Source: a virus
Length of the DNA: 64,000 nucleotides
Direction: 5' to 3' (one strand)
Virus record (IMG/VR): IMGVR_UViG_3300025115_000007
Location: 1 to 64,000 of that record
Shown here: positions 1-64,000 of the stretch, one piece after another
Position numbering within the stretch: the stretch's first letter is position 1
Layout of the letters: each line of letters begins with the position of its first letter
Made by a program: the position numbers and the translations under genes
Notes under the pieces: generated by a model
Told to the model about the DNA's origin: nothing
Seen by the model: the letters and a program-made list of their open reading frames with translations, nothing else
The model's database searches: none

Positions 1-923
1 ACGGATAAGGCGTGTATATAATGTGCTATGTTCAATCGTACCCGATTCCACTTTGTTTGATAATTAGCACCGCCTATATATCTAAACTCTATATATTTAT
101 CACTTTTGTATAAGTTTTGTAGGTTAATAGCGTCGTGATGCACGTTTACATATTCTTTTTTCCGGAAAATAAATTCCTTTAGAGTTTCCTCCATGCCTTT
201 ATGTGTTTGGTACAAAAGTTTTGGCATAACAGATATTGTGAATAAATTGAACCGACGTATATCGAAATTTTTATAGACATACCCCTCATCAAACATCACC
301 ATAAGCTTCGTTTCATCAATGGACTCCTTCAAATTAGGTACATTATCCAGGCTAAGTCCTATGTGAAAACCACACTTATCGTTTGTTTTTGCAGTGGTGT
401 TGATAGCGGTAAACATACGGGGACAGAAGTCTAAAAATTCGTGAACACTCATTGGTGGTGTAGTGATTTCAATGCCTTCCGGGCCTAAAGATCCATCCGT
501 CTTTATGGTAAACTTGCTTTTATCATAATGGCTTTCCTTATTAGCAATGGTTATCTCACCGAACTTAAACAGTTTCGGATTCGCTGCCAGGAAATTTTTG
601 ACGTGCCTCTTGAAATTGTCCTTAGATGATAGACCAATAAGATCCTCGATGGTTGGAAAATCTTCATCATAAGGATTGAAACCAGCCTTTACCATCCATT
701 TTGGAGGCTTTGGAGGGTCTTCTGTATCCGCAAGATTTTCCTCCCAATCCAAATACTTAGTATAATATTGGTGATATTCATCGAACATCCGCGCAAAATC
801 TTTGAGGTTTGGCTCCATAAGGAACTCAAACTCAGCGCCGATGCGTACATTTGGGTTGGAGAGGGCTTGATCTATCTCATATTTTGAAACCTTCTCATTT
901 AGCAGATGAGTTTTTAATGTCAT
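1..923 (-). CDS. Amidoligase-like enzyme (partial, C-terminus outside window)
   Basis: An open frame of 307 codons runs off the left edge; the ATG is preceded by GGAGAT. Seen: an early GAEFEF segment (residues ~29-34), a GIEITTPP segment near 150, CGFHIGLSL near 185, and EFRYIGGANY near 285. These match in order the conserved blocks of the putative amidoligase family (glutamine-synthetase-like fold), which is thought to form amide or peptide bonds using ATP. The start codon lies inside the preceding HTH gene, so the two are probably translationally coupled. Phage amidoligases often occur with ATP-grasp and papain-like genes; an ATP-grasp gene is present 43 kb away at 44100. The substrate cannot be told. 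Family assignment is fairly secure, function is inferred. Confidence 0.72.
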   Translation of the reverse strand, partial: MTLKTHLLNEKVSKYEIDQALSNPNVRIGAEFEFLMEPNLKDFARMFDEYHQYYTKYLDWEENLADTEDPPKPPKWMVKAGFNPYDEDFPTIEDLIGLSSKDNFKRHVKNFLAANPKLFKFGEITIANKESHYDKSKFTIKTDGSLGPEGIEITTPPMSVHEFLDFCPRMFTAINTTAKTNDKCGFHIGLSLDNVPNLKESIDETKLMVMFDEGYVYKNFDIRRFNLFTISVMPKLLYQTHKGMEETLKEFIFRKKEYVNVHHDAINLQNLYKSDKYIEFRYIGGANYQTKWNRVRLNIAHYIHALS

Positions 924-1239
924 GGTATATCTCCTGGATTTTTTCAAACTCATCACCTTCAGCAAAATACCCATCCTTAAAGTATTCCCATCTCTTATTG
1001 AAGATGTGGGATAACTGGGATGCTAGGTGGTCATAGTTATCTATTAAACCGGTCTTCTCGTATCGATCTATTACATCGGCTGTAGTATGTATATATCCAG
1101 CGAGTAGCTCCTGACTCATACCAAACTTCAACCTTTGATATTTTATGGCAGCGCCTATCATCCTTTGCCATACCTTACACTCGACTTGGCCCGTTCCTGG
1201 TTGATATTTTAGGTTATACACTTCATATACACTAAACAT
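895..1239 (-). CDS. HTH (Xre-like) DNA-binding protein
   Basis: About 114 residues from the ATG chosen because AAGAGG lies six bases upstream; a GTG 24 bases earlier (1263) is an alternative. Residues ~35-85 form a helix-turn-helix of the Xre/Cro type (KFGMSQELLAGYIHTTADVIDRYE). The C-terminal third is acidic. It lies between a small basic ORF and the amidoligase gene and overlaps the latter by 29 bases, so it may regulate or simply be co-expressed with it. No repressor-specific feature is visible. Confidence 0.65.
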   Translation of the reverse strand: MFSVYEVYNLKYQPGTGQVECKVWQRMIGAAIKYQRLKFGMSQELLAGYIHTTADVIDRYEKTGLIDNYDHLASQLSHIFNKRWEYFKDGYFAEGDEFEKIQEIYHDIKNSSAK

Positions 1240-1249
1240 ACGTTTCCTC

Positions 1250-1402
1250 TTACCTGTACTCACTCTCCCATTGTTCTACCATGTATTTATTGAAACGCAA
1301 ACCCCTGGCTTTGTCCTTCTTGGACTTTATCACCTTGTTGAAAACCATTGGGACAGGCAACCTGGCCTTAGGTCCCGGCTTGATAATGCTAATCTTTTTC
1401 AT
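1250..1402 (-). CDS. Small basic protein, 50 residues
   Basis: Short ORF with GAGGAAT before its ATG. It overlaps the end of the deaminase gene by 14 bases and the start of the HTH gene. The protein is lysine/arginine rich (KVIKSKKDKARG) and not recognised. Support comes from the ribosome site and the tight head-to-tail overlaps on both sides. Confidence 0.55.
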   Translation of the reverse strand: MKKISIIKPGPKARLPVPMVFNKVIKSKKDKARGLRFNKYMVEQWESEYR

Positions 1403-1769
1403 CGTATTCCTCTATCTTTCCTTCATTGGTGCTGTAATACACCTTATCAATGCCAACGTAGTCAATATACCTCATACAATGGGTGCATGGTTTGGCATAC
1501 ATCAACTTCTCTGTCCTATTTATCCTGACTACCAGCATATCACAGCCTTTGAGCTTCCGGCGCGCATTTATTATGGCCGCTACCTCGGAGTGAATGGATC
1601 CAGGCCAATGGCGGAACCTTGGATGCAGCTTACGCCTGGACATCAATACGGAGTTATGACCCACAGAAATTATCTGGTCACCTTTGAATATGACAGTACC
1701 GATCCTATGCTTGTGGTCGCCAAGCCTGGCAACGTTTAGGGCGGCGTTTACAATTCGTTCAATCTTCAT
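1389..1769 (-). CDS. Deoxycytidylate-type deaminase
   Basis: 126 residues. The zinc site of the cytidine/dCMP deaminase family is complete: HSEVAAI (His-x-Glu, about residue 60) and KPCTHCMRYI (Cys-x-x-Cys, about 93). dCMP deaminase gives dUMP, the precursor of dTMP, and fits with the dUTPase at 22908 and the reductase at 55703. At 126 residues it is shorter than T4 Cd (about 190), closer to bacterial small deaminases, so free cytidine or CMP cannot be excluded as substrate. A sigma70-like promoter lies directly upstream. Confidence 0.75.
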   Translation of the reverse strand: MKIERIVNAALNVARLGDHKHRIGTVIFKGDQIISVGHNSVLMSRRKLHPRFRHWPGSIHSEVAAIINARRKLKGCDMLVVRINRTEKLMYAKPCTHCMRYIDYVGIDKVYYSTNEGKIEEYDEKD

Positions 1770-1775
1770 AGATAT

Positions 1776-1804
1776 ATGGTATCACATATAAGGAGGTTTG
1801 TCAA
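1776..1804 (-). promoter_or_regulatory. Sigma70-like promoter for the deaminase operon
   Basis: Minus-strand TTGACA and TGA-TACCAT with a 17-base spacer, just upstream of the deaminase ATG at 1769. The same bases carry the AGGAGG ribosome site of the divergent gene at 1806. Confidence 0.6.
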
Positions 1805-1805
1805 T

Positions 1806-2120
1806 ATGAAAAAAATGATTCTGGACCTGTTATCCAGGTTGAAGTGGCAGCTTAGCCGGCTGTGGTTTGATGTATTGGTTCTGGTGGGTATATTCTGGCT
1901 GTTACTGTATGGACCATTTGCGGATGTAGGGCCTGCTTACTTGTCTAATGTAATATTATCTAAGGTGATCCTACTTTCCATGGCAACAATCCATGCCCAT
2001 ATCACAAGGGAGCTGCTGTTCCCCTACATAAGCTTCAATAAGGAGCAGCATTGGTCAAACAATATCATGGTAATAGCTCTGTATGTGATGTTTATCTTTG
2101 GGTATACAAGAGGTGGTTGA
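1806..2120 (+). CDS. Small membrane protein, holin-like in size
   Basis: 104 residues from the ATG that follows AAGGAGG. Three hydrophobic stretches are visible: residues ~19-37, ~45-66 and ~84-98, joined by short charged loops. The size and topology resemble phage holins, but no holin family signature is recognised. It is divergent from the deaminase operon and convergent with the sHsp gene; strong hairpins follow its stop. Confidence 0.6.
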   Translation: MKKMILDLLSRLKWQLSRLWFDVLVLVGIFWLLLYGPFADVGPAYLSNVILSKVILLSMATIHAHITRELLFPYISFNKEQHWSNNIMVIALYVMFIFGYTRGG

Positions 2121-2129
2121 TTAGCGGAA

Positions 2130-2190
2130 GGTCCGGAGAACATTGATGCCGTTGGTGTACCAAATTGGTACCACCAATGCTCTCCGGAAC
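2130..2190 (+). terminator. Imperfect long hairpin after the membrane-protein gene
   Basis: GGTCCGGAGA near 2130 pairs with TCTCCGGAACC near 2180, with TTGGTGTACC/GGTACCACCAA inside. It sits between convergent genes. There is no clear U-run. Confidence 0.5.
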
Positions 2191-2207
2191 CCTATTCTAG
2201 AGGCTCC

Positions 2208-2273
2208 CCAGTGGGACTTGGAGGCCCTTGAAGCGGCCTAATGGCTATTATCCAAGGGTCAAGGCCTCACTGG
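2208..2273. terminator. Second hairpin between convergent genes
   Basis: CCAGTG and AGGCCCTTGA pair with TCAAGGCCT and CACTGG. With the preceding hairpin it probably acts in both directions between the membrane-protein and sHsp genes. Confidence 0.45.
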
Positions 2274-2284
2274 AGAACAGTTCC

Positions 2285-2662
2285 CTACTTTACCTCAATC
2301 TTGGTCTTTTCCTTCTTAGGCTGTTTGAACACCAGTGTAAGCACACCATCGGCTATAGTGGCGTCAACTTCCTCCGTCTGGCTTACGGTAAGACGCTTGA
2401 ACAGCTCATGCTTCTGGCCAGACTTGGATGTCCTTTCACCCTTCACTGTCAGAATACCATCCGTCAGCTCTACCGATACAGTATCCTTGTTGTACCCCGG
2501 TATCTCAATCTCAGTTACAAGGTCTCCATCGGCATTGGTGAACCTGTCGTAACCAAACACTTCACCAAAGTCACCAAAGAACCGGCTAAAAATGGAATCA
2601 GGGTCCTCAAAGGTCCTAAGTGGGTTATAAACGCTTGGTCTCCTTTTGACTAAATCAAACAT
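2285..2662 (-). CDS. Small heat-shock protein (Hsp20/alpha-crystallin family)
   Basis: 125 residues. The alpha-crystallin domain spans ~40-125: GDLVTEIEIPGYNKDTVSVE, then DGILTVKGER, and a closing TIADGVLTLVF strand pair. The N-terminal region carries the usual hydrophobic arm (NPLRTFEDPDSIFSRFFGDF), and the C-terminal IEV resembles the I-x-I/V anchor. It is an ATP-independent holdase; T4-like and cyanophage genomes often carry one. A promoter lies at 2690-2718. Confidence 0.92.
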   Translation of the reverse strand: MFDLVKRRPSVYNPLRTFEDPDSIFSRFFGDFGEVFGYDRFTNADGDLVTEIEIPGYNKDTVSVELTDGILTVKGERTSKSGQKHELFKRLTVSQTEEVDATIADGVLTLVFKQPKKEKTKIEVK

Positions 2663-2689
2663 TGTTACTACCTCCTATTGTTTTTCAGT

Positions 2690-2718
2690 AAGGTAGTCAC
2701 TGCTAGTCTGTTTGTCAA
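2690..2718 (-). promoter_or_regulatory. Sigma70-like promoter for the sHsp gene
   Basis: TTGACA, 17 bases, TACCTT on the minus strand; the -10 box is weak. Confidence 0.5.
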
Positions 2719-2721
2719 GGG

Positions 2722-3480
2722 TCAATCCATCATTTCCATCAGTTCATCATAGGAGATGATCTTGGTGCCATACTTCCTGGCCTTTTGAAGCTTGGAGCTG
2801 TTGCCACCAACATCCTCACAGGCAAGATAATCAGTATCCTTGGATACAGATTTCACGGAGCCACCTCTATCCTCAATCATCTCTGTCAACTCTTTCCGGC
2901 CAAGAGGCCCGGCACCTGTCATCGCAAACACTTTACCGCTAATCATACTTTTTTTCTCCTCCGTAAATTTCAGGCCCTTAGCAACCAGGTAGTGATATGT
3001 ATCTTCAAATGTACAAATGTTATCCACAAAGCTTTTGGAAATTGTTGGTCCAAGACCCAAATCATCGGATTCCGTTAGGTGGAACAGTTGGTCAAACGCA
3101 TACCTGGATGTGATGGCCTTTGAGGCCGTTCTGCCAACCAACGGCATACCAAATGCTGCCAACAGCTTGTGAGGCCTTGTGGTTAGTGATTTGGTTAATT
3201 GGTCCATAATCTCCGATGCCCGTTTATAACCAAACCCCTCGGTGTCCATAATTATATCTTCTGTCAGGTCATAAAGGTCCTCAATGGTCCGGACGTTAAG
3301 TTTCAGTAAAGTTGTGGCCGATATGGTCTCAATTTCCATGGTTCTGATAAAGTGTTCCACATGGTAGGTCTGCTTGGCAACACAGGCCGGATTGGCACAT
3401 ACAAGGTGAACACCTTGCCATACGATGGGTTTATAACAGGAGGGGCAAGTGTCAGGTACATATTTTACTGTATTTTTCAT
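2722..3480 (-). CDS. ligA: NAD-dependent DNA ligase, C-terminal half (zinc finger, HhH, BRCT)
   Basis: 252 residues. In order: a four-cysteine zinc finger (CPSCYKP...CANPAC, ~13-33), helix-hairpin-helix repeats (~50-150, for example GFGYKRASEIM and AFGMPLVGRTAS) and a BRCT domain (~175-250). This is the missing C-terminal part of LigA, whose N-terminal part is encoded at 4528-5568. The break lies after the OB-fold and is filled by a decayed endonuclease gene on the other strand. This half has its own promoter and a GTGAGGAT ribosome site before its ATG, so the two chains could reassemble. It is not proven that the split enzyme works. Confidence 0.9.
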   Translation of the reverse strand: MKNTVKYVPDTCPSCYKPIVWQGVHLVCANPACVAKQTYHVEHFIRTMEIETISATTLLKLNVRTIEDLYDLTEDIIMDTEGFGYKRASEIMDQLTKSLTTRPHKLLAAFGMPLVGRTASKAITSRYAFDQLFHLTESDDLGLGPTISKSFVDNICTFEDTYHYLVAKGLKFTEEKKSMISGKVFAMTGAGPLGRKELTEMIEDRGGSVKSVSKDTDYLACEDVGGNSSKLQKARKYGTKIISYDELMEMMD

Positions 3481-3499
3481 ATATCCTCACTTTTATGGT

Positions 3500-3528
3500 A
3501 GTATATCACATGGAAAACAAATTGTCAA
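3500..3528 (-). promoter_or_regulatory. Sigma70-like promoter for the ligase C-half
   Basis: TTGACA, 17 bases ending TGTGA, TATACT on the minus strand, about 20 bases before the start codon. Confidence 0.65.
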
Positions 3529-3564
3529 GGCTTATTTTGATAGGTTGACATATGAGCGCACTTA

Positions 3565-3665
3565 TATAAATAGGTATGAGAAGGTAATCCGGGTGATGGA
3601 GTCACACCGGAAACAGTAGGAGAACCTTACCGCTGTCCCTTCCACATATCACTTATTTATAAGGA
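3565..3665 (+). ncRNA. HEG-associated leader element, copy 1 (late box plus three-way-junction RNA)
   Basis: Starts with a TATAAATA box (3565-3572). Then GAAGG (3580) pairs with CCTTC (3638), CCGGGTG pairs with CACACCGG, and ACAG pairs with CTGT, giving a three-way junction. A TATTTATA at 3654, next to the AAGGAG ribosome site, is the inverted copy of the late box. The same arrangement occurs at 45559 and 53072, with compensating changes in the stems. It is not recognised as a known RNA family. Confidence 0.65.
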
Positions 3666-3675
3666 GAACATCAAT

Positions 3676-4536
3676 ATGTCAACCAAACTAACCTATGATT
3701 TTATAAAACAATATATCGAGTCTTTTGGCTATAAATTATTGAGTAATGAGTATCCAAATTCAGGGATAAAATTACAAATACAATGTTTGGAAGGACACGT
3801 ATACAAGGCAGCGTGGAATACTTTTCAAGCAGGTCATAGATGCAAAAAATGTAAGTATATCAAACACGCCATAAATGAGAGACTTCCATATAATGATGTG
3901 AAAAACTATATCGAAAATACTGGCTACAAATTACTAGATGATACATATAGTGGAGTAGGTATAAAACTAAAAATGATGTGTCAAAACAACCATATATGTC
4001 ACATTTCATATGATAACTATAAACATGGAAGAAGATGTGGACAATGTTACCAGAAAAAACAATATACATACATTGATGCCAAAAATTATATAGAGTCTAG
4101 TGGTTATAAAAAATGTCAATTCCTCTCTAAAGGTCAAATGTCCAAAAGGCCATGTTTACAACACCAGACTTAGTAATTTCCAAAGGGGTAAAAGATGCCA
4201 AATATGTTGGGAATGCCAAACATACTCAAAACCAGAAAAAGAAATACTTGAATATGTTAAAAAAATATATACCGGTATAGTGAAACCCAATGATAAAAAA
4301 AACAAATTACTAATCCATTAACCAAACGAAAGCTTGAACTAGACATATGGTTACCGGATACTAATAAAGCTATTGAATATAATGGCTCTTATTGGCATAG
4401 CTTACCGGAAAGACAATCTTGTGATATGGTAAAACAAGAACAATGTCGAATAAAAGGCATTGATCTATTGGTTATTCATGAGGATCAATGGTTACAAAAC
4501 AAAGATTGGTCACTCATTGATAATTTTCTACGATAA
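3676..4536 (+). pseudogene. Homing endonuclease (zinc-ribbon repeats plus Vsr-like nuclease), two frameshifts
   Basis: Reading starts in one frame (3676-4173), shifts near 4110 at an A-run (GGTTATAAAAAATG) and again near 4300 at a run of eight A. Joined, it encodes three repeats of a ~55-residue unit with paired CxxC motifs, then an EDxHD/Vsr-type nuclease core: LELDIWLPD, AIEYNGSYWH, GIDLLVIHEDQW. The intact relative is at 45659. Both A-run shifts are typical of decay, though sequencing error in homopolymers could mimic this. It lies inside the interrupted ligA region, on the opposite strand, and its last bases overlap the ligA N-half stop. Confidence 0.75.
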
Positions 4537-5568
4537 TATATCCACTATATGGGGTATAACTTCTCCCGCACGAATTATGGTCACTATGGTGTCTTGTTGA
4601 ATTTTATTTTCCTTAATAAATAAGGCGTTAAACCCCGTTGCTTTTGAAATGGTTACGCCACCAATATCTATTGGTTCGAGTAATACAGTTGGTATAACTC
4701 TACCTAACCGGCTGGTATTCCATTCAACACTAACAACCTTTGCCTCTATAGCTTCGGTGTTGCATTTGAACGCAACTTTATTTTCTGGAATCATGATGTT
4801 TTCGCGTAATGAATTATATACCACAATAACTAAGCCATCTATATCGTACTCCTCATCGGTTTTCCATTCAACCAATTTATCCACAAGAAATTCTGACATA
4901 TTACCGGCGTTCTCAAATACCCGAGACTTTGGTGTAGATAAACCAATGGTTTGCAAAATTTTATCAGCCTCATATGCTGTAATTGACTTTCCATTGCGTA
5001 CTATAACTTCATAAAATACAGGACTAATTAATTCGACGTGTTCTAACCCCTTCCGGTTGGTAATACCAACCACACCATTACGTCGGTTCTTATAGCCAAG
5101 CTTCGTTATATCAACGTCCTTCTTTAATACCAACTCACCACGGAATATAATTTTATCATTTGTGTTGATTTCCGGACAAATCACTTTTAGTTTATCACTA
5201 ATATCTTGACCATATGAGCCATCACCTCTAGTGGCTCCGCGGACAACAACACCATTATTGTATTCTATATAAAATGATATTCCATCAAGTTTAGACATGA
5301 CCTGGAATGGACCCTTGTGGGAATCAAGCCAGGCCTTGACTGTATCAACCTTTACCTTATCCAATGAGCCAAGCACATATGGCAACTTGACCTTCTCACC
5401 GGCCGTGCTGGAACCAACTGTCTGGAAGTATGGATGGTCGGGCCAGAGAGTTTTGGCTTCGGTTTTTAGCCTGTCATATTGAGTATCAGATACCGAAGTC
5501 TTACCAAGGGTATGGTATTGTTTATCCCACTGTTTCAGTTGGCGTATTGTGGTGTCTTTGTTCATCAT
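4528..5568 (-). CDS. ligA: NAD-dependent DNA ligase, N-terminal half (adenylation and OB domains)
   Basis: 346 residues. The nucleotidyltransferase motif I is clear: KLDGISFYIEY (lysine ~93), followed by RGATRGDGSYGQDIS and RGELVL. The OB-fold starts near 290 and the protein stops after AGEVIPHIVDIL, exactly where intact LigA continues into the zinc finger. That zinc finger begins the separate ORF at 2722-3480. The N-terminal Ia domain (YDRL) is present. The gene overlaps the preceding one by four bases (ATGA). T4 itself uses an ATP ligase, so this NAD enzyme marks a different lineage of replication repair gene. Confidence 0.92.
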   Translation of the reverse strand: MMNKDTTIRQLKQWDKQYHTLGKTSVSDTQYDRLKTEAKTLWPDHPYFQTVGSSTAGEKVKLPYVLGSLDKVKVDTVKAWLDSHKGPFQVMSKLDGISFYIEYNNGVVVRGATRGDGSYGQDISDKLKVICPEINTNDKIIFRGELVLKKDVDITKLGYKNRRNGVVGITNRKGLEHVELISPVFYEVIVRNGKSITAYEADKILQTIGLSTPKSRVFENAGNMSEFLVDKLVEWKTDEEYDIDGLVIVVYNSLRENIMIPENKVAFKCNTEAIEAKVVSVEWNTSRLGRVIPTVLLEPIDIGGVTISKATGFNALFIKENKIQQDTIVTIIRAGEVIPHIVDILS

Positions 5569-5876
5569 TTGACCTCTTTAATGAGTATAATCCGTTTGTC
5601 TGCCGGAATCATTTCTATGATTTCCTGAAACGTCGGTGCTGGTCCACCTTCATTTACTTCACGTCGTAATCCATCCGCATTTACACCAAACTCATGTGTC
5701 CACACAGGCCGACCGATTGTTTTTTCAACCGCTTCGTGGAACACAGAAAATGGCATACAGAGCAATTTCTGGTTGATTTGGAACCGAGCTATGTCTTTCT
5801 GGCTCATCTTCTCCCAAAATTTTGACTCGGCCAATGCAACAGCTTGTTCTTTGGTCAATATGTTATTTCCTTTCAC
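5565..5876 (-). CDS. Conserved phage protein of unknown function
   Basis: 103 residues with features I associate with a widespread phage hypothetical family: FWEKMSQKDIARFQI, LLCMPFSVFHEAVEKTIGRP and VWTHEF. No catalytic motif is evident. It overlaps the ligase N-half by four bases and has its own promoter at 5924-5952, so it heads a short operon with ligA. Confidence 0.7.
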   Translation of the reverse strand: MKGNNILTKEQAVALAESKFWEKMSQKDIARFQINQKLLCMPFSVFHEAVEKTIGRPVWTHEFGVNADGLRREVNEGGPAPTFQEIIEMIPADKRIILIKEVK

Positions 5877-5923
5877 ACCAAATATAGATATATTTTACCC
5901 ATTTTTAGATATTTCTTGGTTGT

Positions 5924-5952
5924 ATTATACCACAATCACAATGTTTTGTCAA
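5924..5952 (-). promoter_or_regulatory. Sigma70-like promoter upstream of the ligA operon
   Basis: TTGACA, 17 bases, TATAAT on the minus strand; perfect consensus boxes. Confidence 0.75.
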
Positions 5953-5982
5953 ATAAAATGTTCATCAATAGTATCATATACT

Positions 5983-6059
5983 TGGCGAGCCGGCAAGGAT
6001 TTGAACCCTGATCTTACCGCTTTGGAGGCGGATATGCTATACCGTTGCACCACCGACTC
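5983..6059 (-). tRNA. tRNA-Trp (CCA)
   Basis: Acceptor GAGTCGG/CCGGCTC, anticodon loop CTCCAAA, T-loop TTCAAAT, G73 and encoded CCA. All stems pair. Confidence 0.93.
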
Positions 6060-6062
6060 GTA

Positions 6063-6248
6063 TTAGTGAAGGGTTTCATCCCTTGGCATCAGTTCTCTCA
6101 TGTACCGGATCTGATCCTTGAACGCCTCTATCAGCTTGTCCTTCTCATATACAGACCAGGCTAGCTCCTTGTTGGCATCTATCAAGGTTTTCACGTCCTG
6201 CTCAAGACAGGATATGCGATACAGCAGGTTGTGGGTTTCTTGGTCCAT
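6063..6248 (-). CDS. Small coiled-coil protein
   Basis: 61 residues, strongly helical with heptad-like spacing (LEQDVKTLIDANKELAWSV). No known family. It ends four bases before tRNA-Trp and starts just after the stop of the next gene, consistent with an operon running 7210 to 6063. Confidence 0.55.
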   Translation of the reverse strand: MDQETHNLLYRISCLEQDVKTLIDANKELAWSVYEKDKLIEAFKDQIRYMRELMPRDETLH

Positions 6249-6251
6249 GGG

Positions 6252-6611
6252 TTAAAGGGCCTCCTCATAGGCTTTATAGGCCACAAGTACATCGGTGAGT
6301 TCTTCGGAAAGGACAATGAGTACTTTCCAGCTATATTTACCATACATATTCTCAATGGCCTGGATGACCTCTCTTGGATCCCTTGGAGGTTCAACGGCGG
6401 TACCTATTTCCAAGATAACTGGTGGATTCTTCCGGTAAGCGTAGACAGTGGCACCGGAAACTTCCACGCCTTGTGTGAGTGCCGCAGCAACCACTTCATT
6501 GGCGGTACTCTTCGGCATTTTTCTAATAAGTCCACAAACAATGACCTTATCCTCGTAAGTAAGACGTTCACCCTTTCTACTAGGGGCTGATGTTACCGAC
6601 TGTTCATTCAT
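6252..6611 (-). CDS. Hypothetical protein, possible winged-helix N-terminus
   Basis: 119 residues. Residues ~18-60 (LTYEDKVIVCGLIRKMPKST... ATVYAYRKN) look like a helix-turn-helix with a tyrosine-rich recognition helix, but this is only pattern recognition. The rest is unassigned. It overlaps the upstream gene by four bases. Confidence 0.6.
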   Translation of the reverse strand: MNEQSVTSAPSRKGERLTYEDKVIVCGLIRKMPKSTANEVVAAALTQGVEVSGATVYAYRKNPPVILEIGTAVEPPRDPREVIQAIENMYGKYSWKVLIVLSEELTDVLVAYKAYEEAL

Positions 6612-7210
6612 CTTTTGGTCCTTTCTTTGAGTTGGGTTAATAGATCCTTGCTTATCCGGTCTTTATAGGTATCAATATCCTCATTAAGGAAGAGGATGGT
6701 AAAATCGGTACACTCGGCAAACCTCATCCAACAGATACAGACAGAGCCACAGTCTCTATCCTTCAACAATTTCTCCAAGTCTTCCAGGATGAATCCATAT
6801 GGCACCTCAAAGGCAAAAATCAGCTCGGCATCAATGAATCCACATACTATTAGGCGCGCCTTTTCGCCAAGGTCTCTAATACCGCCGAGTATCTTTAGTG
6901 AAAGATGACTCCACGAACACTTTCCAGCTAAGTTTCCTGTGTATTGACCCTTGATCTCAAAAAACACATCATCGAGTTTGCCATCGAATGAGTCGGACTT
7001 GAGCCACATTATACCCCTTATAGCACATATCTCACGTTCCACATCTTTAGGGTTACACATTTTCAACCGGCGGATGCAGTGGGCTAAGCCCAGAGCATAG
7101 TCTGGTAGATAAGGAAACTTTTCAGTGAGATAGGCATCAAAGGCCTTAACTGTATGAAAGTGGCCATAAGCATTATCTATGGTATCAAGGACAATCTTAC
7201 TTGGATACAT
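6608..7210 (-). CDS. Hypothetical protein, possible PD-(D/E)xK-like nuclease
   Basis: 200 residues, first gene of the 7210-6063 operon. The segment FDGKLDDVFFEIKGQYTG (about residues 75-92) has the order Asp, hydrophobic strand, Glu-x-Lys seen in PD-(D/E)xK nucleases. No close family is recognised and the N-terminal catalytic glutamate cannot be fixed. The promoter is at 7238-7266. Confidence 0.6.
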   Translation of the reverse strand: MYPSKIVLDTIDNAYGHFHTVKAFDAYLTEKFPYLPDYALGLAHCIRRLKMCNPKDVEREICAIRGIMWLKSDSFDGKLDDVFFEIKGQYTGNLAGKCSWSHLSLKILGGIRDLGEKARLIVCGFIDAELIFAFEVPYGFILEDLEKLLKDRDCGSVCICWMRFAECTDFTILFLNEDIDTYKDRISKDLLTQLKERTKR

Positions 7211-7237
7211 CTTTTATCTCCACAAATTTGATAGACC

Positions 7238-7266
7238 ATACTATCATATTACAACACGTTTGTCAA
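7238..7266 (-). promoter_or_regulatory. Sigma70-like promoter for the 7210-6063 operon
   Basis: TTGACA, 17 bases ending ATGA, TAGTAT on the minus strand. Confidence 0.65.
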
Positions 7267-7276
7267 GTAAATCTTT

Positions 7277-7349
7277 GGGTAACTGCCGGGAATCGAACCC
7301 GAGTGAACAGGGCCACAGCCTGTGGCTTTACCACTAAGCTACAGTCACC
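7277..7349 (-). tRNA. tRNA-His (GUG)
   Basis: Anticodon loop CTGTGGC on a paired ACAGG/CCTGT stem; T-loop TTCGATT. The 5' end GG and C73 allow the extra G(-1) pair typical of tRNA-His. The 3' CCA is not fully encoded. Confidence 0.88.
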
Positions 7350-7350
7350 A

Positions 7351-7450
7351 TAATATAGTGGTGAGGAATCGAACCTCACAGTAAACAGCCTTATCCTCTG
7401 TACTTCTGGCACTGGGTTCCTTTGGATAAGTGTGCCTCTGTTTACTCCTC
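7351..7450 (-). other. Structured element between tRNA genes: pseudoknot plus orphan T-arm
   Basis: Minus-strand reading: a 9-bp stem AGTAAACAG/CTGTTTACT encloses two crossing helices, GGCAC/GTGCC and CTTATCC/GGATAAG, followed by a perfect T-arm hairpin with loop TTCGATT. No matching 5' acceptor strand is present, so it is not an ordinary tRNA. Confidence 0.45.
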
Positions 7451-7460
7451 CAGGACGTTT

Positions 7461-7535
7461 TGGAGCGTCCGGCCGGAGTTCCACCGGCATCTTACACCTT
7501 GGAAGGGTGGAGCCTTAGTATTAGACCACGAACAC
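7461..7535 (-). tRNA. tRNA-Gly (UCC)
   Basis: Acceptor GTGTTCG/CGGACGC, anticodon loop CTTCCAA, T-arm GCCGG/CCGGC, U73 as expected for glycine, encoded CCA. Confidence 0.88.
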
Positions 7536-7543
7536 TGATGTTT

Positions 7544-7618
7544 TGGAGCGGGGCACCAGACTCAAACTGGTATCTGATTGACTGGCGGTCAACCGCTTTA
7601 TCATTAAGCTAACCCCGC
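7544..7618 (-). tRNA. tRNA-Gly (GCC), C33 variant
   Basis: Acceptor GCGGGGT/GCCCCGC, U73 and encoded CCA. Anticodon loop CCGCCAG has C instead of the near-universal U at position 33. Confidence 0.85.
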
Positions 7619-7636
7619 TGTGATCCTATGTTGGCG

Positions 7637-7699
7637 GATGGGTTGGTAAGTCCGGAAGCTCCGGTATTCTACAACCAATCGATGCACCAACTTGTGTAT
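7637..7699 (-). other. Short nested-hairpin element between tRNA genes
   Basis: Outer stem GTTGGTG/CGCCAAC, inner GGTTG/CAACC and a CCGG-AGCTT-CCGG hairpin. It has an acceptor-like outer stem but no T-arm, so it is not a tRNA. It may be a processing signal or a relic. Confidence 0.3.
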
Positions 7700-7700
7700 T

Positions 7701-7773
7701 TGGTAGCGGCGGACAGAATCGAACTGTCTAAGATGGCGTTATGAGCGCCACTGGGCTTCCAAGCCTCGCCGCA
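7701..7773 (-). tRNA. tRNA-Met/Ile2 (CAU)
   Basis: Anticodon loop CTCATAA on a TGGCG/CGCCA stem, T-loop TTCGATT, A73, encoded CCA. The first acceptor pair is a U-U mismatch, as seen for initiators, but the three G:C pairs of initiator anticodon stems are absent. Initiator, elongator or lysidine-Ile cannot be separated. Confidence 0.85.
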
Positions 7774-7780
7774 ATAAATC

Positions 7781-7855
7781 TGGTAGAGCATCCGGATCTT
7801 GAAACCGGACCTATGGCTTGAAGGGCCATTGTACTGACCTTTATACTAATGCTCT
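7781..7855 (-). tRNA. tRNA-Glu (UUC), C33 variant
   Basis: Acceptor AGAGCAT/ATGCTCT, anticodon stem ATGGC/GCCAT, loop CCTTCAA with C at position 33, A73 and encoded CCA. Its 5' end overlaps the stop codon of the next gene by two bases. Confidence 0.85.
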
Positions 7856-8063
7856 ATACATCACTAACCTTAACGACTTGGTTGGGTTTCTGTAGGATTT
7901 CAAGGTCCCAACCGGTCGGTACATTCCATGTGTTTCTATAAGATATCTTTAGGGCGGTAGGTGTGAATTTGATAACCGTTCCTATGACCAGTGAACGGTA
8001 TTTTGGTGCTATCATTACCACCTTATCTCCGAGGGATATTTCCTTACCAACAAAGTCTCTCAT
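7854..8063 (-). CDS. Small beta-rich protein, unknown
   Basis: 69 residues; the pattern KEISLGDKVVMIAP...GTVIKFTPTALKISY looks like a small SH3/KOW-type barrel. Function unknown. It overlaps the upstream gene by four bases and the tRNA-Glu by two. Confidence 0.6.
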   Translation of the reverse strand: MRDFVGKEISLGDKVVMIAPKYRSLVIGTVIKFTPTALKISYRNTWNVPTGWDLEILQKPNQVVKVSDV

Positions 8064-8407
8064 ATGCTCCTCAAACTGTCTAAAAATTCATCAGTATCCA
8101 TATCATTACCGACTTTCCAATATTCTATTAAAAGCTCCTTGTTTAAGTCAATCCAGTTCAGTACTTCCGCAAACTCCTCAACTTTTATCTTTACCTTGCC
8201 TTCCATAACCTTCTTGGTGACAATGGAAACTGTGAAACAGTCATCTGTTCTGAACTTACCATATACATTGCTCACCTTTATACGCGGAGAATGAGCCAAT
8301 TCTTTATCCCCTTGGCTATACACATGTACATGAACCTTCTTAATACCGGTGCGTCGGCTTCCAATATTAGCAAACTCATACAGGTATTTTTCCACACTAC
8401 ACCCCAT
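8060..8407 (-). CDS. DUF4160-like hypothetical protein
   Basis: About 115 residues from ATG 8407; an in-frame start at 8449 is possible but would overlap the upstream gene by 53 bases. The C-terminal part (GKVKIKVEEFAEVLNWIDLNKELLIEYW) resembles the end of DUF4160 proteins, where a short strand precedes a helix ending in LL-x-x-W. This is a pattern match only. It is in an operon with the DUF2958 gene. Confidence 0.55.
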   Translation of the reverse strand: MGCSVEKYLYEFANIGSRRTGIKKVHVHVYSQGDKELAHSPRIKVSNVYGKFRTDDCFTVSIVTKKVMEGKVKIKVEEFAEVLNWIDLNKELLIEYWKVGNDMDTDEFLDSLRSI

Positions 8408-8720
8408 TTGCTGCAACAATCTTACTGACTTCAATAGCCTTACGGACATCCCAGTATTTATCAGTGTCCACCTCGAAGCCGCGAACGTTCAATTCCTTCA
8501 ATTCACTGAAGGAAACATAGCCCCACTCAGCGTTTTGGAGGTCGTTATTGAGGATCGCAAACCCAAAGAACATGTCTTTGCCATCATATTCCGCAATATA
8601 CCAGTCACAGGCTCCAATGAAGAAGTGCAGGTAGATCATCTTGTCCTTGGCCTTGATCTTCTCCGTGGAATACAGTTTCGGAACCTTTGCCAGCATAGCC
8701 TTTGTAGGTTTAGCCCACAT
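8397..8720 (-). CDS. DUF2958 family protein
   Basis: About 107 residues from ATG 8720, which overlaps the upstream stop. The family pattern is clear: LAKVPKLYSTEKIKAKDKMI, HFF..CDWYIAEYDGKDMFFGFAI and EWGYVSFSELKEL. DUF2958 proteins are common on plasmids and phages and have no established function. Confidence 0.75.
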   Translation of the reverse strand: MWAKPTKAMLAKVPKLYSTEKIKAKDKMIYLHFFIGACDWYIAEYDGKDMFFGFAILNNDLQNAEWGYVSFSELKELNVRGFEVDTDKYWDVRKAIEVSKIVAANGV

Positions 8721-8892
8721 TTTTGGCCTCCTTGATTGATATTTTATAGCATTCCAGCATCGGTCTATATTTACCATGAGCTACCGCGTTACCTTTCCTG
8801 TCCTTCAAGAACCAGACAGTGCCACCAACATGGACGCGATCAATATACCAACCTGTTTTCTCATCTCTCTTGACCGTCTTAACCGATGACAT
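8710..8892 (-). CDS. Small hypothetical protein
   Basis: 60 residues from the ATG following GAGAGGTG and a consensus promoter at 8921-8949; the longer in-frame extension would run through the promoter and is rejected. Sequence such as GGTVWFLKDRKGNAVAHGKYRPMLE suggests a small beta fold. First gene of an operon running to 7854. Confidence 0.6.
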   Translation of the reverse strand: MSSVKTVKRDEKTGWYIDRVHVGGTVWFLKDRKGNAVAHGKYRPMLECYKISIKEAKNVG

Positions 8893-8920
8893 ATCAACAC
8901 CTCTCTTATTTGTTGGAAGT

Positions 8921-8949
8921 ATTATATCATAATATCTATACCATGTCAA
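8921..8949 (-). promoter_or_regulatory. Sigma70-like promoter for the 8892-7854 operon
   Basis: TTGACA, 17 bases ending ATGA, TATAAT on the minus strand. Confidence 0.75.
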
Positions 8950-8978
8950 GAAAAATGTTATGTAATGGATTCGATGGT

Positions 8979-9188
8979 TTACGGACGTCTTTTGAGATCG
9001 TATATTTCTTTGTTGATGACCACCGCACCAATTTTTTGAGCTTCCATCAACTTTGGTAGTATAATCAACTGTTGAGCAAAGTATGTACCACAAAGGAATC
9101 CCACCAGAAATATCGTTAGAAACCAAAAGCCTATTTTATATAACATACCTTGTTTTTCTTTAGATGGAACTAGTTTATCCAATGTCAT
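8979..9188 (-). CDS. Small single-span membrane protein
   Basis: 69 residues; one transmembrane segment at ~18-38 (YKIGFWFLTIFLVGFLCGTYF) followed by a short charged tail. It overlaps the transglycosylase gene by four bases, so it may be part of a lysis or entry module, for example a spanin or holin component. This is inferred from context only. Confidence 0.6.
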   Translation of the reverse strand: MTLDKLVPSKEKQGMLYKIGFWFLTIFLVGFLCGTYFAQQLIILPKLMEAQKIGAVVINKEIYDLKRRP

Positions 9189-9676
9189 ACGTGAGCCTCC
9201 AGTCTTTTAGATATGTGTAAAACCTTATCTGCTTGTCTCCAACCCTCCGGATGATCTGATGACCAACCTTTGTATAGAACTATTGCTTTTCTGTAATCCC
9301 CTTTAGCCAAAAATAGCTTCTCGGTAAATATACGGCTGCCTATAAGGACATTGGCATCCTCGTAATATACGGCGTGTGGAATTTGCATCAGGCCTTTATA
9401 TTGCTTCTTGGAAACAGCATGAGTCTTGAATGAGGACTCGGAAAACATCAATGCCAGTATAAATGTTTCCTTTAGACCTGTTTGTTTGGATGCTATACCT
9501 ATTGCATTAAGGATTTTTTCACCAGGATCACCCAATCCGGTTTTCATCGCGGCCAGTTTTAATGGGTTTTCTTTGGTTTCTATGTTGCCATTGACGGGGT
9601 GAATCATGGATGAAATTGATTGTACCTGATATGTCAAGGCCAATGTTAGCAAAATCGCTATTGTAGCTCGTTTCAT
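9185..9676 (-). CDS. Lytic transglycosylase (SLT/lysozyme-like) with signal peptide
   Basis: 163 residues. An N-terminal signal sequence (MKRATIAILLTLALTYQVQS) is followed by a lysozyme-like fold: ALMFSESSFKTHAVSKK (catalytic Glu ~84), then YKGLMQIP, the G-L-M-Q motif of SLT domains. Cleaves peptidoglycan; export suggests a role in lysis or, if packaged, wall penetration. The preceding ribosome site is GGGAGG. Adjacent membrane protein supports a lysis role. Confidence 0.8.
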   Translation of the reverse strand: MKRATIAILLTLALTYQVQSISSMIHPVNGNIETKENPLKLAAMKTGLGDPGEKILNAIGIASKQTGLKETFILALMFSESSFKTHAVSKKQYKGLMQIPHAVYYEDANVLIGSRIFTEKLFLAKGDYRKAIVLYKGWSSDHPEGWRQADKVLHISKRLEAHV

Positions 9677-9714
9677 ATGTACCTCCCTTCATACATATTG
9701 CACGGTTGCAATGG

Positions 9715-9990
9715 TTATTTGCCCTTGGACTTTTTGGACGCCTTCAAGGGATTGATCCTTTTCTTCTCCTCCTCTTTTACGACACGGTTGGTATTTAGAG
9801 GGCATCCTCCGAGCAGCGACCAACGTGCTTTTGGGCTAATATATACATTGCAATAACCCATTGGGTCTACATGTTTACATGTATCACATTTATCCACTAC
9901 TGGTAAACAAGTTAGTGGATACAATGTACACATGGACTTACCCATCAGGAAACACTCTTTTCCTGGTCTTGTGGTTATACATTTGGTCAT
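9715..9990 (-). CDS. Cysteine-rich protein, PxxKW-like
   Basis: 91 residues with eight or nine cysteines, arranged CDTCKH...GYCNVYISPKARWSLLGGCP. This resembles the small PxxKW family of cysteine-rich proteins, here with PKARW in place of P-x-x-K-W. The tail is lysine rich. Probably metal binding; function unknown. It overlaps the upstream gene by four bases. Confidence 0.6.
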   Translation of the reverse strand: MTKCITTRPGKECFLMGKSMCTLYPLTCLPVVDKCDTCKHVDPMGYCNVYISPKARWSLLGGCPLNTNRVVKEEEKKRINPLKASKKSKGK

Positions 9991-10481
9991 CGTTTTGTCC
10001 TCAAGCTTATGAGATAGTTAAGGAAATCATTGAGTTTTTTGCTTTCCGACTCTGTAAGGTCATGTACTATAAAGTCGGCCACTCCTTCGATGTCATCCTC
10101 GGTCTGTTTGGTCGGCTTCCAGCCATTACCAAATAGCTTCTTTTCAAAAGCGGTGGGTGTAACATTGTACTGGGACTTGAAATCCGGTTGTATTCCTTCG
10201 TCGTTGAGAAGTAGGTAAAGTGTTTCGGTTTTCTCCCGGTAAATAATATTCCCGGAGGACTCTTTGTATTCCAAGGCCAAGTTAGCTCGGTTAATGGCCA
10301 CACTTCGTCCGTAGACCTTTACCGGCGTTTCTTCAAACGAGCACATGGCCAATCCTCTATGGTAGAGGCCCTCCGAGTCTCTGAGCACGGCCACAGATAT
10401 TCTTGGAGAACGGTGATCTCTACCAGATTTATCTCTCCATTCATACATGATGTAATAATTTTTCACAACTTCCGGTATCAT
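9987..10481 (-). CDS. Hypothetical protein
   Basis: 164 residues, no recognised family. The N-terminal half is beta-rich with a segment RSPRISVAVLRDSEGLYHRGLAMCSFEE; the C-terminal half is helical and charged. Positioned in the operon 10776-9715 read from the promoter at 10801-10829. Confidence 0.6.
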   Translation of the reverse strand: MIPEVVKNYYIMYEWRDKSGRDHRSPRISVAVLRDSEGLYHRGLAMCSFEETPVKVYGRSVAINRANLALEYKESSGNIIYREKTETLYLLLNDEGIQPDFKSQYNVTPTAFEKKLFGNGWKPTKQTEDDIEGVADFIVHDLTESESKKLNDFLNYLISLRTKR

Positions 10482-10482
10482 T

Positions 10483-10776
10483 TTATTTTTCCTCCTCGTT
10501 TGGCTTAAAGATCATCCAATGGCTTATTTCATCCCTCCGGATCATCGTTTCAGCTTTTGATGTCCTAAAGATATACCACGGCTTACCATTTTTACCAAAA
10601 TACCATTTGTAGAATGACTTCCATGGCAACCATATCTTTTTGGTAGGATTATAGGGCGCTGACATATCTATGGAATCTTGCCGACCTTTGATCCAAAGGT
10701 AAAACCTGACCTTTGGTGCGGGTTTAACTGGCACTATAACCTCCTTCACCAAACAGCCAATTTCTCCAAAATACAA
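10483..10776 (-). CDS. Hypothetical protein
   Basis: 97 residues, rich in Trp, Lys and Pro (YNPTKKIWLPWKSFYKWYFG). No family recognised. First gene after the promoter at 10801-10829. Confidence 0.55.
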   Translation of the reverse strand: MYFGEIGCLVKEVIVPVKPAPKVRFYLWIKGRQDSIDMSAPYNPTKKIWLPWKSFYKWYFGKNGKPWYIFRTSKAETMIRRDEISHWMIFKPNEEEK

Positions 10777-10800
10777 ACATAGTTTACCTCCACATTACTC

Positions 10801-10829
10801 AGTATATCATATGATGGATGATTTGTCAA
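10801..10829 (-). promoter_or_regulatory. Sigma70-like promoter for the 10776-9715 operon
   Basis: TTGACA, 17 bases ending ATGA, TATACT on the minus strand. Confidence 0.7.
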
Positions 10830-10858
10830 GCAAAATGTTTATGAATGATAACAGGTAG

Positions 10859-11194
10859 TTAGAGTTGGACTACTATATTGACGGTGTTGATGTTTCTCTC
10901 TTCCTCGGCCTTGAATTTCAGCCTAAGGGTGTCAAGTATATCCACAAGCTTTTCAGTAAAATCATATAATTCCATGTTATAGGAAAAGGTTAATACACCA
11001 TTGTTGCGTAATGACACATTAACCTCTCTGTCATCTTCGCCTAACTCTTGGCTAAATGAGCGTAACACGAATTTGATGTTTCTCGGTTTTTCAAGAACCG
11101 AGTAGATCATCTTCGTGTCTTGTTTATCCAGCTTAGACTCAGTTACCATAGGATTGGTTGTAGGGGACTGTAGGTAATCACGTAGCTTTATCAT
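10859..11194 (-). CDS. Hypothetical protein with MxxLRDYL N-terminus
   Basis: 111 residues. The start MIKLRDYLQ resembles the N-termini of several late proteins in this window, but lacks the following Glu. The rest is a mixed alpha/beta sequence with no match. The ATG follows AAGGAGAG, and a TATAAATA late box lies upstream at 11236. Confidence 0.6.
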   Translation of the reverse strand: MIKLRDYLQSPTTNPMVTESKLDKQDTKMIYSVLEKPRNIKFVLRSFSQELGEDDREVNVSLRNNGVLTFSYNMELYDFTEKLVDILDTLRLKFKAEEERNINTVNIVVQL

Positions 11195-11235
11195 ATACTC
11201 TCCTTATAGGTCAAGGGGTATTAGCCCTCCTGACT

Positions 11236-11243
11236 TATTTATA
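11236..11243 (-). promoter_or_regulatory. T4-like late promoter box
   Basis: TATAAATA on the minus strand, 42 bases before the start of the 10859-11194 gene. Confidence 0.55.
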
Positions 11244-11257
11244 TAAAGAGTTCAATA

Positions 11258-11995
11258 CTAAGTTTCTTTTTTTGACATAAGGTAATAATTCTCACTGCCA
11301 CTCTTGTTGGATGTGCGAACCATACCCAAACCTCGTTCCTTGACATAGTAGAATTCCATGGTAAAGTCATCCGATTCTATGATGGACATGAGGTTCACGA
11401 TGTTTTTGTAATCAAGGCATATCGATACATCGGAATACTTTACCTGGCTGAGATCCACCCGGAAGCTGTTAGAAAACTTATTGGTCTTGTCACTGGTCTC
11501 AATATAGAATGAGCCTTTATCCACCCCAAAGTAGACCTTACCAAACTTGGATCCGATCTTCTTGATCTTCTCAAAAGTGTCATTGAATGACTTATCCACT
11601 TTGACCTGGTGAAACACCGGGAAACTGGCCTTCGGTTCAGTATGGCCAAAAACACTTACAATTTGAGGCGAGCAAAAGAAAACATGGGATGACTGATGGC
11701 CTGTGAGAAGGGTGATCTTCTCCTCACTAACCTTGATGACCGTTTCAGCCTCATCTATCAGGTTGAGGTAAGGCAAAAGGTTCTGAGCCGGATCAGCAAA
11801 GGAGAAGGACATATCGGTTTTTAGCTCCGGAAGCACATCATTCTCGGTCTTTAGTATGGCAATAACATCGCTTGCGGAGGAGATCATCTTGGACTCCACC
11901 AACCCCTTCTCAAAATTAAGCTGTACGGACTCAATGGAGTAGTTGACCGTAGCTTTACGCAGCAATTCCTTAAATTTTTCGATGTTGATAATCAT
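11258..11995 (-). CDS. 45: DNA polymerase sliding clamp (T4 gp45-like)
   Basis: 245 residues, close to T4 gp45 (228). Two similar domains are visible, each starting with a DNA-facing helix (IEKFKELLRKATVNYSIESV; later SFNDTFEKIKKIGS) and ending in beta-strands. A trimeric ring that tethers the family B polymerase at 38765. It is the third gene after clamp-loader genes 44 and 62, the same functional block as T4 but with the order 44-62-45. A consensus-like promoter lies at 12018-12046 in front of it. Confidence 0.88.
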   Translation of the reverse strand: MIINIEKFKELLRKATVNYSIESVQLNFEKGLVESKMISSASDVIAILKTENDVLPELKTDMSFSFADPAQNLLPYLNLIDEAETVIKVSEEKITLLTGHQSSHVFFCSPQIVSVFGHTEPKASFPVFHQVKVDKSFNDTFEKIKKIGSKFGKVYFGVDKGSFYIETSDKTNKFSNSFRVDLSQVKYSDVSICLDYKNIVNLMSIIESDDFTMEFYYVKERGLGMVRTSNKSGSENYYLMSKKET

Positions 11996-12017
11996 AGGGT
12001 CTCCTTAGTTTTATTGA

Positions 12018-12046
12018 ATTGTAACACACAGACAAGTTTTTGTAAA
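12018..12046 (-). promoter_or_regulatory. Sigma70-like promoter for the clamp gene
   Basis: TTTACA, 17 bases, TACAAT on the minus strand, placed directly after the gp62-like stop codon. Confidence 0.6.
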
Positions 12047-12382
12047 TCACATCAACTCTTTATACCATCTATATTCTATTCGACTGATCCCAAGTTCCTT
12101 CCTGGTGTCGATTTCATTCTCATCGGCTTTATCTTTTTTGATCCATTTAAGGAACCTTCTGCCTTTTGGAACCATGTGGTAATAATACTTTTGGATGAGT
12201 CGGTCATCGATCAGGAAGTGAATGTCGTTAATGTCATTAATCAATTCTAAGAGATCGTTGGAGTGTGACAACCAGAGTGACATCAAATAGGCCGGCATCA
12301 CTCTGGGATCATATGGCTCCTGCTTCTTATAGAAGATGTTGTTCAGCGGAGCAAAAAACTCATTGAAGGATTGCTTTTTCAA
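12047..12382 (-). CDS. 62: Clamp-loader small subunit (T4 gp62-like)
   Basis: 111 residues, shorter than T4 gp62 (187). The segment YYYHMVPKGRRFLKWIKK matches the gp62 core motif (AVPRGKRYGKWAK in T4), which contacts the gp44 ring. It overlaps the gp44-like gene by four bases. Identification rests on this motif and on the position between genes 44 and 45. Confidence 0.75.
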   Translation of the reverse strand: MKKQSFNEFFAPLNNIFYKKQEPYDPRVMPAYLMSLWLSHSNDLLELINDINDIHFLIDDRLIQKYYYHMVPKGRRFLKWIKKDKADENEIDTRKELGISRIEYRWYKELM

Positions 12383-13275
12383 ATCACACCATCCCTCATC
12401 ATCCGCGCAACCATAGCCAAAAAGTTGATTTCCTGTATGGCCACGATACTGCTTCGGTACAATGCGTTACCGATCTCAATGATGGCATCACCAGGCGACT
12501 TGAACTGATCCACATTGTCAAACAAATGCTGGTACAAATCTGGGTACATAATCATGTTGCTCCGCAGTATCTTCCTGATTGTATCCAGGTCATGTTCCAA
12601 CATGGCTTTCAGTATTTCATCATATATGGTGTTGGCTTTGTCTAAGGTGACATGACTTATCTTACCATTCACTGTATTGAGCTGGAGTGTATTGATCATC
12701 CGGCGAATATCCGGATAATAGCTTTTGATCAAGGCCACAAGGTCCTCTTTGGACTCTAAGACCACCTTCTCTTTTTTGAGGATACCCTGTAGGAACATAT
12801 AGATGTCCTTTGGTGGCGGGCTATTAAGGCTAACACATTGACATCTGGATATGATCTCCGGTATGATCTTCTGCTCATAGTTACACATATAGATAAACCT
12901 GGTGATTGATTGGACAGACTCCTGTAAATCCCTTATGGCCCATTGCGCATTTACGGAAAGTGCGTCCATTTCGTTAAGTATGACATATTTCTTGGTGGCC
13001 GCAAAGCCCAGTGCTGTGGCGAAGGCCTTGATTTTTGTCCGGACTGTATCCACATTGTTTTCATCTGATGCATTGATCTTAATATAATCAACACCAGTGG
13101 TTCGTAGGAAAATATTGGTGAAAGTTCCTTTACCAATACCAGGGGGTCCCGATAGCATAAGGTTAGGCATTTCAACCAAGGCCTTCTCAAGCTTGGCTTT
13201 TATAGATGGGTCTAAGCACATCTCTTGGAGAGATTGGGGCTCGTTGGAAAAGGTCCAAAGCGTTGTTTTATCCAT
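12379..13275 (-). CDS. 44: Clamp-loader large subunit (T4 gp44-like AAA+ ATPase)
   Basis: 298 residues. Walker A GPPGIGKGT (~43-51), Walker B region YVILNEMDAL (~97-106; Asn in place of the usual Asp before Glu), and an SRC arginine-finger motif at ~143. An AAA+ subunit that opens gp45 with ATP. The C-terminal collar helices follow. First gene of the 44-62-45 block; promoter at 13295-13323. Confidence 0.93.
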   Translation of the reverse strand: MDKTTLWTFSNEPQSLQEMCLDPSIKAKLEKALVEMPNLMLSGPPGIGKGTFTNIFLRTTGVDYIKINASDENNVDTVRTKIKAFATALGFAATKKYVILNEMDALSVNAQWAIRDLQESVQSITRFIYMCNYEQKIIPEIISRCQCVSLNSPPPKDIYMFLQGILKKEKVVLESKEDLVALIKSYYPDIRRMINTLQLNTVNGKISHVTLDKANTIYDEILKAMLEHDLDTIRKILRSNMIMYPDLYQHLFDNVDQFKSPGDAIIEIGNALYRSSIVAIQEINFLAMVARMMRDGVI

Positions 13276-13294
13276 AATGGTCTCCTATGGGATT

Positions 13295-13323
13295 AGTATA
13301 GCATGGTTGGTACAAAAAGTAAA
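13295..13323 (-). promoter_or_regulatory. Sigma70-like promoter for the clamp-loader operon
   Basis: TTTACT, 17 bases ending ATGC, TATACT on the minus strand; its -35 box overlaps the end of the HU terminator hairpin. Confidence 0.6.
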
Positions 13324-13348
13324 CGCTGGATGGTTAAGATCCAGCGTT
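13322..13348 (-). terminator. Rho-independent terminator of the HU gene
   Basis: Perfect 10-bp hairpin AACGCTGGAT/ATCCAGCGTT with a 7-base loop, followed on the minus strand by TTACTTTTTG. Confidence 0.75.
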
Positions 13349-13388
13349 CACTCTGTACTGGTACAACATCACACCTTGGTTGCTCTGG

Positions 13389-13661
13389 TTACTGTACGGC
13401 TGTTTTCAGCTCACCAGAGGGCTTGAACTTGATCACCCGGCGCGCCTCTACATCCACCGTTTCACCTGTTTTGGGGTTTCTTGCCGTGCGTGCCGGTTTG
13501 TCTTTGACCTTGAATGAGCCAAAACCAACAATACCGACTTCACCGTCCTCGATTAAACCTGATCGAAGACCTTCGACCACCGCCGCCACAACCATACCGG
13601 CATCCCGCTTGCTAATATTGGTGGTACCCGCCACAAATTCTACCAAATCTTTCTTACGCAT
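13389..13661 (-). CDS. HU/IHF-type nucleoid protein
   Basis: 90 residues from the ATG that follows GGAGGT (an upstream TTG in frame is rejected). Typical HU: MRKKDLVEFVAGTTNISK helix, GFGSFKVKDKPARTARNPKTGE beta-arm with the conserved RNP tip, and a final FKPSGELK. Bends and compacts DNA; may act in replication or packaging. It has its own promoter and terminator. Confidence 0.95.
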   Translation of the reverse strand: MRKKDLVEFVAGTTNISKRDAGMVVAAVVEGLRSGLIEDGEVGIVGFGSFKVKDKPARTARNPKTGETVDVEARRVIKFKPSGELKTAVQ

Positions 13662-13696
13662 AAAATGTACAACCTCCAATTTTTATTGTTACCGCT

Positions 13697-13725
13697 ATTT
13701 TATCAGGCTAAGGCCTGATTGTAAA
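13697..13725 (-). promoter_or_regulatory. Sigma70-like promoter for HU with palindrome in the spacer
   Basis: TTTACA, 17 bases, TAAAAT. The spacer is the inverted repeat TCAGGC-4-GCCTGA, which could be an operator or the terminator of the upstream gene. Confidence 0.55.
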
Positions 13726-13732
13726 CATGTGC

Positions 13733-14683
13733 CTATAAAATATTTTTCACATTGGTGATGATAAACTCATCCCAGAAATGTCGGTCCACTTTATCCGGCA
13801 AGGTGGATTTGTTACACAGCTCCTCTACCTCCTGGATCAAACCATCCAACATTGGGGACACCACGGTCTCAAAGCCCAGCTTACCCAGCTTGATGTTCAT
13901 CAGTAATTCCCGCGCTTTCAGTGGGAACGTGATAGTACCATCCTTGTATAGCTCTTTTAGCTGGAGACAGGCCCGGACAGCATGGGTGATCGCTTTCCAG
14001 TCGTGGCCATCCAAGGACAACCTGGCCCTGTTGCCATATTTCTCCATGATCCGGAACACAATATCCAATGCACCGGAAACGGTAAGAGTCTTTTCGATCT
14101 TACGGCCACACACTTCATAGAAAATCTTTGGGCCATATGGCGTTTCGGTATTGACAAATTGGACATTTTGGTCAGTCGGTAGCATAGACCAAATCTCATC
14201 CATACGGAAATAATCATTTGCAATATCAGTATTGACACTGGTCAAAAAATTATGTACCATGGTGGCGGACCTTAGCCTATCACCCTTGTTACCGTACTTG
14301 TGGCACTGAGTCCGGGCGTATCCAAGGTAGGACTTCAGCTTGGTGGTGTAGAACCTGGACCTATTGGCCACAATTTCATCCCATAAAGAACTGGTTTGGA
14401 TCAACATGTTGTTAGGTGCATGGAGCATATCCAACGCAATGGTATTACCCTCACAGGCCATATTAATGAAATGGTGTAGGGAGAAAAACTCGATATCCGT
14501 GTCCTCCGGACCATTACGGTCACTGAGGGACTTCTTGATGCTTGTATTCAGGCTCCTTGGAATCCTACCAAGCAAGATGGACCTCATGTCCGGAAGGAAA
14601 ACACCCCGGTAATCCTGGTCACTTTCCGGAGTGGCCAGACCGTAGAGTTGACTGCCATAATGCATTTCCACGATGGTTTTCAT
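13733..14683 (-). CDS. Nucleotidyltransferase (DNA polymerase beta-like, RlaP/YcgL type)
   Basis: 316 residues from ATG 14683; the longer in-frame start would cross tRNA-Ile. The N-terminus has the nucleotidyltransferase core HYGSQLYGLATPESDQDYRG (Gly-Ser, then Asp-x-Asp), followed by a long helical domain. The family is widespread in large phages and bacteria; substrates are poorly known and RNA end modification is one proposal. Ribosome site AAAGGTG. Confidence 0.8.
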   Translation of the reverse strand: MKTIVEMHYGSQLYGLATPESDQDYRGVFLPDMRSILLGRIPRSLNTSIKKSLSDRNGPEDTDIEFFSLHHFINMACEGNTIALDMLHAPNNMLIQTSSLWDEIVANRSRFYTTKLKSYLGYARTQCHKYGNKGDRLRSATMVHNFLTSVNTDIANDYFRMDEIWSMLPTDQNVQFVNTETPYGPKIFYEVCGRKIEKTLTVSGALDIVFRIMEKYGNRARLSLDGHDWKAITHAVRACLQLKELYKDGTITFPLKARELLMNIKLGKLGFETVVSPMLDGLIQEVEELCNKSTLPDKVDRHFWDEFIITNVKNIL

Positions 14684-14701
14684 ATCACACCTTTCATATA
14701 T

Positions 14702-14775
14702 TGGTGGGATCGGTTGGACTTGAACCAACAGTCAAAGCCTTATAAGGACTACGCTTTACATTAAGCTACGACCCC
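14702..14775 (-). tRNA. tRNA-Ile (UAU)
   Basis: Acceptor GGGGTCG/CGATCCC, anticodon loop CTTATAA, T-arm TTGG/CCAA, A73, encoded CCA. One mismatch in the anticodon stem. Reads AUA. Confidence 0.8.
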
Positions 14776-14815
14776 ATTTTTATTTGGTAGGACCGGCAGG
14801 ATTTGCGCCTGCGAC

Positions 14816-15421
14816 CTATCGGTTATCAACACCGTGTTGACTCCAAGGTTCCAGTTTTCCGGATGGTAAACATCGTCGTATATTATTGATACTATCGATA
14901 CCATACATTTTTACCAATCTTTTTTTGACCGTTGCGCCACTTACACCTAACATATCACCTGTTCCAACAAAGCTTTTGGTTTGTTTGAGTAATTCAACCA
15001 AATCTATTCCATCCCAATCGATTTTTTGAGTGGCCTTCGCGGCGCAGGCCCGTGAACATGTGTGCAGCTTTTTATACTTCTCATTTCCACAAATAGGACA
15101 AACGTCAAAAAGTTGACCATGTTTATAATCCTCGAAAGTCTCATCAAACATTTGAACATTGTTTGGTATTTCTAACAACCCATCATGGACTTCACCATGA
15201 CAATTCGCGCACAACAAAACACACTTTCGTAGCTCCACAACAATCTTTGCCCAGGATTTAGCATTACCAAGAATAAAATCTTTTATGTTTCCATCTGTAT
15301 GGTGGAAACATAATGAGCGGTGTGTTTTGTTGTAACCGCAAATACCACATTTTCCTCCAAAAGCGTCGATCATTCTTTGTTTTGTCCGACTTCTCCATCG
15401 TTTTACTTCCTCATAGCTCAT
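14816..15421 (-). CDS. HNH homing endonuclease inside a tRNA gene
   Basis: 201 residues from the ATG after GGAGG. HNH core at ~30-70: CGICGYN, CFHHTDG, CANCHGEVHDG with the C2 zinc pairs. A second zinc cluster (CPICGNEKYKK...CSRAC) and a C-terminal helix-turn-helix (GTGDMLGVSGATVKKRLVKMYG) probably read DNA. The last codons and stop lie within the 3' half of the tRNA, showing a precise fit to the insertion site. A TATAAATA late box at 15450 sits in an 8-bp hairpin upstream. Confidence 0.85.
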   Translation of the reverse strand: MSYEEVKRWRSRTKQRMIDAFGGKCGICGYNKTHRSLCFHHTDGNIKDFILGNAKSWAKIVVELRKCVLLCANCHGEVHDGLLEIPNNVQMFDETFEDYKHGQLFDVCPICGNEKYKKLHTCSRACAAKATQKIDWDGIDLVELLKQTKSFVGTGDMLGVSGATVKKRLVKMYGIDSINNIRRCLPSGKLEPWSQHGVDNR

Positions 15422-15449
15422 ATAAACCCTCCAGCACTTTCTTATCATG

Positions 15450-15457
15450 TATTTATA
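15450..15457 (-). promoter_or_regulatory. T4-like late promoter box for the HNH gene
   Basis: TATAAATA on the minus strand, inside the hairpin TTTCTTAT/ATAAGAAA; 29 bases before the start codon. Confidence 0.55.
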
Positions 15458-15526
15458 AGAAACTCACTGAAGGTACACATAAACCATTTTTGAGATGCCG
15501 GCTCTACTAACTGAGCTACAGTCCTC

Positions 15527-15577
15527 CAAGTTCAAATTTAGCAATTAGGGGCTTTAGCCGGACTAAGCTACGCAACC
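15527..15577 (-). pseudogene. tRNA fragment (possible tRNA-Ser GCU relic)
   Basis: Starts GGTTGCG and has a good D-arm (TAGCTTAGTCCGGCTAAAGC) and a TTGCTAA loop, but runs into the next tRNA half without a normal T-arm and acceptor. Confidence 0.35.
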
Positions 15578-15588
15578 AAATTTTACAC

Positions 15589-15617
15589 ATCCTAACACAA
15601 CCGGCTCCATTTGTCAA
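15589..15617 (-). promoter_or_regulatory. Sigma70-like promoter for the tRNA-Ile region
   Basis: TTGACA, 17 bases, TAGGAT on the minus strand, 64 bases upstream of the interrupted tRNA. Confidence 0.5.
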
Positions 15618-15630
15618 GTATTATTTTAGC

Positions 15631-16164
15631 CTAAACGATGTCGAACATGATATTGTAATGGTCCCATAGACTTGTGATCAATTCCTGCTCCTTTTCACCT
15701 TTCAAGGATGCTTTGATCTTGCCTTCCTTGGAGGTGTCAATAAACAGTAGGGACACAAACTCATAATGGGTGGAAAACACTATTGCCTGGCCTATGCCCT
15801 CACGTAACTCTGGTCCAGACTCACCTTTCTTGATCTCTACAGCCACCTTTGTACCTGGATTGAATTTGAACACAAAGTCCGGTCTATGATTGGTACCAAA
15901 CAGCTGGATATGGTTGATAGTAGTAGCAACATTTGACTCCCACAGCAGGTTTTTCTTGCTCTTTTTGGCAGCAAGACGGGGATTACATCCAACAAGGCAT
16001 TTATAAATTTCCTCCACCTCTTTTAGGAGGAAAGGATGGATGTATTGCTTGATTTCCTTTTCGTCCTGCCGCTTATAGGGAATTGTGCCATATACCTCAC
16101 TACACTTTAGACCCTTCATCAACCGGTTCATCATTTGAACTCTGATTATGCTCTTTTTTGACAT
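15631..16164 (-). CDS. Predicted PD-(D/E)xK nuclease
   Basis: 177 residues from the ATG after GGAGGCTG; an upstream in-frame start lies within the promoter and is rejected. Core motif RPDFVFKFNPGTKVAVEIKKGESG (Asp ... Glu-x-Lys, ~98-121) and a following GIGQAIVFS helix typical of PD-(D/E)xK enzymes. It follows uvsW in a recombination block, so a junction or repair nuclease role is plausible. It overlaps the end of uvsW by 65 bases. Confidence 0.65.
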   Translation of the reverse strand: MSKKSIIRVQMMNRLMKGLKCSEVYGTIPYKRQDEKEIKQYIHPFLLKEVEEIYKCLVGCNPRLAAKKSKKNLLWESNVATTINHIQLFGTNHRPDFVFKFNPGTKVAVEIKKGESGPELREGIGQAIVFSTHYEFVSLLFIDTSKEGKIKASLKGEKEQELITSLWDHYNIMFDIV

Positions 16165-17128
16165 TTTCAGCCTCCACAGTTTTATTTGGTACCATAGCAC
16201 ATAGATTTCCGTTTGTCAAGAAGGTGGTATCCTTCCCTTCAACCATACTATAATCCATGATGTGAAATCCCTCCCGGATAAAATACCGGAGCCTGGTATC
16301 ACCGTGCTTATTTAGGAACTTGACCAGGTCAATAATATCATATATATGCGCTCCGCCTATCTTGTCGGCATGTATCCTAAGAGCCCTGCCTACGGACTGT
16401 AACACTCTAACATTGCTCTTGAAAGGGCTTGCCAATATAATATAGGCGAGACTAGGTACATTAACACCCATGCTGAATATTGGGTAAGTGGCAATCAAGA
16501 TGATATTTTTACGCTTCTCCAATTCAGCCCGCCAATGATCCCTTTCACTAGTTTTGGTATCACCCCATATAAAAACGACTTCCTTACCCATATCATTGTT
16601 AGCGTCCAAGTATTCCTTGAGCAAATGGCCCTCTTTTTCTATTTTCCCCACCAGGACCAATATATTAGAATCACATTGGCTCAAGATGTCCTTGATTAGC
16701 CTAAGCCGGTACTCATTTTGGAACACAGCATCCTTGATCTCGTTATATTCGCCAGTGATCCTGGATGCGTATTTTACCGAAATTGAATGGACAGTACAGT
16801 GGGACACATAGCCAAGCTTAGCCAAGTCGGAAGCCGTGTATTCCTTCAGCACTGGGCCAAGATAGCCCTGTATTTGCCACATTTCAAGTTTTGGTATAGG
16901 CAATGTACCGGTGAAACCAAGCCGGACCGACGCATTGGTTGACTTGGAGAGGATCTTTTGTAATGATCTTGCCCTGGAGACATGTGCTTCATCCACCAAT
17001 ACACAATCCATGGAACTCAATAATGATGTGTTTTGTGGAAGATCAGCATATATAGACTGCCATGTTGATATTACTATTGGACTCTCATGTTTTACAATTT
17101 CGATGTTTTTGATTTTTTTGAAATGCAT
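16100..17128 (-). CDS. uvsW: UvsW-like helicase, C-terminal part
   Basis: 342 residues carrying helicase motifs from Ib onward: SPIVISTWQSIY, motif II VLVDEAH, FTGTLP (III), then the second RecA domain with LVLVGKIEKEGH, IATYPIFSMGVNVPS (V) and VLQSVGRALR (VI). The Walker A half is encoded separately at 18057. The split point is between motif Ia and ISTWQSI, and an endonuclease gene fills it, overlapping this ORF by 44 bases. In T4, UvsW remodels recombination and stalled-fork intermediates. Activity would need reassembly of two chains or RNA-level joining. Confidence 0.85.
   Translation of the reverse strand: MHFKKIKNIEIVKHESPIVISTWQSIYADLPQNTSLLSSMDCVLVDEAHVSRARSLQKILSKSTNASVRLGFTGTLPIPKLEMWQIQGYLGPVLKEYTASDLAKLGYVSHCTVHSISVKYASRITGEYNEIKDAVFQNEYRLRLIKDILSQCDSNILVLVGKIEKEGHLLKEYLDANNDMGKEVVFIWGDTKTSERDHWRAELEKRKNIILIATYPIFSMGVNVPSLAYIILASPFKSNVRVLQSVGRALRIHADKIGGAHIYDIIDLVKFLNKHGDTRLRYFIREGFHIMDYSMVEGKDTTFLTNGNLCAMVPNKTVEAENVKKEHNQSSNDEPVDEGSKV
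16191..16219 (-). promoter_or_regulatory. Sigma70-like promoter within the end of uvsW
   Basis: TTGACA, 17 bases ending TGTGC, TATGGT on the minus strand, ahead of the nuclease gene. Confidence 0.55.
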
Positions 17129-18020
17129 TATACGCTCCTGTCAATAACCTTCTCACATGGGGTTCAAAATTTTCAAATATGTTTGTATCTACGTTACCAA
17201 ATAATTCGTTTTCCGTGATGAGTACGTATGTGTAACCGTTCTTTTTACACCATTTTATTGATTCCCTTAGCTTTGTGGTGATCTTTTTCCTATTACACTC
17301 CGGCTTAATTTCATAGATTATGTTATTTGTTGGGTCCAAGAAGTCTGTAATATGCACCTTTGGCTTACCAGAATCCTTATATGGTATCCTAACCTTTTCA
17401 TACAAAAAGTCTGGGTGAAGAAACGCAAATAACACTTCCCAACTCGACCGGTATTTTTTGCCATTGAACTCTAAATTCTTACGTGTCAAGGAATTATGAA
17501 CTGGTGGCGTAAAGAGACCCTCCAAAATAAGATGTTTCATGTGGTTCGATTTTTGTTCTTTCAGCTCATCGGACACTGGTTTACCAAAGGCGGGGTTTTT
17601 GTCACCTAACCTACCTTGTGAGAAATGTTTTAGCACCCGGTCATCTATCTCTTTTGTCAGACCTTTATTCCAAATATTCACCATACCAACGGTTCCCTTA
17701 TTCCATGGTATACCGGTATTCATATTTTTTCTCAATTCTGGATATAGCCTTTGTGCTGCAAGCCCTCCTTGTCTGCATCCCAAACTTTTTATTCGCTTTC
17801 GCGCGGACGTGGAGATACTGGTATCAGTGCTGTATATTTCATCAATTAGTGTTGGATGTTTGGATAAACGTCTCCGAAAGCTTTGTATTTCAAGCTTTCC
17901 TGATAGAATAACACCATTACTCAGTTTTATAACTTGACCATCATATGATAAAACAGTGAGATCGCTATTATAGCTATTCAATACAGTGTTCCAGTAAGGT
18001 ACCATTTCATTACGTGTCAT
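17085..18020 (-). CDS. Homing endonuclease with NUMOD3 motifs and PD-(D/E)xK-like domain
   Basis: 311 residues. The middle has NUMOD3-like DNA-binding motifs (GIPWNKGTVGM, IWNKGL, GDKNPAFGKP). The C-terminal region (YRSSWEVLFAFLH, then KVHITDFLDPTNNIIYEIKP) has a Glu, Asp, Glu-x-Lys order like TnsA/PD-(D/E)xK nucleases, as in SegE/Hef-type endonucleases. It sits between the two halves of uvsW, in the same direction. A TATAAATA late box overlaps the stop codon of the uvsW N-half. Confidence 0.75.
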   Translation of the reverse strand: MTRNEMVPYWNTVLNSYNSDLTVLSYDGQVIKLSNGVILSGKLEIQSFRRRLSKHPTLIDEIYSTDTSISTSARKRIKSLGCRQGGLAAQRLYPELRKNMNTGIPWNKGTVGMVNIWNKGLTKEIDDRVLKHFSQGRLGDKNPAFGKPVSDELKEQKSNHMKHLILEGLFTPPVHNSLTRKNLEFNGKKYRSSWEVLFAFLHPDFLYEKVRIPYKDSGKPKVHITDFLDPTNNIIYEIKPECNRKKITTKLRESIKWCKKNGYTYVLITENELFGNVDTNIFENFEPHVRRLLTGAYNAFQKNQKHRNCKT

Positions 18021-18053
18021 ATTTCTTACCTCTTTGTTGTGTGTGTTTGGAAT

Positions 18054-18061
18054 TATTTATA
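18054..18061 (-). promoter_or_regulatory. T4-like late promoter box for the uvsW-inserted endonuclease
   Basis: TATAAATA on the minus strand, overlapping the TAA stop of the uvsW N-half. Confidence 0.55.
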
Positions 18062-18752
18062 GAATCTCATCCGTGGAGGTTAACTCCTTGGCAAGGATTT
18101 TGCCACGCTTTGATTCCACAACATCATTCCTATTATAGAGTTTTTTTGAGCCATCACCAAATGTAACACACACCTTAGAAGATGTTTCCGACCCCGAATA
18201 TATTACATCCACTGGTAACCCCAGTCCATACTCTATAAAATCCGATTCAAGCTGCACGCATAGATTTGTAGTAGGCACGATAATGAGAGCTTTTTTGATC
18301 TTTTTAGCGTGGAATAGCTCACTGAGTATGTATGCCATGATAAGGCTCTTGCCGGATGCAACGGAGGACTTGATCAGACCACGGCCGTAGCGTAAAGCTG
18401 TGGTTATGCAATCAAGCTGATAAGGACGTGGCGTAAGGGCCAGCTCCGCGGTAATCTTGGGATCTTCTATGCATTTGAACAGGGAGGCTATGTCCGGTGA
18501 GATACCCAGTTCTTCCAGCGGATATTCTTTTTTCATATACCTGAGGAAATCTGTTAGGAGACCATATGGTAGTGTTCTGGACCCACTATTGAACATGCAG
18601 ACCTTACCATCCCATCCTCCTATTCCATACTGTGGCATGAACCTGGCGCCAGGCACCATCGCACTAAAGTGTTCCTTCAGGCCCATCAGTATGGACCTGT
18701 CTTCCGTGTCTATCCTGATGTGAAGTGGGTCGTGTAGCTCAAGCCGGATCAC
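18057..18752 (-). CDS. uvsW: UvsW-like helicase, N-terminal part (Walker A)
   Basis: 231 residues from GTG 18752, which overlaps the UvsY-like stop (GTGA). The N-terminal accessory domain (FMPQYGIGGWDGKVCMF) matches UvsW, followed by RPYQLDCI (Q-motif region), Walker A SSVASGKS and motif Ia ALIIVPTTNL. The final ~40 residues (VCVTFGDGSKKLYNRND..., RGKILAKEL, DEIL) do not belong to the helicase and look Hint-like. The remaining motifs are at 16100-17128. Confidence 0.85.
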   Translation of the reverse strand: MIRLELHDPLHIRIDTEDRSILMGLKEHFSAMVPGARFMPQYGIGGWDGKVCMFNSGSRTLPYGLLTDFLRYMKKEYPLEELGISPDIASLFKCIEDPKITAELALTPRPYQLDCITTALRYGRGLIKSSVASGKSLIMAYILSELFHAKKIKKALIIVPTTNLCVQLESDFIEYGLGLPVDVIYSGSETSSKVCVTFGDGSKKLYNRNDVVESKRGKILAKELTSTDEIL

Positions 18753-19207
18753 AAGGCACCTCTTGCCGTCTTGATGAAATCCTTGATTCCCCAAGACATT
18801 TTATCCAGGGCCTTCAGGCATCCTTCCATATATTCCACCGTGATCCTTTGGCGCCTGATAATCTTATCCATGGATTGTATTGAGGGGTGACGTGGTATAT
18901 AGTATTCCTTGATCTCATACTTGTCCAGTTTCTCATTGGCAGAGAACCGATAGTGTTCATAAAGCTGTCCGGCTATATCTACCCGTTGATCCTCTAAGGC
19001 TTCCAGCATGGCCTTTTCTTTGATATGGTATTCCTGGTATTCAACTATCTTCATGGGAAGTATGCTGAGCCTGTCTTGGAGGTTAAATTCATCATAGGAG
19101 ACGAAATCGGTGATGGGGTACTTGGCTTTTAGCTCAGCCAATAGAGACCCTTGTTCATTGGCAGTGTCTTTTATGTCTTTGATAAGCTTCTTGGTATCGA
19201 TTTCCAA
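18749..19207 (-). CDS. uvsY: Recombination mediator (T4 UvsY-like)
   Basis: 152 residues (T4 UvsY 137). Helical with the UvsY layout: MKIVEYQEYHIKEKAMLEAL, then EKLDKYEIKEYYI, then YMEGCLKALDKMSWGIKDFI at the C-terminus. Lies directly before uvsW, as in T4, where UvsY loads the UvsX recombinase on gp32-coated DNA. Promoter at 19235-19263. Confidence 0.7.
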   Translation of the reverse strand: MEIDTKKLIKDIKDTANEQGSLLAELKAKYPITDFVSYDEFNLQDRLSILPMKIVEYQEYHIKEKAMLEALEDQRVDIAGQLYEHYRFSANEKLDKYEIKEYYIPRHPSIQSMDKIIRRQRITVEYMEGCLKALDKMSWGIKDFIKTARGAL

Positions 19208-19234
19208 AGGGTGGCTCCTGGAGTAATAATTGTC

Positions 19235-19263
19235 ATTTTAGCATATTTGATGGGACATGTAAA
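19235..19263 (-). promoter_or_regulatory. Sigma70-like promoter for uvsY-uvsW
   Basis: TTTACA, 17 bases ending ATGC, TAAAAT on the minus strand. Confidence 0.6.
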
Positions 19264-19305
19264 TAGGGTATGACAACCTCATGAAATATTTATGAAATAT
19301 TTTTC

Positions 19306-19334
19306 TTGACAAAGCTGGTTTGGTGTGATATACT
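19306..19334 (+). promoter_or_regulatory. Sigma70-like promoter for a structured RNA and tRNA-Asp unit
   Basis: TTGACA, 17 bases ending TGTGA, TATACT. No protein gene follows for 530 bases. Confidence 0.7.
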
Positions 19335-19339
19335 GTGTT

Positions 19340-19695
19340 CACGAAATGAGAAAAACATGATTACTCAGGAAGGCCGGACAAACATCCGAGCATGGGGTAA
19401 CCGGTAATGCATTGAGGACAGAGACCTGGCTTTTCATGGTAGGATCAAAATCCAGGAGCTTTGAAAATATGACGGCGGTCGTTTATGTAGTAAGACACCT
19501 TAGTTGCCGTATGGCCGAGGAGAACCTGGTGCAAGTCCGGGACGCCCCACCAAAGATATGGGATGTTATACAGGTTATAGTCCCTTGATGCTGGAAGTCA
19601 TTCTTACCGCGCGGAAGTCAATGACAGGCATATGAGAGGGCTGTAAAAATCTCTATAGACCGAAGCCTGTTAGGGTAGATCATCCCGCCGAATAT
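19340..19695 (+). ncRNA. Structured non-coding region with a degenerate tRNA-Ala-like domain
   Basis: About 355 bases without a convincing ORF, transcribed from the 19306 promoter. At 19474-19552 a tRNA-like fold can be drawn: D-arm GTTT/AGAC, anticodon loop GTTGCCG (UGC), T-arm CCTGG/CCGGG with loop TGCAAGT, acceptor ACGCCCC and A-CCA; its 5' acceptor strand pairs only with two bulges. Further stems occur on both sides (CCTGG/CCAGG, GGGATG/CATCCC). It may be a relic, a long precursor or an unknown RNA. Confidence 0.4.
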
Positions 19696-19774
19696 GGTCC
19701 GTTAGCTTAGTCCGGCTTAAAGCACTGGCTTGTCACGCCAGAGATCGTGAGTCCGAATCTCACACGGATCGCCA
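19696..19774 (+). tRNA. tRNA-Asp (GUC)
   Basis: Acceptor GGTCCGT/ACGGATC, anticodon stem CTGGC/GCCAG, loop TTGTCAC, G73, encoded CCA. Confidence 0.93.
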
Positions 19775-19780
19775 AACATT

Positions 19781-19850
19781 GGGCTACATGATAGGAGACG
19801 TAGCAGGCGGAGAGTTTCCGTCAGACAGCAGTTAGCCTATCGTGTGGCCC
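19781..19850 (+). promoter_or_regulatory. Long structured 5' leader
   Basis: GGGCTACATGATAGG pairs with CCTATCGTGTGGCCC over 15 positions (several G-U), enclosing a GGCGGA/TTCCGTC hairpin. The AAGGAG ribosome site of the next gene follows directly, so it could control translation or be a tRNA-operon processing stem. Confidence 0.45.
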
Positions 19851-19863
19851 ATAAGGAGTCATT

Positions 19864-20133
19864 ATGTGGTTGAACACCAAAGACCTTACCAAATCGGAAG
19901 AGATGGTACTCAGAGCGTCCCGACAAACAGATTATGGTGACTGCCTGGCTGAAGGCCAATGGTCATTTGCCGTCTGTGAAGCAGCCAAGATGAATGAAAA
20001 ACAGTATAGGGGTGTTGTGTCCTCATTGATCAAGAAGGGTTATATAACCATATGGGATAATGAGGATAAAGGTCGTTTCAGGGACATGGTTTTCTCATAC
20101 ACGGAGGCAGGTAGAAAGCTGTGGGTTGTCTAA
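19864..20133 (+). CDS. Winged-helix-like DNA-binding protein
   Basis: 89 residues; pattern DLTKSEEMVLRASRQTDYGD followed by EKQYRGVVSSLIKKGYITIWD and FRDMVFSYTEAGRKLW reads as a winged helix with a beta-hairpin wing, common among small phage and bacterial regulators. Preceded by AAGGAG. Target unknown. Confidence 0.65.
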   Translation: MWLNTKDLTKSEEMVLRASRQTDYGDCLAEGQWSFAVCEAAKMNEKQYRGVVSSLIKKGYITIWDNEDKGRFRDMVFSYTEAGRKLWVV

Positions 20134-20162
20134 CCACCTAATATGGTTATGAAACATTTTTC

Positions 20163-20191
20163 TTGACATGTTTACATTTTTATGGTATAAT
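20163..20191 (+). promoter_or_regulatory. Sigma70-like promoter for the 20220-23507 operon
   Basis: TTGACA, 17 bases, TATAAT; both boxes are perfect consensus. Confidence 0.8.
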
Positions 20192-20219
20192 ATATCATCA
20201 AAATGAGAAAGGTAGTGAC

Positions 20220-20438
20220 ATGACGATCAAAAAGAAGAAAAATAGCGGCCGGATAGAAATTGACCTTACGGGGCCTGCCGGGAATGCCTTCAACCTGTTA
20301 GGTGTGGCGGGCCGTTTGGCCAAGCAGTTGGACCTTGACAAGGAGGCCATTATAGACGAAATGACCTCCGGTGACTATGAGAACCTGGTTGCCGTGTTTG
20401 ATCGCTATTTCGGCGAATTTGTAATATTATACAGATGA
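20220..20438 (+). CDS. Small hypothetical protein
   Basis: 72 residues from the first ATG after the promoter. Basic N-terminus (KKKKNSGRIEID), then a helical region GNAFNLLGVAGRLAKQLDLDKEAI and an acidic end. Seen in many phages as a short unknown protein; no function known. Confidence 0.6.
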   Translation: MTIKKKKNSGRIEIDLTGPAGNAFNLLGVAGRLAKQLDLDKEAIIDEMTSGDYENLVAVFDRYFGEFVILYR

Positions 20439-20448
20439 GGAGTGTGGA

Positions 20449-20640
20449 ATGCAGACGGAACGTGAAATTTATGCAGATGCAAATTCGGCCATTGCTCGGC
20501 TGAGGAACAATGGTGTGATCGTGGACACAGAGGCCAAACTGATTGAGGTTGGCCCGAAGACCGGGATCAAGTTGTGGGGTGCAATCGATTACCTACAGAA
20601 CCATGTGAAAGGTTACACCTGGTTCAGAAAGGCCTATTAA
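20449..20640 (+). CDS. Small hypothetical protein
   Basis: 63 residues preceded by GAGGAGTG. The sequence contains a short helix-turn-helix-like stretch (EREIYADANSAIARLRNNG; GPKTGIKLWGAIDYLQ). No family recognised. It is followed after three bases by the GHKL gene. Confidence 0.55.
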   Translation: MQTEREIYADANSAIARLRNNGVIVDTEAKLIEVGPKTGIKLWGAIDYLQNHVKGYTWFRKAY

Positions 20641-20643
20641 GCC

Positions 20644-22086
20644 ATGATACAAGGTACAGTACAGTGTCCGGCCAGTTATTTCCGCAAAATGGCAAGCCTG
20701 GATTACACAAGCTGGAAAACTGCTTTACCGAGGGAATTTTTCCAGAACAGTATTGATGCAAGGGCCAAGACCATACATGTCACCTTTGATGGTAACACCG
20801 TGACCGTGGTGGATGATGGTACCGGAATGACCCTGGACGTCATCCAAAATAAGCTGCTGGTGCTTGGCGCCTCCGGAAAAGATGCTGGCGGAGCTGTCGG
20901 CGCCTTTGGTAAGGCCAAGGAGCTACTGTACTTCTCATGGCCACAGTGGTCAATCAAGACAGGCGACTTATTGGTAGAAGGATCGGGTCCGGAATATACA
21001 ATCAACCGAACCTCTAGCTACACTATCGGCACTGTATCCAAGATCACCATTGACGATGATTCCATTGGCGCTATGTCCTCATATTTCTATGAGGTGGCTC
21101 AGAAGATGGACACAAGGACCAAAATTTATATCAATGGAGACCTTGTGGAATCAAAAAGCCGGAAGGGCCGACACATAAAGTCGTTACCATTTGGTGAACT
21201 GTACCTCAATAAGTCTATCAATTCAAGCTACATGGAGGTCAAAGTCCAGGGTATCTGGATGTTCAGTCATTACCTCGGGACAAGCTGTGGCCAGTTCGTC
21301 CTGGAGTTATCTAAGTCATCTATTGACTGTTTGACGTCCAATCGGGATGACTTGAAATGGGAATACAGGTCCCAGCTCATGGCCTTTGTTCGGGATGTGA
21401 TTGCCAATGAAAAGACCGTGACCACTTCAAAGAAAGATATGGTGGAAAGGGTCATAACCGGCGCTGGCAAGGTACGTGTTAGACCTGAAATGATGTATGA
21501 GGTGTTTCATAATCTCAATACAACCACCGCTAAGATAAACTTTGAGGCTGCCTTGACCAAGCTTGGCTATAATGCTGAAATACTCAAGCTTCGCCTTGGG
21601 AACGAGCACCAAATAGACCAGGAAAGGTGGTCGTTCATTGGCTACAAGCCGGACTTTGAGCTGATGTATACAAAGCGCCAGGCCAATGCGGTCCGCCGGT
21701 TCATGAAACAGCGAAAGGCGCTAACCTTGGCTAACGTGTGGACAGAGATATGCAAGCAGGTCATCTTGGACAATAGTTCCGGCTACATGGAGTTCACTGC
21801 TGGGTTTACGTTTGACAAGGATACCGCGGCGTGCTTGAAGAAGGAAGGAAGCAACGTCTCCATCCATATTAACCCCACCTTGATTGGTAAAGAAGGTGGC
21901 TGGGATAAGAAGGTGTTGTCCAATCGGTTCCTTCTGGCCGAGGAGCTTCGGGACAAGGCGATCCATGAGGTGGCCCATATCAAATATAGTGACCATAACG
22001 AAAACTTTGTGGCCGCTATGCATGTGATCCGGGCCAAGACGGCCTTGAATTTCAAAGTGTATGAGAAGATAGGGAGGATGAGATGA
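20644..22086 (+). CDS. GHKL ATPase fused to a HExxH metallopeptidase-like domain
   Basis: 480 residues. The N-terminal GHKL (Hsp90/MutL/MORC-type) ATP site has the N-box EFFQNSIDA (Asn ~35), G1 VDDGTGM (57-62) and G2 AVGAFGKAKELLY (84-96). The C-terminal ~100 residues carry HEVAHIKYSDH (~441-451), a HExxH zinc site with a third histidine, in a SprT/Wss1-like setting. Such fusions suggest ATP-gated handling of DNA-protein or protein complexes, but I know of no assigned role. The end overlaps the next gene by four bases. Confidence 0.75.
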   Translation: MIQGTVQCPASYFRKMASLDYTSWKTALPREFFQNSIDARAKTIHVTFDGNTVTVVDDGTGMTLDVIQNKLLVLGASGKDAGGAVGAFGKAKELLYFSWPQWSIKTGDLLVEGSGPEYTINRTSSYTIGTVSKITIDDDSIGAMSSYFYEVAQKMDTRTKIYINGDLVESKSRKGRHIKSLPFGELYLNKSINSSYMEVKVQGIWMFSHYLGTSCGQFVLELSKSSIDCLTSNRDDLKWEYRSQLMAFVRDVIANEKTVTTSKKDMVERVITGAGKVRVRPEMMYEVFHNLNTTTAKINFEAALTKLGYNAEILKLRLGNEHQIDQERWSFIGYKPDFELMYTKRQANAVRRFMKQRKALTLANVWTEICKQVILDNSSGYMEFTAGFTFDKDTAACLKKEGSNVSIHINPTLIGKEGGWDKKVLSNRFLLAEELRDKAIHEVAHIKYSDHNENFVAAMHVIRAKTALNFKVYEKIGRMR

Positions 22087-22268
22087 AAGCTTTAATAGCT
22101 GTAATCATATGGGTATTGATAAATGTATGGGTTGATATATACATACTCTTTACAATGGTGAACTACCGAGAGTGGTACGCTCTACCTTTGATTATCACCA
22201 TGGCGGTGGTGGCTTGGGTATCTACCGCTGCTATCGGTACATATGTGGATAAGAGGTGGCCATCATGA
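22083..22268 (+). CDS. Small two-span membrane protein
   Basis: 61 residues with two hydrophobic segments (ALIAVIIWVLINVWVDIYIL and LPLIITMAVVAWVSTAAIGT). Overlaps its neighbours on both sides by four bases. Function unknown. Confidence 0.65.
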   Translation: MKALIAVIIWVLINVWVDIYILFTMVNYREWYALPLIITMAVVAWVSTAAIGTYVDKRWPS

Positions 22269-22660
22269 GAAAGGAACTCCAAGATACACTGGTTAAAGAC
22301 TTCCCGGCTCTATACGGCCAGATCGGCCTACCACCTAGCCAGACTTGCATGTGCTGGGGATTTGAATGTGGATCAGGCTGGTTCGACATTATATACAACC
22401 TGAGCCAAAAGATCACCGAGCTGGATCCTGAGTGCCAGGCCGTCCAGGTCAAGGAGAAGTTCGGCGGCCTAAGGTTCTATATCAATGGTACCAGGTCTGA
22501 CATGGTGTATCCTCTCATTAGTAACGCGGAGGATGAGTCCTATAACACATGTGAGAGCTGTGGAACCAAGGAGAATGTTAGCCAGAATGAGTATGGGTGG
22601 ATACATACTCTGTGTGATACTTGTCGGACTAAGATAAGAGCTGGAGGTAAGATGGAATAG
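22265..22660 (+). CDS. Conserved phage/bacterial hypothetical with zinc cluster
   Basis: 131 residues from the ATG with AGAGG upstream (a GTG nine bases earlier is also in frame). Contains the recurrent pattern CMCWGFECGSGWFDIIYNL and VKEKFGGLRFY, then CESCG...CDTC, a zinc-binding pair. A common hypothetical family whose role is unknown. Confidence 0.7.
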   Translation: MRKELQDTLVKDFPALYGQIGLPPSQTCMCWGFECGSGWFDIIYNLSQKITELDPECQAVQVKEKFGGLRFYINGTRSDMVYPLISNAEDESYNTCESCGTKENVSQNEYGWIHTLCDTCRTKIRAGGKME

Positions 22661-22662
22661 AT

Positions 22663-22911
22663 ATGGATGGTGAACTAAGTGAGATGAAATTGAGTAACGC
22701 ACTATCATTACAAGTTCAACGGCTACGGGAAGAGAATAATCATCTCCGGCGATTACTGTGGATAAGACATGGCTGTACCACACTGTATGGTGATGATGGC
22801 GAAATGCAATGCTCCACCTGCCAAATAGATTTCCTCCGAGACAAACCACAAGACATTGAGAAGTGGTGGTTTGATATGGCTATGGATCAATTCCTAAAGG
22901 ATCACAGATGA
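22663..22911 (+). CDS. Hypothetical protein with coiled coil and CxxC
   Basis: 82 residues: a helical, charged N-terminus (LSLQVQRLREENNHLRRLL) followed by a short Cys/His region (HGCTTLYGDDGEMQCSTCQ) that might bind zinc. No family known. Overlaps the dUTPase start by four bases. Confidence 0.6.
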   Translation: MDGELSEMKLSNALSLQVQRLREENNHLRRLLWIRHGCTTLYGDDGEMQCSTCQIDFLRDKPQDIEKWWFDMAMDQFLKDHR

Positions 22912-23507
22912 AAGAACATGAAATGATAGATCATATGTTCGCCCTTCAAGAGGAGCTGAACATCAGGATCAAGGGGCCCCATTGGCGCGATTTGAACCTG
23001 GACTGGTTGAGGGCGGTCTGGGTGGAATGCGGGGAGGCCATGGGATATATGAATTGGAAGTGGTGGGCCAATAAACCCATGGACCTATTGAACCTCCAAA
23101 TTGAGTTGGTGGATATTTTCCACTTTGGCATGAGCTGGTACCTACAGCGGAACATAACACCACATATCAATGATTGCGCCTGGCCTGGAAAAACGGATGT
23201 GGAAGTCCTGGAATTCATTGCTTCACAGGCCATTACCAGGTGTGGATTTCCCATCGACACATTCTTAATGTTATGTGAGCGCATGGGTATGGATGTACCT
23301 GACCTGTATAAACTGTACATTGGCAAGCAGGTCCTGAATAGGTTCCGCCAGGACCATGGATACAAGAAAGGTACCTACCAGAAAATTTGGACCATTGAGA
23401 CCTGTAAAGATGAGGACAATGTTCATATGTATCAGTTGGTTAAAGAGCTACCTGTGAAACATATGAACCTGCTTTATGACAAGCTGGATAAAATGTATCA
23501 TGGGTGA
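22908..23507 (+). CDS. Dimeric all-alpha dUTPase (dUTPase_2/MazG-like)
   Basis: 199 residues. Metal-binding motifs of dimeric dUTPases are visible: WVECGEAMGYMNWKWWA (Glu-x-x-Glu type helix) and IELVDIFHFGMSWY (Glu-x-x-Asp). Hydrolyses dUTP (and dUDP) to dUMP, keeping uracil out of DNA and feeding thymidylate synthesis with the deaminase at 1389. Last gene of the operon from 20220. Other MazG-type nucleotide hydrolases are a less likely alternative. Confidence 0.8.
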   Translation: MKEHEMIDHMFALQEELNIRIKGPHWRDLNLDWLRAVWVECGEAMGYMNWKWWANKPMDLLNLQIELVDIFHFGMSWYLQRNITPHINDCAWPGKTDVEVLEFIASQAITRCGFPIDTFLMLCERMGMDVPDLYKLYIGKQVLNRFRQDHGYKKGTYQKIWTIETCKDEDNVHMYQLVKELPVKHMNLLYDKLDKMYHG

Positions 23508-23516
23508 AAATAAAGC

Positions 23517-23545
23517 TTGACAAATGACATGAGATGTGATATAAC
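23517..23545 (+). promoter_or_regulatory. Sigma70-like promoter cut by the TnpB element end
   Basis: TTGACA, 17 bases ending TGTGA, TATAAC. The last bases touch the right end of the TnpB1 element, so it now reads antisense into tnpB. Confidence 0.6.
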
Positions 23546-23561
23546 TGACGTATCCACTTGA

Positions 23562-24707
23562 TTAGGTGGACTCTTTTTTATTGGCTGCGCCCCAGCCAAC
23601 ATTCAGCTTGGTCAATGCAAAGGTCACTATGTTGCTAGCTGCCAGGATATCCCTGTCATGGGTTGCATCACAGGCGGAGCAGGTCCATAATCTATCCCCT
23701 AATTCCAATTCTTGGTTCACTAACCCACAGACACAGGTCTTGGAGGAAGCATCAAATCGGCCGATGGTAATCACTTGTTTACCGGCTTCCTTGGTCTTAT
23801 ATTCCAGTATTTGCCGAAAAGTGTACCAGGATGTATCCCCTATTGACCTGGACATATAGGTCTGACCATTCTGCATCATTGACCTAATGGAGAGGTCCTC
23901 AATGGCAAACGAGCCGTGGCCTTGGTTCTCAACCAGGCTGTTTACCAGCTTATGTAGGAAGTCCTTTCTTCTGTTATTGACCTTTTTATATATCCGAGCC
24001 ACTTTGGTTCTTTGTTTATTGTAGTTCTTACTGGCCTTAGTCCTCCGACTAAGGTTCTGTTGAGCCACCGCCAGGTGTTTGAGTGATTTGGCTAAGTTCC
24101 TTGGATTGTCTATTTTGGTACCGTTAGAAAGGGTTGCATAGTGGGTAAGGCCTAGGTCAATACCTACCATGGTTTCACTGGAAACCGGTTTTGGTTCTGG
24201 TTCAACCAATCCATTTTCATATAGGATGCAGGCGTAGTATTTACCAGTGGAAGACCTTGATATGGTTGCATTCCGAAGGTCATAATGTTCCTGGAATTTG
24301 AACCGGTCCTTGAACCGAACCTTACCCAATTTTGGCAGGGTAAGAGTTTTACCAACCACATCAATACTCTGTGGACATCGAAAGGTCCGTTTAGCTTGCT
24401 TTTTGGATTTGAACTTGGGGAAACCATTGTTCTTCCGGAAGAAATGGCTAAAGGCTGATTCCAGGTCAACCAACACCTGCTGGAGACATTGGGCATTGAC
24501 TTCCTTAAGCCATTCCTTTTCCTTCTTATGTTCAGTGAGCATTGAGGAAATAGTAACCCGACTTAACCCCCTTTTATGTTCGGTGTAGTAGGCTATCTTC
24601 TTCTCCAAGGCCCAATTATAGATGTATCGGCAACAATCAAATGTATGGTCAAGTGAACTGGCCTGTGTTTTGGTCGGATATAACCTTATCTTTATCGCTC
24701 GGAGCAT
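23562..24707 (-). CDS. tnpB: TnpB RNA-guided endonuclease, copy 1
   Basis: 381 residues, usual length. N-terminal helix-turn-helix (RAIKIRLYPTKTQASSLDHTF), RuvC I with GIDLGLTHYATL (Asp184), RuvC II with SFAIEDL (Glu270), zinc finger CVC...CSAC (325-346) and RuvC III in HDRDILAASN (Asp353). All catalytic acids are intact. Related to copy 2 at 27276 through most of its length. The guide RNA would end at the element's right end with flanking DNA as guide. A late box lies upstream at 24744. Confidence 0.95.
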   Translation of the reverse strand: MLRAIKIRLYPTKTQASSLDHTFDCCRYIYNWALEKKIAYYTEHKRGLSRVTISSMLTEHKKEKEWLKEVNAQCLQQVLVDLESAFSHFFRKNNGFPKFKSKKQAKRTFRCPQSIDVVGKTLTLPKLGKVRFKDRFKFQEHYDLRNATISRSSTGKYYACILYENGLVEPEPKPVSSETMVGIDLGLTHYATLSNGTKIDNPRNLAKSLKHLAVAQQNLSRRTKASKNYNKQRTKVARIYKKVNNRRKDFLHKLVNSLVENQGHGSFAIEDLSIRSMMQNGQTYMSRSIGDTSWYTFRQILEYKTKEAGKQVITIGRFDASSKTCVCGLVNQELELGDRLWTCSACDATHDRDILAASNIVTFALTKLNVGWGAANKKEST

Positions 24708-24743
24708 AACCTATCCAAAATAGTAAATTTGTGTAGACACTCC

Positions 24744-24751
24744 TATTTATA
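24744..24751 (-). promoter_or_regulatory. T4-like late promoter box for TnpB copy 1
   Basis: TATAAATA on the minus strand, 37 bases before the start codon. Confidence 0.5.
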
Positions 24752-24816
24752 AGAGACTGATGCTTCCGGAGACACTTTTAGCTAAAATAGTGAAAATATT
24801 TTTGTATAAATAAAGG

Positions 24817-24845
24817 TTGACAGATTTATTGCAATATGCTACAAT
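24817..24845 (+). promoter_or_regulatory. Sigma70-like promoter for the tmRNA/tRNA unit
   Basis: TTGACA, 17 bases ending ATGC, TACAAT; followed by a small basic-protein gene and the tmRNA. Confidence 0.7.
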
Positions 24846-24869
24846 TAGCTAAAATGAAGGAGACAGTAT

Positions 24870-24902
24870 ATGAGCGCAGGAGGCATCCATGACATAAATT
24901 AA
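24870..24902 (+). CDS. Possible 10-residue leader peptide
   Basis: ATG preceded by GAAGGAG encodes MSAGGIHDIN and stops, 19 bases before the next start. Only the ribosome site supports it. Confidence 0.25.
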   Translation: MSAGGIHDIN

Positions 24903-24921
24903 CCTTAGGGGGTGATATGTT

Positions 24922-25086
24922 ATGAGTAAAGCAGCCAGTGGTGGCGGCAAAAAAATTGGCCGTCACAAAACACATTGTGCTCAGTACCGAGCCTCTGGAC
25001 GACGGGAGAAGAACAAAGCCCGTGTGGCCCGTAAGATTGCAAAGATGCTGGCCAAAAAAAGCAAAAAGAAAGGGGGCGTGAATTAG
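24922..25086 (+). CDS. Small basic protein overlapping the tmRNA
   Basis: 54 residues, preceded by GGGGGTG. Very basic: GRHKTHCAQYRASGRREKNK followed by KKSKKKGG. I associate this pattern with a small conserved protein of large phages; nucleic-acid binding is likely from charge alone. Its last four codons and stop are the 5' acceptor region of the tmRNA. Confidence 0.65.
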   Translation: MSKAASGGGKKIGRHKTHCAQYRASGRREKNKARVARKIAKMLAKKSKKKGGVN

Positions 25087-25432
25087 TTTCGACGGAGATA
25101 ACTGAAATTACAGGTGCATGTCGAGGTGTCTACTAGGCCTCGTAAAACCAGTAGAAAACCATAATCGCAGATAACTACGATTACGCTTACGCTGCCTAGA
25201 CGGCGTACATCATTATCGAGACTTTCTTACCGGGCTCTTTAATGGTGTCATTAAGGTAAGATAGCTTTAGTACCAGACCTTAGTGGGACTAAGGCGAAAC
25301 AACATAAGGATGTTACTGGAAAATCTTAGCCTTTGAGAGTTTCCAGGTAACGAGAACAAAGCAAAGGAGAAGCATGTGGAAACTGTAATGACGTATTTAC
25401 GGACGCCGGGGCAGAACCGGCCACGTCCACCA
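25074..25432 (+). ncRNA. ssrA: Transfer-messenger RNA (tmRNA)
   Basis: 5' acceptor GGGCGTG pairs with CACGTCC before A-CCA at the 3' end; TTTCGACGG and GGTGCATGTCGAGG...CCTCGTAAAA are the conserved tmRNA 5' blocks; the T-arm has GCCGG/CCGGC with a GGCAGAAC loop. The mRNA part resumes at GCA 25167 and encodes ADNYDYAYAA then TAG. Length 359 nt is normal. It rescues stalled ribosomes, adding a tag for proteolysis. A terminator at 25545 ends the unit. Confidence 0.93.
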
Positions 25433-25443
25433 AGGAAAGGAAT

Positions 25444-25530
25444 ATGATTATGAGAACGAACCTCACTACATTGCAACGCTATAACTGCCTGCCCACGTTT
25501 GGGAGATGGAGGATATAGAGGTTCGTTCAC
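25444..25530 (+). other. Hairpin region with a possible 24-residue ORF
   Basis: GAACGAACCTC (from 25454) pairs perfectly with GAGGTTCGTTC (to ~25529). Inside the same bases an ATG after AAGGAAAGG at 25444 opens a 24-residue ORF to 25518 ending TFGRWRI. Either the structure or the peptide could be the functional product. Confidence 0.35.
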
Positions 25531-25544
25531 AATCAGGTACATGG

Positions 25545-25584
25545 AACCCCTAAGTCCTCCAACGAGGCTTAGGGGTTTTGTTTT
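25545..25584 (+). terminator. Rho-independent terminator after the tmRNA
   Basis: AACCCCTAAG/CTTAGGGGTT, 10-bp stem followed by TTTTGTTTT. The next tRNA begins immediately after. Confidence 0.85.
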
Positions 25585-25671
25585 GGCTGAGTGGCGTAAT
25601 TTGGCAGATGCGCTCGCCTCAAGAGCGAGTGGCCTATGGCCGTGAGAGTTCGAGTCTCTCCTCAGCTACCA
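25585..25671 (+). tRNA. tRNA-Leu (CAA)
   Basis: Class II tRNA: acceptor GGCTGAG/CTCAGCT, anticodon loop CTCAAGA, long variable arm, A73, encoded CCA. Confidence 0.93.
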
Positions 25672-25680
25672 GGATAACAT

Positions 25681-25766
25681 GGGAGACTGGCGTAACTGGC
25701 AGCCGCGCTGGTCTTAGGAACCAGTGGTTTAGCACCGTCAGGGTTCAACTCCCTGGTCTCCCACCA
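25681..25766 (+). tRNA. tRNA-Leu (UAG)
   Basis: Class II: acceptor GGGAGAC/GTCTCCC, anticodon stem CTGGT/ACCAG, loop CTTAGGA, encoded CCA. Confidence 0.93.
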
Positions 25767-25775
25767 AAAATAAAT

Positions 25776-25860
25776 GGAAGTGTTGAGCAGGTGGTGGGCT
25801 CCGCTGACTGTAAATCAGCCGTCTATGACCGTCATGGTTCGATTCCATGCACTTCCACCA
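25776..25860 (+). tRNA. tRNA-Tyr (GUA)
   Basis: Class II: acceptor GGAAGTG/CACTTCC, anticodon loop CTGTAAA, long variable arm, A73, encoded CCA. Confidence 0.93.
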
Positions 25861-25867
25861 AACATAA

Positions 25868-25957
25868 GAGGTGAGTTCTCCGTGGCCGGCTGCAACCCGG
25901 CTGTCATAAAATAAGCGGAGTGGCCGACGAGTGGTCCAAATCCACCTCATCTCTCCA
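25868..25957 (+). tRNA. Atypical tRNA-Cys (GCA)-like
   Basis: Acceptor GAGGTGA/TCATCTC with U73 and CCA, both fitting cysteine; anticodon hairpin GCCGG/CCGGC with loop CTGCAAC; T-arm-like GTGG/CCAC with loop TCCAAAT. A normal D-arm is missing: the anticodon hairpin starts only ten bases after the acceptor, and an extra CTCCG/CGGAG stem encloses it. Either a highly derived or a non-functional tRNA. Confidence 0.45.
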
Positions 25958-25965
25958 GAACATAA

Positions 25966-26040
25966 TGCGTTGTGGCCGAAAGGACAGGCACCATACTGTT
26001 AATATGGGATAAGCAGGATCGTTACCTGCCAACGCAGCCA
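25966..26040 (+). tRNA. tRNA-Asn (GUU)
   Basis: Acceptor TGCGTTG/CAACGCA, anticodon stem CCATA/TATGG, loop CTGTTAA, G73, encoded CCA. Confidence 0.92.
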
Positions 26041-26050
26041 ATAAGCATAT

Positions 26051-26124
26051 CGGAAATTGGTGTAGGGGTTGCATCCGTGGCCTGGGACCATGTGGAGATT
26101 GTTCGACTCAATCATTTCCGACCA
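26051..26124 (+). tRNA. tRNA-Pro (UGG), C33 variant
   Basis: Acceptor CGGAAAT/ATTTCCG (C1-G72 is typical of proline), anticodon loop CCTGGGA with C33, T-loop TTCGACT, A73, encoded CCA. Confidence 0.87.
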
Positions 26125-26129
26125 GATAC

Positions 26130-26205
26130 GCCGTGTGAGCAAGTCCAGTGATTGCGCCGGTCTGAAGAACCGGATAACTCCGTGCAACTCGGAAACACGG
26201 CACCA
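26130..26205 (+). tRNA. tRNA-Phe (GAA)
   Basis: Acceptor GCCGTGT/ACACGGC, anticodon stem CCGGT/ACCGG, loop CTGAAGA, A73, encoded CCA; T-loop is TGCAACT. Confidence 0.9.
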
Positions 26206-26210
26206 GATAT

Positions 26211-26288
26211 GGGCCTGTAGTTCAAATGGATGAACGTCCGGCTACGGACCGGAATGATATGTGGGTTCGAGTCCCATCGGGCCTTCCA
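26211..26288 (+). tRNA. tRNA-Arg (ACG)
   Basis: Acceptor GGGCCTG/CGGGCCT, anticodon stem TCCGG/CCGGA, loop CTACGGA, U73, encoded CCA. A34 would need host TadA to become inosine. Confidence 0.88.
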
Positions 26289-26290
26289 TT

Positions 26291-26366
26291 GCCAGGGTAG
26301 TTTAACCGGTAAAACACGGTCCCCGTAAGACCGGTGATGAAAGTTCAAACCTTTCTCCTGGCTCCA
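26291..26366 (+). tRNA. tRNA-Thr (CGU), C33 variant
   Basis: Acceptor GCCAGGG/TCCTGGC, anticodon stem CGGTC/GACCG, loop CCCGTAA with C33, U73, encoded CCA. Confidence 0.85.
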
Positions 26367-26367
26367 A

Positions 26368-26444
26368 GCTGGCGTAGCTCAAGTAGGTAGAGCAAGGCCC
26401 CTGTAAGGCCGAGGTTGGGGGATCATGGCCCTCCGCCAGCTCCA
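26368..26444 (+). tRNA. tRNA-Thr (UGU), C33 variant
   Basis: Acceptor GCTGGCG/CGCCAGC, anticodon stem GGCC/GGCC, loop CCTGTAA with C33, U73, encoded CCA. Confidence 0.85.
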
Positions 26445-26452
26445 GAACACAC

Positions 26453-26526
26453 GCTCTGTTAGTTCAGTGGTAGAACGCATCCTTGGTAAGGATGAAACGC
26501 TGGCTCGCTTCCAGCACGGAGCTCCA
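26453..26526 (+). tRNA. tRNA-Thr (GGU)
   Basis: Acceptor GCTCTGT/ACGGAGC, anticodon stem CATCC/GGATG, loop TTGGTAA, U73, encoded CCA. Third threonine tRNA in a row. Confidence 0.88.
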
Positions 26527-26532
26527 GTATAT

Positions 26533-26606
26533 TTAGGCGTAGGAGAATTGGTAAATCCGCCGGACTTTGAATCCGGAGACTGCTGGTTCGAGACCAGCCG
26601 CCTAAG
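26533..26606 (+). tRNA. tRNA-Gln (UUG)
   Basis: Acceptor TTAGGCG/CGCCTAA (U1-A72 and G73 fit glutamine), anticodon stem CCGGA/TCCGG, loop CTTTGAA. CCA is not encoded. Confidence 0.9.
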
Positions 26607-26614
26607 CATGTTTC

Positions 26615-26651
26615 ACATATGACACATCCCATATTGAATATGGTCATATGT
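26615..26651 (+). terminator. Hairpin at the end of the tRNA cluster
   Basis: ACATATGA/TCATATGT outer and CCATAT/ATATGG inner stems, followed by a T-rich stretch; AT-rich, so termination is likely but not certain. Confidence 0.5.
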
Positions 26652-26671
26652 TTCATATATAGAACATGACG

Positions 26672-26700
26672 TTTACAACAGTCTCAGGACACTGTAAATA
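26672..26700 (+). promoter_or_regulatory. Sigma70-like promoter for the nuclease gene at 26726
   Basis: TTTACA, 17 bases, TAAATA; the -10 box is imperfect. Confidence 0.5.
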
Positions 26701-26725
26701 GGTAAAACTGTGTTAGGAGACTGTT

Positions 26726-27265
26726 ATGGCAAACGGAAAGGCAAAAGGTTCGTCCTGGGAGAGGGACATCGCCAGGTTATTCACCAAATGGATCACAGGG
26801 GTAGAGAAGCCCTACCTGTTCTGGCGCTCCCCGGCGAGCGGGGGACTCGGGACCATCAAAACCGCGGAAAATGTGTCTGGGGACATTATAGCCATTAAGC
26901 CGGAAGGTGAGTTCCTGACCAGGTTGTTTTCCATTGAGGCCAAGACCGGCTATCCCCATGCCTGTCTATTCAAGCACCTCCGGCCTGTAAAAAATGATGA
27001 GGTGGAACAGTTCTGGAATCAATGTATTACAGGAGCCCGTGAGGACAATAAGTCCGGTATGCTCATCTTCAAGAAGAAAGGTAACCAGCCAATCATCGGG
27101 ATTGAACGTTCTGTATATGATCAATTGGTGGACTTAACCAGAGAGATGCCTAAGTGCATTTTGCTCAATTATACCAATGGCTTACCTGACCTGGTGCTCA
27201 TGGACCTGGCTGAATTCCTGGTCAAGGTCACACCGGACATCATAAAGCGCCTAACCATCTACTGA
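26726..27265 (+). CDS. Predicted PD-(D/E)xK nuclease (junction-resolvase-like)
   Basis: 179 residues. KGSSWERDIARLFTKW (catalytic Glu ~12), FWRSPASGGLGT, SGDIIAIK (Asp ~52) and FSIEAKTGY (Glu-x-Lys ~70) give the Glu, Asp, Glu-x-Lys order of the archaeal-type Holliday junction resolvase and VRR-like nucleases. The stop codon TGA is supplied by the end of the adjacent TnpB2 element, so the original C-terminus may have been slightly different. Confidence 0.7.
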   Translation: MANGKAKGSSWERDIARLFTKWITGVEKPYLFWRSPASGGLGTIKTAENVSGDIIAIKPEGEFLTRLFSIEAKTGYPHACLFKHLRPVKNDEVEQFWNQCITGAREDNKSGMLIFKKKGNQPIIGIERSVYDQLVDLTREMPKCILLNYTNGLPDLVLMDLAEFLVKVTPDIIKRLTIY

Positions 27266-27275
27266 CGTATCACCC

Positions 27276-28418
27276 TTAGGTGGACTCTTTTTTATTGGCT
27301 GCGCCCCAGCCATTAGCTAGTTTGGTCAATGCGAAGGTCACTATATTCCGAGCTGCCAGTGTATCCCGGTCATGGGTTGTACCACAGGCAGAACAGGTCC
27401 ATACCCTATCCCCTAACCCCAACTCCTGGTTAACCACCCCACAGGTACAGGTCTTGGAGGAAGCATCAAACCGGCCCATGGTAACCACCTGCTTGCCGGC
27501 TTCTTTGGCCTTATATTCCAATATTTGACGGAATGTATACCAGGAAGCATCCCCTATTGCCCTAGACATATGGGTTTGACCTTTTTGCATCAACGTCTTA
27601 ATGGAGAGGTCCTCTATGGCGAAGCTGCCGTAGTCTTGGTTCTCGACCAGGTTGTTCACCAGCTTGTGTAGGAAGTCCTTCCTCCGATTATTGACCTTTT
27701 CATATATCCGAGCTACTTTAGCCCGTTGCTTATTGTAGTTCTTACTGGCCTTAGTCCTCCGGCTAAGGTTTTGTTGGGCCTTAGCTAGGTAATCAAGCGA
27801 CTTTGCCAAGTTCCTTGGATTGTCTATTTTGGTGCTGTTAGAAAGGGTTGCATAGTGGATAAGGCCTAGGTCAATACCTATCATGGTTTCACTGGAAACC
27901 GGTTTTGGGGCTGGTTCAATCAACCCATTCTCATATAAAATGGAGGCATAATATTTACCGGCCGATCTTGATACTGTTGCGTTCCGGAGGTCATAATGAT
28001 CCTGGAATTTGAACCGGTCCTTGAATTTAACCTTACCAAGTTTTGGTAGTGTGAGAGTTTTACCTTCCACTCTAATCCTACTCACTATCCGGTAACTGTT
28101 TTTACACGACCTCTTGGACTTGAACTTGGGAAATTTGTTGTTCTTCCGAAAGAAGTGGCTAAAAGCCGATTCGAGGTCGATAATGGCCTGTTGAAGGGCT
28201 ATATTACTAACCTCACCGAGCCATTCCTTCTCTTTCTTATGTTTGGTAAGCAGAGCGGAAATAGCTACCCAACCTAGACCCTTCTTGTGATCGGTATAAT
28301 AGGCTATCTTTTTCTCCAGAGCCCAGTTATAGACATACCGGCAGCATCCAAAATGCTTATCCATCAGTTCGGCCTGGTCTTTAGTTGGATATAACCTTAC
28401 CTTTATAGCACGGAGCAT
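27276..28418 (-). CDS. tnpB: TnpB RNA-guided endonuclease, copy 2
   Basis: 380 residues, clearly paralogous to copy 1. RuvC acids are intact in GIDLGLIHYATL (Asp183), FAIEDLSI (Glu269) and HDRDTLAARN (Asp352); zinc finger CTCG...CSACG. Differs from copy 1 mainly at ~100-150 and in the C-terminal third. Same codon style as the phage genes. A TATAAATA late box lies upstream at 28459. Confidence 0.95.
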   Translation of the reverse strand: MLRAIKVRLYPTKDQAELMDKHFGCCRYVYNWALEKKIAYYTDHKKGLGWVAISALLTKHKKEKEWLGEVSNIALQQAIIDLESAFSHFFRKNNKFPKFKSKRSCKNSYRIVSRIRVEGKTLTLPKLGKVKFKDRFKFQDHYDLRNATVSRSAGKYYASILYENGLIEPAPKPVSSETMIGIDLGLIHYATLSNSTKIDNPRNLAKSLDYLAKAQQNLSRRTKASKNYNKQRAKVARIYEKVNNRRKDFLHKLVNNLVENQDYGSFAIEDLSIKTLMQKGQTHMSRAIGDASWYTFRQILEYKAKEAGKQVVTMGRFDASSKTCTCGVVNQELGLGDRVWTCSACGTTHDRDTLAARNIVTFALTKLANGWGAANKKEST

Positions 28419-28458
28419 AGTGTACCACCCTGTTGACGTAAAACTAAACTTCTACATC

Positions 28459-28466
28459 TATTTATA
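28459..28466 (-). promoter_or_regulatory. T4-like late promoter box for TnpB copy 2
   Basis: TATAAATA on the minus strand, about 40 bases before the start codon. Confidence 0.5.
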
Positions 28467-28566
28467 TGAGTGTACCAGGAGAGTAAAAATGATGTATCCT
28501 AATATAGGACATATGAGCCGGATTTGATTAGACGCAAGCCCATAATCTCATTACCAATCTTTTTGC

Positions 28567-28595
28567 TTGACATGGTCTGTGTTATGTGATACAAT
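28567..28595 (+). promoter_or_regulatory. Sigma70-like promoter for the 28642 genes
   Basis: TTGACA, 17 bases ending TGTGA, TACAAT. Confidence 0.7.
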
Positions 28596-28641
28596 GCCTT
28601 TGAAACTGAGGGTACATGTATTGGCGTAAGGAGGTGTTACC

Positions 28642-28836
28642 ATGTTAGTCAAATTCGTAGGTTGTTTACCTGACCAGAAAAGGTTTGGGGCCAATACAGG
28701 TGATCCAAGTAAGCTGGTTATAGGCCAGGTGTACAAGGTTGAACTGGAAGACGTTCACGCTTGGCACACCAAATATTGGCTGGCGGATCATATCGGATCG
28801 TTCAATTCTGTATGTTTTGAGGACGTTAAGGGGTGA
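28642..28836 (+). CDS. Small conserved phage protein
   Basis: 64 residues after AAGGAGG. A small beta-rich protein (LVIGQVYKVELEDVHAWHTKYWLADHIG, then FNSVCFEDV), resembling short phage proteins of unknown role. First of three small genes. Confidence 0.6.
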   Translation: MLVKFVGCLPDQKRFGANTGDPSKLVIGQVYKVELEDVHAWHTKYWLADHIGSFNSVCFEDVKG

Positions 28837-28839
28837 TAT

Positions 28840-28917
28840 ATGCGAGTTATGGCGGAACAGGCTGATCTGGTTGACATTGTTACGAAACTGACGCCGTTGG
28901 CGGTCATAAAGGGTTAG
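28840..28917 (+). CDS. Very small ORF, 25 residues
   Basis: ATG after GGGGTGAT, starting three bases after the previous stop, and ending before the AGGAGG of the next gene. The spacing suggests real translation; the protein is not recognised. Confidence 0.4.
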   Translation: MRVMAEQADLVDIVTKLTPLAVIKG

Positions 28918-28926
28918 GAGGCCCAT

Positions 28927-29214
28927 ATGGAACTGAAAATTTTGGAAGCGAGTTTTCACAGAAACGGTGTTGGTGGGGCTGGGTTCTATGCAATCATTTT
29001 TGAGGACAAGGATGAAGGTAGGATGGTCGCCTCGCTGTTTGATGAACCAGGTTACTGTGCGGTGTATAATATTGACGAACTGAACCGTGGTAACATTGCC
29101 TTTGCAGGTGGTAATTCGTGGCGAGGTGATAGGTATGAAGAAATCCTTAGACCAATGCTGAAAAGCTTCATGGAAAACAACGGCACCAACAGAATTGGAC
29201 CATTTTCAGTATAA
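28927..29214 (+). CDS. Conserved hypothetical protein
   Basis: 95 residues after TTAGGAGG. Beta-rich N-terminus (LKILEASFHRNGVGGAGFYAI) and a helical tail (RYEEILRPMLKSFM). The pattern resembles a small phage protein seen in several large genomes; no function. Confidence 0.6.
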   Translation: MELKILEASFHRNGVGGAGFYAIIFEDKDEGRMVASLFDEPGYCAVYNIDELNRGNIAFAGGNSWRGDRYEEILRPMLKSFMENNGTNRIGPFSV

Positions 29215-29243
29215 CCACTTGATGCTATTACATATCATTTCAC

Positions 29244-29272
29244 TTGACAAAGGATGTTGGTTGTGATAGAAT
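29244..29272 (+). promoter_or_regulatory. Sigma70-like promoter for the radical SAM gene
   Basis: TTGACA, 17 bases ending TGTGA, TAGAAT. Confidence 0.7.
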
Positions 29273-29299
29273 GGTGCCATTGAAGAAAGGAATAGTTCC

Positions 29300-30265
29300 A
29301 TGTTGTTAGAGGACATAGGGTTTTATACGCTTACCGAGGAAAGGGTTAGGACAGCGTCCCATAGGACACCCCTGTCCAGATGTGAGCTGATACTCACCTC
29401 CAAGTGTAACTTCAGGTGCCCTTACTGCCGATCCATTGGCGGTGAGGACATGGATTTTACTCAAGCATCTGATATTGTTCACATGTGGGCTAAGCATGGC
29501 TTGAAGGCCATAAGGTTCTCTGGTGGTGAGCCTACGTTATGGCCGGGACTAAGGGATTTATGTTTTGAAGCCAAAACGGTAGGCATCAACCGGATAGCGA
29601 TCTCTACCAACGGGTCAGCTGATACCAAGGTGTATGATTTCCTGCTCCAGCACTGTGGGGTCAATGATTTCTCGGTCTCACTGGATGCGTGTTGTGCTGG
29701 CGATGGGGACAGAATGGCAGGTGGTATTACGGGAGCCTGGTACCGTGTAGCGAAGAATATTGAATGGCTGGCTAGTCGGACATATGTTACCGTCGGTATC
29801 GTTTTGACGGAACATAATATCGACGGAGCAGCGGAAACAATAAGATTCGCAGCCAGCTTGGGAGTAAGTGATATCCGAGTGATTCCAGCGGTCCAGTTCT
29901 CCAATAGGCTTCGGAACATTGATATTGGTATGGGCCTTCTGGAAAAGTATCCCATCTTGCGTTACAGGATCAATAACATCAAGGAAGGATTACCTGTACG
30001 CGGATTGATGGCTAATGATTCCGCTAAGTGTGGATTGGTGCTGGATGACATGGCAGTAAACCATGGCAAGCATTATCCATGTATTATCTATATGCGTGAG
30101 GGCGGTAAGGCCATAGGTCTGGTTGGAGCTAATATGAGAGACCAGAGGTTCAAGTGGTACAAGAGGCATAAGACACATGAGGATCCAATATGCCGGAATC
30201 AATGCTTGGATGTGTGCCGGGAATATTCCAACAAATATGAGGCTTACCGTGGAACACCTGAATGA
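29300..30265 (+). CDS. Radical SAM enzyme with SPASM-like C-terminus
   Basis: 321 residues. The [4Fe-4S]/SAM motif is CNFRCPYC (~36-43); FSGGEPTLWPG follows as the SAM-binding GGE motif. The C-terminal part has further cysteines (KCGLVLDD...YPC, then CRNQCLDVC) that could hold auxiliary clusters, as in SPASM proteins that modify peptides. A tRNA or nucleotide modification role is also possible. No precursor peptide is obvious next to it. Confidence 0.8.
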   Translation: MLLEDIGFYTLTEERVRTASHRTPLSRCELILTSKCNFRCPYCRSIGGEDMDFTQASDIVHMWAKHGLKAIRFSGGEPTLWPGLRDLCFEAKTVGINRIAISTNGSADTKVYDFLLQHCGVNDFSVSLDACCAGDGDRMAGGITGAWYRVAKNIEWLASRTYVTVGIVLTEHNIDGAAETIRFAASLGVSDIRVIPAVQFSNRLRNIDIGMGLLEKYPILRYRINNIKEGLPVRGLMANDSAKCGLVLDDMAVNHGKHYPCIIYMREGGKAIGLVGANMRDQRFKWYKRHKTHEDPICRNQCLDVCREYSNKYEAYRGTPE

Positions 30266-30533
30266 GGCGAGCTTTGATTGGCTTAACTGGCGCAATGGTT
30301 CGGTGTTAGAAATTTTTGATATACGTCACCGGTACGAGCCAATCTATAGGAACCGGGATCTGGTACGCCAATATGCAGTAGGGTACTGTAAGGCAGACAA
30401 TATCCCATGTAGACCAAAACCCGGCTCCATGGCGGTAATGTTCGATACAGGTAGAGAAAACTGGAACCCTTGGTGGACACATTTCACCGTGAGGGAATTT
30501 ACAGCATGTTTTCCGGAGGAAGAGGTATGGTAG
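30237..30533 (+). CDS. Hypothetical protein
   Basis: 98 residues; start uncertain (ATG 30237 overlaps the radical SAM gene by 29 bases, GTG 30249 is an alternative). Trp- and Arg-rich, with a short motif KPGSMAVMFDTGRENWNPWWTHFT. Not recognised. Confidence 0.55.
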   Translation: MRLTVEHLNEASFDWLNWRNGSVLEIFDIRHRYEPIYRNRDLVRQYAVGYCKADNIPCRPKPGSMAVMFDTGRENWNPWWTHFTVREFTACFPEEEVW

Positions 30534-30697
30534 AACAGTTTTTCCTATGGTGGTTTGAGGAGCACTACATCTGGTCTACGCTGCTCACGCCGTTTTTGGT
30601 CATGTTATGGACCATCTTCAAAGGGGAGTTCATCTGGAGGGGTGTGGTGGCGTGCTTGGTATGGCTAGGGGTGTGGTGGCGTGCTTGGTATGACTAA
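30527..30697 (+). CDS. Small membrane protein with tandem duplication
   Basis: 56 residues from the ATG after GGAGGAAGAGG. One long hydrophobic region (YIWSTLLTPFLVMLWTIF) and a Trp-rich end. The last ~57 bases are a tandem duplication of a ~29-base unit, read in two frames, so the C-terminus is recent. Confidence 0.5.
   Translation: MVEQFFLWWFEEHYIWSTLLTPFLVMLWTIFKGEFIWRGVVACLVWLGVWWRAWYD
30638..30694 (+). repeat. Two-copy tandem repeat, ~29-base unit
   Basis: GGGGTGTGGTGGCGTGCTTG-GTATG occurs twice in succession, differing at the junction. It lies in the 3' end of the membrane-protein gene. Confidence 0.75.
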
Positions 30698-30812
30698 TGT
30701 TCACTAGATACTCACATAAGTAGGAGGACATTATATACAGACGGATTTATTAGGGGACCGCATATGAAGGTATGAAAATGTAACCAGGAACTACCTTACA
30801 CCAAAGGTTCCT

Positions 30813-30971
30813 GTGTTAGTCCGTGTTGTCTGGAAACCAGGTTATAAGGAAGCAAGTAATTCCGGCTATGAAACGTTTCATAACTGCGGCTATGACACCA
30901 TGCACCGGACATGTCAAACATGTGGGTATTCATGGTATGAGAGACCACTTGACTATAAGGAAACAAAATGA
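30813..30971 (+). CDS. Small zinc-finger-like protein (GTG start)
   Basis: 52 residues with CQTCGYSWY near the end. No ATG fits; GTG 30813 has AAAGG upstream. The stop overlaps the RNA-ligase start (ATGA), which argues for real coupling. Confidence 0.45.
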   Translation: MLVRVVWKPGYKEASNSGYETFHNCGYDTMHRTCQTCGYSWYERPLDYKETK

Positions 30972-32131
30972 ACAAAGAATCAGCAGCGGAGCTATTTGGG
31001 GTATCACCGTCCAATGTGTCCAAATTTGAGCGGTTAGACCCGTTTAACGGGTTTACACTAACCGGGTACATAGTGGCCTCGGAGCATAACTATGGCTCCA
31101 TGGTGATCACCAAGATAGACAATTACCTCACGGAACAAGTGGTGTACTCAACACCAAAGCTCAAATACCCATTTGACCGGAATGGCGTATACAAGTTCCC
31201 CGAAGCCAAGCGGATCAATGTATATACCAAGCTGGATGGCACGGCTATCATTTGTTTTTTCTATACCCTAAAAGGCACCAAATACCTGGCTTACAAGACC
31301 CGGCTTACTCCATTCCTACAGGAATCCAAGTGGGGCTCATTTGTTGACATGTGGGCCAAAGTTCTATCTGAGCATCCTGGCCTACAGGACTACATCAAGG
31401 ACCACGTATTCAACAAAAACGTGAACCTGGTGTTTGAGCTATACGGGTACCTCAATGAACATCTGATCCGGTATGATGTTCCTCTTGACACCAGGTTGTT
31501 ATTTGGTGTGAAACAAACCAATGGTGCTGTGGTGGACCCAGTGGATCTACATTTCCCGATGGTAAATGTTTGTCAAGAAGTCTCCATCACCAACTGCCAT
31601 GACCTGTATTCATGGTACCAGAAGTTTAAGAATGAGCAGGAGTTGAAAAATGTTGCGTTGGAAGATGGGTCCATAGAGGGTTCGGAAGGTTTTGTCTGGT
31701 ACCTGCACGGGGTGGATGGGGTGGTTCACCAGTTCAAATTGAAACCACCGTCGGTTGAGGAAATACACTTCCATATGGCAGATGGCTCACGTATTCATAA
31801 GAACACTATACGGACAACGATCCAGAACGCCTACGAACATTCTTCTGATGTATCCTATGAGATCGTGCGTGATCTGTTGATGGAGGAATATGACGCCCGG
31901 GTGATCGAGGCCTACAAGGCAACCATCATCCAATGTATCCAGGTGATACAGGCCAATATTGACTTTAGGGAAAAAGTGCTTCAGTTGTATAAGGAACATG
32001 GGCTGGATGTGATCGCTGATAAAATTGGAACCATGAGGACCTTGTCTGGACACTTTACCGGTAAAGACATGAAGAAGGTCTATACCGTGTTGAAGAACCA
32101 TATAGAAGCACGGCATGGAACAACCGGGTAA
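30968..32131 (+). CDS. RNA ligase (T4 Rnl1-like)
   Basis: 387 residues, close to Rnl1 (374). Nucleotidyltransferase motif I is VYTKLDGTAIICFF (lysine ~88); NLVFELYGYLN is motif III, GSEGFVWY motif IV and HQFKLKPPS motif V. Joins 5'-phosphate and 3'-OH RNA ends; in T4 it repairs tRNA cut by host anticodon nucleases. A matching polynucleotide kinase is not obvious in the window. Confidence 0.85.
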   Translation: MNKESAAELFGVSPSNVSKFERLDPFNGFTLTGYIVASEHNYGSMVITKIDNYLTEQVVYSTPKLKYPFDRNGVYKFPEAKRINVYTKLDGTAIICFFYTLKGTKYLAYKTRLTPFLQESKWGSFVDMWAKVLSEHPGLQDYIKDHVFNKNVNLVFELYGYLNEHLIRYDVPLDTRLLFGVKQTNGAVVDPVDLHFPMVNVCQEVSITNCHDLYSWYQKFKNEQELKNVALEDGSIEGSEGFVWYLHGVDGVVHQFKLKPPSVEEIHFHMADGSRIHKNTIRTTIQNAYEHSSDVSYEIVRDLLMEEYDARVIEAYKATIIQCIQVIQANIDFREKVLQLYKEHGLDVIADKIGTMRTLSGHFTGKDMKKVYTVLKNHIEARHGTTG

Positions 32132-32199
32132 AGCAAGAGTATTATCAGAGGCGGAAGCGATGCATTTCGTTGGCTCTACGCTTACATGTGATACAAGAG

Positions 32200-32277
32200 A
32201 TGATAAAGGATCCTTGGAAATACTTCAAGGAGGAATATGAAAGGTGGGTAAAAGGAAATGAACTGGAACGAAATTAG
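32200..32277 (+). CDS. Possible small ORF, 25 residues
   Basis: Encodes a plausible amphipathic tail ([17 protein letters not shown]) and its frame is open further upstream without a clear start. It overlaps the next gene start. Could be the end of a decayed gene. Confidence 0.3.
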
Positions 32278-33226
32278 GAAAATCCACACCTGGTTACCCA
32301 ATACCGGTGAGGGTTGGCACCAACACCCAAATGGGGAAGGTTGGGTACAGGATACTGCCAGGGTGGAAAATACCGCTTATGTGGGTCCGGAGGCCCTGGT
32401 CTCTGGTGAAGCCTGGGTCTATGATGAAGCCCGGATCTCTGGTAAAGCCTGGGTCTATGATAAAGCTGAGGTTTCTGATGAAGCCCTGGTCTCTGGTAAA
32501 GCCCGGGTCTCACATGAAGCCCGGGTCTATGGTAAAGCCCGGGTCTCTGGTGAAGCCTGGGTTTCACGTGAAGTCCGGATCTATGGTGAAGCCTGGGTCT
32601 ATGGTAAAGCTGAGGTTTCTGATGAAGCCCTGGTCTCTGGTAAAGCCCGGGTCTCACATGAAGCCCGGGTCTATGGTAAAGCCCGGGTCTCACATGAAGC
32701 CTGGGTTTCACGTGAAGCCCGGGTCTATGGTAAAGCCCGGGTCTATGGTCAAGCCCAGGTCTATGGTCAAGCCCGGGTCTATGGTGAGGCCGAGGTCTAT
32801 GGTAAAGCCCGGGTCTATGGTCAAGCCCAGGTCTATGGTCAAGCCCGGGTCTATGGTAAAGCCCGGGTCTCACATGAAGCCTGGGTCTATGGTCAAGCCC
32901 AAGTCTATGGTCAAGCCCGAGTCTATGGTGAGGCCGAGGTCTATGGTGAAGCCTGGGTCTCTGATGAAGCCCAGGTCTATGGTCAAGCCCGGGTCTCTGG
33001 TGAAGCTCGTATATCTAAAACTTCCGATTATATCACCATTGGGCCTATTGGAAGTAGATCAGCCATACTAACAGCGTTCCGGTCTACATCCGGCATAACT
33101 CTGGTGACTGGTTGCTTTATAGGTGACCTGGCTGGTTTCCGGAAAGCGTTGGAAGGTGAGACCGGTAAGCACTATGAGGTGGATTATCCCATTTTCCTGG
33201 ATGCCATTGAAAAATATTTCCAATAA
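32258..33226 (+). CDS. Hexapeptide-repeat (left-handed beta-helix) protein
   Basis: 322 residues. After [19 protein letters not shown], about 36 hexapeptides of the form A-x-V-[YS]-[GD]-[KEQ] follow (~45-250), the pattern of left-handed beta-helices (LbetaH) of acyltransferases and carbonic anhydrases. The last ~70 residues are a different, globular domain. No catalytic histidine loop is seen, so it may be structural or a decoy rather than an enzyme. The DNA is almost pure 18-base tandem units. Confidence 0.8.
32390..33010 (+). repeat. 18-base tandem repeats encoding the beta-helix
   Basis: Units such as GTCTATGGTAAAGCCCGG and GTCTCACATGAAGCCTGG alternate about 34 times; larger blocks recur (for example GATGAAGCCCTGGTCTCTGG at 32480 and 32620). 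Internal duplications show recent expansion. Confidence 0.9.
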
Positions 33227-33255
33227 TTTACTAACCTAACCGAACATGATATACT
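33227..33255 (+). promoter_or_regulatory. Sigma70-like promoter for the helicase operon
   Basis: TTTACT, 17 bases ending ATGA, TATACT; seven bases upstream of the helicase ATG, so the transcript may be nearly leaderless. Confidence 0.55.
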
Positions 33256-33261
33256 TAACCC

Positions 33262-34647
33262 ATGATTGATCCCACTCTACTTGAAAAGCTAATCATCAAG
33301 GGCTGTTATGAGTCAGAGCAGTACCTTGCCTTAGTGTCCACTATCTTCCAAGACAGATACTTCGATGATGCTGTAGTTGGAAGGATGTTTGGCCAGATTT
33401 CCACTCATTTCAAGCAATATGGCAAAGTGATACCAGAGTCAAGCCTAGCTAGCGATCCCGATGCTAAATCTGTGTTCGACGAAATTCGGTCCACCGACTT
33501 TGATATTGCCAAGAATTATGACTATCTGTATCAGGAGACCGAGACCTATCTAAGGGAGAAAGCTATCAAGGCCGCCATCTTGGATTCCGTGGATGTGGTA
33601 AATGCCAAAAAAGACATGGGTAGCATCCGGGCCCTGCTTGAGGATGCTATGTGTAAGAGCCTAAAGGTTGACCTGGGGCTTGAGTATTGGAAGAACATTG
33701 GGGACCGGTTACGCCGGGCCTTCATGTCTGATGTGGGCCGCATTCCCTCTTACTACCCCCAGTTGGATGAATACATAAATGGTGGATTTCCGCCATATAC
33801 ATTGAATGTTTTCCTAAGCAGGGTCCATGGGTTTAAAAGTGCTTTTATGGCCAATGTAAGTGCCAGACAGGTTCTCCGAGGCCATAATGTGGTAATTATG
33901 AGTCTGGAGATGTCCCAAGATATGTATGCCCAGAGGTATGATGGTATTTATTCTGGGCTCAATATCAATAGGATGTATTTGGACAAAGAATTAAAACTGG
34001 CCTTAATGAAAGCTTTAACCAAAAAGGCCGTGGAGAATAAGGGTAAACTTTATATCAAGGAGTTTGCTACAGGTAAGGCCTCGGTAAACGATTTCCGGAT
34101 TTACCTTAGAGAATTACAGATGAGGCAGATCAAGCCAGGTGTATTGTATTGTGATTACCTTAACCTTATGAAAAAAAGTTCCGGACCTAAAAAGGATATG
34201 TACAGTGATGTAAAAGAGATAGCGGAGGAGCTTAGGGCTCTGGGCCTGGAGTTTAATTGTCCGGTTGTCTCCGTGAGTCAGTTGAACAGAGAAGGGTCGG
34301 ATGATATACCCCTATCATCACTGGACATCGTTCATATATCAGAAAGTCTTGGTCTCGCAGCCACTATTGACTGTGGTATTATATTCGGCAACGAGGCCGA
34401 CATCCGGACATATGAACAGGAGCTACATTACAAAATCCTCAAGAACCGGTTAGGCGGCCGAGTGGGTGAGATCAATAAGTTCTATTATGACGCTGCCAGC
34501 CTCACCATCTATGATTCCTCCGAACTGGACGCCTGGAGAACAGCATCCTTAACATCCGGTGACAACCGGCGGCTGAAGGACAAAAAGGTGGATATGCCAA
34601 AAGGTTTAGGTAAGCGAAGCAGGAAACGAAGGGAGGACGAAGAATGA
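33262..34647 (+). CDS. 41: Replicative DNA helicase (DnaB/T4 gp41-like)
   Basis: 461 residues (T4 gp41 475). N-terminal helical domain, then the RecA-like domain: PQLDEYINGGFPPYTLNVFLS, a divergent Walker A VHGFKSAF with no glycine before Lys, LEMSQDMYAQR (H1a), Walker B VLYCDYLNLM, and VSVSQLNREG (H3/H4). Unwinds DNA ahead of the polymerase and binds the primase at 59713. First gene of an operon continuing to the polymerase. Confidence 0.9.
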   Translation: MIDPTLLEKLIIKGCYESEQYLALVSTIFQDRYFDDAVVGRMFGQISTHFKQYGKVIPESSLASDPDAKSVFDEIRSTDFDIAKNYDYLYQETETYLREKAIKAAILDSVDVVNAKKDMGSIRALLEDAMCKSLKVDLGLEYWKNIGDRLRRAFMSDVGRIPSYYPQLDEYINGGFPPYTLNVFLSRVHGFKSAFMANVSARQVLRGHNVVIMSLEMSQDMYAQRYDGIYSGLNINRMYLDKELKLALMKALTKKAVENKGKLYIKEFATGKASVNDFRIYLRELQMRQIKPGVLYCDYLNLMKKSSGPKKDMYSDVKEIAEELRALGLEFNCPVVSVSQLNREGSDDIPLSSLDIVHISESLGLAATIDCGIIFGNEADIRTYEQELHYKILKNRLGGRVGEINKFYYDAASLTIYDSSELDAWRTASLTSGDNRRLKDKKVDMPKGLGKRSRKRREDEE

Positions 34648-34799
34648 TAAAATTATGTGATGCGCGATTATTCATAGACTGTGAATGGGTGTACGACAAT
34701 AGGCAGCAGATAACGGGCCCGTATGTGTGTTCTGTGTGTGGTTCCCAATACACTTATTATCTGGTAAAATTTTTAGACCGGAAGGAGGCCAAAAATTGA
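34644..34799 (+). CDS. Small zinc-ribbon-like protein, 51 residues
   Basis: Starts in the helicase stop (ATGA). Contains CEWVYD and CSVCGSQYTYY; one CxxC pair. Possibly half of a zinc site. Unknown function. Confidence 0.55.
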   Translation: MIKLCDARLFIDCEWVYDNRQQITGPYVCSVCGSQYTYYLVKFLDRKEAKN

Positions 34800-34981
34800 C
34801 TATAGGCTGCTGGGTACCACAAACAATTATGCTACTTAGTGTGATATTCAACCTGACAAGCAAACACACAGTACTCAAAACCGGAGTCGATGGAGTGGCC
34901 TATATTCTTGGCTTACTATTAATGTACTGGGGTGGATTTTTCGATTGTCTCCTCACACAATTAAAGCTCTGGCTAAGTTAG
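34796..34981 (+). CDS. Small membrane protein (TTG start)
   Basis: 61 residues from TTG 34796, eight bases after AAGGAGG and overlapping the previous stop. Two hydrophobic segments. The end overlaps the glycosylase gene start. Confidence 0.5.
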   Translation: MTIGCWVPQTIMLLSVIFNLTSKHTVLKTGVDGVAYILGLLLMYWGGFFDCLLTQLKLWLS

Positions 34982-35517
34982 ACCAGCTCATACAGGCCTG
35001 TGCGCGGTGTTCCTTGCATGAGGGCGGTAGGGCCAAGCCTTATTGGACGCTGGAATCTAAGTACCTCATCATAGGGGAAGCGCCCGGCAGGGATGAGGTG
35101 AAGGCTAATAGCCCGTTTGTGGGACCGGCAGGTTCGGCCCTATGGAACCAACTGGCTCCTCATGGATTGAGTCGGAAAGACTTTGCCATAGTGAACTCTG
35201 TGAATTGTAGGCCAATAGTACTTAGAAAGAACGGCAAACCAACAGATGAACAAATCCGGGCGTGCTTCCATTGGGTCGGTAAGTATATCCTGCTGATCCA
35301 GCCCAAGAAAATTCTGCTCCTGGGAAGTTATGCTCATAAGTCCCTGTTTGGTAAAGACATCCAAGTGATAAAAAATAATGGCAAGGTCTATGTTGACAAG
35401 TATGGTACACCCGTGATACAATCCGTCCATCCTGCTTACACTATCTATAATGAGGAGCAAGGAATAAGATTATTGACTGAGGCGATTGAAGCCTTCTTAC
35501 GAAAGGAGTCACTATGA
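34945..35517 (+). CDS. Uracil-DNA glycosylase, family 4-like
   Basis: 190 residues from TTG 34945. CARCSLHEGG begins the Fe-S cysteine set, then the active site IIGEAPGRDEVKANSPFVGPAG (GEAPG-x-x-E-D/E...G-x-PFVG-x-AG) and SVHPAY as the C-terminal motif, all typical of family 4. Removes uracil from DNA, complementing the dUTPase and deaminase. In phages related proteins can also act in host-DNA attack. It overlaps the previous gene. Confidence 0.8.
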   Translation: MSPHTIKALAKLDQLIQACARCSLHEGGRAKPYWTLESKYLIIGEAPGRDEVKANSPFVGPAGSALWNQLAPHGLSRKDFAIVNSVNCRPIVLRKNGKPTDEQIRACFHWVGKYILLIQPKKILLLGSYAHKSLFGKDIQVIKNNGKVYVDKYGTPVIQSVHPAYTIYNEEQGIRLLTEAIEAFLRKESL

Positions 35518-35849
35518 CAGTAGACCTTTACAGAGTTACCGAAGCATTGGAAGGTAGTGAGTATAGAACCTACCTTGATACCACCGAGCATCGGAAAGTT
35601 CTTGGAGCCATATTCAACACATGGATGCCACGGATGTATGCAATGCCAGTTGATGCCATCAAGGACAACATTATCACCAGTATCAACTTGGCGATGGAAA
35701 CAATTGAGTGGAAGAAGAATGCCACACTGAGCACCCGATGCAGGAACATACTTGACTACCTTTCCAAGGGTAAATATACGAAGCGGAGCCTTATGACAGT
35801 GGTATGTAATACCATATTAAGTTCGGATGGATTAGGGTTAAAGGTATGA
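35514..35849 (+). CDS. Hypothetical protein
   Basis: 111 residues, mainly helical with no recognised motif (ALEGSEYRTYLDTTEHRKVLG). Overlaps both neighbours by four bases, so it belongs to the helicase-polymerase operon. Confidence 0.6.
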   Translation: MTVDLYRVTEALEGSEYRTYLDTTEHRKVLGAIFNTWMPRMYAMPVDAIKDNIITSINLAMETIEWKKNATLSTRCRNILDYLSKGKYTKRSLMTVVCNTILSSDGLGLKV

Positions 35850-36979
35850 TAGCTAAAGACCTCACCTTGATAGACGGTGCCAAAAAGATTGTCCTACTAG
35901 ACCCGGCCAATGTCCGGAAGTATATGCCTCTTGGCCTGGCCAAGATTTCCACCTACGTGAAAGCCAGGGGTGGCGAGGTTGTGTTCCAGAAGAAATATGT
36001 ACCATGTGGTGAAGACCTTGTCTGCATTACCTCACTTTTTACCTGGTATGCCCATAAGGTACATGCGGCTATAGATCAGGTTCTATCAGCCAACACTTTA
36101 TTCAATCCAGACCTGAAGATATTGGTTGGAGGCACCTATGCCACATTGATGCCTAAGCACTTGGAGAAGCTATATCCACAGGTCCACATCTTCAAAGGCT
36201 GTTCCAGGATATTGGATGAATGTGCTCCAGACTATACGTTGGACTTCAATCTGGAAGACAAGTGGAACGACATCTCCTATATCTATACCTCACGGGGTTG
36301 CCCCAACAAATGCCAATACTGTAGTGCATGGCGGATCGAGCCGGAACAGTATATCATAGAGCATTGGAGGGAACATATCCATCCAAATCGAAGCCAGGTA
36401 ATGATCAATGATAACAATTTGTCGTCCCAATCCATTGACCACATTAGGTCCATATTCGATTATGTCCGGGAGACCGGCAAAAAGATCAACCTCAAGAACG
36501 GGTTTGATTGCAAATACATTACGGACGAGTTGGCCGGTATGCTCGGCAAGATGAAATTTGCCAGTCGGGGCATGAGGCTATCATTTGACAGGATAGAGGA
36601 GGATGGTGTGTTCCAAGGTGCTGTCCAAAAGCTACTCAAGGCCGGTGTGTCACGCCATAACATTATGGTTTACGTGCTGTTCAACTTCAATGAACGGGTA
36701 AGTGAAGCGGTATATAGGGCCAATGAGTGTGTAAAGCTGGGTATAGCCCCATGGCCCCAGGAATATACCACCATGAACAAGCTGGACATACATGATAAGT
36801 ATCTTGGGAAGCACTGGACGCCTAACCTCCGGGCGGCCTTCAAGCTTTTCTACCTATTCGCCGGCTACTATCATAATATGACCTTTTTAGAATGGTGCAT
36901 GAGCCCAGGTAAGAATAACAACATATACAATTTTACCGAAGATGAGATTGGACGAGTGAAAGGCGAGGACATATGCTAA
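35846..36979 (+). CDS. B12-binding radical SAM enzyme
   Basis: 377 residues. The N-terminal ~100 residues look like a Rossmann B12-binding domain (MPLGLAKISTYVKARG, then LVGGTYATLMP). Radical SAM motif CPNKCQYC at ~152-159 after IYTSRGC. Such enzymes do methylations or rearrangements. The class II reductase at 55703 is also B12-dependent. Substrate not known; nucleotide or peptide modification are both possible. Confidence 0.75.
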   Translation: MIAKDLTLIDGAKKIVLLDPANVRKYMPLGLAKISTYVKARGGEVVFQKKYVPCGEDLVCITSLFTWYAHKVHAAIDQVLSANTLFNPDLKILVGGTYATLMPKHLEKLYPQVHIFKGCSRILDECAPDYTLDFNLEDKWNDISYIYTSRGCPNKCQYCSAWRIEPEQYIIEHWREHIHPNRSQVMINDNNLSSQSIDHIRSIFDYVRETGKKINLKNGFDCKYITDELAGMLGKMKFASRGMRLSFDRIEEDGVFQGAVQKLLKAGVSRHNIMVYVLFNFNERVSEAVYRANECVKLGIAPWPQEYTTMNKLDIHDKYLGKHWTPNLRAAFKLFYLFAGYYHNMTFLEWCMSPGKNNNIYNFTEDEIGRVKGEDIC

Positions 36980-38214
36980 GTGTTGATGACCAATACAAAG
37001 AGTGGCTTGAGTCCCAGAAGTTTGATAATCCACCAGACGAAGCCCATGTGAAGGAAACCTTGGTCAAAGAGCTGGAGTTCTTGTCCAAGATGGACGCCAA
37101 GACTTATATCCTTTACAGGAAATGGAACGAGATCCAGGAAAAATATCCGGCTCGCTCTGGTGTTGAGTCTACCAGCTTCTTTTTTGGGGAATCACAGGAA
37201 CAGTATCCGGAGCTACGCCGATACAAGGCCAACATATGGATACCGGAAAAGCCGGAAGATTACTTGGACCTTGAGCCGGTAATGGTTAGGAGCACAGAGG
37301 ACACTGTGGTTGAGTGGAATGAGCTTCGGGTATTCATGTCCAGTATGTTGAACAATAGCAATATTGGCCGGCAGATGTTCTATACCGTGGTGGACAATAA
37401 GACCGGTAAGTATTTGGGCCTGGTGTGCGTCTCCGGAGATTTTCTTGACCTGGCGCCAAGAGACAATTACATAGGTTGGTCAAGATCCCAAAAAACACAT
37501 AGCGGGAAGCTCAATAACTGTGCTATCGGAAGCACGATAGTTCCGGTTCAGTCGTTTGGGTATAATTACGTTGGTGGCAAGCTTATCGCACTGCTTACAA
37601 TGAGTGATGTAGTGGAGCGAGACTGGTATGAGTCCTATGGTGATAAACTCGTTATGGTTGATACCACCTCATTATTTGGATCCTTTAGCATTTATCAGAA
37701 CCTTTCATATTGGAATCATAGGGGCCATACAGCCGGTTCGATAAAATATGAACCATCAAAACCAACAATATCGTTGATTCGTGAATGGTTGAAGTACAAC
37801 CACACGCGCCGATACTTTGAGTGGTACTATGGTAAACAGGTAACCTCCAAAGGTACCGAAATGACCTTGAAACGAGACCACAAACAACGATCCTTAACAT
37901 TTACCTACGTGAAATTGGGTATACCAAAGGAAATGTATGAAGCTGGACATCAAAGGGGTGTTTACACCTGTCACCTATTCAACAATACCAATGAATATCT
38001 CAGAGGTGAGATTGACGAGTCCAAGCTAACCAAGAGGTTTGATAATAGCGTTCCGGTACTCGTGGACATATGGAAGACCAAGTATGCCTCCAAAAGGCTC
38101 AAATCCGTATTAGACAGCGGAAAATATAGCCATGGTATACTGTTTTACGACGACCTTATAGGAAAAAGTTGGGCTCAAGCCCAGGAGATGTACCTACATG
38201 ACGTTGGGCGATAG
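36973..38214 (+). CDS. DUF4338 (DruA-like) protein
   Basis: 413 residues. Middle region has the DUF4338 pattern: LVCVSGDFLDLAPRDNYIGW, IGSTIVPVQSFGYNYVGGKL, VERDWYESYGDKLVMVDTT, SIYQNLSYWNHRGHTAGS. DUF4338 occurs in the DruA protein of the Druantia defence system and in mobile elements; function is unsettled. Here it is in a phage, downstream of radical SAM and glycosylase genes. Overlaps the radical SAM gene by seven bases. Confidence 0.6.
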   Translation: MLSVDDQYKEWLESQKFDNPPDEAHVKETLVKELEFLSKMDAKTYILYRKWNEIQEKYPARSGVESTSFFFGESQEQYPELRRYKANIWIPEKPEDYLDLEPVMVRSTEDTVVEWNELRVFMSSMLNNSNIGRQMFYTVVDNKTGKYLGLVCVSGDFLDLAPRDNYIGWSRSQKTHSGKLNNCAIGSTIVPVQSFGYNYVGGKLIALLTMSDVVERDWYESYGDKLVMVDTTSLFGSFSIYQNLSYWNHRGHTAGSIKYEPSKPTISLIREWLKYNHTRRYFEWYYGKQVTSKGTEMTLKRDHKQRSLTFTYVKLGIPKEMYEAGHQRGVYTCHLFNNTNEYLRGEIDESKLTKRFDNSVPVLVDIWKTKYASKRLKSVLDSGKYSHGILFYDDLIGKSWAQAQEMYLHDVGR

Positions 38215-38293
38215 AAAACTCTCTATTATCTATTTTTACCAGGTTAGACAATGTAACATTTGTGGAGAGGTGGTAGATGGGAGATATATCTGA
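38198..38293 (+). CDS. Tiny zinc-ribbon peptide, 31 residues
   Basis: ATG with AGGAG upstream, overlapping the DUF4338 end and the next gene start. Contains CNICGEVVDG. May be half of a zinc-finger gene. Confidence 0.4.
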   Translation: MTLGDRKLSIIYFYQVRQCNICGEVVDGRYI

Positions 38294-38501
38294 AACCATA
38301 ACCCAAATGCGAGCCAGGCATGAACAGGAGCTGAATGATTTACAAACCAACTGTAGCCATGTAACCTTGTCCAACTGGATGCCTTATCAATGGGCACCAG
38401 GCCATACGCTTGGTGAGGTCAAGGTATGCGCCACATGTGGTAAGATAATGCAAAGGAGCTATGATGCAATCACTTCAACCATCACGACAGCAGGAAGTTG
38501 A
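38277..38501 (+). CDS. Small Cys/His protein
   Basis: 74 residues preceded by GAGAGG. N-terminal helix (ITQMRARHEQELNDLQTNC), then SHVTLSNW...VCATCGKIM, possibly a zinc ribbon using one His and three Cys. Unknown. Confidence 0.55.
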   Translation: MGDISETITQMRARHEQELNDLQTNCSHVTLSNWMPYQWAPGHTLGEVKVCATCGKIMQRSYDAITSTITTAGS

Positions 38502-38760
38502 TTACTGGAAGTCCAGGTTTGGCCTATTATACAATTGGACCATACGCTATGTGGATAATGGTGAAGCCTATTGCACAACTAGGTACAACATCCCCGAAAA
38601 ACGCGCCAATATATACTCATGTGATATAGACCTGGAAGAGACCTATATCCTCCACGAGGTACTCAAGTTAGCGTATATAGAGGCCAGGCTTAGCCCCGGG
38701 AACGCCGACCAATTCCTGGAGGACCTTACCACCTTGATTACAGACAGGAGCCTTAGGTAG
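38464..38760 (+). CDS. Zincin-like protein with degenerate HExxH
   Basis: 98 residues from the second ATG after AAAGGAG. YWKSRFGLLYNWTIRYVDNGEAYC and ETYILHEVLKLAYIEA recall a small phage predicted metallopeptidase, but the second His of HExxH is Lys (HEVLK), so it is probably inactive. Just before the polymerase gene. Confidence 0.5.
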   Translation: MQSLQPSRQQEVDYWKSRFGLLYNWTIRYVDNGEAYCTTRYNIPEKRANIYSCDIDLEETYILHEVLKLAYIEARLSPGNADQFLEDLTTLITDRSLR

Positions 38761-38764
38761 GCCT

Positions 38765-41404
38765 ATGTTCCGTAACATATATCACGACTCTAAGACCTCC
38801 ACCATCCACCTCTGGGAACAAGTGGCCGGAGAGAATCTCTACACAGACATCCGGTGGGTACCATATCTATTCGAGCACTCAGACCACGGCACTGTAAAGA
38901 CCATCCATGGCAAGATGGCCAGGAAACTCACGTTCCATACATATCAACAGTACTACCAGTACCAACAGTCATCCAACAATGTATTGGAAAATGCCGTAAG
39001 GCCGGAAATCCAGTTCCTTGCGGAACGCTATTATGACATATCAGACACCGATATAGTACCACCAAGGCTTCGTGTATATTATTTGGACATAGAGGTCCAG
39101 GGTGAATCCCAAAAGTTTCCAGACATCACCAAGGCTGATGATCCCATTAGTCTCATATCAGTGTATGACAATGTAACCAATAGTACCATGTCATTTGGGA
39201 TCAAGCCATACACAGGTAAGTATGCTAAAGAGCCCTGGCTAACCTATGTCCACTGTGAGACGGACAGAGACATCCTGAAAAAATTCTTCCAATGGATACA
39301 TGATAGTCCGCCCGATATTATCAGCGGTTGGAATGTCCATGATTTTGATATCCTCTATATCCTGAATAGAGCCACGGCTGTGTTTGGAGAGGATAACAGT
39401 TGGTCAGAGTTTCTCAGCCCAATAAACCGGGTAAGGACCTGGGAGTCCAAGACAAGCAAAGAGACCAATATTGATATTGCCGGTATTACAATCTTAGACC
39501 TAATGGATCTGTATAAATGGTACAGCCCCAAGAACCTGGAACGCTACAGTCTGGACTATGTTTGCAAGACTGAGCTGGAGAAGGGTAAGGTGGATTACAG
39601 CGAATACAAGGACCTGTATACATTGTACCGGGACAACTGGGACCTCTATGTGGAATACAACATCATAGACTGTTACCGGGTACACCAGCTGGAAGAGCTA
39701 CTCGGGTATATCAAGCTGGTTCAGTCATTGTCTATGTTATGCAAGTGTCCAATGAAATACTACCACACCATGACCAACCTGATAGAGGGGATGCTTATCA
39801 CCTATTACAGGCGCAACAATATGTGCGCGCCACGGTTGTATGGTGGTAGCCAAGAAAGCTATGAAGCAGCCTATGTCAAGGAGCCAAAGCCTGGTAAATT
39901 CAGTTGGGTTGTAGACCTGGATATAAGTTCCAGCTATCCTCATCAAATCGTCGCGCTGAACATGTCCCCGGAAACCTATTATGGGCGAATCAGGAATCTT
40001 ACAGAGGATGAAGTGATCAGCTATGTTAGGGAGAAGGCCTTCCCGCCATTTGACATGATGACACCCAACGGCCTGGTTCACTTTGATGAGCGGAAGCTGG
40101 AGACATTTCACAAGGCTCTCTCCAAGCACATGGTGGCTATATCTCCGTGTGGGTCGGTGTTTGTCACCTCACCGGTAGGTGTGGTACCGGCCATGGAGAA
40201 GTATGTGTTCAACAAGCGTTCCGAGGTTAGGGCCGATGCGAAACACATGAATAAATCATTACCAGAGCTACGTGGTGATGACCTAACGGGAACAGAAGAA
40301 AAGATCAAGCGGTATGAGTCACTCCAGTTAGCCCTCAAGGTCATCCTAAATGCGGCATATGGGGTAACCGCGGTACCATATTCCAGGTATTTCAACACCA
40401 ACATCGCAGAGGCGGTCTGTTCCTGTGGCCGGCTGTCTGTCAAATCAGGTGAGAGGTTCACCAACAAGCTGCTTGATCATCCTAATCGAGACCTAATGAG
40501 CATCATAGACAAGTTTGGTCAATATGACCATAAGCTAAAGGATGAGGATTATGTCCTGGCTATGGATACCGACTCCCTATTCATCAACCTGGGTCAGTTC
40601 TTGGATGATAACATTGGTACGTCTTGGAGAGCACAACCCGATGATATTGTGAAACCACTGATCCGCAATGTGTCTGGTGTCATTGAAGCTTACGTGAATG
40701 AACAGGTATATCGTGAAGTGCAGCGCAAGACATTCAACTCCAATGAGGAAGAGTTCCGGATAAGGTTCAAGCAGGAGATGATAGCCAAAGCGGCCCTGTT
40801 TGTCAAAAAGAAGAAATATGCCGTGTGGGTAGTAGACGAGGATGGTGTTCCAAAGGATGAGATAAAAACCACAGGCCTTGAGATTGTTAGGTCTGATACC
40901 CCAGAGATTGTTAGGCCTATGTTACAGGCTGTACTGGACATGATACTCAAGGGCCATAGTGATGTAGACATTCAGGCCAATGTGTCAGAGTTTAAGGATC
41001 AGTTGGCAAAAACAAGCCCCGCTGAGATTGCCGTGAATATCGGTGTCCATAACATAAACAAATATGTGGATGACCAGAACCTGGCTGTCAAGGGCACACC
41101 GTTCCATGTCAAGGGGGTAATGAACTACCGAGCAATGTTGAAAAGGTTAAGCCTGGGATCAAAATATGAGGACCTGAATGATGAGTCCAAGATCAAAGTG
41201 GTCTACCTCAAGAAGAACCAGTACAGTATGGAAACCATGTCCTTTATAGTCTGGCCTAAGGAGTTTGACAAGGTGCTACAAATCGATCATGAGCGCATGG
41301 TGGAAAAATTCTTCGTTCAGAAAGTGACGATGTTGTTGGAGCCGATGGGTAAACAAGACCTACTCAGTGCTTCCGCAAAAGAATCGGTGAACTTGTTCTT
41401 CTAA
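38765..41404 (+). CDS. 43: DNA polymerase, family B (T4 gp43-like)
   Basis: 879 residues (T4 gp43 898). Exonuclease I YYLDIEV (~106-112), exo II in SGWNVHDFDI, exo III YNIIDCYRVH; polymerase motif A DLDISSSYPHQI (~381), motif B KVILNAAYG (~524) and motif C AMDTDSLF (~599). Both polymerase and 3'-5' exonuclease acids are present. The C-terminus ends with a clamp-binding-like VNLFF. Last gene of the plus-strand operon; meets the late minus-strand cluster tail to tail. Confidence 0.96.
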   Translation: MFRNIYHDSKTSTIHLWEQVAGENLYTDIRWVPYLFEHSDHGTVKTIHGKMARKLTFHTYQQYYQYQQSSNNVLENAVRPEIQFLAERYYDISDTDIVPPRLRVYYLDIEVQGESQKFPDITKADDPISLISVYDNVTNSTMSFGIKPYTGKYAKEPWLTYVHCETDRDILKKFFQWIHDSPPDIISGWNVHDFDILYILNRATAVFGEDNSWSEFLSPINRVRTWESKTSKETNIDIAGITILDLMDLYKWYSPKNLERYSLDYVCKTELEKGKVDYSEYKDLYTLYRDNWDLYVEYNIIDCYRVHQLEELLGYIKLVQSLSMLCKCPMKYYHTMTNLIEGMLITYYRRNNMCAPRLYGGSQESYEAAYVKEPKPGKFSWVVDLDISSSYPHQIVALNMSPETYYGRIRNLTEDEVISYVREKAFPPFDMMTPNGLVHFDERKLETFHKALSKHMVAISPCGSVFVTSPVGVVPAMEKYVFNKRSEVRADAKHMNKSLPELRGDDLTGTEEKIKRYESLQLALKVILNAAYGVTAVPYSRYFNTNIAEAVCSCGRLSVKSGERFTNKLLDHPNRDLMSIIDKFGQYDHKLKDEDYVLAMDTDSLFINLGQFLDDNIGTSWRAQPDDIVKPLIRNVSGVIEAYVNEQVYREVQRKTFNSNEEEFRIRFKQEMIAKAALFVKKKKYAVWVVDEDGVPKDEIKTTGLEIVRSDTPEIVRPMLQAVLDMILKGHSDVDIQANVSEFKDQLAKTSPAEIAVNIGVHNINKYVDDQNLAVKGTPFHVKGVMNYRAMLKRLSLGSKYEDLNDESKIKVVYLKKNQYSMETMSFIVWPKEFDKVLQIDHERMVEKFFVQKVTMLLEPMGKQDLLSASAKESVNLFF

Positions 41405-41405
41405 C

Positions 41406-41969
41406 CTAGTGGAGGATTTCCAGCTTACATTCAACTTGGTCTGAGTTCCGGATTGCTACTGGTGTGAGAACGGATTGGCCTAATATACACTGATAGTCAT
41501 TGGCAAAGATGTTATCATAGCACACTGACACTATCTCCGTGCAGTAATATTTTTTGTTACCAGGTAGGAAGTCATAGTCATAAGGAGCACCCACGAGCTT
41601 CTTGATCTTCCGGACCGCTTTTCTCTTATCACCATTTCTTATACATAGGACACAGATGGAGTCTGATCTACAGAAGTCTAGTATATCCTCCTCTATAACA
41701 CCATCAGCCATGGCATGTACGACAGTGTTATTACCAACATACATTCCAGCATGGCTATAATTGCCGCCGGTCAAGATGGCATTGAGATATCCACGCCACT
41801 TCCTAAGTAATATGTCACCTGGCTCCAACACATATAGTATGGACCGGATTTCATCCCCTTTGACTAGGTGTAACATAGGCTTATAGACCAAGAACATGGG
41901 TCGTTTGGTAAGATAAATATCACCGGTAAGTTTAACCAACCAGTTCGGGAAACTAAGTTTCATATCAGT
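41406..41969 (-). CDS. YiiX-like papain-fold enzyme (NlpC/P60 superfamily)
   Basis: 187 residues from the ATG in the stop of the previous gene (ATGACTGA). LEPGDILLRKW, TGGNYSHAGMYVGNNTVVHAM (catalytic His) and YYCTEIVSVCY (catalytic Cys) are the permuted papain-like motifs of YiiX/DUF830 proteins, which may cleave amide or lipid bonds. It is in a late operon with the ATP-grasp/retropepsin gene, so reversal or editing of a peptide modification is possible. Confidence 0.75.
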   Translation of the reverse strand, partial: TDMKLSFPNWLVKLTGDIYLTKRPMFLVYKPMLHLVKGDEIRSILYVLEPGDILLRKWRGYLNAILTGGNYSHAGMYVGNNTVVHAMADGVIEEDILDFCRSDSICVLCIRNGDKRKAVRKIKKLVGAPYDYDFLPGNKKYYCTEIVSVCYDNIFANDYQCILGQSVLTPVAIRNSDQVECKLEILH

Positions 41970-44103
41970 CATCCACCCCAGACTCCATAATGACTCCAGA
42001 GCGTAGAAATGTACCAAGTGGACTCTTTGATTCATCAAGGCTTGCAGGTGGTGGAAAACCATGTTGCTTGCATAGATCACCCAAACCCTCTCTCATCCGG
42101 CGCTTATGTTCCTCACCCTTGATACCGTCCTTGGTAAGCCTGGATTTGAGTTTTTTCAGCTCAGATTTGATCTTTTTGAAGCCAGGTCCCTCATAGGATG
42201 CATTGGACATGGCCTTCTCATCATCGAACCGGTGACCAATCTTCCAGTTATCCATATCCGCGGAGCCCTTCTCTATAATCATAGCCATTGTGCCGCCAGG
42301 CATGATAAACATGTGGTTAAACTCCACCTTATCAAATCCACCATTGGATGCCACACTATGCTGGAAGCCAAGGCAGGTAGCAAGGGCCCGTGGGTCCTTC
42401 ATTACCGCAGAAGCATTACTCTTGCCAACAATCGCCGCCACTTCTTCCTCATCGATGCGTTCCTTCAGTTTCTTGGCATACTTCTTATTCAGGTCATCGA
42501 TCTTAGCCTTGGTCTTTGAGTCTGGCCGTGTAGTCACATTGAGCTTTTTATATTCCTCACGGTAGTCCTTTAGGAATGTCTGAATGGTATCGCTTTTAGC
42601 TCCCAACTTCTTACCCACCGTACCTTTCCACTTGTCATCCTTATCTAGGATATCATCATGGATACCCACTGTATGCTTACCGGACCTAAGGTGGCCAACA
42701 ATATCCGGGTCTTTTTTCGATAGCCTGGTAAACTGGTTTACATTGGAACCAAACCCGAGGCCGTCCTCGCCGGACTTTATGGATATTGACTCCACCTTCT
42801 CTATGGTCACTTTGCCATCCTGGCCCTTAGCCTTACGAGTGATCCTGAGCTTATCACCTATGGGGAAGTTACCGGATACAGGCAGGTAAACCTCTTTCTT
42901 GTTAGCCACCTCGCTCTCATAGGCACATGTTTCCGCAAGCTGCTTCATAACAGCCAAGCCTACCTTACGGTCCTTGTCATATATGTCATCTATGGCCTTG
43001 GCATATGAGCTTTGGATACGCTTTGCCAGCTTTGATTGGCCGTGTTCATCCTTATCCCAGAGGTCATTTTTCCTCACATCACTAGCAATGGCGGCCATCC
43101 TATCCTTATGCTTTGACAGTATATCCGACAACCCCTCATCTATATCCCCATCAGTTTCCAACTCTTTCAGCTTGTTGATAGTTCTATCCAACGACACATT
43201 TTTTGTAATGCTGTCCTGGAGATACTGCCTGTGATTCTCCGAGTCGTTCTGTATGAATATACCATCGGAGTTGGTAATGCCATATATGTTGTGGAACTTT
43301 TTATCCAGATCACCCAGGTCTTTACTGGTCAACATGTCCGATACGTCGGAGAAGGAGGAGCTATGTAATGCGGTTAGCCCAAGTTCCGGTTTGGCGGCAG
43401 CTGTTATCTCACTGGCCGCTTTGCCTCCAGAGCTGGGTATCTGGACAGCACCTTTACCAAAGTGGTCGAAATAGTCTTTGAGATCCTTGGACGCCGGCGC
43501 CATGGCCTTGATGCCATCTTTGTCTCCAATAGACATTATCCTCACGTCACCTTTCTTGTTTACCGTGAGGTTGAAGTCCCGGATCAGTTTTTCCAGGTAA
43601 TCTTTTTGGCCTAATTCGTCCTTATCATTGATACCATTGAGCTTCTTTGCTAGATCCGGTACAACCTTATCCAGGCACTCTTTGGCCTGACCGGCAGAAA
43701 CAGCCACGGAATCATAAGACTGGATTAGGCTATGACTGGTACTGAATGACTGGTAAGCATCAGGGTCAGAAGGGCTGGGAACCTTGGTTTTCAGGAACAT
43801 GGCGGATTTTTGTTCTTTGCCGGATGCGGCCATGGAAGGATTTGGTGGGGCCTGCGATGCTTGAGATCCAGATGGAGATTGTGATCCAGAGGAGGATTCC
43901 GATGGTAGCTCTGATGCACTTGGAGCGGGCCCTTCTTTTTTATCTAACCATTTGAATTTACCACCGGTTGTTGTGGCCACTACATTACCAGTCTCATCCT
44001 CCCAATTACCAAAACTACCATGTTTAAGTTTATGAGACCTAGCTACATCAGCCGGTGAAACACCACCTTTAGCGGCTTCCTCTAACCATAACCTAAAGCT
44101 CAT
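41965..44103 (-). CDS. 712-residue late protein of unknown function
   Basis: Begins MSFRLWLEEA, resembling the N-terminal packaging signal of T4 internal proteins. Then a basic patch (DVARSHKLKHGSFGNW), a Ser/Pro/Ala-rich linker at ~60-100, and a long charged alpha/beta region. No enzyme motif is recognised. It lies between the ATP-grasp and YiiX genes, sharing 4-base and ATGA overlaps with both, so it may be their substrate or partner. Late box upstream of the operon. Confidence 0.75.
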   Translation of the reverse strand: MSFRLWLEEAAKGGVSPADVARSHKLKHGSFGNWEDETGNVVATTTGGKFKWLDKKEGPAPSASELPSESSSGSQSPSGSQASQAPPNPSMAASGKEQKSAMFLKTKVPSPSDPDAYQSFSTSHSLIQSYDSVAVSAGQAKECLDKVVPDLAKKLNGINDKDELGQKDYLEKLIRDFNLTVNKKGDVRIMSIGDKDGIKAMAPASKDLKDYFDHFGKGAVQIPSSGGKAASEITAAAKPELGLTALHSSSFSDVSDMLTSKDLGDLDKKFHNIYGITNSDGIFIQNDSENHRQYLQDSITKNVSLDRTINKLKELETDGDIDEGLSDILSKHKDRMAAIASDVRKNDLWDKDEHGQSKLAKRIQSSYAKAIDDIYDKDRKVGLAVMKQLAETCAYESEVANKKEVYLPVSGNFPIGDKLRITRKAKGQDGKVTIEKVESISIKSGEDGLGFGSNVNQFTRLSKKDPDIVGHLRSGKHTVGIHDDILDKDDKWKGTVGKKLGAKSDTIQTFLKDYREEYKKLNVTTRPDSKTKAKIDDLNKKYAKKLKERIDEEEVAAIVGKSNASAVMKDPRALATCLGFQHSVASNGGFDKVEFNHMFIMPGGTMAMIIEKGSADMDNWKIGHRFDDEKAMSNASYEGPGFKKIKSELKKLKSRLTKDGIKGEEHKRRMREGLGDLCKQHGFPPPASLDESKSPLGTFLRSGVIMESGVDD

Positions 44104-45524
44104 TCCAACACTCTCCTAATCACGCTTTCCTTGATCTCTTCCTTGGCCTTCTCTCCACCTTTAACTGTTATGGCGTACCGTTTGGCCGGGTTCACCGAAA
44201 GGTTGGCCAGCTTGATAAACCCACGACTCATGAGTACCGGTGTGGTCATATTCTCCCGGTTACTCAGGGTAAACTTTACGTCCTTGTATGTAGTGCCATT
44301 GAACACCACATTGAGTTCCACCACGGGACGTTCCTCATACTCAGACCTCACCCCACCAATCTTCACCCGCTTATTTTCTATAAACTTGTGTTCATATTCT
44401 TTGCCGTTATGGGTCCAAGTAACATATCCATCTTTAACCTCCCACTCATTGGCATGTATGACACTGTATGACCCGTTGCCTGTGTCCATCTTAGCCACCA
44501 TCTCACCAAGAACCTCGATGTTTATCATTTCAAGGTACCCACATTCAATGGGTTTCAGCTGCCAGTTTTTCTTATTGAGCGCATAGTCAAGGACCATCTT
44601 AACTACCGACTTACCGGTGGCCTTTTCTATACCTTCTGTACCAGGTGAGGTGTTGACTTCTATTATATATGACTTACCGGATTTGTCAACCATCATATCC
44701 ACACCGGCCCATGTAGCCCCTACTGCTTTGGCTGAGAGCAATGCGATTTTCTCCTGCTCCTCGGTCAGTTTAACCTCGGAGACTTTACCGCCCAGGCTGA
44801 AGTTGGACCTGAAGTCCCTCTTGATCTTAAAGCGTTTCATGGCGGCAATGACTTTGTTCCCAAGCACATGAATCCTGAGGTCATGATTGGCCTCTATATA
44901 CTCCTGAAACAACACCTCTGTATTGGGATTGATCTTCCAGATGGCCTGAAGGGTGGATTTCAGTGATTCTATCCTATCGACAATGAATACCCCTAGACCT
45001 TTGGAGCCCGCAAGGGTCTTGACTATGATGGGAAACTTGGAGCCTACCTTCTTGATGCCGGCATCTATAGCTTCCTCACCAGGCACAACGGCCGTAAGGG
45101 GTACCGGTATACCTGAGTCAGCCAGACGCATGATGGTCCTATATTTATCCTCAGCTATCTCCATCGACTCTCGTGTGTTGATGGTAAACATATCCTGATG
45201 TTCTATTTGAGAAAGAAGATCACTGGATGCTTTTTTTCTAATGACTGAGTTTCGGACTATGAAGGCGGTATCGTTCTTGTCTATCTCAAAGCCGGCCTTA
45301 CCGGTCTCATTGTATATCCTAGTTCTACCTTGGTCATCTTTCTCCAAGAAGGCCTGTTCGGCAAAGGCCACGAAGCATTTTATGCCCCTTTGGTCACACA
45401 TAGACTTTATCTTACCAGCTGTGACAAAGTAGCCTGATGAATTTTCAGAACTCTTACCAGATAAAACAACGATCCTGATTGCTTTATCCATCTTAGCCTC
45501 ATCAATAAAATCATCAAAACGCAT
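44100..45524 (-). CDS. ATP-grasp (RimK-like) ligase fused to a retropepsin-like domain
   Basis: 474 residues. ATP-grasp signatures: FPIIVKTLAGSKGLGV (164-179), FQEYIEANHDLRIHVLG (206-222), GVDMMVDK and IIEVNTSPG (274-295). C-terminal ~325-455 has MDTGNGSYSV (Asp-Thr-Gly at 347-349) and VLMSRGF, as in the RimK-associated aspartyl protease (DUF785/RimB). RimK-type enzymes add amino acids (often Glu) to a protein or peptide; the fused protease could remove them. N-terminus MRFDDFIDEA resembles the T4 capsid-targeting sequence. Confidence 0.85.
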   Translation of the reverse strand: MRFDDFIDEAKMDKAIRIVVLSGKSSENSSGYFVTAGKIKSMCDQRGIKCFVAFAEQAFLEKDDQGRTRIYNETGKAGFEIDKNDTAFIVRNSVIRKKASSDLLSQIEHQDMFTINTRESMEIAEDKYRTIMRLADSGIPVPLTAVVPGEEAIDAGIKKVGSKFPIIVKTLAGSKGLGVFIVDRIESLKSTLQAIWKINPNTEVLFQEYIEANHDLRIHVLGNKVIAAMKRFKIKRDFRSNFSLGGKVSEVKLTEEQEKIALLSAKAVGATWAGVDMMVDKSGKSYIIEVNTSPGTEGIEKATGKSVVKMVLDYALNKKNWQLKPIECGYLEMINIEVLGEMVAKMDTGNGSYSVIHANEWEVKDGYVTWTHNGKEYEHKFIENKRVKIGGVRSEYEERPVVELNVVFNGTTYKDVKFTLSNRENMTTPVLMSRGFIKLANLSVNPAKRYAITVKGGEKAKEEIKESVIRRVLE

Positions 45525-45554
45525 TCCAAGTCTCCATTGGCACCATGTTAGACA

Positions 45555-45562
45555 TATTTATA
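45555..45562 (-). promoter_or_regulatory. T4-like late promoter box for the 45524-41406 operon
   Basis: Minus-strand TATAAATA, part of the palindrome TATTTATAAATA that also gives the plus-strand box for the endonuclease leader. Confidence 0.6.
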
Positions 45563-45650
45563 AATAATCATGTGAAGGTAATCCAGGCGCTAGTACGCAC
45601 TGGAAACAGCGAGAGTTAGCTGCTGTCCCTTCATATCAACTATTTATGAG
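45559..45650 (+). ncRNA. HEG-associated leader element, copy 2
   Basis: TATAAATA, then GAAGG/CCTTC, CCAGGCG/CGCACTGG and ACAGC/GCTGT stems, then TATTTATG before the ribosome site. The stems differ from copies 1 and 3 by paired changes (for example CCAG/CTGG against CCGG/CCGG), supporting the fold. Confidence 0.65.
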
Positions 45651-45658
45651 AGGTCACC

Positions 45659-46522
45659 ATGTCAAAAAAATTACAATACCAATATGTAAAGGAGTTCATA
45701 GAATCCGTTGAAGGATATGAACTTATAAGTAAAACCTATAAAAGCCTTCAAGAACATATATCAATAAAATGTCAAAATGGTCATGTATACCAAACAAGTT
45801 TTTGCATTTTTAGGTGTGGCTGTAGATGTCCAAAATGTAAAGGTGTTGCTAGATATACGTATGAACAAATAAGGCAATCAATACATGATATTGGATATGA
45901 ACTTATAAGCGAAACCTATAAAAATGTTTATGAAAAACTTGACATAAGGTGTGATGTTGGTCATATATTCCAAATGTGTTACCATGATATAGACAATAAA
46001 CATAAATGTCCAAAGTGTTTTGGTAAATTTCGTCATACCATTGAATACATAAAGGAGTATATTAGTGGTATTGATGGTTATAAAGCACTACTAACAAAAT
46101 ATATAAACAATTCCACAAAAATTCCTATAGAATGTCCCAAAAAACATGTTTTTGAGATGAGTTTTAACAATTTTCAACGTGGACATCGATGTCCTAAATG
46201 CGCTAAGCTATTAAAAAGATCGAAAGGTGAGATTGAAATATTTGAATATGTAAAAACGATCTATGATGGTTCTATAATACCTAATGATACTCACACCATT
46301 TTCAATCCCAAAACAGGAAGGTATGTCGAGTTAGATATATATTGTAAAGATATTAGTAAGGCCATTGAGTTTGGCTATAAATATTATCATACAAATAATT
46401 ATAAAGATAGGTTAAAAGTCAATGAATGTAAAAGGTTGGGTATAAATTTGTTGGTTATTGACTATAACGATTGGGTGAAAAATAAAGACCTTGGGATTAT
46501 TCATAAATTCATCCTAGGTTAA
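45659..46522 (+). CDS. Homing endonuclease (zinc-ribbon repeats plus Vsr-like nuclease), intact
   Basis: 287 residues. Three repeats of a ~60-residue unit, each with a xGHVYQ-type strand and a CxxC pair (CPKCKG, CPKCFG, CPKCAK), then the EDxHD/Vsr-like core: YVELDIYCKDISKAIEFGYKYYH, CKRLGINLLVIDYNDW. Full-length relative of the decayed copy at 3676. It sits between the ATP-grasp operon and a zinc-ribbon gene, on the opposite strand, and shares its TTAA stop bases with that gene. Confidence 0.8.
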   Translation: MSKKLQYQYVKEFIESVEGYELISKTYKSLQEHISIKCQNGHVYQTSFCIFRCGCRCPKCKGVARYTYEQIRQSIHDIGYELISETYKNVYEKLDIRCDVGHIFQMCYHDIDNKHKCPKCFGKFRHTIEYIKEYISGIDGYKALLTKYINNSTKIPIECPKKHVFEMSFNNFQRGHRCPKCAKLLKRSKGEIEIFEYVKTIYDGSIIPNDTHTIFNPKTGRYVELDIYCKDISKAIEFGYKYYHTNNYKDRLKVNECKRLGINLLVIDYNDWVKNKDLGIIHKFILG

Positions 46523-46671
46523 TCAGGCTCAACATCCGTAGAATGACATTTGGGACACTTAACCTCTCCCCTCAAAGCGGACATGAACTTCTTACCACAT
46601 TCCATACAGGTCACTTTGACCTTTTGGCCCGCCTCATTCAGATACCGATCAATCCGGTCTAATATGTTCAT
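46519..46671 (-). CDS. Small zinc-ribbon protein, 50 residues
   Basis: MNILDRIDRYLNE start, then CMECGKKF and CPKCHSTDV, a full CxxC...CxxC zinc ribbon. Overlaps the C39-like gene by four bases. May bind nucleic acid or the capsid. Confidence 0.65.
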   Translation of the reverse strand: MNILDRIDRYLNEAGQKVKVTCMECGKKFMSALRGEVKCPKCHSTDVEPD

Positions 46672-47243
46672 CGTTTGTCCTCCATAACTATATGGTCATT
46701 GTATGTATACTTAGGCTCACCCTGGATAATCATGGCAAAGTGTTCCAGCTTGGTACCATCGACCTTAATATCATGCCACCGGAGGTTTAGTTCATTGAAC
46801 ATAATGGTGGCGCGAACTACCGAAGATGGGTCCTCAAAATATATCTTTTCATGGTCATACCCAATGGCTATGACCCAGTGGCCCTCATCCCATAAGGTTG
46901 AATAGTCCATTGGTTCATCAGACCAGGCTTGAATTGGCATAAGAACTGGGTACCCTTGTTCGATGTAACCAATGACATCATTGATAGTCAGGCCAGACTT
47001 CTGGATCACATTGAGGCCATATGACTTGGCAACCTTTTCTATACCCTCTATAGGGGTACCATACTCATCTGTCGTTCCGGCTAACCGCATGATCTTATCT
47101 TCACGGACATTATAGCCATAGTAGATCAGGATAGATTGTAGAGCGGAGGCTCCACAATCATAATGAAACGTTTGGCGTAGCTCCGGGAACTCAAGAATGG
47201 TAAGATCGGCTTTATAAAGATACCTACTTAACCTCATCCTCAT
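46668..47243 (-). CDS. C39-like cysteine peptidase
   Basis: 191 residues. QTFHYDCGASALQSILIYYG places the catalytic Cys (~31) with the preceding Gln/His region, and GHWVIAIGYDHEKIYFEDPS gives the His and Asp of the C39 fold. These enzymes cut leader peptides or gamma-glutamyl bonds. It is in the same late strand run as the ATP-grasp ligase and YiiX-like enzyme. Confidence 0.75.
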   Translation of the reverse strand: MRMRLSRYLYKADLTILEFPELRQTFHYDCGASALQSILIYYGYNVREDKIMRLAGTTDEYGTPIEGIEKVAKSYGLNVIQKSGLTINDVIGYIEQGYPVLMPIQAWSDEPMDYSTLWDEGHWVIAIGYDHEKIYFEDPSSVVRATIMFNELNLRWHDIKVDGTKLEHFAMIIQGEPKYTYNDHIVMEDKR

Positions 47244-47373
47244 CCTCCTTACGCTTCTTGTGCCTACGGGTCAGAAATGACAGCTTTGGCTCATATTTGG
47301 CTATATTGGTTGTAACAGTAGCCCCGCTGGTTGTGGCTTCGCCTTCCTCTTGTAGATATTTTAGCAATCTCAT
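47224..47373 (-). CDS. Small basic protein with MRxxxYLxE start
   Basis: 49 residues: MRLLKYLQEEGEATTSG, then a basic tail RRHKKRKEDEDE. ATGA overlap with the upstream gene, and it overlaps the C39-like start by 20 bases. The N-terminus fits a capsid-targeting-like pattern. Confidence 0.55.
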   Translation of the reverse strand: MRLLKYLQEEGEATTSGATVTTNIAKYEPKLSFLTRRHKKRKEDEDEVK

Positions 47374-47876
47374 TTGTCACCTTTTGGCTGAATTCCACAG
47401 TCTATAACCTCAAACTCCTCACTCCATGCAGACACAGTTATATCTTTTGTTGGAAAATCACTCACTTTGTTGGTGAATGTTCTATACGCAAAGTATTTAC
47501 CCAGCTCAACATTATGTCCAATAGGTATTTGCACAGTAACAACCTTTCGACCTGGTTCTCTATTGGAAACAAATGGTGCCAAAGCATAAGTATACCTGTT
47601 TACCAATGTAGTATGTATAATAGTTGGCACATTCATGGTTTTTTCCGTATCCGCTTGTACACAAAGATCATCACCACGACAAACCTTCTTTCCCTCATTG
47701 AGTACCGTTAGCTTGGGACTATGTATAATAAATGGCTTATATGGATAAAAAATTACCCAACCTATTCGGAACCACACAAACAATAGCAACGAGGCTAGTA
47801 CCCATGCTATAATATCTATGCATGATAGTCTTTTTTTAATGGGGTCATCATAGCTACGTTTGTTTTGGTTCGTCAT
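47370..47876 (-). CDS. Membrane-anchored hypothetical protein
   Basis: 168 residues: one transmembrane helix at ~18-45 (CIDIIAWVLASLLLFVWF), followed by a ~120-residue beta-rich domain with two cysteines (CRGDDLC) likely outside the cytoplasm. No match known. Operon with the 82-residue membrane gene before it. Confidence 0.6.
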   Translation of the reverse strand: MTNQNKRSYDDPIKKRLSCIDIIAWVLASLLLFVWFRIGWVIFYPYKPFIIHSPKLTVLNEGKKVCRGDDLCVQADTEKTMNVPTIIHTTLVNRYTYALAPFVSNREPGRKVVTVQIPIGHNVELGKYFAYRTFTNKVSDFPTKDITVSAWSEEFEVIDCGIQPKGDK

Positions 47877-48109
47877 GGTAAAATCACCTCTCCTGTACCG
47901 GCGTGTTTATGTTTCCATAATTTATCACAACTTATTTCCAGCTTACTATTCCGCTCATCACATAGTATTTTATCAAGTTTTCCTTCGAGCTTGGCCTCCA
48001 TCTTTTCAAGGTCTCTGGCCAGGCGGTTGATCCATATCTTTACAAAATAGACAGCTACGGCTGCACTGGTGGTACAAGCCGCCCATAAAATAGGTCCGTT
48101 TTCGATCAT
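47873..48109 (-). CDS. Small membrane protein with coiled coil
   Basis: 78 residues from the second ATG, which has GGAG at proper spacing. One N-terminal transmembrane segment (ILWAACTTSAAVAVYFVKIW) then a charged coiled coil. Layout resembles holin-like or spanin-like proteins; not assigned. Confidence 0.55.
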   Translation of the reverse strand: MIENGPILWAACTTSAAVAVYFVKIWINRLARDLEKMEAKLEGKLDKILCDERNSKLEISCDKLWKHKHAGTGEVILP

Positions 48110-48141
48110 GATAGTCTCCATAGTGTTATTCTGTCTCGACC

Positions 48142-48149
48142 TATTTATA
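48142..48149 (-). promoter_or_regulatory. T4-like late promoter box (minus)
   Basis: TATAAATA on the minus strand, reading into 48109-46519. Confidence 0.55.
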
Positions 48150-48162
48150 AGAGGCTCGCCTG

Positions 48163-48170
48163 TATAAATA
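48163..48170 (+). promoter_or_regulatory. T4-like late promoter box (plus)
   Basis: TATAAATA reading into the virion genes from 48189; divergent with the box at 48142. Confidence 0.6.
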
Positions 48171-48188
48171 GATCATATGAGGTGATAT

Positions 48189-48545
48189 ATGCGTTTTGGT
48201 AATTTCATTAGTGAGGATAAATCGGAGTTTTATAATACAGTCTCCAGGTTGAGTGGGTACGATGATACCCGCCTGAAAAATGTCCTATTGGCTTCATGGC
48301 TCAAGTTGCGCGAATCCTTGACCCACAAAGATCAGGAAACCTTGATCCATGTAATCAATGAGACATTGGGTACGGATTATGAGAATGTATATTTCGTTCC
48401 AACACAGATAGGGTCCATACCAAGTAACTGGAAAGACAAGGTCAAGGTTGTTGGTAACACCTGGATACAGTTGCATGAGTCATTGGACAACAATGTAGAA
48501 TTAAGCTGCGGCCTTATGTGGGTAAGGCTTGTATCGGAGGTATAA
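48189..48545 (+). CDS. Late protein with MRFxxFISE start
   Basis: 118 residues. MRFGNFISEDKSEF at the N-terminus resembles the T4 capsid-targeting sequence and its cleavage site. The rest (ETLIHVINETLGTDYENVYFVP) is not recognised. First gene of the late plus-strand run. Confidence 0.6.
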   Translation: MRFGNFISEDKSEFYNTVSRLSGYDDTRLKNVLLASWLKLRESLTHKDQETLIHVINETLGTDYENVYFVPTQIGSIPSNWKDKVKVVGNTWIQLHESLDNNVELSCGLMWVRLVSEV

Positions 48546-48546
48546 C

Positions 48547-49035
48547 ATGGATAGCATAGTGGATAGAATATCGTTCCTGCTTGGTGACGATCAAAGGTCT
48601 TGGAGGAGTAGGTACACCGAACCAATTACACAAGCACCTATGGGAAAGCCTGTCAGAAGCCCTAGCAGGTATGAAAATAACATTGGAACAGCTGATCCAT
48701 CTAATAACTCCACAGATATTACTTCATCTGGTCCTATTAGCCAGGACTTACTAGCTTTAAAGGCCAAACAGCGCCACCGGCTCAATAGGTATACAGGTGA
48801 GGGGCTACAGCCGTGGATGTTTGAAAGTGTGGAATTTTTTATAGATGAGTATATGAAGCCGGAACCCAACAAGGACCCTGATCCTGATGAGCTGAAAATG
48901 GGTATTGAGATTGAGATGGAACACACCACCGATGAAAAATTAGCGGAACGTATAGCCAGACATCATCTCCAAGAGATTTCTGATTATTACACCAGGTTAA
49001 AGAAAATGGAAAATGAGGCTGGTATAACCGATTGA
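48547..49035 (+). CDS. DUF5661-like late protein
   Basis: 162 residues from the ATG after GGAGG. The C-terminal third has ELKMGIEIEMEHTTDEKLAERIARHHLQEISDYYTRLKK, the pattern of DUF5661 (Glu-His-Thr ... HL-x-E ... YY-x-x-L). Function unknown, common in phage structural regions. Confidence 0.65.
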   Translation: MDSIVDRISFLLGDDQRSWRSRYTEPITQAPMGKPVRSPSRYENNIGTADPSNNSTDITSSGPISQDLLALKAKQRHRLNRYTGEGLQPWMFESVEFFIDEYMKPEPNKDPDPDELKMGIEIEMEHTTDEKLAERIARHHLQEISDYYTRLKKMENEAGITD

Positions 49036-49253
49036 TGAAATACCTCATATACCTATTAACCACATTACTGTTACTGCTGGGTTGCTCGACAAAGCAAATC
49101 ATACCACCTGAGCCAAATTATAAACCAATTCATGCTTTGGAATTCAGTAATGGTATATGTTTTGACACTGAAAATGCTAAGAACCTTATGGAGAACATAA
49201 AAGCCCTAAAGGCTTACCAGGAAGAATTAGTAAGATTGTTAAAGGAGAAGTAA
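49035..49253 (+). CDS. Small lipoprotein (outer-spanin-like)
   Basis: 72 residues: signal peptide ending LLLLLGCS (lipobox, Cys ~17), then a coiled-coil-like C-terminus (AKNLMENIKALKAYQEELVRLL). Size and layout fit an outer-membrane spanin (Rz1-type) or a phage lipoprotein. If correct the host has a Gram-negative envelope. Confidence 0.6.
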   Translation: MKYLIYLLTTLLLLLGCSTKQIIPPEPNYKPIHALEFSNGICFDTENAKNLMENIKALKAYQEELVRLLKEK

Positions 49254-49254
49254 T

Positions 49255-49485
49255 ATGGATATAGTAAGGAAGATAGAAAACATTCTCGGCGAGTCCAAGA
49301 CTGACAGCTACAAGCACCTTGGGTACGCTAATGCCTGGCACGCACCTATAAATGAACCCGTTCCAGAGATATACAAAAAGTGTAAGGCCAAGAACCACAA
49401 GCTAAGCCATCATTATGTTGGAAGAGACAGTGAGTATTACTGTGATATATGCAAGTTCAAGTTCAATGTGGATAGCTCAGATTGA
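49255..49485 (+). CDS. Zinc-ribbon-like small protein
   Basis: 76 residues; CKAKNH and CDICKF near the C-terminus form a likely CxH/CxxC zinc site. N-terminus MDIVRKIENILGESK. Late gene order suggests a virion or assembly role. No family known. Confidence 0.55.
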   Translation: MDIVRKIENILGESKTDSYKHLGYANAWHAPINEPVPEIYKKCKAKNHKLSHHYVGRDSEYYCDICKFKFNVDSSD

Positions 49486-49490
49486 ACCTA

Positions 49491-49955
49491 ATGAACTTGG
49501 TATTTGATCCGAAAAAGCATAGCATCTTCACCCCGATCAATAAGGACAAATACAGGGGTGATGTTTTTCCGGTGGTAAGATCATCATGGGAGGACAAATT
49601 TTACAAGTGGTGTGATATGAATCCACACATCACATCATGGGTAGTTGAGGGCCTGGCTATAGAATATTTCGACCCTGTGAAAAAGAAGAACCGGAGGTAC
49701 TATCCGGATGTGCTTATGGCTGTTAAGACCAATGAAGCTAAAGATAAGATATTTTTGGTAGAGATCAAACCATATAAGGAAATAGTGCCTCCAATTGTAT
49801 CCCCTAAGAAAAAGGAGAAAACAATGCTTCGGGAATCGGTGACCTATAGGACCAACATGGCTAAATGGAAAGCAGCGGAGCTATACTGCCGGAAGCGAAA
49901 TTGGGAATTTAAGATACTTAGTGAAAAGGACCTGTTCAAGGATGGAAAAGCATGA
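49491..49955 (+). CDS. Head-completion nuclease (T4 gp4-like)
   Basis: 154 residues from ATG 49491. FPVVRSSWEDKFYKWCDMNP, then RRYYPDVLMAV and FLVEIKPYKEIVPP match T4 gp4 and TnsA-like nucleases (Glu, Asp, Glu-x-Lys). T4 gp4 (gene 50/4) is needed to finish heads before tail joining. The C-terminal YRTNMAKWKAAELYCRKRNWEF is also conserved. Confidence 0.8.
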   Translation: MNLVFDPKKHSIFTPINKDKYRGDVFPVVRSSWEDKFYKWCDMNPHITSWVVEGLAIEYFDPVKKKNRRYYPDVLMAVKTNEAKDKIFLVEIKPYKEIVPPIVSPKKKEKTMLRESVTYRTNMAKWKAAELYCRKRNWEFKILSEKDLFKDGKA

Positions 49956-50500
49956 TTACCGTCTATGACCATGTGAGAATAGGCACTGTTCATTTCAGGT
50001 CTGGCAGATTTTATACATACCTGTACACAAATTATTCCAATGATCCAGGTCCTGTGGGTGTTATGGTAAACTACGTACATGGCATCCACCCAGTTACCGG
50101 TAATATGCATCAGTACCTGCAAATGATCAATTTGAATTATGTCCCGAGACAGTTCCGCCGGCTCTTTGTGGAACAATGGCGGGCCCATCTCAAGGCCAAT
50201 AAAGGCCAAGTACTACTAACCTGGAGAAAGGTGAGGTCAAAGTTCCCATTCCTCCAATTTGCATTACGACGTTACCATGTCAATAGGGGCTTCATAAAAT
50301 ATCAAAGGCTGATCCCAGATGAGGACCTTGAGAAGGTGGTTATATCTTCCTTTAGCCGGGACTTCTCCATTACAGCATGGAAGCAGGCCATAAAGCTAAG
50401 AGGTGGTAAAAAGGGCGGACCCGGTAGAGCCACTTTGTCCAATAAACCTCTCAGCGGTAACACATGGTTTATGAAAAGGGTTTTCAGTCCGCCTATATAA
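49952..50500 (+). CDS. Late structural-region protein, unknown
   Basis: 182 residues, overlapping gp4-like by four bases. Aromatic N-terminal part (FRSGRFYTYLYTNYSND, NYVHGIHPVTGNMHQYLQMINLNY), basic C-terminal tail. No family recognised; position suggests a head-tail or baseplate role. Confidence 0.6.
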   Translation: MITVYDHVRIGTVHFRSGRFYTYLYTNYSNDPGPVGVMVNYVHGIHPVTGNMHQYLQMINLNYVPRQFRRLFVEQWRAHLKANKGQVLLTWRKVRSKFPFLQFALRRYHVNRGFIKYQRLIPDEDLEKVVISSFSRDFSITAWKQAIKLRGGKKGGPGRATLSNKPLSGNTWFMKRVFSPPI

Positions 50501-50510
50501 GGGGTATTCA

Positions 50511-50804
50511 ATGGCAGAAGATTTGTATCCAAGTCCAGGTTTATACGGTGTACCTATTGCAACGAAGCCGGCAACCAAGGCCAACTATGCTAACTATATG
50601 CTAAATATGGTATTAACCCCATCTACCTATAAGTGGAAAATAGAAGGTATCGATGTTCGTTGGCGGGAAAGCTATGAAGGTAAAAGGTTACCGAGAGATT
50701 ATTACACCATGACCTATTCTAATAACCCACCAGAAATCATCGGTACACTAGAGTATTATTTAGACTCCGACGTTATTATAAACGTGGTATGTGAGGAAAT
50801 ATAA
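50511..50804 (+). CDS. Late structural-region protein
   Basis: 97 residues, beta-rich (WKIEGIDVRWRESYEGKRLPRDYYTMTY). Overlaps the next gene by one base. No function visible. Confidence 0.55.
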   Translation: MAEDLYPSPGLYGVPIATKPATKANYANYMLNMVLTPSTYKWKIEGIDVRWRESYEGKRLPRDYYTMTYSNNPPEIIGTLEYYLDSDVIINVVCEEI

Positions 50805-51094
50805 TGAAAACCTATACAACCTTATACAATGGTGAGACCAGAGCATTGGGTATCTATGTTAGAGATCAGAACGATGATGACTTTGTTGCCACCAGTGCCA
50901 GCACTTATATCAAAAACTCATCCGATACCATTCTGGTGAACGAACTTACGGCCATGATCTCCGGTTCATCTGTATATGCTTTGGTGGATGAAACTATAAC
51001 CAGTGCATCCGGTGATTATGAGGTGGTATGGAAACTCATTAGGTCTGGATACATTTATAAACATGTAACAGGTGTGAAGGTAGTTGATGTATGA
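50804..51094 (+). CDS. Putative virion beta-sandwich protein
   Basis: 96 residues, strand-rich with repeated Ser/Thr (ASTYIKNSSDTILVNELTAMIS, SASGDYEVVWKLI). Resembles immunoglobulin-like or BppU-like small phage domains, which decorate virions. Inference from pattern. Confidence 0.55.
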   Translation: MKTYTTLYNGETRALGIYVRDQNDDDFVATSASTYIKNSSDTILVNELTAMISGSSVYALVDETITSASGDYEVVWKLIRSGYIYKHVTGVKVVDV

Positions 51095-51267
51095 TGAATG
51101 TAGACGATATAACCACAAGGCTTAGTTTCACCGACCTATCACCACTTATCAATGTGGTTGGTGTTGCGACCAGGCCTAACTACTTTTTGGAGGCATATGA
51201 CAGCACCTGGATATATTGGAGGATTGTAGTGGACTTCTTTGACCAGCTTGCAGGAGATATATACTAA
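51091..51267 (+). CDS. Small late protein, 58 residues
   Basis: Starts in the previous stop (ATGATGA) and ends sharing one base with the next ATG. MMNVDDITTRLSFTDLSPL then aromatic residues. Tight overlaps on both sides support it. Confidence 0.6.
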   Translation: MMNVDDITTRLSFTDLSPLINVVGVATRPNYFLEAYDSTWIYWRIVVDFFDQLAGDIY

Positions 51268-51773
51268 TGGCTAATCCTCAGACAAACATACTGGATAGAA
51301 TGACTGGTATATATCAGCCATTAGAGACTCCAAAGGCCATACTGACAATGATTTTCGTGGTGGCTAGCGATGATGATAGGAACAATATGACTCCAATAGC
51401 ACTATCCGCCTCGGACTTGTTTGAGTTGGATGAATATGGTGATTACCAACCATTATCCTATACATCACCAGTAAGTTCTAGTACCTATTATGAGCTGGAC
51501 TATAGCAATAATATAATGCCAAAAGCCGTCTCCTTCAACTTCAATATAAAGACATATGAGCAGTATTACGCGTTCAAAACGAGTGTGGAGTTGACTATGG
51601 GGGTTCACACTATTGCTTTTAGGGAAACAACGGCATGGCAGTATAGGGTGGATAATGGAACCTGGACTAATTTTCCAGGTAACACTCGCTTAGATATAGA
51701 TCCATCAGCTGCTCCGGAGGATGTGGTGTTCGATTTGCAACGAGATATGAGTATATATATTATAACACTATGA
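51267..51773 (+). CDS. Putative virion protein
   Basis: 168 residues, mostly beta-strands with many Tyr/Thr (YTSPVSSSTYYELDYSN), and an ending WQYRVDNGTWTNFPG that looks like a fibre or decoration domain. Function inferred from context. Confidence 0.55.
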   Translation: MANPQTNILDRMTGIYQPLETPKAILTMIFVVASDDDRNNMTPIALSASDLFELDEYGDYQPLSYTSPVSSSTYYELDYSNNIMPKAVSFNFNIKTYEQYYAFKTSVELTMGVHTIAFRETTAWQYRVDNGTWTNFPGNTRLDIDPSAAPEDVVFDLQRDMSIYIITL

Positions 51774-51783
51774 GGACTCATCC

Positions 51784-52092
51784 ATGAGGCATCTTTTTTC
51801 TGGTAGAGCACGGGACACGTATGGTAAAATTCAAGCCGGTATACCTGTAACCATATACTTCGCCAATACTGTATCCGCGGCTCCTGTGTACACAACCTAT
51901 TCAGCAGTAACCGCGAGTACAGTAGCCCCGCAGGTTTCGGCTGATGCCGCCGGATACTTTGAGTTCTATGTAGATGATACTGAGATAATACCTACCAACA
52001 TCTTTGATATAGTGTGCCAAAGTGTGACCTATGAAAACATTGACATATTCAAAGGTGCTTGGTTCAACCCAAGAAAATACTTTGTGCTATAG
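51784..52092 (+). CDS. Putative fibre/decoration protein
   Basis: 102 residues. GKIQAGIPVTIYFANT and SADAAGYFEFYVDD resemble a carboxypeptidase-regulatory-like beta-sandwich often found in phage fibres and baseplates. Confidence 0.55.
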   Translation: MRHLFSGRARDTYGKIQAGIPVTIYFANTVSAAPVYTTYSAVTASTVAPQVSADAAGYFEFYVDDTEIIPTNIFDIVCQSVTYENIDIFKGAWFNPRKYFVL

Positions 52093-52101
52093 GAGATCAA
52101 T

Positions 52102-52455
52102 ATGGCCTTCGATTATAATAGAATACTAGAGATAACATCGTTAGGAGTGTCAGCTGGATCCAACACCTTAGTAACCAATGGTACCGGCAGAAAATACATC
52201 CGGAACGTTATCCTACATAACACCCATACGGCTGATGTGGTGGTTAAACTATTCAATGTGCCTAATAATGGCGCCGCGGTCGGATCGTCCTCATCGGCTA
52301 ATCAGTTCCTACAGAGTTCCTTAGTAGCTGGTGATACATTGATGATAGAGATACCGGCGCCGGGGATTATGTTGGTGGATCAATATGATAGCATCCAAGG
52401 CTATGCGGACATAGCTTCTAAGGTGACAATACAGATATATGGCGGCACGGAATAA
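52102..52455 (+). CDS. Putative virion protein
   Basis: 117 residues, beta-rich (SNTLVTNGTGRKYIRNVILHN, DVVVKLFNVPNNG). This pattern is typical of small phage structural proteins near fibres. Preceded by AGGAGATC. Confidence 0.6.
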   Translation: MAFDYNRILEITSLGVSAGSNTLVTNGTGRKYIRNVILHNTHTADVVVKLFNVPNNGAAVGSSSSANQFLQSSLVAGDTLMIEIPAPGIMLVDQYDSIQGYADIASKVTIQIYGGTE

Positions 52456-52461
52456 TTTCAC

Positions 52462-52490
52462 TTGACATGAGTATGGGAGTGTGATATAAT
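52462..52490 (+). promoter_or_regulatory. Sigma70-like promoter
   Basis: TTGACA, 17 bases ending TGTGA, TATAAT; reads into the region before 52655. Confidence 0.7.
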
Positions 52491-52573
52491 GCGTCTGATA
52501 GGTTGGCTGAATGAATCATCTGTGGTAAATGGAAAAAGAAAATCCTGCCAAGGATATAAGGTTGTCAAATGTT

Positions 52574-52581
52574 TATAAATA
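52574..52581 (+). promoter_or_regulatory. T4-like late promoter box
   Basis: TATAAATA, 74 bases before the 52655 start. The 52456-52654 gap otherwise holds only the sigma70-like promoter and a 29-codon ORF starting inside its -10 box. Confidence 0.5.
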
Positions 52582-52654
52582 CATTATGGACCTATCCAGG
52601 GGTATAACTCCGGGCTGATAGCCTATTATACACTGAGTTTAGGAGGATGTAAAC

Positions 52655-52954
52655 ATGAAGCTGGAAAAATACTTACAGGAAGGTAGTGTGGATATTACCA
52701 AATGGGAGGTATACAACCTCATTGATGAGCTAATGGAAGATCCAAGGACCTCAAAGTTTATGAACCCGGCCGCCCGCTATGCTGACCAGTATCATATAGG
52801 TAAAGGGATACCTGTAAAGATAGCCGCCAAGATGTTGGGTGTTACGGTAGCCCAATTACCAAAAGTTATAGAAAAGATCAATGGTAACACAGGCAGGTAT
52901 GACGGTTTAGCTGAAATTTATGATGATTATCTACATGTATATGGTGGTGATTAG
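52655..52954 (+). CDS. Late protein with MKLEKYLQE start
   Basis: 99 residues after TTAGGAGG. MKLEKYLQEGSVD is close to the T4 capsid-targeting pattern with a Leu-x-Glu cleavage motif. The rest has a helix-turn-helix-like stretch (KIAAKMLGVTVAQLPKVIEKI). Confidence 0.65.
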   Translation: MKLEKYLQEGSVDITKWEVYNLIDELMEDPRTSKFMNPAARYADQYHIGKGIPVKIAAKMLGVTVAQLPKVIEKINGNTGRYDGLAEIYDDYLHVYGGD

Positions 52955-52980
52955 TACCAGCTCAAATTCTATACAAAAGG

Positions 52981-53061
52981 ATGGTGATCAACGTGGGTGA
53001 CAAGAAAAAGGGTAAGAAAGCCAAGGGTGGTAAGAAACCTAAGAAGGAGGCCAAAGGGTAG
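52981..53061 (+). CDS. Tiny lysine-rich peptide
   Basis: 26 residues from ATG 52981 or 22 from GTG 52993; nearly all Lys/Gly (DKKKGKKAKGGKKPKKEAKG). Resembles phage internal or DNA-condensing peptides. It ends 11 bases before a leader element. Confidence 0.4.
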   Translation: MVINVGDKKKGKKAKGGKKPKKEAKG

Positions 53062-53071
53062 GTGAAGCTCT

Positions 53072-53170
53072 TATAAATAGATATGAGAAGGTAATCCGGG
53101 TGAGGGTATCACACCGGAAACAGTAGGAGAACCTTACCGCTGTCCCTTCCATCGTCTATTTATAGGAGAA
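53072..53170 (+). ncRNA. HEG-associated leader element, copy 3
   Basis: TATAAATAG, the three-way-junction stems (GAAGG/CCTTC, CCGGGTG/CACACCGG, ACAG/CTGT) and CTATTTATA before AGGAG. Almost identical to copy 1 although the downstream endonuclease is unrelated. Confidence 0.65.
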
Positions 53171-53177
53171 CGGTCAC

Positions 53178-54069
53178 ATGGAAATCATCGGAAATCCTTA
53201 TGGAATCATTTACCTCATCACATGTATAGTGAATATGAAGAAATATGTTGGTCTTACCACCAAAACATTACAAGAAAGGTGGAAAAACACATTTGAAGGC
53301 ATCAAGGAATAAGAAACGTATTAGTTATTTCCACAAAGCCATTTGCAAATACGGTAAGGAAAATTTCACCATGAAAGTCATTTGCGTCTGTGATGCAAAG
53401 GAAATATTATGCTTGATGGAAACATTTCAAATTATGGTAAATCATAGCCACATAAGCGAAGGCGGTTATAACCTAACATGGGGTGGTGAGGATTTTGATA
53501 CTTTCACCCACAATCCTAATAAGGAAGAAATAAAGAACAAGCAAAGGTTAGCTAGTACAGGTAAGAAACATACACAGGAAACAAAGGAAAAATGTAGACT
53601 AATCAACTTAGGTAAAAAGTTTTCCGAGCAGCATAAGAAAAACCTAAGCATATATGCTAAAAATAGAACAGAGGAACATAGAAAACATATAGGTAACTCT
53701 AATAGAGGAAAGCACCATAGTGATGATGCTAAAAAATTGATGAGTGATAGTCATAAAGGTAAAAGTTTTACAGATGAACATAAAAGGAAGATAAGTGAGT
53801 CTCTAATCGGTAAAGTAAGAAGTGAGGAACATTGTAAAAATTTAGGCCTAACTAATAGGGGTAGAAAACATACCGAGGAAGCTAAAAGGAACATGAGCGC
53901 CGGGCAAATAGGTAGAAAACATACCGAGGAGTTCAAAAAATTTATACGAGAAGTGAATAAGGGTAGAAAAATGACACCGGACCAAATTGAAAGGGGAGTA
54001 AATGGTAGAAGGCTGTCCAAACAACTAAAAAACATGTATAGCGTTATGGAGTATAGCCTATGCGCCTAA
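53178..54069 (+). pseudogene. GIY-YIG homing endonuclease with NUMOD3 repeats, one frameshift
   Basis: Frame 1 (53178-53312) gives GIIYLITC and KYVGLTTKTLQERW, the GIY-YIG core; frame 2 continues from about 53290 with the rest of the domain (FHKAICKYGKENF, METFQIMVNH, GGYNLTWGGE) and about nine NUMOD3-type repeats (GKKHTQETKEK, GKSFTDEHKRKI). The shift lies at GGAAAAACAC. Joined it would be ~295 residues. It precedes and abuts the 54060 gene. Confidence 0.8.
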
Positions 54070-54452
54070 CATTATCCGGTACACAATTTTGTCATTTGGT
54101 AACATGTCTTTTATACGACCAACTTCATCATCCGGAAGATTCGGCCGCCGCTAAATTGGATCCTGATTGGAAAAACTTTCTTGAAGTATTGGAACGAAAG
54201 GGCCTAAAAGCGGTACTTCTACAACGATACCTTTCAATGGACCCACAGCTCCGCATTAGGTATAATATGATAAAAAAGACATTTGTTGATAACAAGTCGT
54301 CTGGGTCCTCATATATAGAGATCAGGAACGAGCATGTGCCGGTGGACAAAAAGCCAGGTGTTATAAATAAAGTTGGTAACATAATAAAGAAGGCCGTAAG
54401 GTATGGTGTTGCTGGTACGGTCGGTTTAATGGAGGACAAAGATGTCAGGTGA
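54060..54452 (+). CDS. Late protein, possibly truncated at its N-terminus
   Basis: 130 residues; the ATG lies within the end of the endonuclease frame and has no good ribosome site. Contents (DSAAAKLDPDWKNFLEVLERKG, NKVGNIIKKAVRYGVAG) are helical and basic. The endonuclease may have inserted just before or inside it. Confidence 0.55.
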   Translation: MRLTLSGTQFCHLVTCLLYDQLHHPEDSAAAKLDPDWKNFLEVLERKGLKAVLLQRYLSMDPQLRIRYNMIKKTFVDNKSSGSSYIEIRNEHVPVDKKPGVINKVGNIIKKAVRYGVAGTVGLMEDKDVR

Positions 54453-54747
54453 ATTTACAAGTGGTGAGACCCATGATGCGACCAATGCAGTGTTAGCCCA
54501 TGGCACAGTGGGTAATGAGCCAAATAAGGTACCAACAGATGTGGAAAATGTGTTCGCGGATGCAACTAAGGATGGTATGCCGGTTTTTGATGTTCCGGAA
54601 ACCGACTTTTTTAATAATATGCGCCAAGAACGTAAGCGGTTGAGGTTTACCAAAGACTCCGCGGCAGCTCAGTACCATAGATCATCCAAATACAATAGGC
54701 CATTCTGGCTCCGGCATGAAGGTTACCTCAGAAAAGTTGATCGATAG
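54442..54747 (+). CDS. Hypothetical protein
   Basis: 101 residues, acidic N-terminal half and basic C-terminal half (MRQERKRLRFTKDSAAAQYHR). Overlaps the previous gene by 11 bases; preceded by GGAGG. Unknown. Confidence 0.6.
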   Translation: MSGEFTSGETHDATNAVLAHGTVGNEPNKVPTDVENVFADATKDGMPVFDVPETDFFNNMRQERKRLRFTKDSAAAQYHRSSKYNRPFWLRHEGYLRKVDR

Positions 54748-54749
54748 AC

Positions 54750-54778
54750 TTGACAATTCCCAAATAGTATGATATGAT
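54750..54778 (+). promoter_or_regulatory. Sigma70-like promoter for RNase H
   Basis: TTGACA, 17 bases ending ATGA, TATGAT. Confidence 0.65.
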
Positions 54779-54808
54779 GTTGTCCTTCTAAGAAAGGAAC
54801 AGTGTGAT

Positions 54809-55687
54809 ATGCGGATTACCACCTTACTGGATGCCAACAATCTGGCTACCAGAGTTCTCTTTACAGGCCCCATAGGCGCTACCACCGATAAACCAGATTA
54901 CGATATGTTCAAGTATATAGTGGTGGACTCAATTTATCGGACAATGCTCAAGACCCGATGTTCCGAGATTATACTGGCAGTTGATTCCATCAATGTCTGG
55001 AGAAAGGATATATTCCCACGGTATAAAGAGTCTCGGAAGCTCAAGAGGGCAAAAGGTCTACAAGTAGATTGGACTAGGTTCTACAAGGAATTTGATGATC
55101 TCTTGAGTAACATCAGGAAGTATCTACCATTCAAGGTCCTCAAGGTACCAAGAGCTGAGGCCGATGATATTATTGGCTCCTTCACCCTACATTACACTGA
55201 CAGGGACATCGTGATAATCAGCACCGATGAGGACTATAAGCAGCTCATTAGCCCCAAAGTCAGGCTGTACCAGCCAATCAAGCATAAATGGGTGGAATGC
55301 AGTAACCCCAAAGCCTTCCTGGTCTTAAAATGTGTTATAGGCCAGCCGAAGGATGATATTTTCAACGTTCTCACACCGGAAGACTGGCCAGCCGGCAAAC
55401 GTAAGCCTGGAGTGGGTGAGGATAATATCCTCCACCTAATGCACAGTGGGAACCTATCAGATTGGCTCATACAAGAAGGAGCCCTAAAGAGGTTCGATCA
55501 AAACCAAAGGTTGATTGACTTCCGGCACATCCCAAAATATATAGTCCAATCGGTGATCTCTCAGTATGAGGGTTACACCATGCCGAGCCTGGACAATGCT
55601 TACACCTTCTTTGACCTATATAACTTCCGGAGCTATAAGGACAATTTCCATCAGGTTGAGGGTAATCTCACTCGATTATATTCATAA
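54809..55687 (+). CDS. rnh: RNase H/5'-3' flap exonuclease (T4 Rnh-like)
   Basis: 292 residues (T4 Rnh 305). LLDANNLATR, ILAVDSINVWRKDIFPRYKESRK, VPRAEADDIIGSF and IISTDEDYKQL are the conserved acidic blocks of the FEN/RNase H family. It removes RNA primers from Okazaki fragments, pairing with the split ligase. The C-terminal part includes the helix-hairpin region (VLTPEDWPAGKRKPGVGEDN). Confidence 0.9.
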   Translation: MRITTLLDANNLATRVLFTGPIGATTDKPDYDMFKYIVVDSIYRTMLKTRCSEIILAVDSINVWRKDIFPRYKESRKLKRAKGLQVDWTRFYKEFDDLLSNIRKYLPFKVLKVPRAEADDIIGSFTLHYTDRDIVIISTDEDYKQLISPKVRLYQPIKHKWVECSNPKAFLVLKCVIGQPKDDIFNVLTPEDWPAGKRKPGVGEDNILHLMHSGNLSDWLIQEGALKRFDQNQRLIDFRHIPKYIVQSVISQYEGYTMPSLDNAYTFFDLYNFRSYKDNFHQVEGNLTRLYS

Positions 55688-55702
55688 GGAGACCTAGTAC
55701 CC

Positions 55703-58700
55703 ATGTCGCTTTCCGAAAACGCTATAAAAATCTTCAAAACACTGTATTGCCTTCCTGGGGAAGAAATAGATGATACATTCCGGCGTGTGGCCAATGAGTT
55801 TGGTAACACTAAGGAGGAGAAGGAATATGTCTTTGGGTTATTAAAGGAGAAAAAGTGGCGCCCGAATTCCCCCGTTTTCTTTAATGCTGGTACCACCCAT
55901 AAAATATTCAGTGCTTGTTTTGTGGTTGGTATACAGGATAGCATGGAAAGCATATATGATATAGCCAATGTGGCCAGGAAGATATTCCAGTATGGTGCCG
56001 GTATAGGCATACCAATTGGTAACCTAAGGGAAAAGAACGCGGACATCTATGAGGGTGATAAATCCAAAGCGCCGGTTGGTAAAAGCTCTGGTCCCATTAG
56101 CTTCATGCAGCTCTATAATGCGGTAGGCGAGACCACAAAGAGTGGTGGTCGCAATAGGAGAGCAGCTATCCTTATGGCCATGCCGGTCTGGCACCCTGAC
56201 ATAGAGGAGTTCATCAAGTGTAAGGAGGTTGACGGGTCGCTCAAGAATATGAACATCTCCGTCAACATCACCGATGAGTTCATGCAGGCCTTCAAAGACA
56301 ACACACCGTTTTCCCTAAGGACCCCAGCTACAGGTGAAGTGGTTAGTGAGGTCCAGGCCCGGGCACTTTGGGACACTATTGTGGATTCAGCCCATAAGAC
56401 AGCCGACCCCGGCGTGTTGTTCATAGACACAATCAACCGGTATAATGTGCTCCGGAGCAAGTACCTGATAGAATGCCTCAACCCCTCGTTGATTGCCGGA
56501 ACAAAGGTGATTACAAAAACCGGTATATACCCCATTGAACAATTAGAAAACAAGAGCTTTGATGTTATAAATCAACATGGTAGCTATTCTCCGGCTGAAT
56601 GTTTCCAATCAGGTAAAAACAAACAGCTTTATGAGGTTTGGTTGGAAGGTGGTAAAAAGTATTATGCTACTTCCGAACATAAATGGCCGTTATATACAAG
56701 AGATGGTTATGTAAAAACAAAAACATCAAAATTAAAAGCTGGAGACTTTTTGCCAGTACGTCAAATCGACACACTAGGATATGGTGACCTTGGTACCTAT
56801 AATGATGGATTGGCGACTGGCTGGAACCTAGGCGATGGCTGGATTACTGATAGGGGTGATAATGGTAAAAGACAATATGGGTTCTTTTTTGCCAAAGAAG
56901 ATATTGAAAACGGCATAGTCAATGAGGTAAAGAGTTGGTTGTCAAGTGTTACCGGTAACATGTATGATGGTAATACGGTGAGAAATGGATGTATGGAAAT
57001 AAATGTTATATCCAGGATATTGGATGATAAGTTCAGAAGCCTTGGGGTGGTCAAAAAGTCCGAGGGGTTACCATCATTGATTTGGACACGTTTATCTGAA
57101 GATTTTCGCCGCGGACTCATCGACGGATTGTTCTCATCAGATGGATGTATCCATAAAGACGGAAGGATTAGTCTGAACACCGCACATGAAAAATTAGCCT
57201 ATGACCTATCCGATCTACTAGGATTCTATGGTATAAAGGTACGTATATATCGGAGCAAAAAGACCGTTGCCAAATTTCCTAATGGTAAGAACTATAACAA
57301 AACATATGTATGTTACGGTATATCATTTTCCGGTGTATCCGTAGAGCATTTCCGAAAGGTTTTCAAACTCACCCATAAAAGGAAAAACGAGCTTATGCAA
57401 AACATACCATCAGTGAATCCTAAGCTCGATTCCACTCATATAAGAATCAAGAAAGTTCGGAAAACCTATATGAGGCGGGATGTATGGGATATACGAGTAT
57501 ATGATGATACCCACACGTTCAAGCTCTCTCATGTCATTACGGGTAATTGCTCCGAAATTACTATACCACCATTCGGTTCCTGCACATTATCTGCCATAAA
57601 CCTTCATAAATTCTGTGGTCCAGAAGGCTTTGACTTTGAAGCCTTTTACCATACAGCATATAAGGCCATGAGGCTCATGGATAACCTGATCGATGTCATG
57701 GAGACACCGGACCCACGCTTCAAGGAGATGGCGTCCAAATATCGTCAAATAGGTATAGGGCCAATGGGCTTGGCTGATACATTATACGAATTAAACTTGC
57801 CATATGATTCCCCCGAAGGCAGGACCATGGTTGCAAAGATTATTAAGACAATGACCACAGCGTGTATTGAAGCCTCCGCTGATATGGCCAAAGAAAAAGG
57901 TAAGTTCCATGGCTATAAGGAATGTTCTGCGGATGTCCTGGAAATTGTGCCTAAATGGATTGATGATCCAGCTGTATTGGAGAAGGTCAAGAAACATGGA
58001 CTTAGGAACGCCTTGATGACCACCTGTATGCCAACAGGCACCGTGGCTATATCATGTGATACCTCATATGGCATAGAGCCATGCTTCGGCCTGGTTGTGA
58101 CCAAGACGTTAAGTGAGACAGGTGAGAAGATGAATATGGTCAACCCTGTGTTCCAGCGCAAATATGAGAATGAGGCCTGGTTCACACCCGACCTATTAGA
58201 AAAGATCGGCCAGAACAAGGGGTCATTGAAGAACCTACGAGGTATACCAAAGGAGGTCCGGGATGTATATGTTGTGGCCCATGACATTAAGGCCAAAGAC
58301 CGGATCGACATGCAGGCCTGTATTCAGACTCATATTACCGCTGCCATATCATCCACTGTGAATTTACCGGAGACAGCCACACGGGATGAAGTATCGGAGA
58401 TATACCGGTACGCATACACCAAGGGACTCAAGGGGATAACCATATACAGAGATGGATCCAAAAAGTCTCAACCAATCACTTTCTCTAAGGAAACACAGCA
58501 GGTGCGTAGCAATTTTGTGAGGCCATCGAAATTACAAGCCAATGTGCATGTAGTGGAAACAGGGAATGGGAAAATGTACTGTACCATAAGCACCCATGCT
58601 AACAAGCCGGTTGAGATTTTTATTTCCATGGGTAAAGGTGGTAACCTATTGAATACCTTCTGCGAAGCACTTGGCCGAACAACCTCCATTGCACTCCAGC

Positions 58701-58981
58701 ATGGGGTTCCAATCGATGTGGTCATAAAGACCATGATTGGTATTAACTCGGACAGACCAGTCTGGACTAGATTGGATGAGAATGACAAGAAACCGGAGCA
58801 AATCCTTAGTATTCCTGATGCGTTGGCCAAATTGCTCAGGAAGTATTATAGCAATGATGGTGGTAAAGAAAATTTCTCAACCGGTGACGGTGACTTTTGC
58901 TCGAAATGTGGAACCTGGTCGATACAGTTCATTGAAGGATGCAGCATATGTACCAATTGCTCTGAAAGTAAGTGTTCCTAG
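55703..58981 (+). CDS. nrdJ: Class II ribonucleotide reductase (NrdJ) with an intein
   Basis: 1092 residues; 738 after removing the intein. NrdJ blocks: NSPVFFNAG, SACFVVG (first redox Cys), GGRNRRAAILMAMPVWHPD, NP-CSEI (the catalytic Cys loop, split by the intein), CMPTGTVA, KGITIYRDGSK. The C-terminus has CSKCG...CSICTNCSES cysteines. Makes deoxynucleotides with adenosylcobalamin, so the phage needs host B12. Preceded by AAGGAG. Confidence 0.92.
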   Translation: MSLSENAIKIFKTLYCLPGEEIDDTFRRVANEFGNTKEEKEYVFGLLKEKKWRPNSPVFFNAGTTHKIFSACFVVGIQDSMESIYDIANVARKIFQYGAGIGIPIGNLREKNADIYEGDKSKAPVGKSSGPISFMQLYNAVGETTKSGGRNRRAAILMAMPVWHPDIEEFIKCKEVDGSLKNMNISVNITDEFMQAFKDNTPFSLRTPATGEVVSEVQARALWDTIVDSAHKTADPGVLFIDTINRYNVLRSKYLIECLNPSLIAGTKVITKTGIYPIEQLENKSFDVINQHGSYSPAECFQSGKNKQLYEVWLEGGKKYYATSEHKWPLYTRDGYVKTKTSKLKAGDFLPVRQIDTLGYGDLGTYNDGLATGWNLGDGWITDRGDNGKRQYGFFFAKEDIENGIVNEVKSWLSSVTGNMYDGNTVRNGCMEINVISRILDDKFRSLGVVKKSEGLPSLIWTRLSEDFRRGLIDGLFSSDGCIHKDGRISLNTAHEKLAYDLSDLLGFYGIKVRIYRSKKTVAKFPNGKNYNKTYVCYGISFSGVSVEHFRKVFKLTHKRKNELMQNIPSVNPKLDSTHIRIKKVRKTYMRRDVWDIRVYDDTHTFKLSHVITGNCSEITIPPFGSCTLSAINLHKFCGPEGFDFEAFYHTAYKAMRLMDNLIDVMETPDPRFKEMASKYRQIGIGPMGLADTLYELNLPYDSPEGRTMVAKIIKTMTTACIEASADMAKEKGKFHGYKECSADVLEIVPKWIDDPAVLEKVKKHGLRNALMTTCMPTGTVAISCDTSYGIEPCFGLVVTKTLSETGEKMNMVNPVFQRKYENEAWFTPDLLEKIGQNKGSLKNLRGIPKEVRDVYVVAHDIKAKDRIDMQACIQTHITAAISSTVNLPETATRDEVSEIYRYAYTKGLKGITIYRDGSKKSQPITFSKETQQVRSNFVRPSKLQANVHVVETGNGKMYCTISTHANKPVEIFISMGKGGNLLNTFCEALGRTTSIALQHGVPIDVVIKTMIGINSDRPVWTRLDENDKKPEQILSIPDALAKLLRKYYSNDGGKENFSTGDGDFCSKCGTWSIQFIEGCSICTNCSESKCS
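56486..57547 (+). other. LAGLIDADG intein inside nrdJ
   Basis: 354 residues (262-615 of the host protein). Starts Ser1-LIAGTKVITKTG after ECLNP and ends VITGN before Cys+1 of CSEI. Two dodecapeptides, GWNLGDGWIT and GLIDGLFSSDG, mark the homing endonuclease. The penultimate residue is Gly instead of the usual His. Inserted right at the catalytic cysteine, so splicing is essential for activity. Confidence 0.88.
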
Positions 58982-59020
58982 TATGTCCTATATAGAAAAA
59001 TCATCAACCAAACATTTTTC

Positions 59021-59050
59021 TTGACAAACGGTATTCACTTGTGCTATAAT
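59021..59050 (+). promoter_or_regulatory. Sigma70-like promoter for the primase operon
   Basis: TTGACA, 18 bases, TATAAT. Confidence 0.65.
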
Positions 59051-59084
59051 CCCTCAAAAATGAACAGGAAAGGAGTATTGGTCT

Positions 59085-59288
59085 ATGTTGGTAAGGTATA
59101 AACCAATTCTTGGAGCATTAGTTGGAATGGGTATTACGGTGATAGTTTTTGCCATAGCCGTTGATCTATTAGCCCTTCTATTTGGCGCAAAGGAGCTATT
59201 GCTATACCTGCTTATTGCCTTGGTTGTGCTTTTGTTGGGATGTGCAATAATGAAATGCTTTGGAAAGGTATACGATGAGAACGTTTAA
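59085..59288 (+). CDS. Small two-span membrane protein
   Basis: 67 residues, two hydrophobic helices (ILGALVGMGITVIVFAIAVD and LLLYLLIALVVLLLGCAIM). After AAAGGAG. Unknown function. Confidence 0.65.
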   Translation: MLVRYKPILGALVGMGITVIVFAIAVDLLALLFGAKELLLYLLIALVVLLLGCAIMKCFGKVYDENV

Positions 59289-59604
59289 GGACTATGATGA
59301 TGGGGCTGAAATTGCGCGAGAACTTGGTATCAGCCGCCAAGCGGTGTCAAACACGCTGAAACGGGCCATGAAGAAGGTGTATATAAGTACACAGGAATTG
59401 AATACTGGTATAAGGCCCTTTGAGGCTGCCGTACTAATGATGAAAATGTTCGAGGTGACAGATTCCAACGAGGTCAATAAGTTTTTCCATCTCTTTCCAC
59501 CAAACGTCCGTGATGAGATACGGAACGATGTTATCGAATCCAGGAGGCACAAAAAACATGAAACCAACGATGACGATGTGCAGCCAGTGTTGTCACTACA
59601 GTGA
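59275..59604 (+). CDS. Helix-turn-helix protein (sigma region 4-like)
   Basis: 109 residues from the ATG with GAAAGG upstream. DDGAEIARELGISRQAVSNTLKRAMKK is a good helix-turn-helix similar to sigma factor region 4. The rest is helical and acidic. It could help transcription switching, but is much shorter than T4 gp55. Confidence 0.65.
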   Translation: MRTFKDYDDGAEIARELGISRQAVSNTLKRAMKKVYISTQELNTGIRPFEAAVLMMKMFEVTDSNEVNKFFHLFPPNVRDEIRNDVIESRRHKKHETNDDDVQPVLSLQ

Positions 59605-59716
59605 AGCGTCTGGTAAGGCCACATGTGACAAGGTGGAGTTTGTGATGCCGATAGGTGAAGGTAGGATCTCAGTTCCATATGACTGGGAGTGTGGGTCCTA
59701 TGAGGTTCGTAAATGA
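59558..59716 (+). CDS. Small four-cysteine protein
   Basis: 52 residues from ATG after GGAGGC; the Cys pattern CSQCCHY...CDK...WECGSY suggests a metal-binding knuckle. It overlaps its neighbours, as in an operon ahead of primase. Confidence 0.55.
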   Translation: MKPTMTMCSQCCHYSEASGKATCDKVEFVMPIGEGRISVPYDWECGSYEVRK

Positions 59717-60717
59717 TACCATATGACTTTGTTCAGAATTTCCTCATGGAACACTTTACCAATGTGACATCCAAGGGTATGGATTTTGTGGCCAGGTGTT
59801 CCCTCTGTGGTGATAGCGCGAAAAACCCCAGGAAGCGTAGATTCAACCTAAAGTACAAATCCGACGGAACGGCCGGAACATATCACTGTTTTAATTGTGG
59901 CGCCTCTGGTACCTTTGTTCAGCTATATGCCCAGGTCAAAGGCCTCACCAAATCGGAGGCTTACGGGCAGATTAGGCGGTCCGCGTTCAAGAATATCAAG
60001 GCGTCCCTGAGTAAACCCAAGAAAACCGTGCCGGAACAACTGGTTATCCCAGACAATTTCAATGCCATGCGTAAGGACTGGTTAGGCCTCGGTGACACAC
60101 CCAAAGGTGCGGTACAAACCGAGTTTCAGGCCAGGCTCAAGTCATTCCTATACAAAAGATGCTTACCGGAGTCTTATCCCTTCTACATTGGAATAGGGGG
60201 TCCAACAAAAGGTCGGATAATTGTACCGATCTTCGATAGGAACGATGATATTTTATATTATCAGGCTAGATCACTAGATAGCTCCGCAACCCAAAAATAC
60301 ATGAATCCAACGCTCACCACCAAAAAAGCCATCATCCTGAACGAACACAGGTTTGCCAGGGACAAATATATTGTGGTGGTAGAAGGGCCAATTGACGCCA
60401 TATGTGTTGGTGACCAGGGGACTTGTGTGTTTGGCGCTTCGGTAGATGATGTGGTGTTAGGTCGCCTAAGGTCACTAACGGATAAAGGTGTGGTGATTGC
60501 ATTGGATAGTGACTCTGATGGGTTGCGAGGTACCAAGAAGATCATGGATAAGAGCCGATACGCTAAGTCCCTGTTCTACTTCACGATGCCTTATACGGAT
60601 GTCAAGGATATTAATCAGTGGCTTATGGAGTATCGACGCACAACAGATGTGTACACGTTTGTGCTCCAGAACAGCCGGAACTATTTGGAGCATAGGGTCC
60701 GGCTGGGTTTGGTTTAG
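59713..60717 (+). CDS. 61: DNA primase (DnaG/T4 gp61-like)
   Basis: 334 residues (T4 gp61 342). N-terminal zinc ribbon CSLCGD...CFNCGA (~29-65), then the Toprim core: VVVEGPIDAI (Glu ~224), VIALDSDSDG (Asp-x-Asp ~262). Makes RNA primers with the gp41-like helicase. Its stop shares four bases with the convergent kinase gene. Confidence 0.9.
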   Translation: MIPYDFVQNFLMEHFTNVTSKGMDFVARCSLCGDSAKNPRKRRFNLKYKSDGTAGTYHCFNCGASGTFVQLYAQVKGLTKSEAYGQIRRSAFKNIKASLSKPKKTVPEQLVIPDNFNAMRKDWLGLGDTPKGAVQTEFQARLKSFLYKRCLPESYPFYIGIGGPTKGRIIVPIFDRNDDILYYQARSLDSSATQKYMNPTLTTKKAIILNEHRFARDKYIVVVEGPIDAICVGDQGTCVFGASVDDVVLGRLRSLTDKGVVIALDSDSDGLRGTKKIMDKSRYAKSLFYFTMPYTDVKDINQWLMEYRRTTDVYTFVLQNSRNYLEHRVRLGLV

Positions 60718-61427
60718 ATGCTATGACCACCAACATTGTCATACCAGTTGGAAGCAAGCTGTTTGATGAAGGCCTGGTCGTATATCCCATCAGTTAGGTA
60801 CTTCCAGCCCTGTTCCATCATTTTATCCACGTTATCCTGGCCTTTGGGACTCAGTGGGCTATTGAAGAACCCAGTGGCTTTTTTGAATGCCGCCAGGATC
60901 ACCTCATCGGTTAGCTCCCCATCGTTGTTGTCGATCTCCAGGTAGAAATCAAACGCCGACTTGTATACCGGCTTGACCTTGGACATGGATTCATGGGATT
61001 TCCTGACGATTTCCGGAGGTACCACTCTACCCATCCTTTCCCCACGTTCCTTTGCCCGCTGGAGTGAGGTTTCCAGAGAACAGTCTACGAAGATCATACC
61101 AGTCTTATATCCCACTGTCTCCAAAATGGCCTTACGCTTCAAGGTGGTTGAACTGTTGGTGGAAGTTCCATCCACCACCAAAGGTAGCATGGAATCAATG
61201 AACATCTCAAGCTGGCTAACGGTCAGGATCTTTGATTTTGCCACATCGGAATTCCCGAAAAACTCGTAGAATTTATCAGTATTTGCAACCCTGGCATCAA
61301 TATTTCCAGACCTGATCTTGGACATGGTATAACTCTTACCGGCCCCACTGTTACCTGCCAGGAACAAGGCTCGTAGGATCCCCTTATCATTTATTCCTTC
61401 AACCAGGTATGATTCCAAACGTGACAT
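60714..61427 (-). CDS. Zeta-toxin-like P-loop kinase
   Basis: 237 residues. Walker A FLAGNSGAGKSYT (~22-34), then VVDGTSTNSSTTLKRK and IFVDCSLETSLQRAKERGERMGRVVPPE, as in zeta-toxin and polynucleotide kinases. N-terminus MSRLESYLVEG fits the capsid-targeting-like pattern. A kinase delivered with DNA is possible; partner of the RNA ligase is another option. Confidence 0.75.
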   Translation of the reverse strand: MSRLESYLVEGINDKGILRALFLAGNSGAGKSYTMSKIRSGNIDARVANTDKFYEFFGNSDVAKSKILTVSQLEMFIDSMLPLVVDGTSTNSSTTLKRKAILETVGYKTGMIFVDCSLETSLQRAKERGERMGRVVPPEIVRKSHESMSKVKPVYKSAFDFYLEIDNNDGELTDEVILAAFKKATGFFNSPLSPKGQDNVDKMMEQGWKYLTDGIYDQAFIKQLASNWYDNVGGHSI

Positions 61428-61438
61428 ATCATAACTCC

Positions 61439-62095
61439 TTAGAATATTGATGGCTTTAGATGGCCTACCCTGACTTCCGGGTCAACATGGATCGTGAAGC
61501 CGGCCTTCTTAGCCCCTATACAGAAGCCAACATCCTCCATGGAAAAGTCCCGGCACTCCCCAATCTCGTACCACTCTGGCCTGAACCAAGGATATTCCAT
61601 CGCCTCATACACACCCCTCTTGATTAGGACAAGACCGAAGCCAGTGTAGTCCACATCCAGCAATCCGTTCTCCAACCTAGTCAGCGATTTGATGTCCTCT
61701 GCCGTATACTGCTGCATCGCTTTGTGCTCTGCAAAGTAAGACTCATCAAGCTTACCACATGTAAAATGGGCACCATCTTCCATTGCCTGCAACCCGGCAA
61801 CAATATCAACATTGTGGTTCAACAGCCTCTGGATCATAGCAGGAGTATAAAGAGAATCATTGTCAATCCAACAAGTATAATCATAATCAATTTGGCCATT
61901 GAATGGTTTCTGTAACCTCCCTCTTTCCACACTTGCACCCAAGCACATGTTCCTGACATAGTAAATGTTATTGGACTGCTTCCGGCTAATGAAACACTGT
62001 ATGCCGGAACGTATGCAGTAAAACAATGTTTCACTCCACAAATCCAAAAAATGTCCGCTGAACTGTTCTCCAGGTAAACAAAATACGATCCTCAC
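61439..62095 (-). CDS. GT-A-type glycosyltransferase
   Basis: 218 residues. YDYTCWIDNDSLYTPAMIQRLL gives the DxD metal site (DND), then ADIVAGLQ-like and SMEDVGFCIGAKKAGFTIHVDPEVRVGHLK, a family 2-like acceptor region. Common in large phages, where it may glycosylate virion proteins or DNA. Just before the kinase gene. Confidence 0.8.
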   Translation of the reverse strand: MRIVFCLPGEQFSGHFLDLWSETLFYCIRSGIQCFISRKQSNNIYYVRNMCLGASVERGRLQKPFNGQIDYDYTCWIDNDSLYTPAMIQRLLNHNVDIVAGLQAMEDGAHFTCGKLDESYFAEHKAMQQYTAEDIKSLTRLENGLLDVDYTGFGLVLIKRGVYEAMEYPWFRPEWYEIGECRDFSMEDVGFCIGAKKAGFTIHVDPEVRVGHLKPSIF

Positions 62096-62201
62096 AATAT
62101 TACCCTCCTAATGTTGATTGGCAGACATAAATAACACAGCCATGCATTATTTGAACTTACCTCTATTTAGAAGTTTTGGGTTAAGGCACCCTGGGCTAGA
62201 T

Positions 62202-62294
62202 TCAAGATAGCCCATCCACAACCGAAAGATTGTGAATGTTCCTGGCCGCATTGATGTCGGCATTAAGCCTTACCCCACATGAGGAACACTCATA
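62202..62294 (-). pseudogene. tnpB: TnpB remnant (C-terminal zinc finger)
   Basis: Reads YECSSCGVRLNADINAARNI then stops, the RuvC III/zinc-finger end of TnpB, without the rest of the gene. Different family branch from the two complete copies (has DINAARN). A late box lies directly upstream. Confidence 0.7.
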
Positions 62295-62298
62295 TACC

Positions 62299-62306
62299 TA
62301 TTTATA
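62299..62306 (-). promoter_or_regulatory. T4-like late promoter box next to the TnpB remnant
   Basis: TATAAATA on the minus strand, just upstream of the remaining zinc-finger codons; it fits the position of the boxes before the complete tnpB genes. Confidence 0.4.
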
Positions 62307-62326
62307 GAAATCTCATAGGAGGCCCC

Positions 62327-62791
62327 ATGAAATTTACTCTCTCCGGACGTGATGTGATCTCACTCACCGATGAAACTTTGAAAGATTGCAAAATTCCATC
62401 TGACCAGAAAATCCATTTGATCAAAATTGATATAACCTCACCAAGCCCTAAGGCCATTGAAGCCATAACGATGATGTTCCCAAATACCAATAGGTACATC
62501 ATTTCAGCCAACTCAAATATCAAGGTGTTCAATGACACCTTCAAACGACTCACCAAGAAGTATTATGTGGAGAACGAAACTAACTCAAGACTGGTCTCGT
62601 TCCTACGCAAAAACAATAAGGTGCTGCTGAATGTGGCCAAGCTATCACCCCATGACTATACCTTTGTGGATAATGAGTCGGTCCTGGTAGACCTACTCTG
62701 GAACGTAGAGGTGATGAGTGTTCCAATCAAGTTTTATGAGTCCTGGAAGCCCCTATTCACCAACTGGCCTGGGAACCTTATATTATCATGA
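62327..62791 (+). CDS. Hypothetical protein
   Basis: 154 residues from the ATG after ATAGGAGG. Alpha/beta sequence (HLIKIDITSPSPKAIEAITMMFPNTNRYIIS) with a Rossmann-like feel, possibly a glycosyltransferase partner. Overlaps the next gene by four bases. Confidence 0.6.
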   Translation: MKFTLSGRDVISLTDETLKDCKIPSDQKIHLIKIDITSPSPKAIEAITMMFPNTNRYIISANSNIKVFNDTFKRLTKKYYVENETNSRLVSFLRKNNKVLLNVAKLSPHDYTFVDNESVLVDLLWNVEVMSVPIKFYESWKPLFTNWPGNLILS

Positions 62792-63597
62792 GCACTGCCA
62801 TAGCAATAGGCCCCTATGTTGGGGATTTCACCTCCGAGATTATATTTTTCAGGCCCTATGTCACCTGGCTCATATCTGCCCTGAAGCCAAGCTCCGTCTA
62901 TATCTCCAGCCATAAAAACAGACGCTTCTTGTACCCAGACAACATAAATTTCATACCTATCTATGAGGACCTTACCAGGTCTGAGTTTGAACAGGTTGGT
63001 GCCATCCATGAGAAGGTTAGCGGCCGCGATTACAACAACATTATTATGAAGAAGTTCAAGCTGGAAGTTCAGGCCCACCTAGGCTCCAAAGAGGTATTCT
63101 ATTACAGCATACCATATACCAGGTATACCTGGGTGCCGGAATATAAGAGGGTGTTTACGAGGCTGGTTAATGGGTCCACACGCGGAACCGAGGTCTTATT
63201 TATCCCATGTGATAATGTGCCGGAGGAGTCATTGGCTTATGTACATAATAAGCTCTCGGAAGCGCGGCCGGGGTTGATTACCCTGGGTGATATGCACACC
63301 TGGCTACCAGAACATAACATCATGCTCCGGGATCCTGGCTATTATGCCAATGCGTACCAAAACCTGGTGACACGTATTTGTGGAGCCGCGGCCGTAATAT
63401 GCCCCTCCAGCGTGTGGACAACATTGTGTGACCTGCATGGGGTGAGATGTTTCTCTTGGGGTAGATATACATTACCCATAGCAAATGAGCGAAACATAAA
63501 TATACTAAATAGTGATGAACTGGAGCCACGGGTTGTGGTTGACAGGGTGTTGGATTGGTTATCAAAATGTGAGAGGAGGGCTTATGCCAATCTTTAG
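62788..63597 (+). CDS. Glycosyltransferase-like protein
   Basis: 269 residues. The C-terminal half (ICGAAAVICPSSVWTTLCDLHGVRCFSWGRYT) resembles the nucleotide-sugar domain of GT9/GT-B glycosyltransferases; N-terminal part is a first Rossmann fold (IGPYVGDFTSEIIFFRPY). Sugar and acceptor unknown. Confidence 0.65.
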   Translation: MSTAIAIGPYVGDFTSEIIFFRPYVTWLISALKPSSVYISSHKNRRFLYPDNINFIPIYEDLTRSEFEQVGAIHEKVSGRDYNNIIMKKFKLEVQAHLGSKEVFYYSIPYTRYTWVPEYKRVFTRLVNGSTRGTEVLFIPCDNVPEESLAYVHNKLSEARPGLITLGDMHTWLPEHNIMLRDPGYYANAYQNLVTRICGAAAVICPSSVWTTLCDLHGVRCFSWGRYTLPIANERNINILNSDELEPRVVVDRVLDWLSKCERRAYANL

Positions 63598-63862
63598 TTA
63601 CCAATGCGTGTGTTGTGGGTTAGAGTCGGAAAGTATTGTGAGGTCATACAAGGTGAAAAGTATTATGTGTCCACGGTGTGGATGCGTAGCGGAAAAGATG
63701 TTTCCTAACACGATGCGCTTTGAGCTTCGGTACGATCCGAAAAAGGACCTTATATCATGGGGGAACGAGGGGTATCAGAGAACCCGGAGGTATGAGGAGC
63801 AGGATAAGATGGCCAAGAAAAATATATTTGATCGGGCGGTGGCAAATGGAAATAGTGGGTAA
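63584..63862 (+). CDS. FmdB-like zinc-ribbon protein
   Basis: 92 residues from the ATG after GAGGAGGG. MPIFSYQCVCCGLESE...MCPRCGCVAEKMF is the FmdB-type zinc ribbon; the C-terminal part is helical and charged. Function unknown. Confidence 0.75.
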   Translation: MPIFSYQCVCCGLESESIVRSYKVKSIMCPRCGCVAEKMFPNTMRFELRYDPKKDLISWGNEGYQRTRRYEEQDKMAKKNIFDRAVANGNSG

Positions 63863-64000
63863 TCTAAGCATATCGGGATCAGCACTGGTAGATCATGTCT
63901 ATGAGGTTAGCTCTGGGCATGGGGTATCATTGGATGGTGTGACCCTAAAGGATGGCGGAGCATTGGCCATTACTGGCGGAACGAACACCTTCAACCTAAC
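63846..64000 (+). CDS. Fibre-like virion protein (partial, N-terminus)
   Basis: 51 codons to the window edge. The sequence VSLDGVTLKDGGALAITGG resembles repeated modules in phage fibre and appendage proteins. Overlaps the zinc-ribbon gene. Confidence 0.55.
   Translation, partial: MEIVGNLSISGSALVDHVYEVSSGHGVSLDGVTLKDGGALAITGGTNTFNL

Follow-up and report, generated by a model that had tools for sequence, protein, structure and literature searches.

The window analysed here is a 64,000-nt stretch of viral DNA, part of a 66.7-kb IMG/VR record, in which a block of ~100 nt occurs three times, at positions 3565–3669, 45559–45657 and 53072–53180. Each copy lies closely 5′ of a nuclease gene; all three locations given by the initial annotation were confirmed, as was the near-identity of copies 1 and 3 (~90–95%), and copy 2 shares 74% identity with copy 3. 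In copy 1, a putative RNA was detected on the minus strand at 3577–3645 (cmsearch, 64.6 bits with model R1 and E = 3.7e-13 with model R2), and the minus-strand minimum free energy (MFE) fold is a three-way junction with helices P1 (3579–3584/3638–3643), H1 (3614–3632) and H2 (3588–3611). The loop of the H1 guide arm is antisense to the ribosome-binding site (RBS) of nuclease 1, AGGAGAAC (3662–3669, plus strand), and contains a copy of it at 3618–3625 (8-nt match; loop-RBS duplex of −13.2 kcal/mol). Two TATAAATA sequences, which we take to be T4-type late-promoter boxes, frame this copy: one for the nuclease 1 mRNA (3565–3572, plus strand) and one adjoining P1 for the RNA (3654–3661, minus strand).

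The other two copies have the same organization. RNA copy 2 (45571–45635, minus strand; R1 65.9 bits, R2 E = 1.5e-13, consistent MFE fold) has its H1 guide arm at 45607–45622 (minus strand), whose loop pairs with the RBS GAGAG(G) at 45648–45653; the match is short (5 bp) and the duplex, −8.0 kcal/mol, is the weakest among the three window copies. A TATAAATA box precedes the nuclease 2 mRNA (45559–45566, plus strand), and the late-promoter-like box of the RNA, CATAAATA (45641–45648, minus strand), is a 7/8 match whose assignment leans on the class statistics given below. RNA copy 3 (53084–53152, minus strand; R1 66.7 bits, R2 E = 1.1e-13, consistent MFE fold) carries an H1 guide arm (53121–53139, minus strand) with a loop antisense to the RBS of nuclease 3, TAGGAGAAC (53163–53171, plus strand), a copy of which is present at 53124–53132 (9-nt match; −14.0 kcal/mol). 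Its TATAAATA boxes are located at 53157–53164 (minus strand, RNA) and 53072–53079 (plus strand, nuclease 3 mRNA). Model R1 gave E-values of 1e-13 to 3e-14 per window copy, well past what chance would give, these copies being among its training sequences.

All three nuclease genes are on the plus strand. The 5′ part of gene 1 (3676–4173; phrog_559/681, treble-clef/Vsr-like) is followed by a frameshift, and other frames carry on to ~4530. Gene 2 (45659–46522) is intact and encodes a 287-aa HNH endonuclease (phrog_559, E = 2.7e-42), and gene 3 (53178–54069; GIY-YIG and NUMOD3) is frameshifted after codon 44. The three enzymes had been described as unrelated; unrelated types are indeed present, but they number two, since copies 1 and 2 precede genes of the same family (phrog_559/681) and copy 3 a GIY-YIG gene with NUMOD3. 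Genes 1 (3676–4530) and 3 (53178–54069) are frameshifted while their RNAs are intact, pointing to either decaying homing endonucleases or assembly errors.

Several additional features were observed in the window. Two TnpB-type "transposase" genes on the minus strand (23562–24707 and 27276–28418; ~85% identical, phrog_506, E < 1e-112) flank a tRNA/tmRNA cluster, each with TATAAATA upstream, and a phage tmRNA was identified by Rfam inside the tRNA cluster (25074–25432). The protein encoded at 36973–38214 matches Druantia DruA (PF14236, E = 2.5e-21), a relative of a defence protein in a phage. Ribonucleotide reductase (55703–58981) contains an intein with a LAGLIDADG endonuclease domain. Finally, ~31 overlapping register copies with 18-nt spacing at 32246–33100 correspond to 6-aa repeats within ORF 32258–33226, which has a PHROG match with no function assigned there.

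Members related to the three window copies were first sought in IMG/VR with degenerate patterns taken from these copies. Of the pattern-found members, 43 served to build a minus-strand covariance model. Whole-record searches with this model supplied many copies demanded by no pattern. Patterns derived from predicted covariant variants (UGG/CCA for CAG/CUG; a U-A pair changed to G-C) also returned many new members. In all, covariance models and pattern scans yielded 97 distinct members in uncultured phages. Several phages had multiple copies: by model search, 10 were found in a 213-kb contig (11 on rescanning its excerpts), 7 in a 224-kb contig and 6 in a 248-kb contig.

The RNA is ~65 nt long and has the layout 5′-P1-GACAG-H1-UU-H2-UUA-P1′-3′, in which two arms and P1 meet at an invariant junction (GACA, UU, U[U/A]A). 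In the 97 distinct sequences, 91.4% of cells were paired compared to 59.9% in shuffled controls, double-change cells numbered 595 versus 181, and all 19 base pairs showed covariation, each changing on both sides; related members within families are included in these statistics and in those of the guide loop below, and are not independent of each other. A model search giving further members before nuclease genes and covarying pairs (97 members, 19/19 pairs) is what the initial annotation had anticipated. Of the three stems it described, the three-way junction fold stood, but the third stem is CAGN/N′CUG on the minus strand rather than ACAG/CTGT. The G-U pair in this stem of copies 1 and 3 reads as an A-C mismatch on the plus strand. 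The plus-strand ACAG/CUGU register was dropped; the exceptions CCG/CAG and CUA/CAG are G-U pairs, and another member (L107) has a compensatory CAA/UUG.

No Rfam match was found in the window or at 24 member loci, apart from a chance 12-bit fluoride fragment (E = 0.35). A plus-strand GAAAC...CUGUC resembles half of a hammerhead core by chance; CUGANGA is absent and no Rfam ribozyme matched. Chance matches in coding DNA that had no P1 (L008/L011, L017, L022, L027, L108 and L110–L112) were removed. Among 84,980 cellular genomes, one true match was detected, in a goat-ileum MAG labelled Methanobrevibacter (L109). It was taken as phage contamination rather than a cellular member, and its leader sequence is the same as that of a gut phage contig (L086). 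Blastn searches of INPHARED with three members as queries returned nothing convincing, and the covariance model had no match in 12 cultured phages, including T4 and Aeh1 (five of these searches were repeated with positive controls). The 97 members are a strong computational candidate for a previously undescribed RNA family in uncultured phages.

The arms of this RNA contain sequences matching the RBS of the adjacent gene, and two classes were distinguished among 95 non-redundant members by the position of the match and by-eye curation of 22 members. In class A (60 members, including all three window copies), the H1 loop is an antisense repeat of the nuclease RBS on the other strand. In class B (35 members), it is the H2 loop that is complementary to an RBS, here the one just downstream on the same RNA. 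In a first comparison of class A H1 loops with the RBS, the longest word in common was 7.6 nt, against 5.0 nt after permutation (0/2000). The predicted duplex of the class A loop with its own opposite-strand RBS was −11.90 kcal/mol, compared to −7.13 kcal/mol with those of other members (sd 0.27, 0/5000 permutations); for class B H2 loops, the values were −8.90 and −5.99 kcal/mol (0/5000). Five other arm/flank combinations were null in this own-versus-permuted duplex test. When classes were ignored and all 95 members were used, both the H1 and H2 matches were significant (0/5000 each), and H2 against the complement of the 5′ flank reached 113/5000. The specificity was also seen within a genome: for the 11 RNAs of the single 213-kb phage, the own-RBS duplex was −11.69 versus −8.23 kcal/mol (0/5000), and the own RBS was the best partner for 8/11.

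Some matches lie at RBS regions without a Shine-Dalgarno core, as in L063 (CAATCTAAAA), which indicates that the guide loop is not a generic anti-Shine-Dalgarno sequence. The nucleases of copy 3 and of another member, L021, are homologous and the two RNAs have an identical H2 stem, whereas the H1 loop differs between them in concert with the RBS (TAGGAGAAC to GAGGCAA). These sequence comparisons suggest that the loop is rewritten to the RBS of the neighbouring gene, and that the RNA may be a re-targetable brake on mobile genes. The fold of the loop and its guide pairing are compatible only while the loop stays open.

Non-Watson-Crick pairs were informative about which strand carries the RNA. 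The first such pair in P1 of class A, read on the minus strand, was G-U in 37 cases and A-C in 2, and the G-U to A-C ratio in H1 and H2 was 16:1. The P1 bias was the same with and without a same-strand neighbour gene (18:1 and 11:1). MFE values by strand (−22.3 versus −21.3, p = 0.03) differ modestly and agree weakly with the minus strand. As the minus strand has G-U where the plus strand has A-C, the folded class A RNA is placed on the strand opposite the nuclease gene and is not a nuclease leader. For class B, P1 was neutral with regard to strand (4 G-U and 3 A-C in six pairs). No terminator was obvious by eye after the class A RNA. An ORF of the neighbouring gene starts within 80 nt on the strand of the RNA in 34/60 class A cases, and where such an ORF is present the putative small RNA may be the 5′ end of the mRNA of that gene.

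The target genes were mostly unrelated homing endonucleases, joined in class B by a few replication or unassigned genes. Among 53 class A targets we identified NUMOD3 (21), SegE-type GIY-YIG (13), GIY-YIG (11) and LEM-3 GIY-YIG (6) proteins; the remainder include DUF723/DUF4379, HNH and one TnpB/Cas12f-like protein. The last is encoded at L063:8507–10108 (PF07282), in the place usually taken by a homing endonuclease, and has its own guide loop with a 10-nt match. Genes on the other side of class A RNAs belong to the usual repertoire of T4-type phages (portal, neck, sheath stabiliser, gyrase B, ligase), with no GIY-YIG, NUMOD3 or HNH family among the 25 families listed for them. Genes following class B RNAs encode DUF723 (6), DUF7487 (5), GIY-YIG and HNH proteins, and also DUF5055, DUF1376 and DnaD-like replication proteins (L009, L209, L289, L200, L202 and L290), implying that the cis form is not confined to nucleases. 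Occurrence of the same RNA by unrelated nuclease families bears out the earlier view that it can be exchanged between enzymes. The proposal of a new RNA class tied to phage mobile genes likewise agrees with a covarying three-way junction that has no Rfam match and is found mainly by mobile nuclease genes. Two further arrangements were observed in class B: in L058/L181 a truncated GIY-YIG remnant (MYGYIYKSK*) comes after the RNA, which has outlived its nuclease, and in a gut phage (L086:1292–1786) a class B leader and HNH gene are inserted directly after the phage tmRNA gene.

Every stem varies among the members, but 97/97 have the same junction letters (GACA, U and U..A), an invariance that is partly ascertainment from the search patterns, although members found by the model alone still keep the junction. 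This raises the question of whether the junction is a riboswitch-like or protein-binding scaffold, in which a metabolite or a phage or host protein would bind and thereby free the guide loop or not; class B would then be a conventional translational riboswitch whose pseudoknot involves the RBS, and class A a ligand-controlled antisense RNA. In class B, the pseudoknot between loop and RBS is similar to the platforms of translational riboswitches, and the presence of class B before DnaD-like, DUF1376 and DUF5055 genes also fits such a scaffold. On the other hand, part of the invariance was built in by the patterns, conservation of a junction can be purely structural and need not imply a ligand, and the targets have no metabolic theme in common. 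We consider this explanation improbable but worth keeping in view. An extended version, in which the junction is an aptamer or protein-binding site, the loop is rewritten for each nuclease, and the RNA serves as a programmable, exchangeable silencer, both as a cis riboswitch and as a ligand-controlled trans antisense RNA giving phages immunity against extra copies of the same homing endonuclease, is speculative and, if anything, slightly less probable.

The flanking boxes were examined in the window and across the family. The TATAAATA box occurs 18 times in the window versus 4.4 expected (0/100 shuffles), and the flanking TATAAATA and inverted TATTTATA boxes reported initially are present, the right-hand box of copy 2 being CATAAATA. 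In class A, boxes matching at 7/8 or more positions were found in 47/60 and 51/60 members on the two strands (3.7 and 11.4 expected), at a median of 3 and 4 nt from the modelled core, and TAAATA was present in 55/60 and 57/60. The predicted start of the class A RNA usually follows closely on a TATAAATA late-promoter box, which is oriented towards the nuclease gene's own late promoter. In class B, the RNA-strand box was found in about half of the members, and the opposite-strand box in 4/35 (2.7 expected, no excess). Flanking bases showed a weak excess of identity (20/2000 permutations as high).

According to the initial annotation, the block is a plus-strand leader of the endonuclease mRNA, and a TATAAATA/TATTTATA hairpin like that of I-TevI could mask the RBS in read-through transcripts but would be missing from late ones. 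The inverted repeat is present, the flanking bases have the weak excess identity just noted, and such hairpins are known for I-TevI, segB and mobE (PMC2988022, PMC3014915). However, the structured element of class A lies on the strand opposite the nuclease mRNA (37:2), with G-U pairs of the minus strand appearing as A-C mismatches on the plus strand; the model gives no reason for H1 to carry an RBS copy specific to each gene; and class B has no right-hand box. The class B element is on the mRNA strand, but it forms a junction and a pseudoknot, unlike an I-TevI-type hairpin leader. With TAAATA on both strands (55/60 and 57/60) and only weak extra identity in the flanks, the inverted repeat is better accounted for by a pair of late promoters facing each other, and the hairpin is not needed. 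We regard the leader model as very unlikely; a read-through hairpin may exist as an extra layer beside the facing promoters. A DNA element without RNA function (a cruciform, recombination or homing site travelling with the nuclease gene) would fit the occurrence of both orientations relative to the nuclease and of multiple dispersed copies per genome, but is the least credible explanation, as a DNA hairpin should give no one-strand bias of G-T over A-C (37:2 and 16:1 here) and, in either class, the antisense match varies with the RBS.

We favor a new RNA family that silences translation of homing endonucleases, acting in trans as a minus-strand RNA in class A and in cis on the mRNA strand in class B, with a probability of about 0.72. 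This reading draws on fold, strand, gene-specific RBS complementarity, promoter boxes and target type, all seen in the sequences. We infer that the class A RNA would be produced from its late promoter, starting at P1; this promoter, as predicted, is oriented towards the nuclease's own late promoter, with the nuclease RBS behind it. The H1 loop would then kiss the RBS of the nuclease mRNA in trans, and an overlap of ~70 nt with the mRNA leader could extend the pairing, so that translation is blocked. In class B, the same scaffold would reside in the nuclease mRNA leader, where the H2 loop would form a pseudoknot that closes the RBS in cis. Such an RNA would likely serve to keep expression of a selfish, DNA-cutting gene low during late infection, and might also shut off the same nuclease arriving with another copy or phage.

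Translational riboswitches with a Shine-Dalgarno pseudoknot include SAM-II and SAM/SAH. Like these, the class B loop is predicted to pair with a downstream Shine-Dalgarno sequence, and this pseudoknot and a junction invariant in 97/97 members (partly ascertainment) may or may not amount to an expression platform and an aptamer-like core; unlike them, the new RNA has no Rfam sequence or structure match, and class A would act on the mRNA of the other strand. The nearest working analogue of class A appears to be RNA-OUT of IS10/Tn10, an antisense RNA to the transposase mRNA RNA-IN that blocks ribosome binding (PMC5006887). In both systems an antisense promoter faces the promoter of a mobile gene (here predicted from class A boxes on both strands) and the RNA is complementary to the translation initiation region (here the gene-specific H1 loop-RBS match, 0/5000). 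However, RNA-OUT overlaps the RBS with perfect complementarity over 35 nt, whereas in class A a promoter box lies between the RBS and P1, and the RNA starts after the RBS without overlapping it in DNA. The phage RNA instead has a separate, copied anti-RBS in a loop of a conserved three-way junction. Its scaffold, in addition, is common to unrelated nucleases, has moved between them and is also used in cis. Several T4-type homing endonucleases (I-TevI, I-TevII, I-TevIII, segB and mobE) have RBS-sequestering cis hairpins, and these sites include a TATAAATA late promoter (PMC2988022, PMC3014915). The new RNA is likewise predicted to restrain such enzymes post-transcriptionally, but the T4-type hairpins are simple, gene-specific and in cis on the nuclease mRNA, and none is a conserved junction, antisense or trans-acting. 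In the open-access literature, we found no report of a structured or antisense RNA associated with homing endonucleases.

This RNA is a candidate family in T4-type phages, with up to 11 copies per genome, and offers a possible account of how homing endonucleases are restrained when they have been inserted in antisense orientation to the adjacent genes. It would also be a natural case of one RNA scaffold re-targeted many times via loop rewriting.
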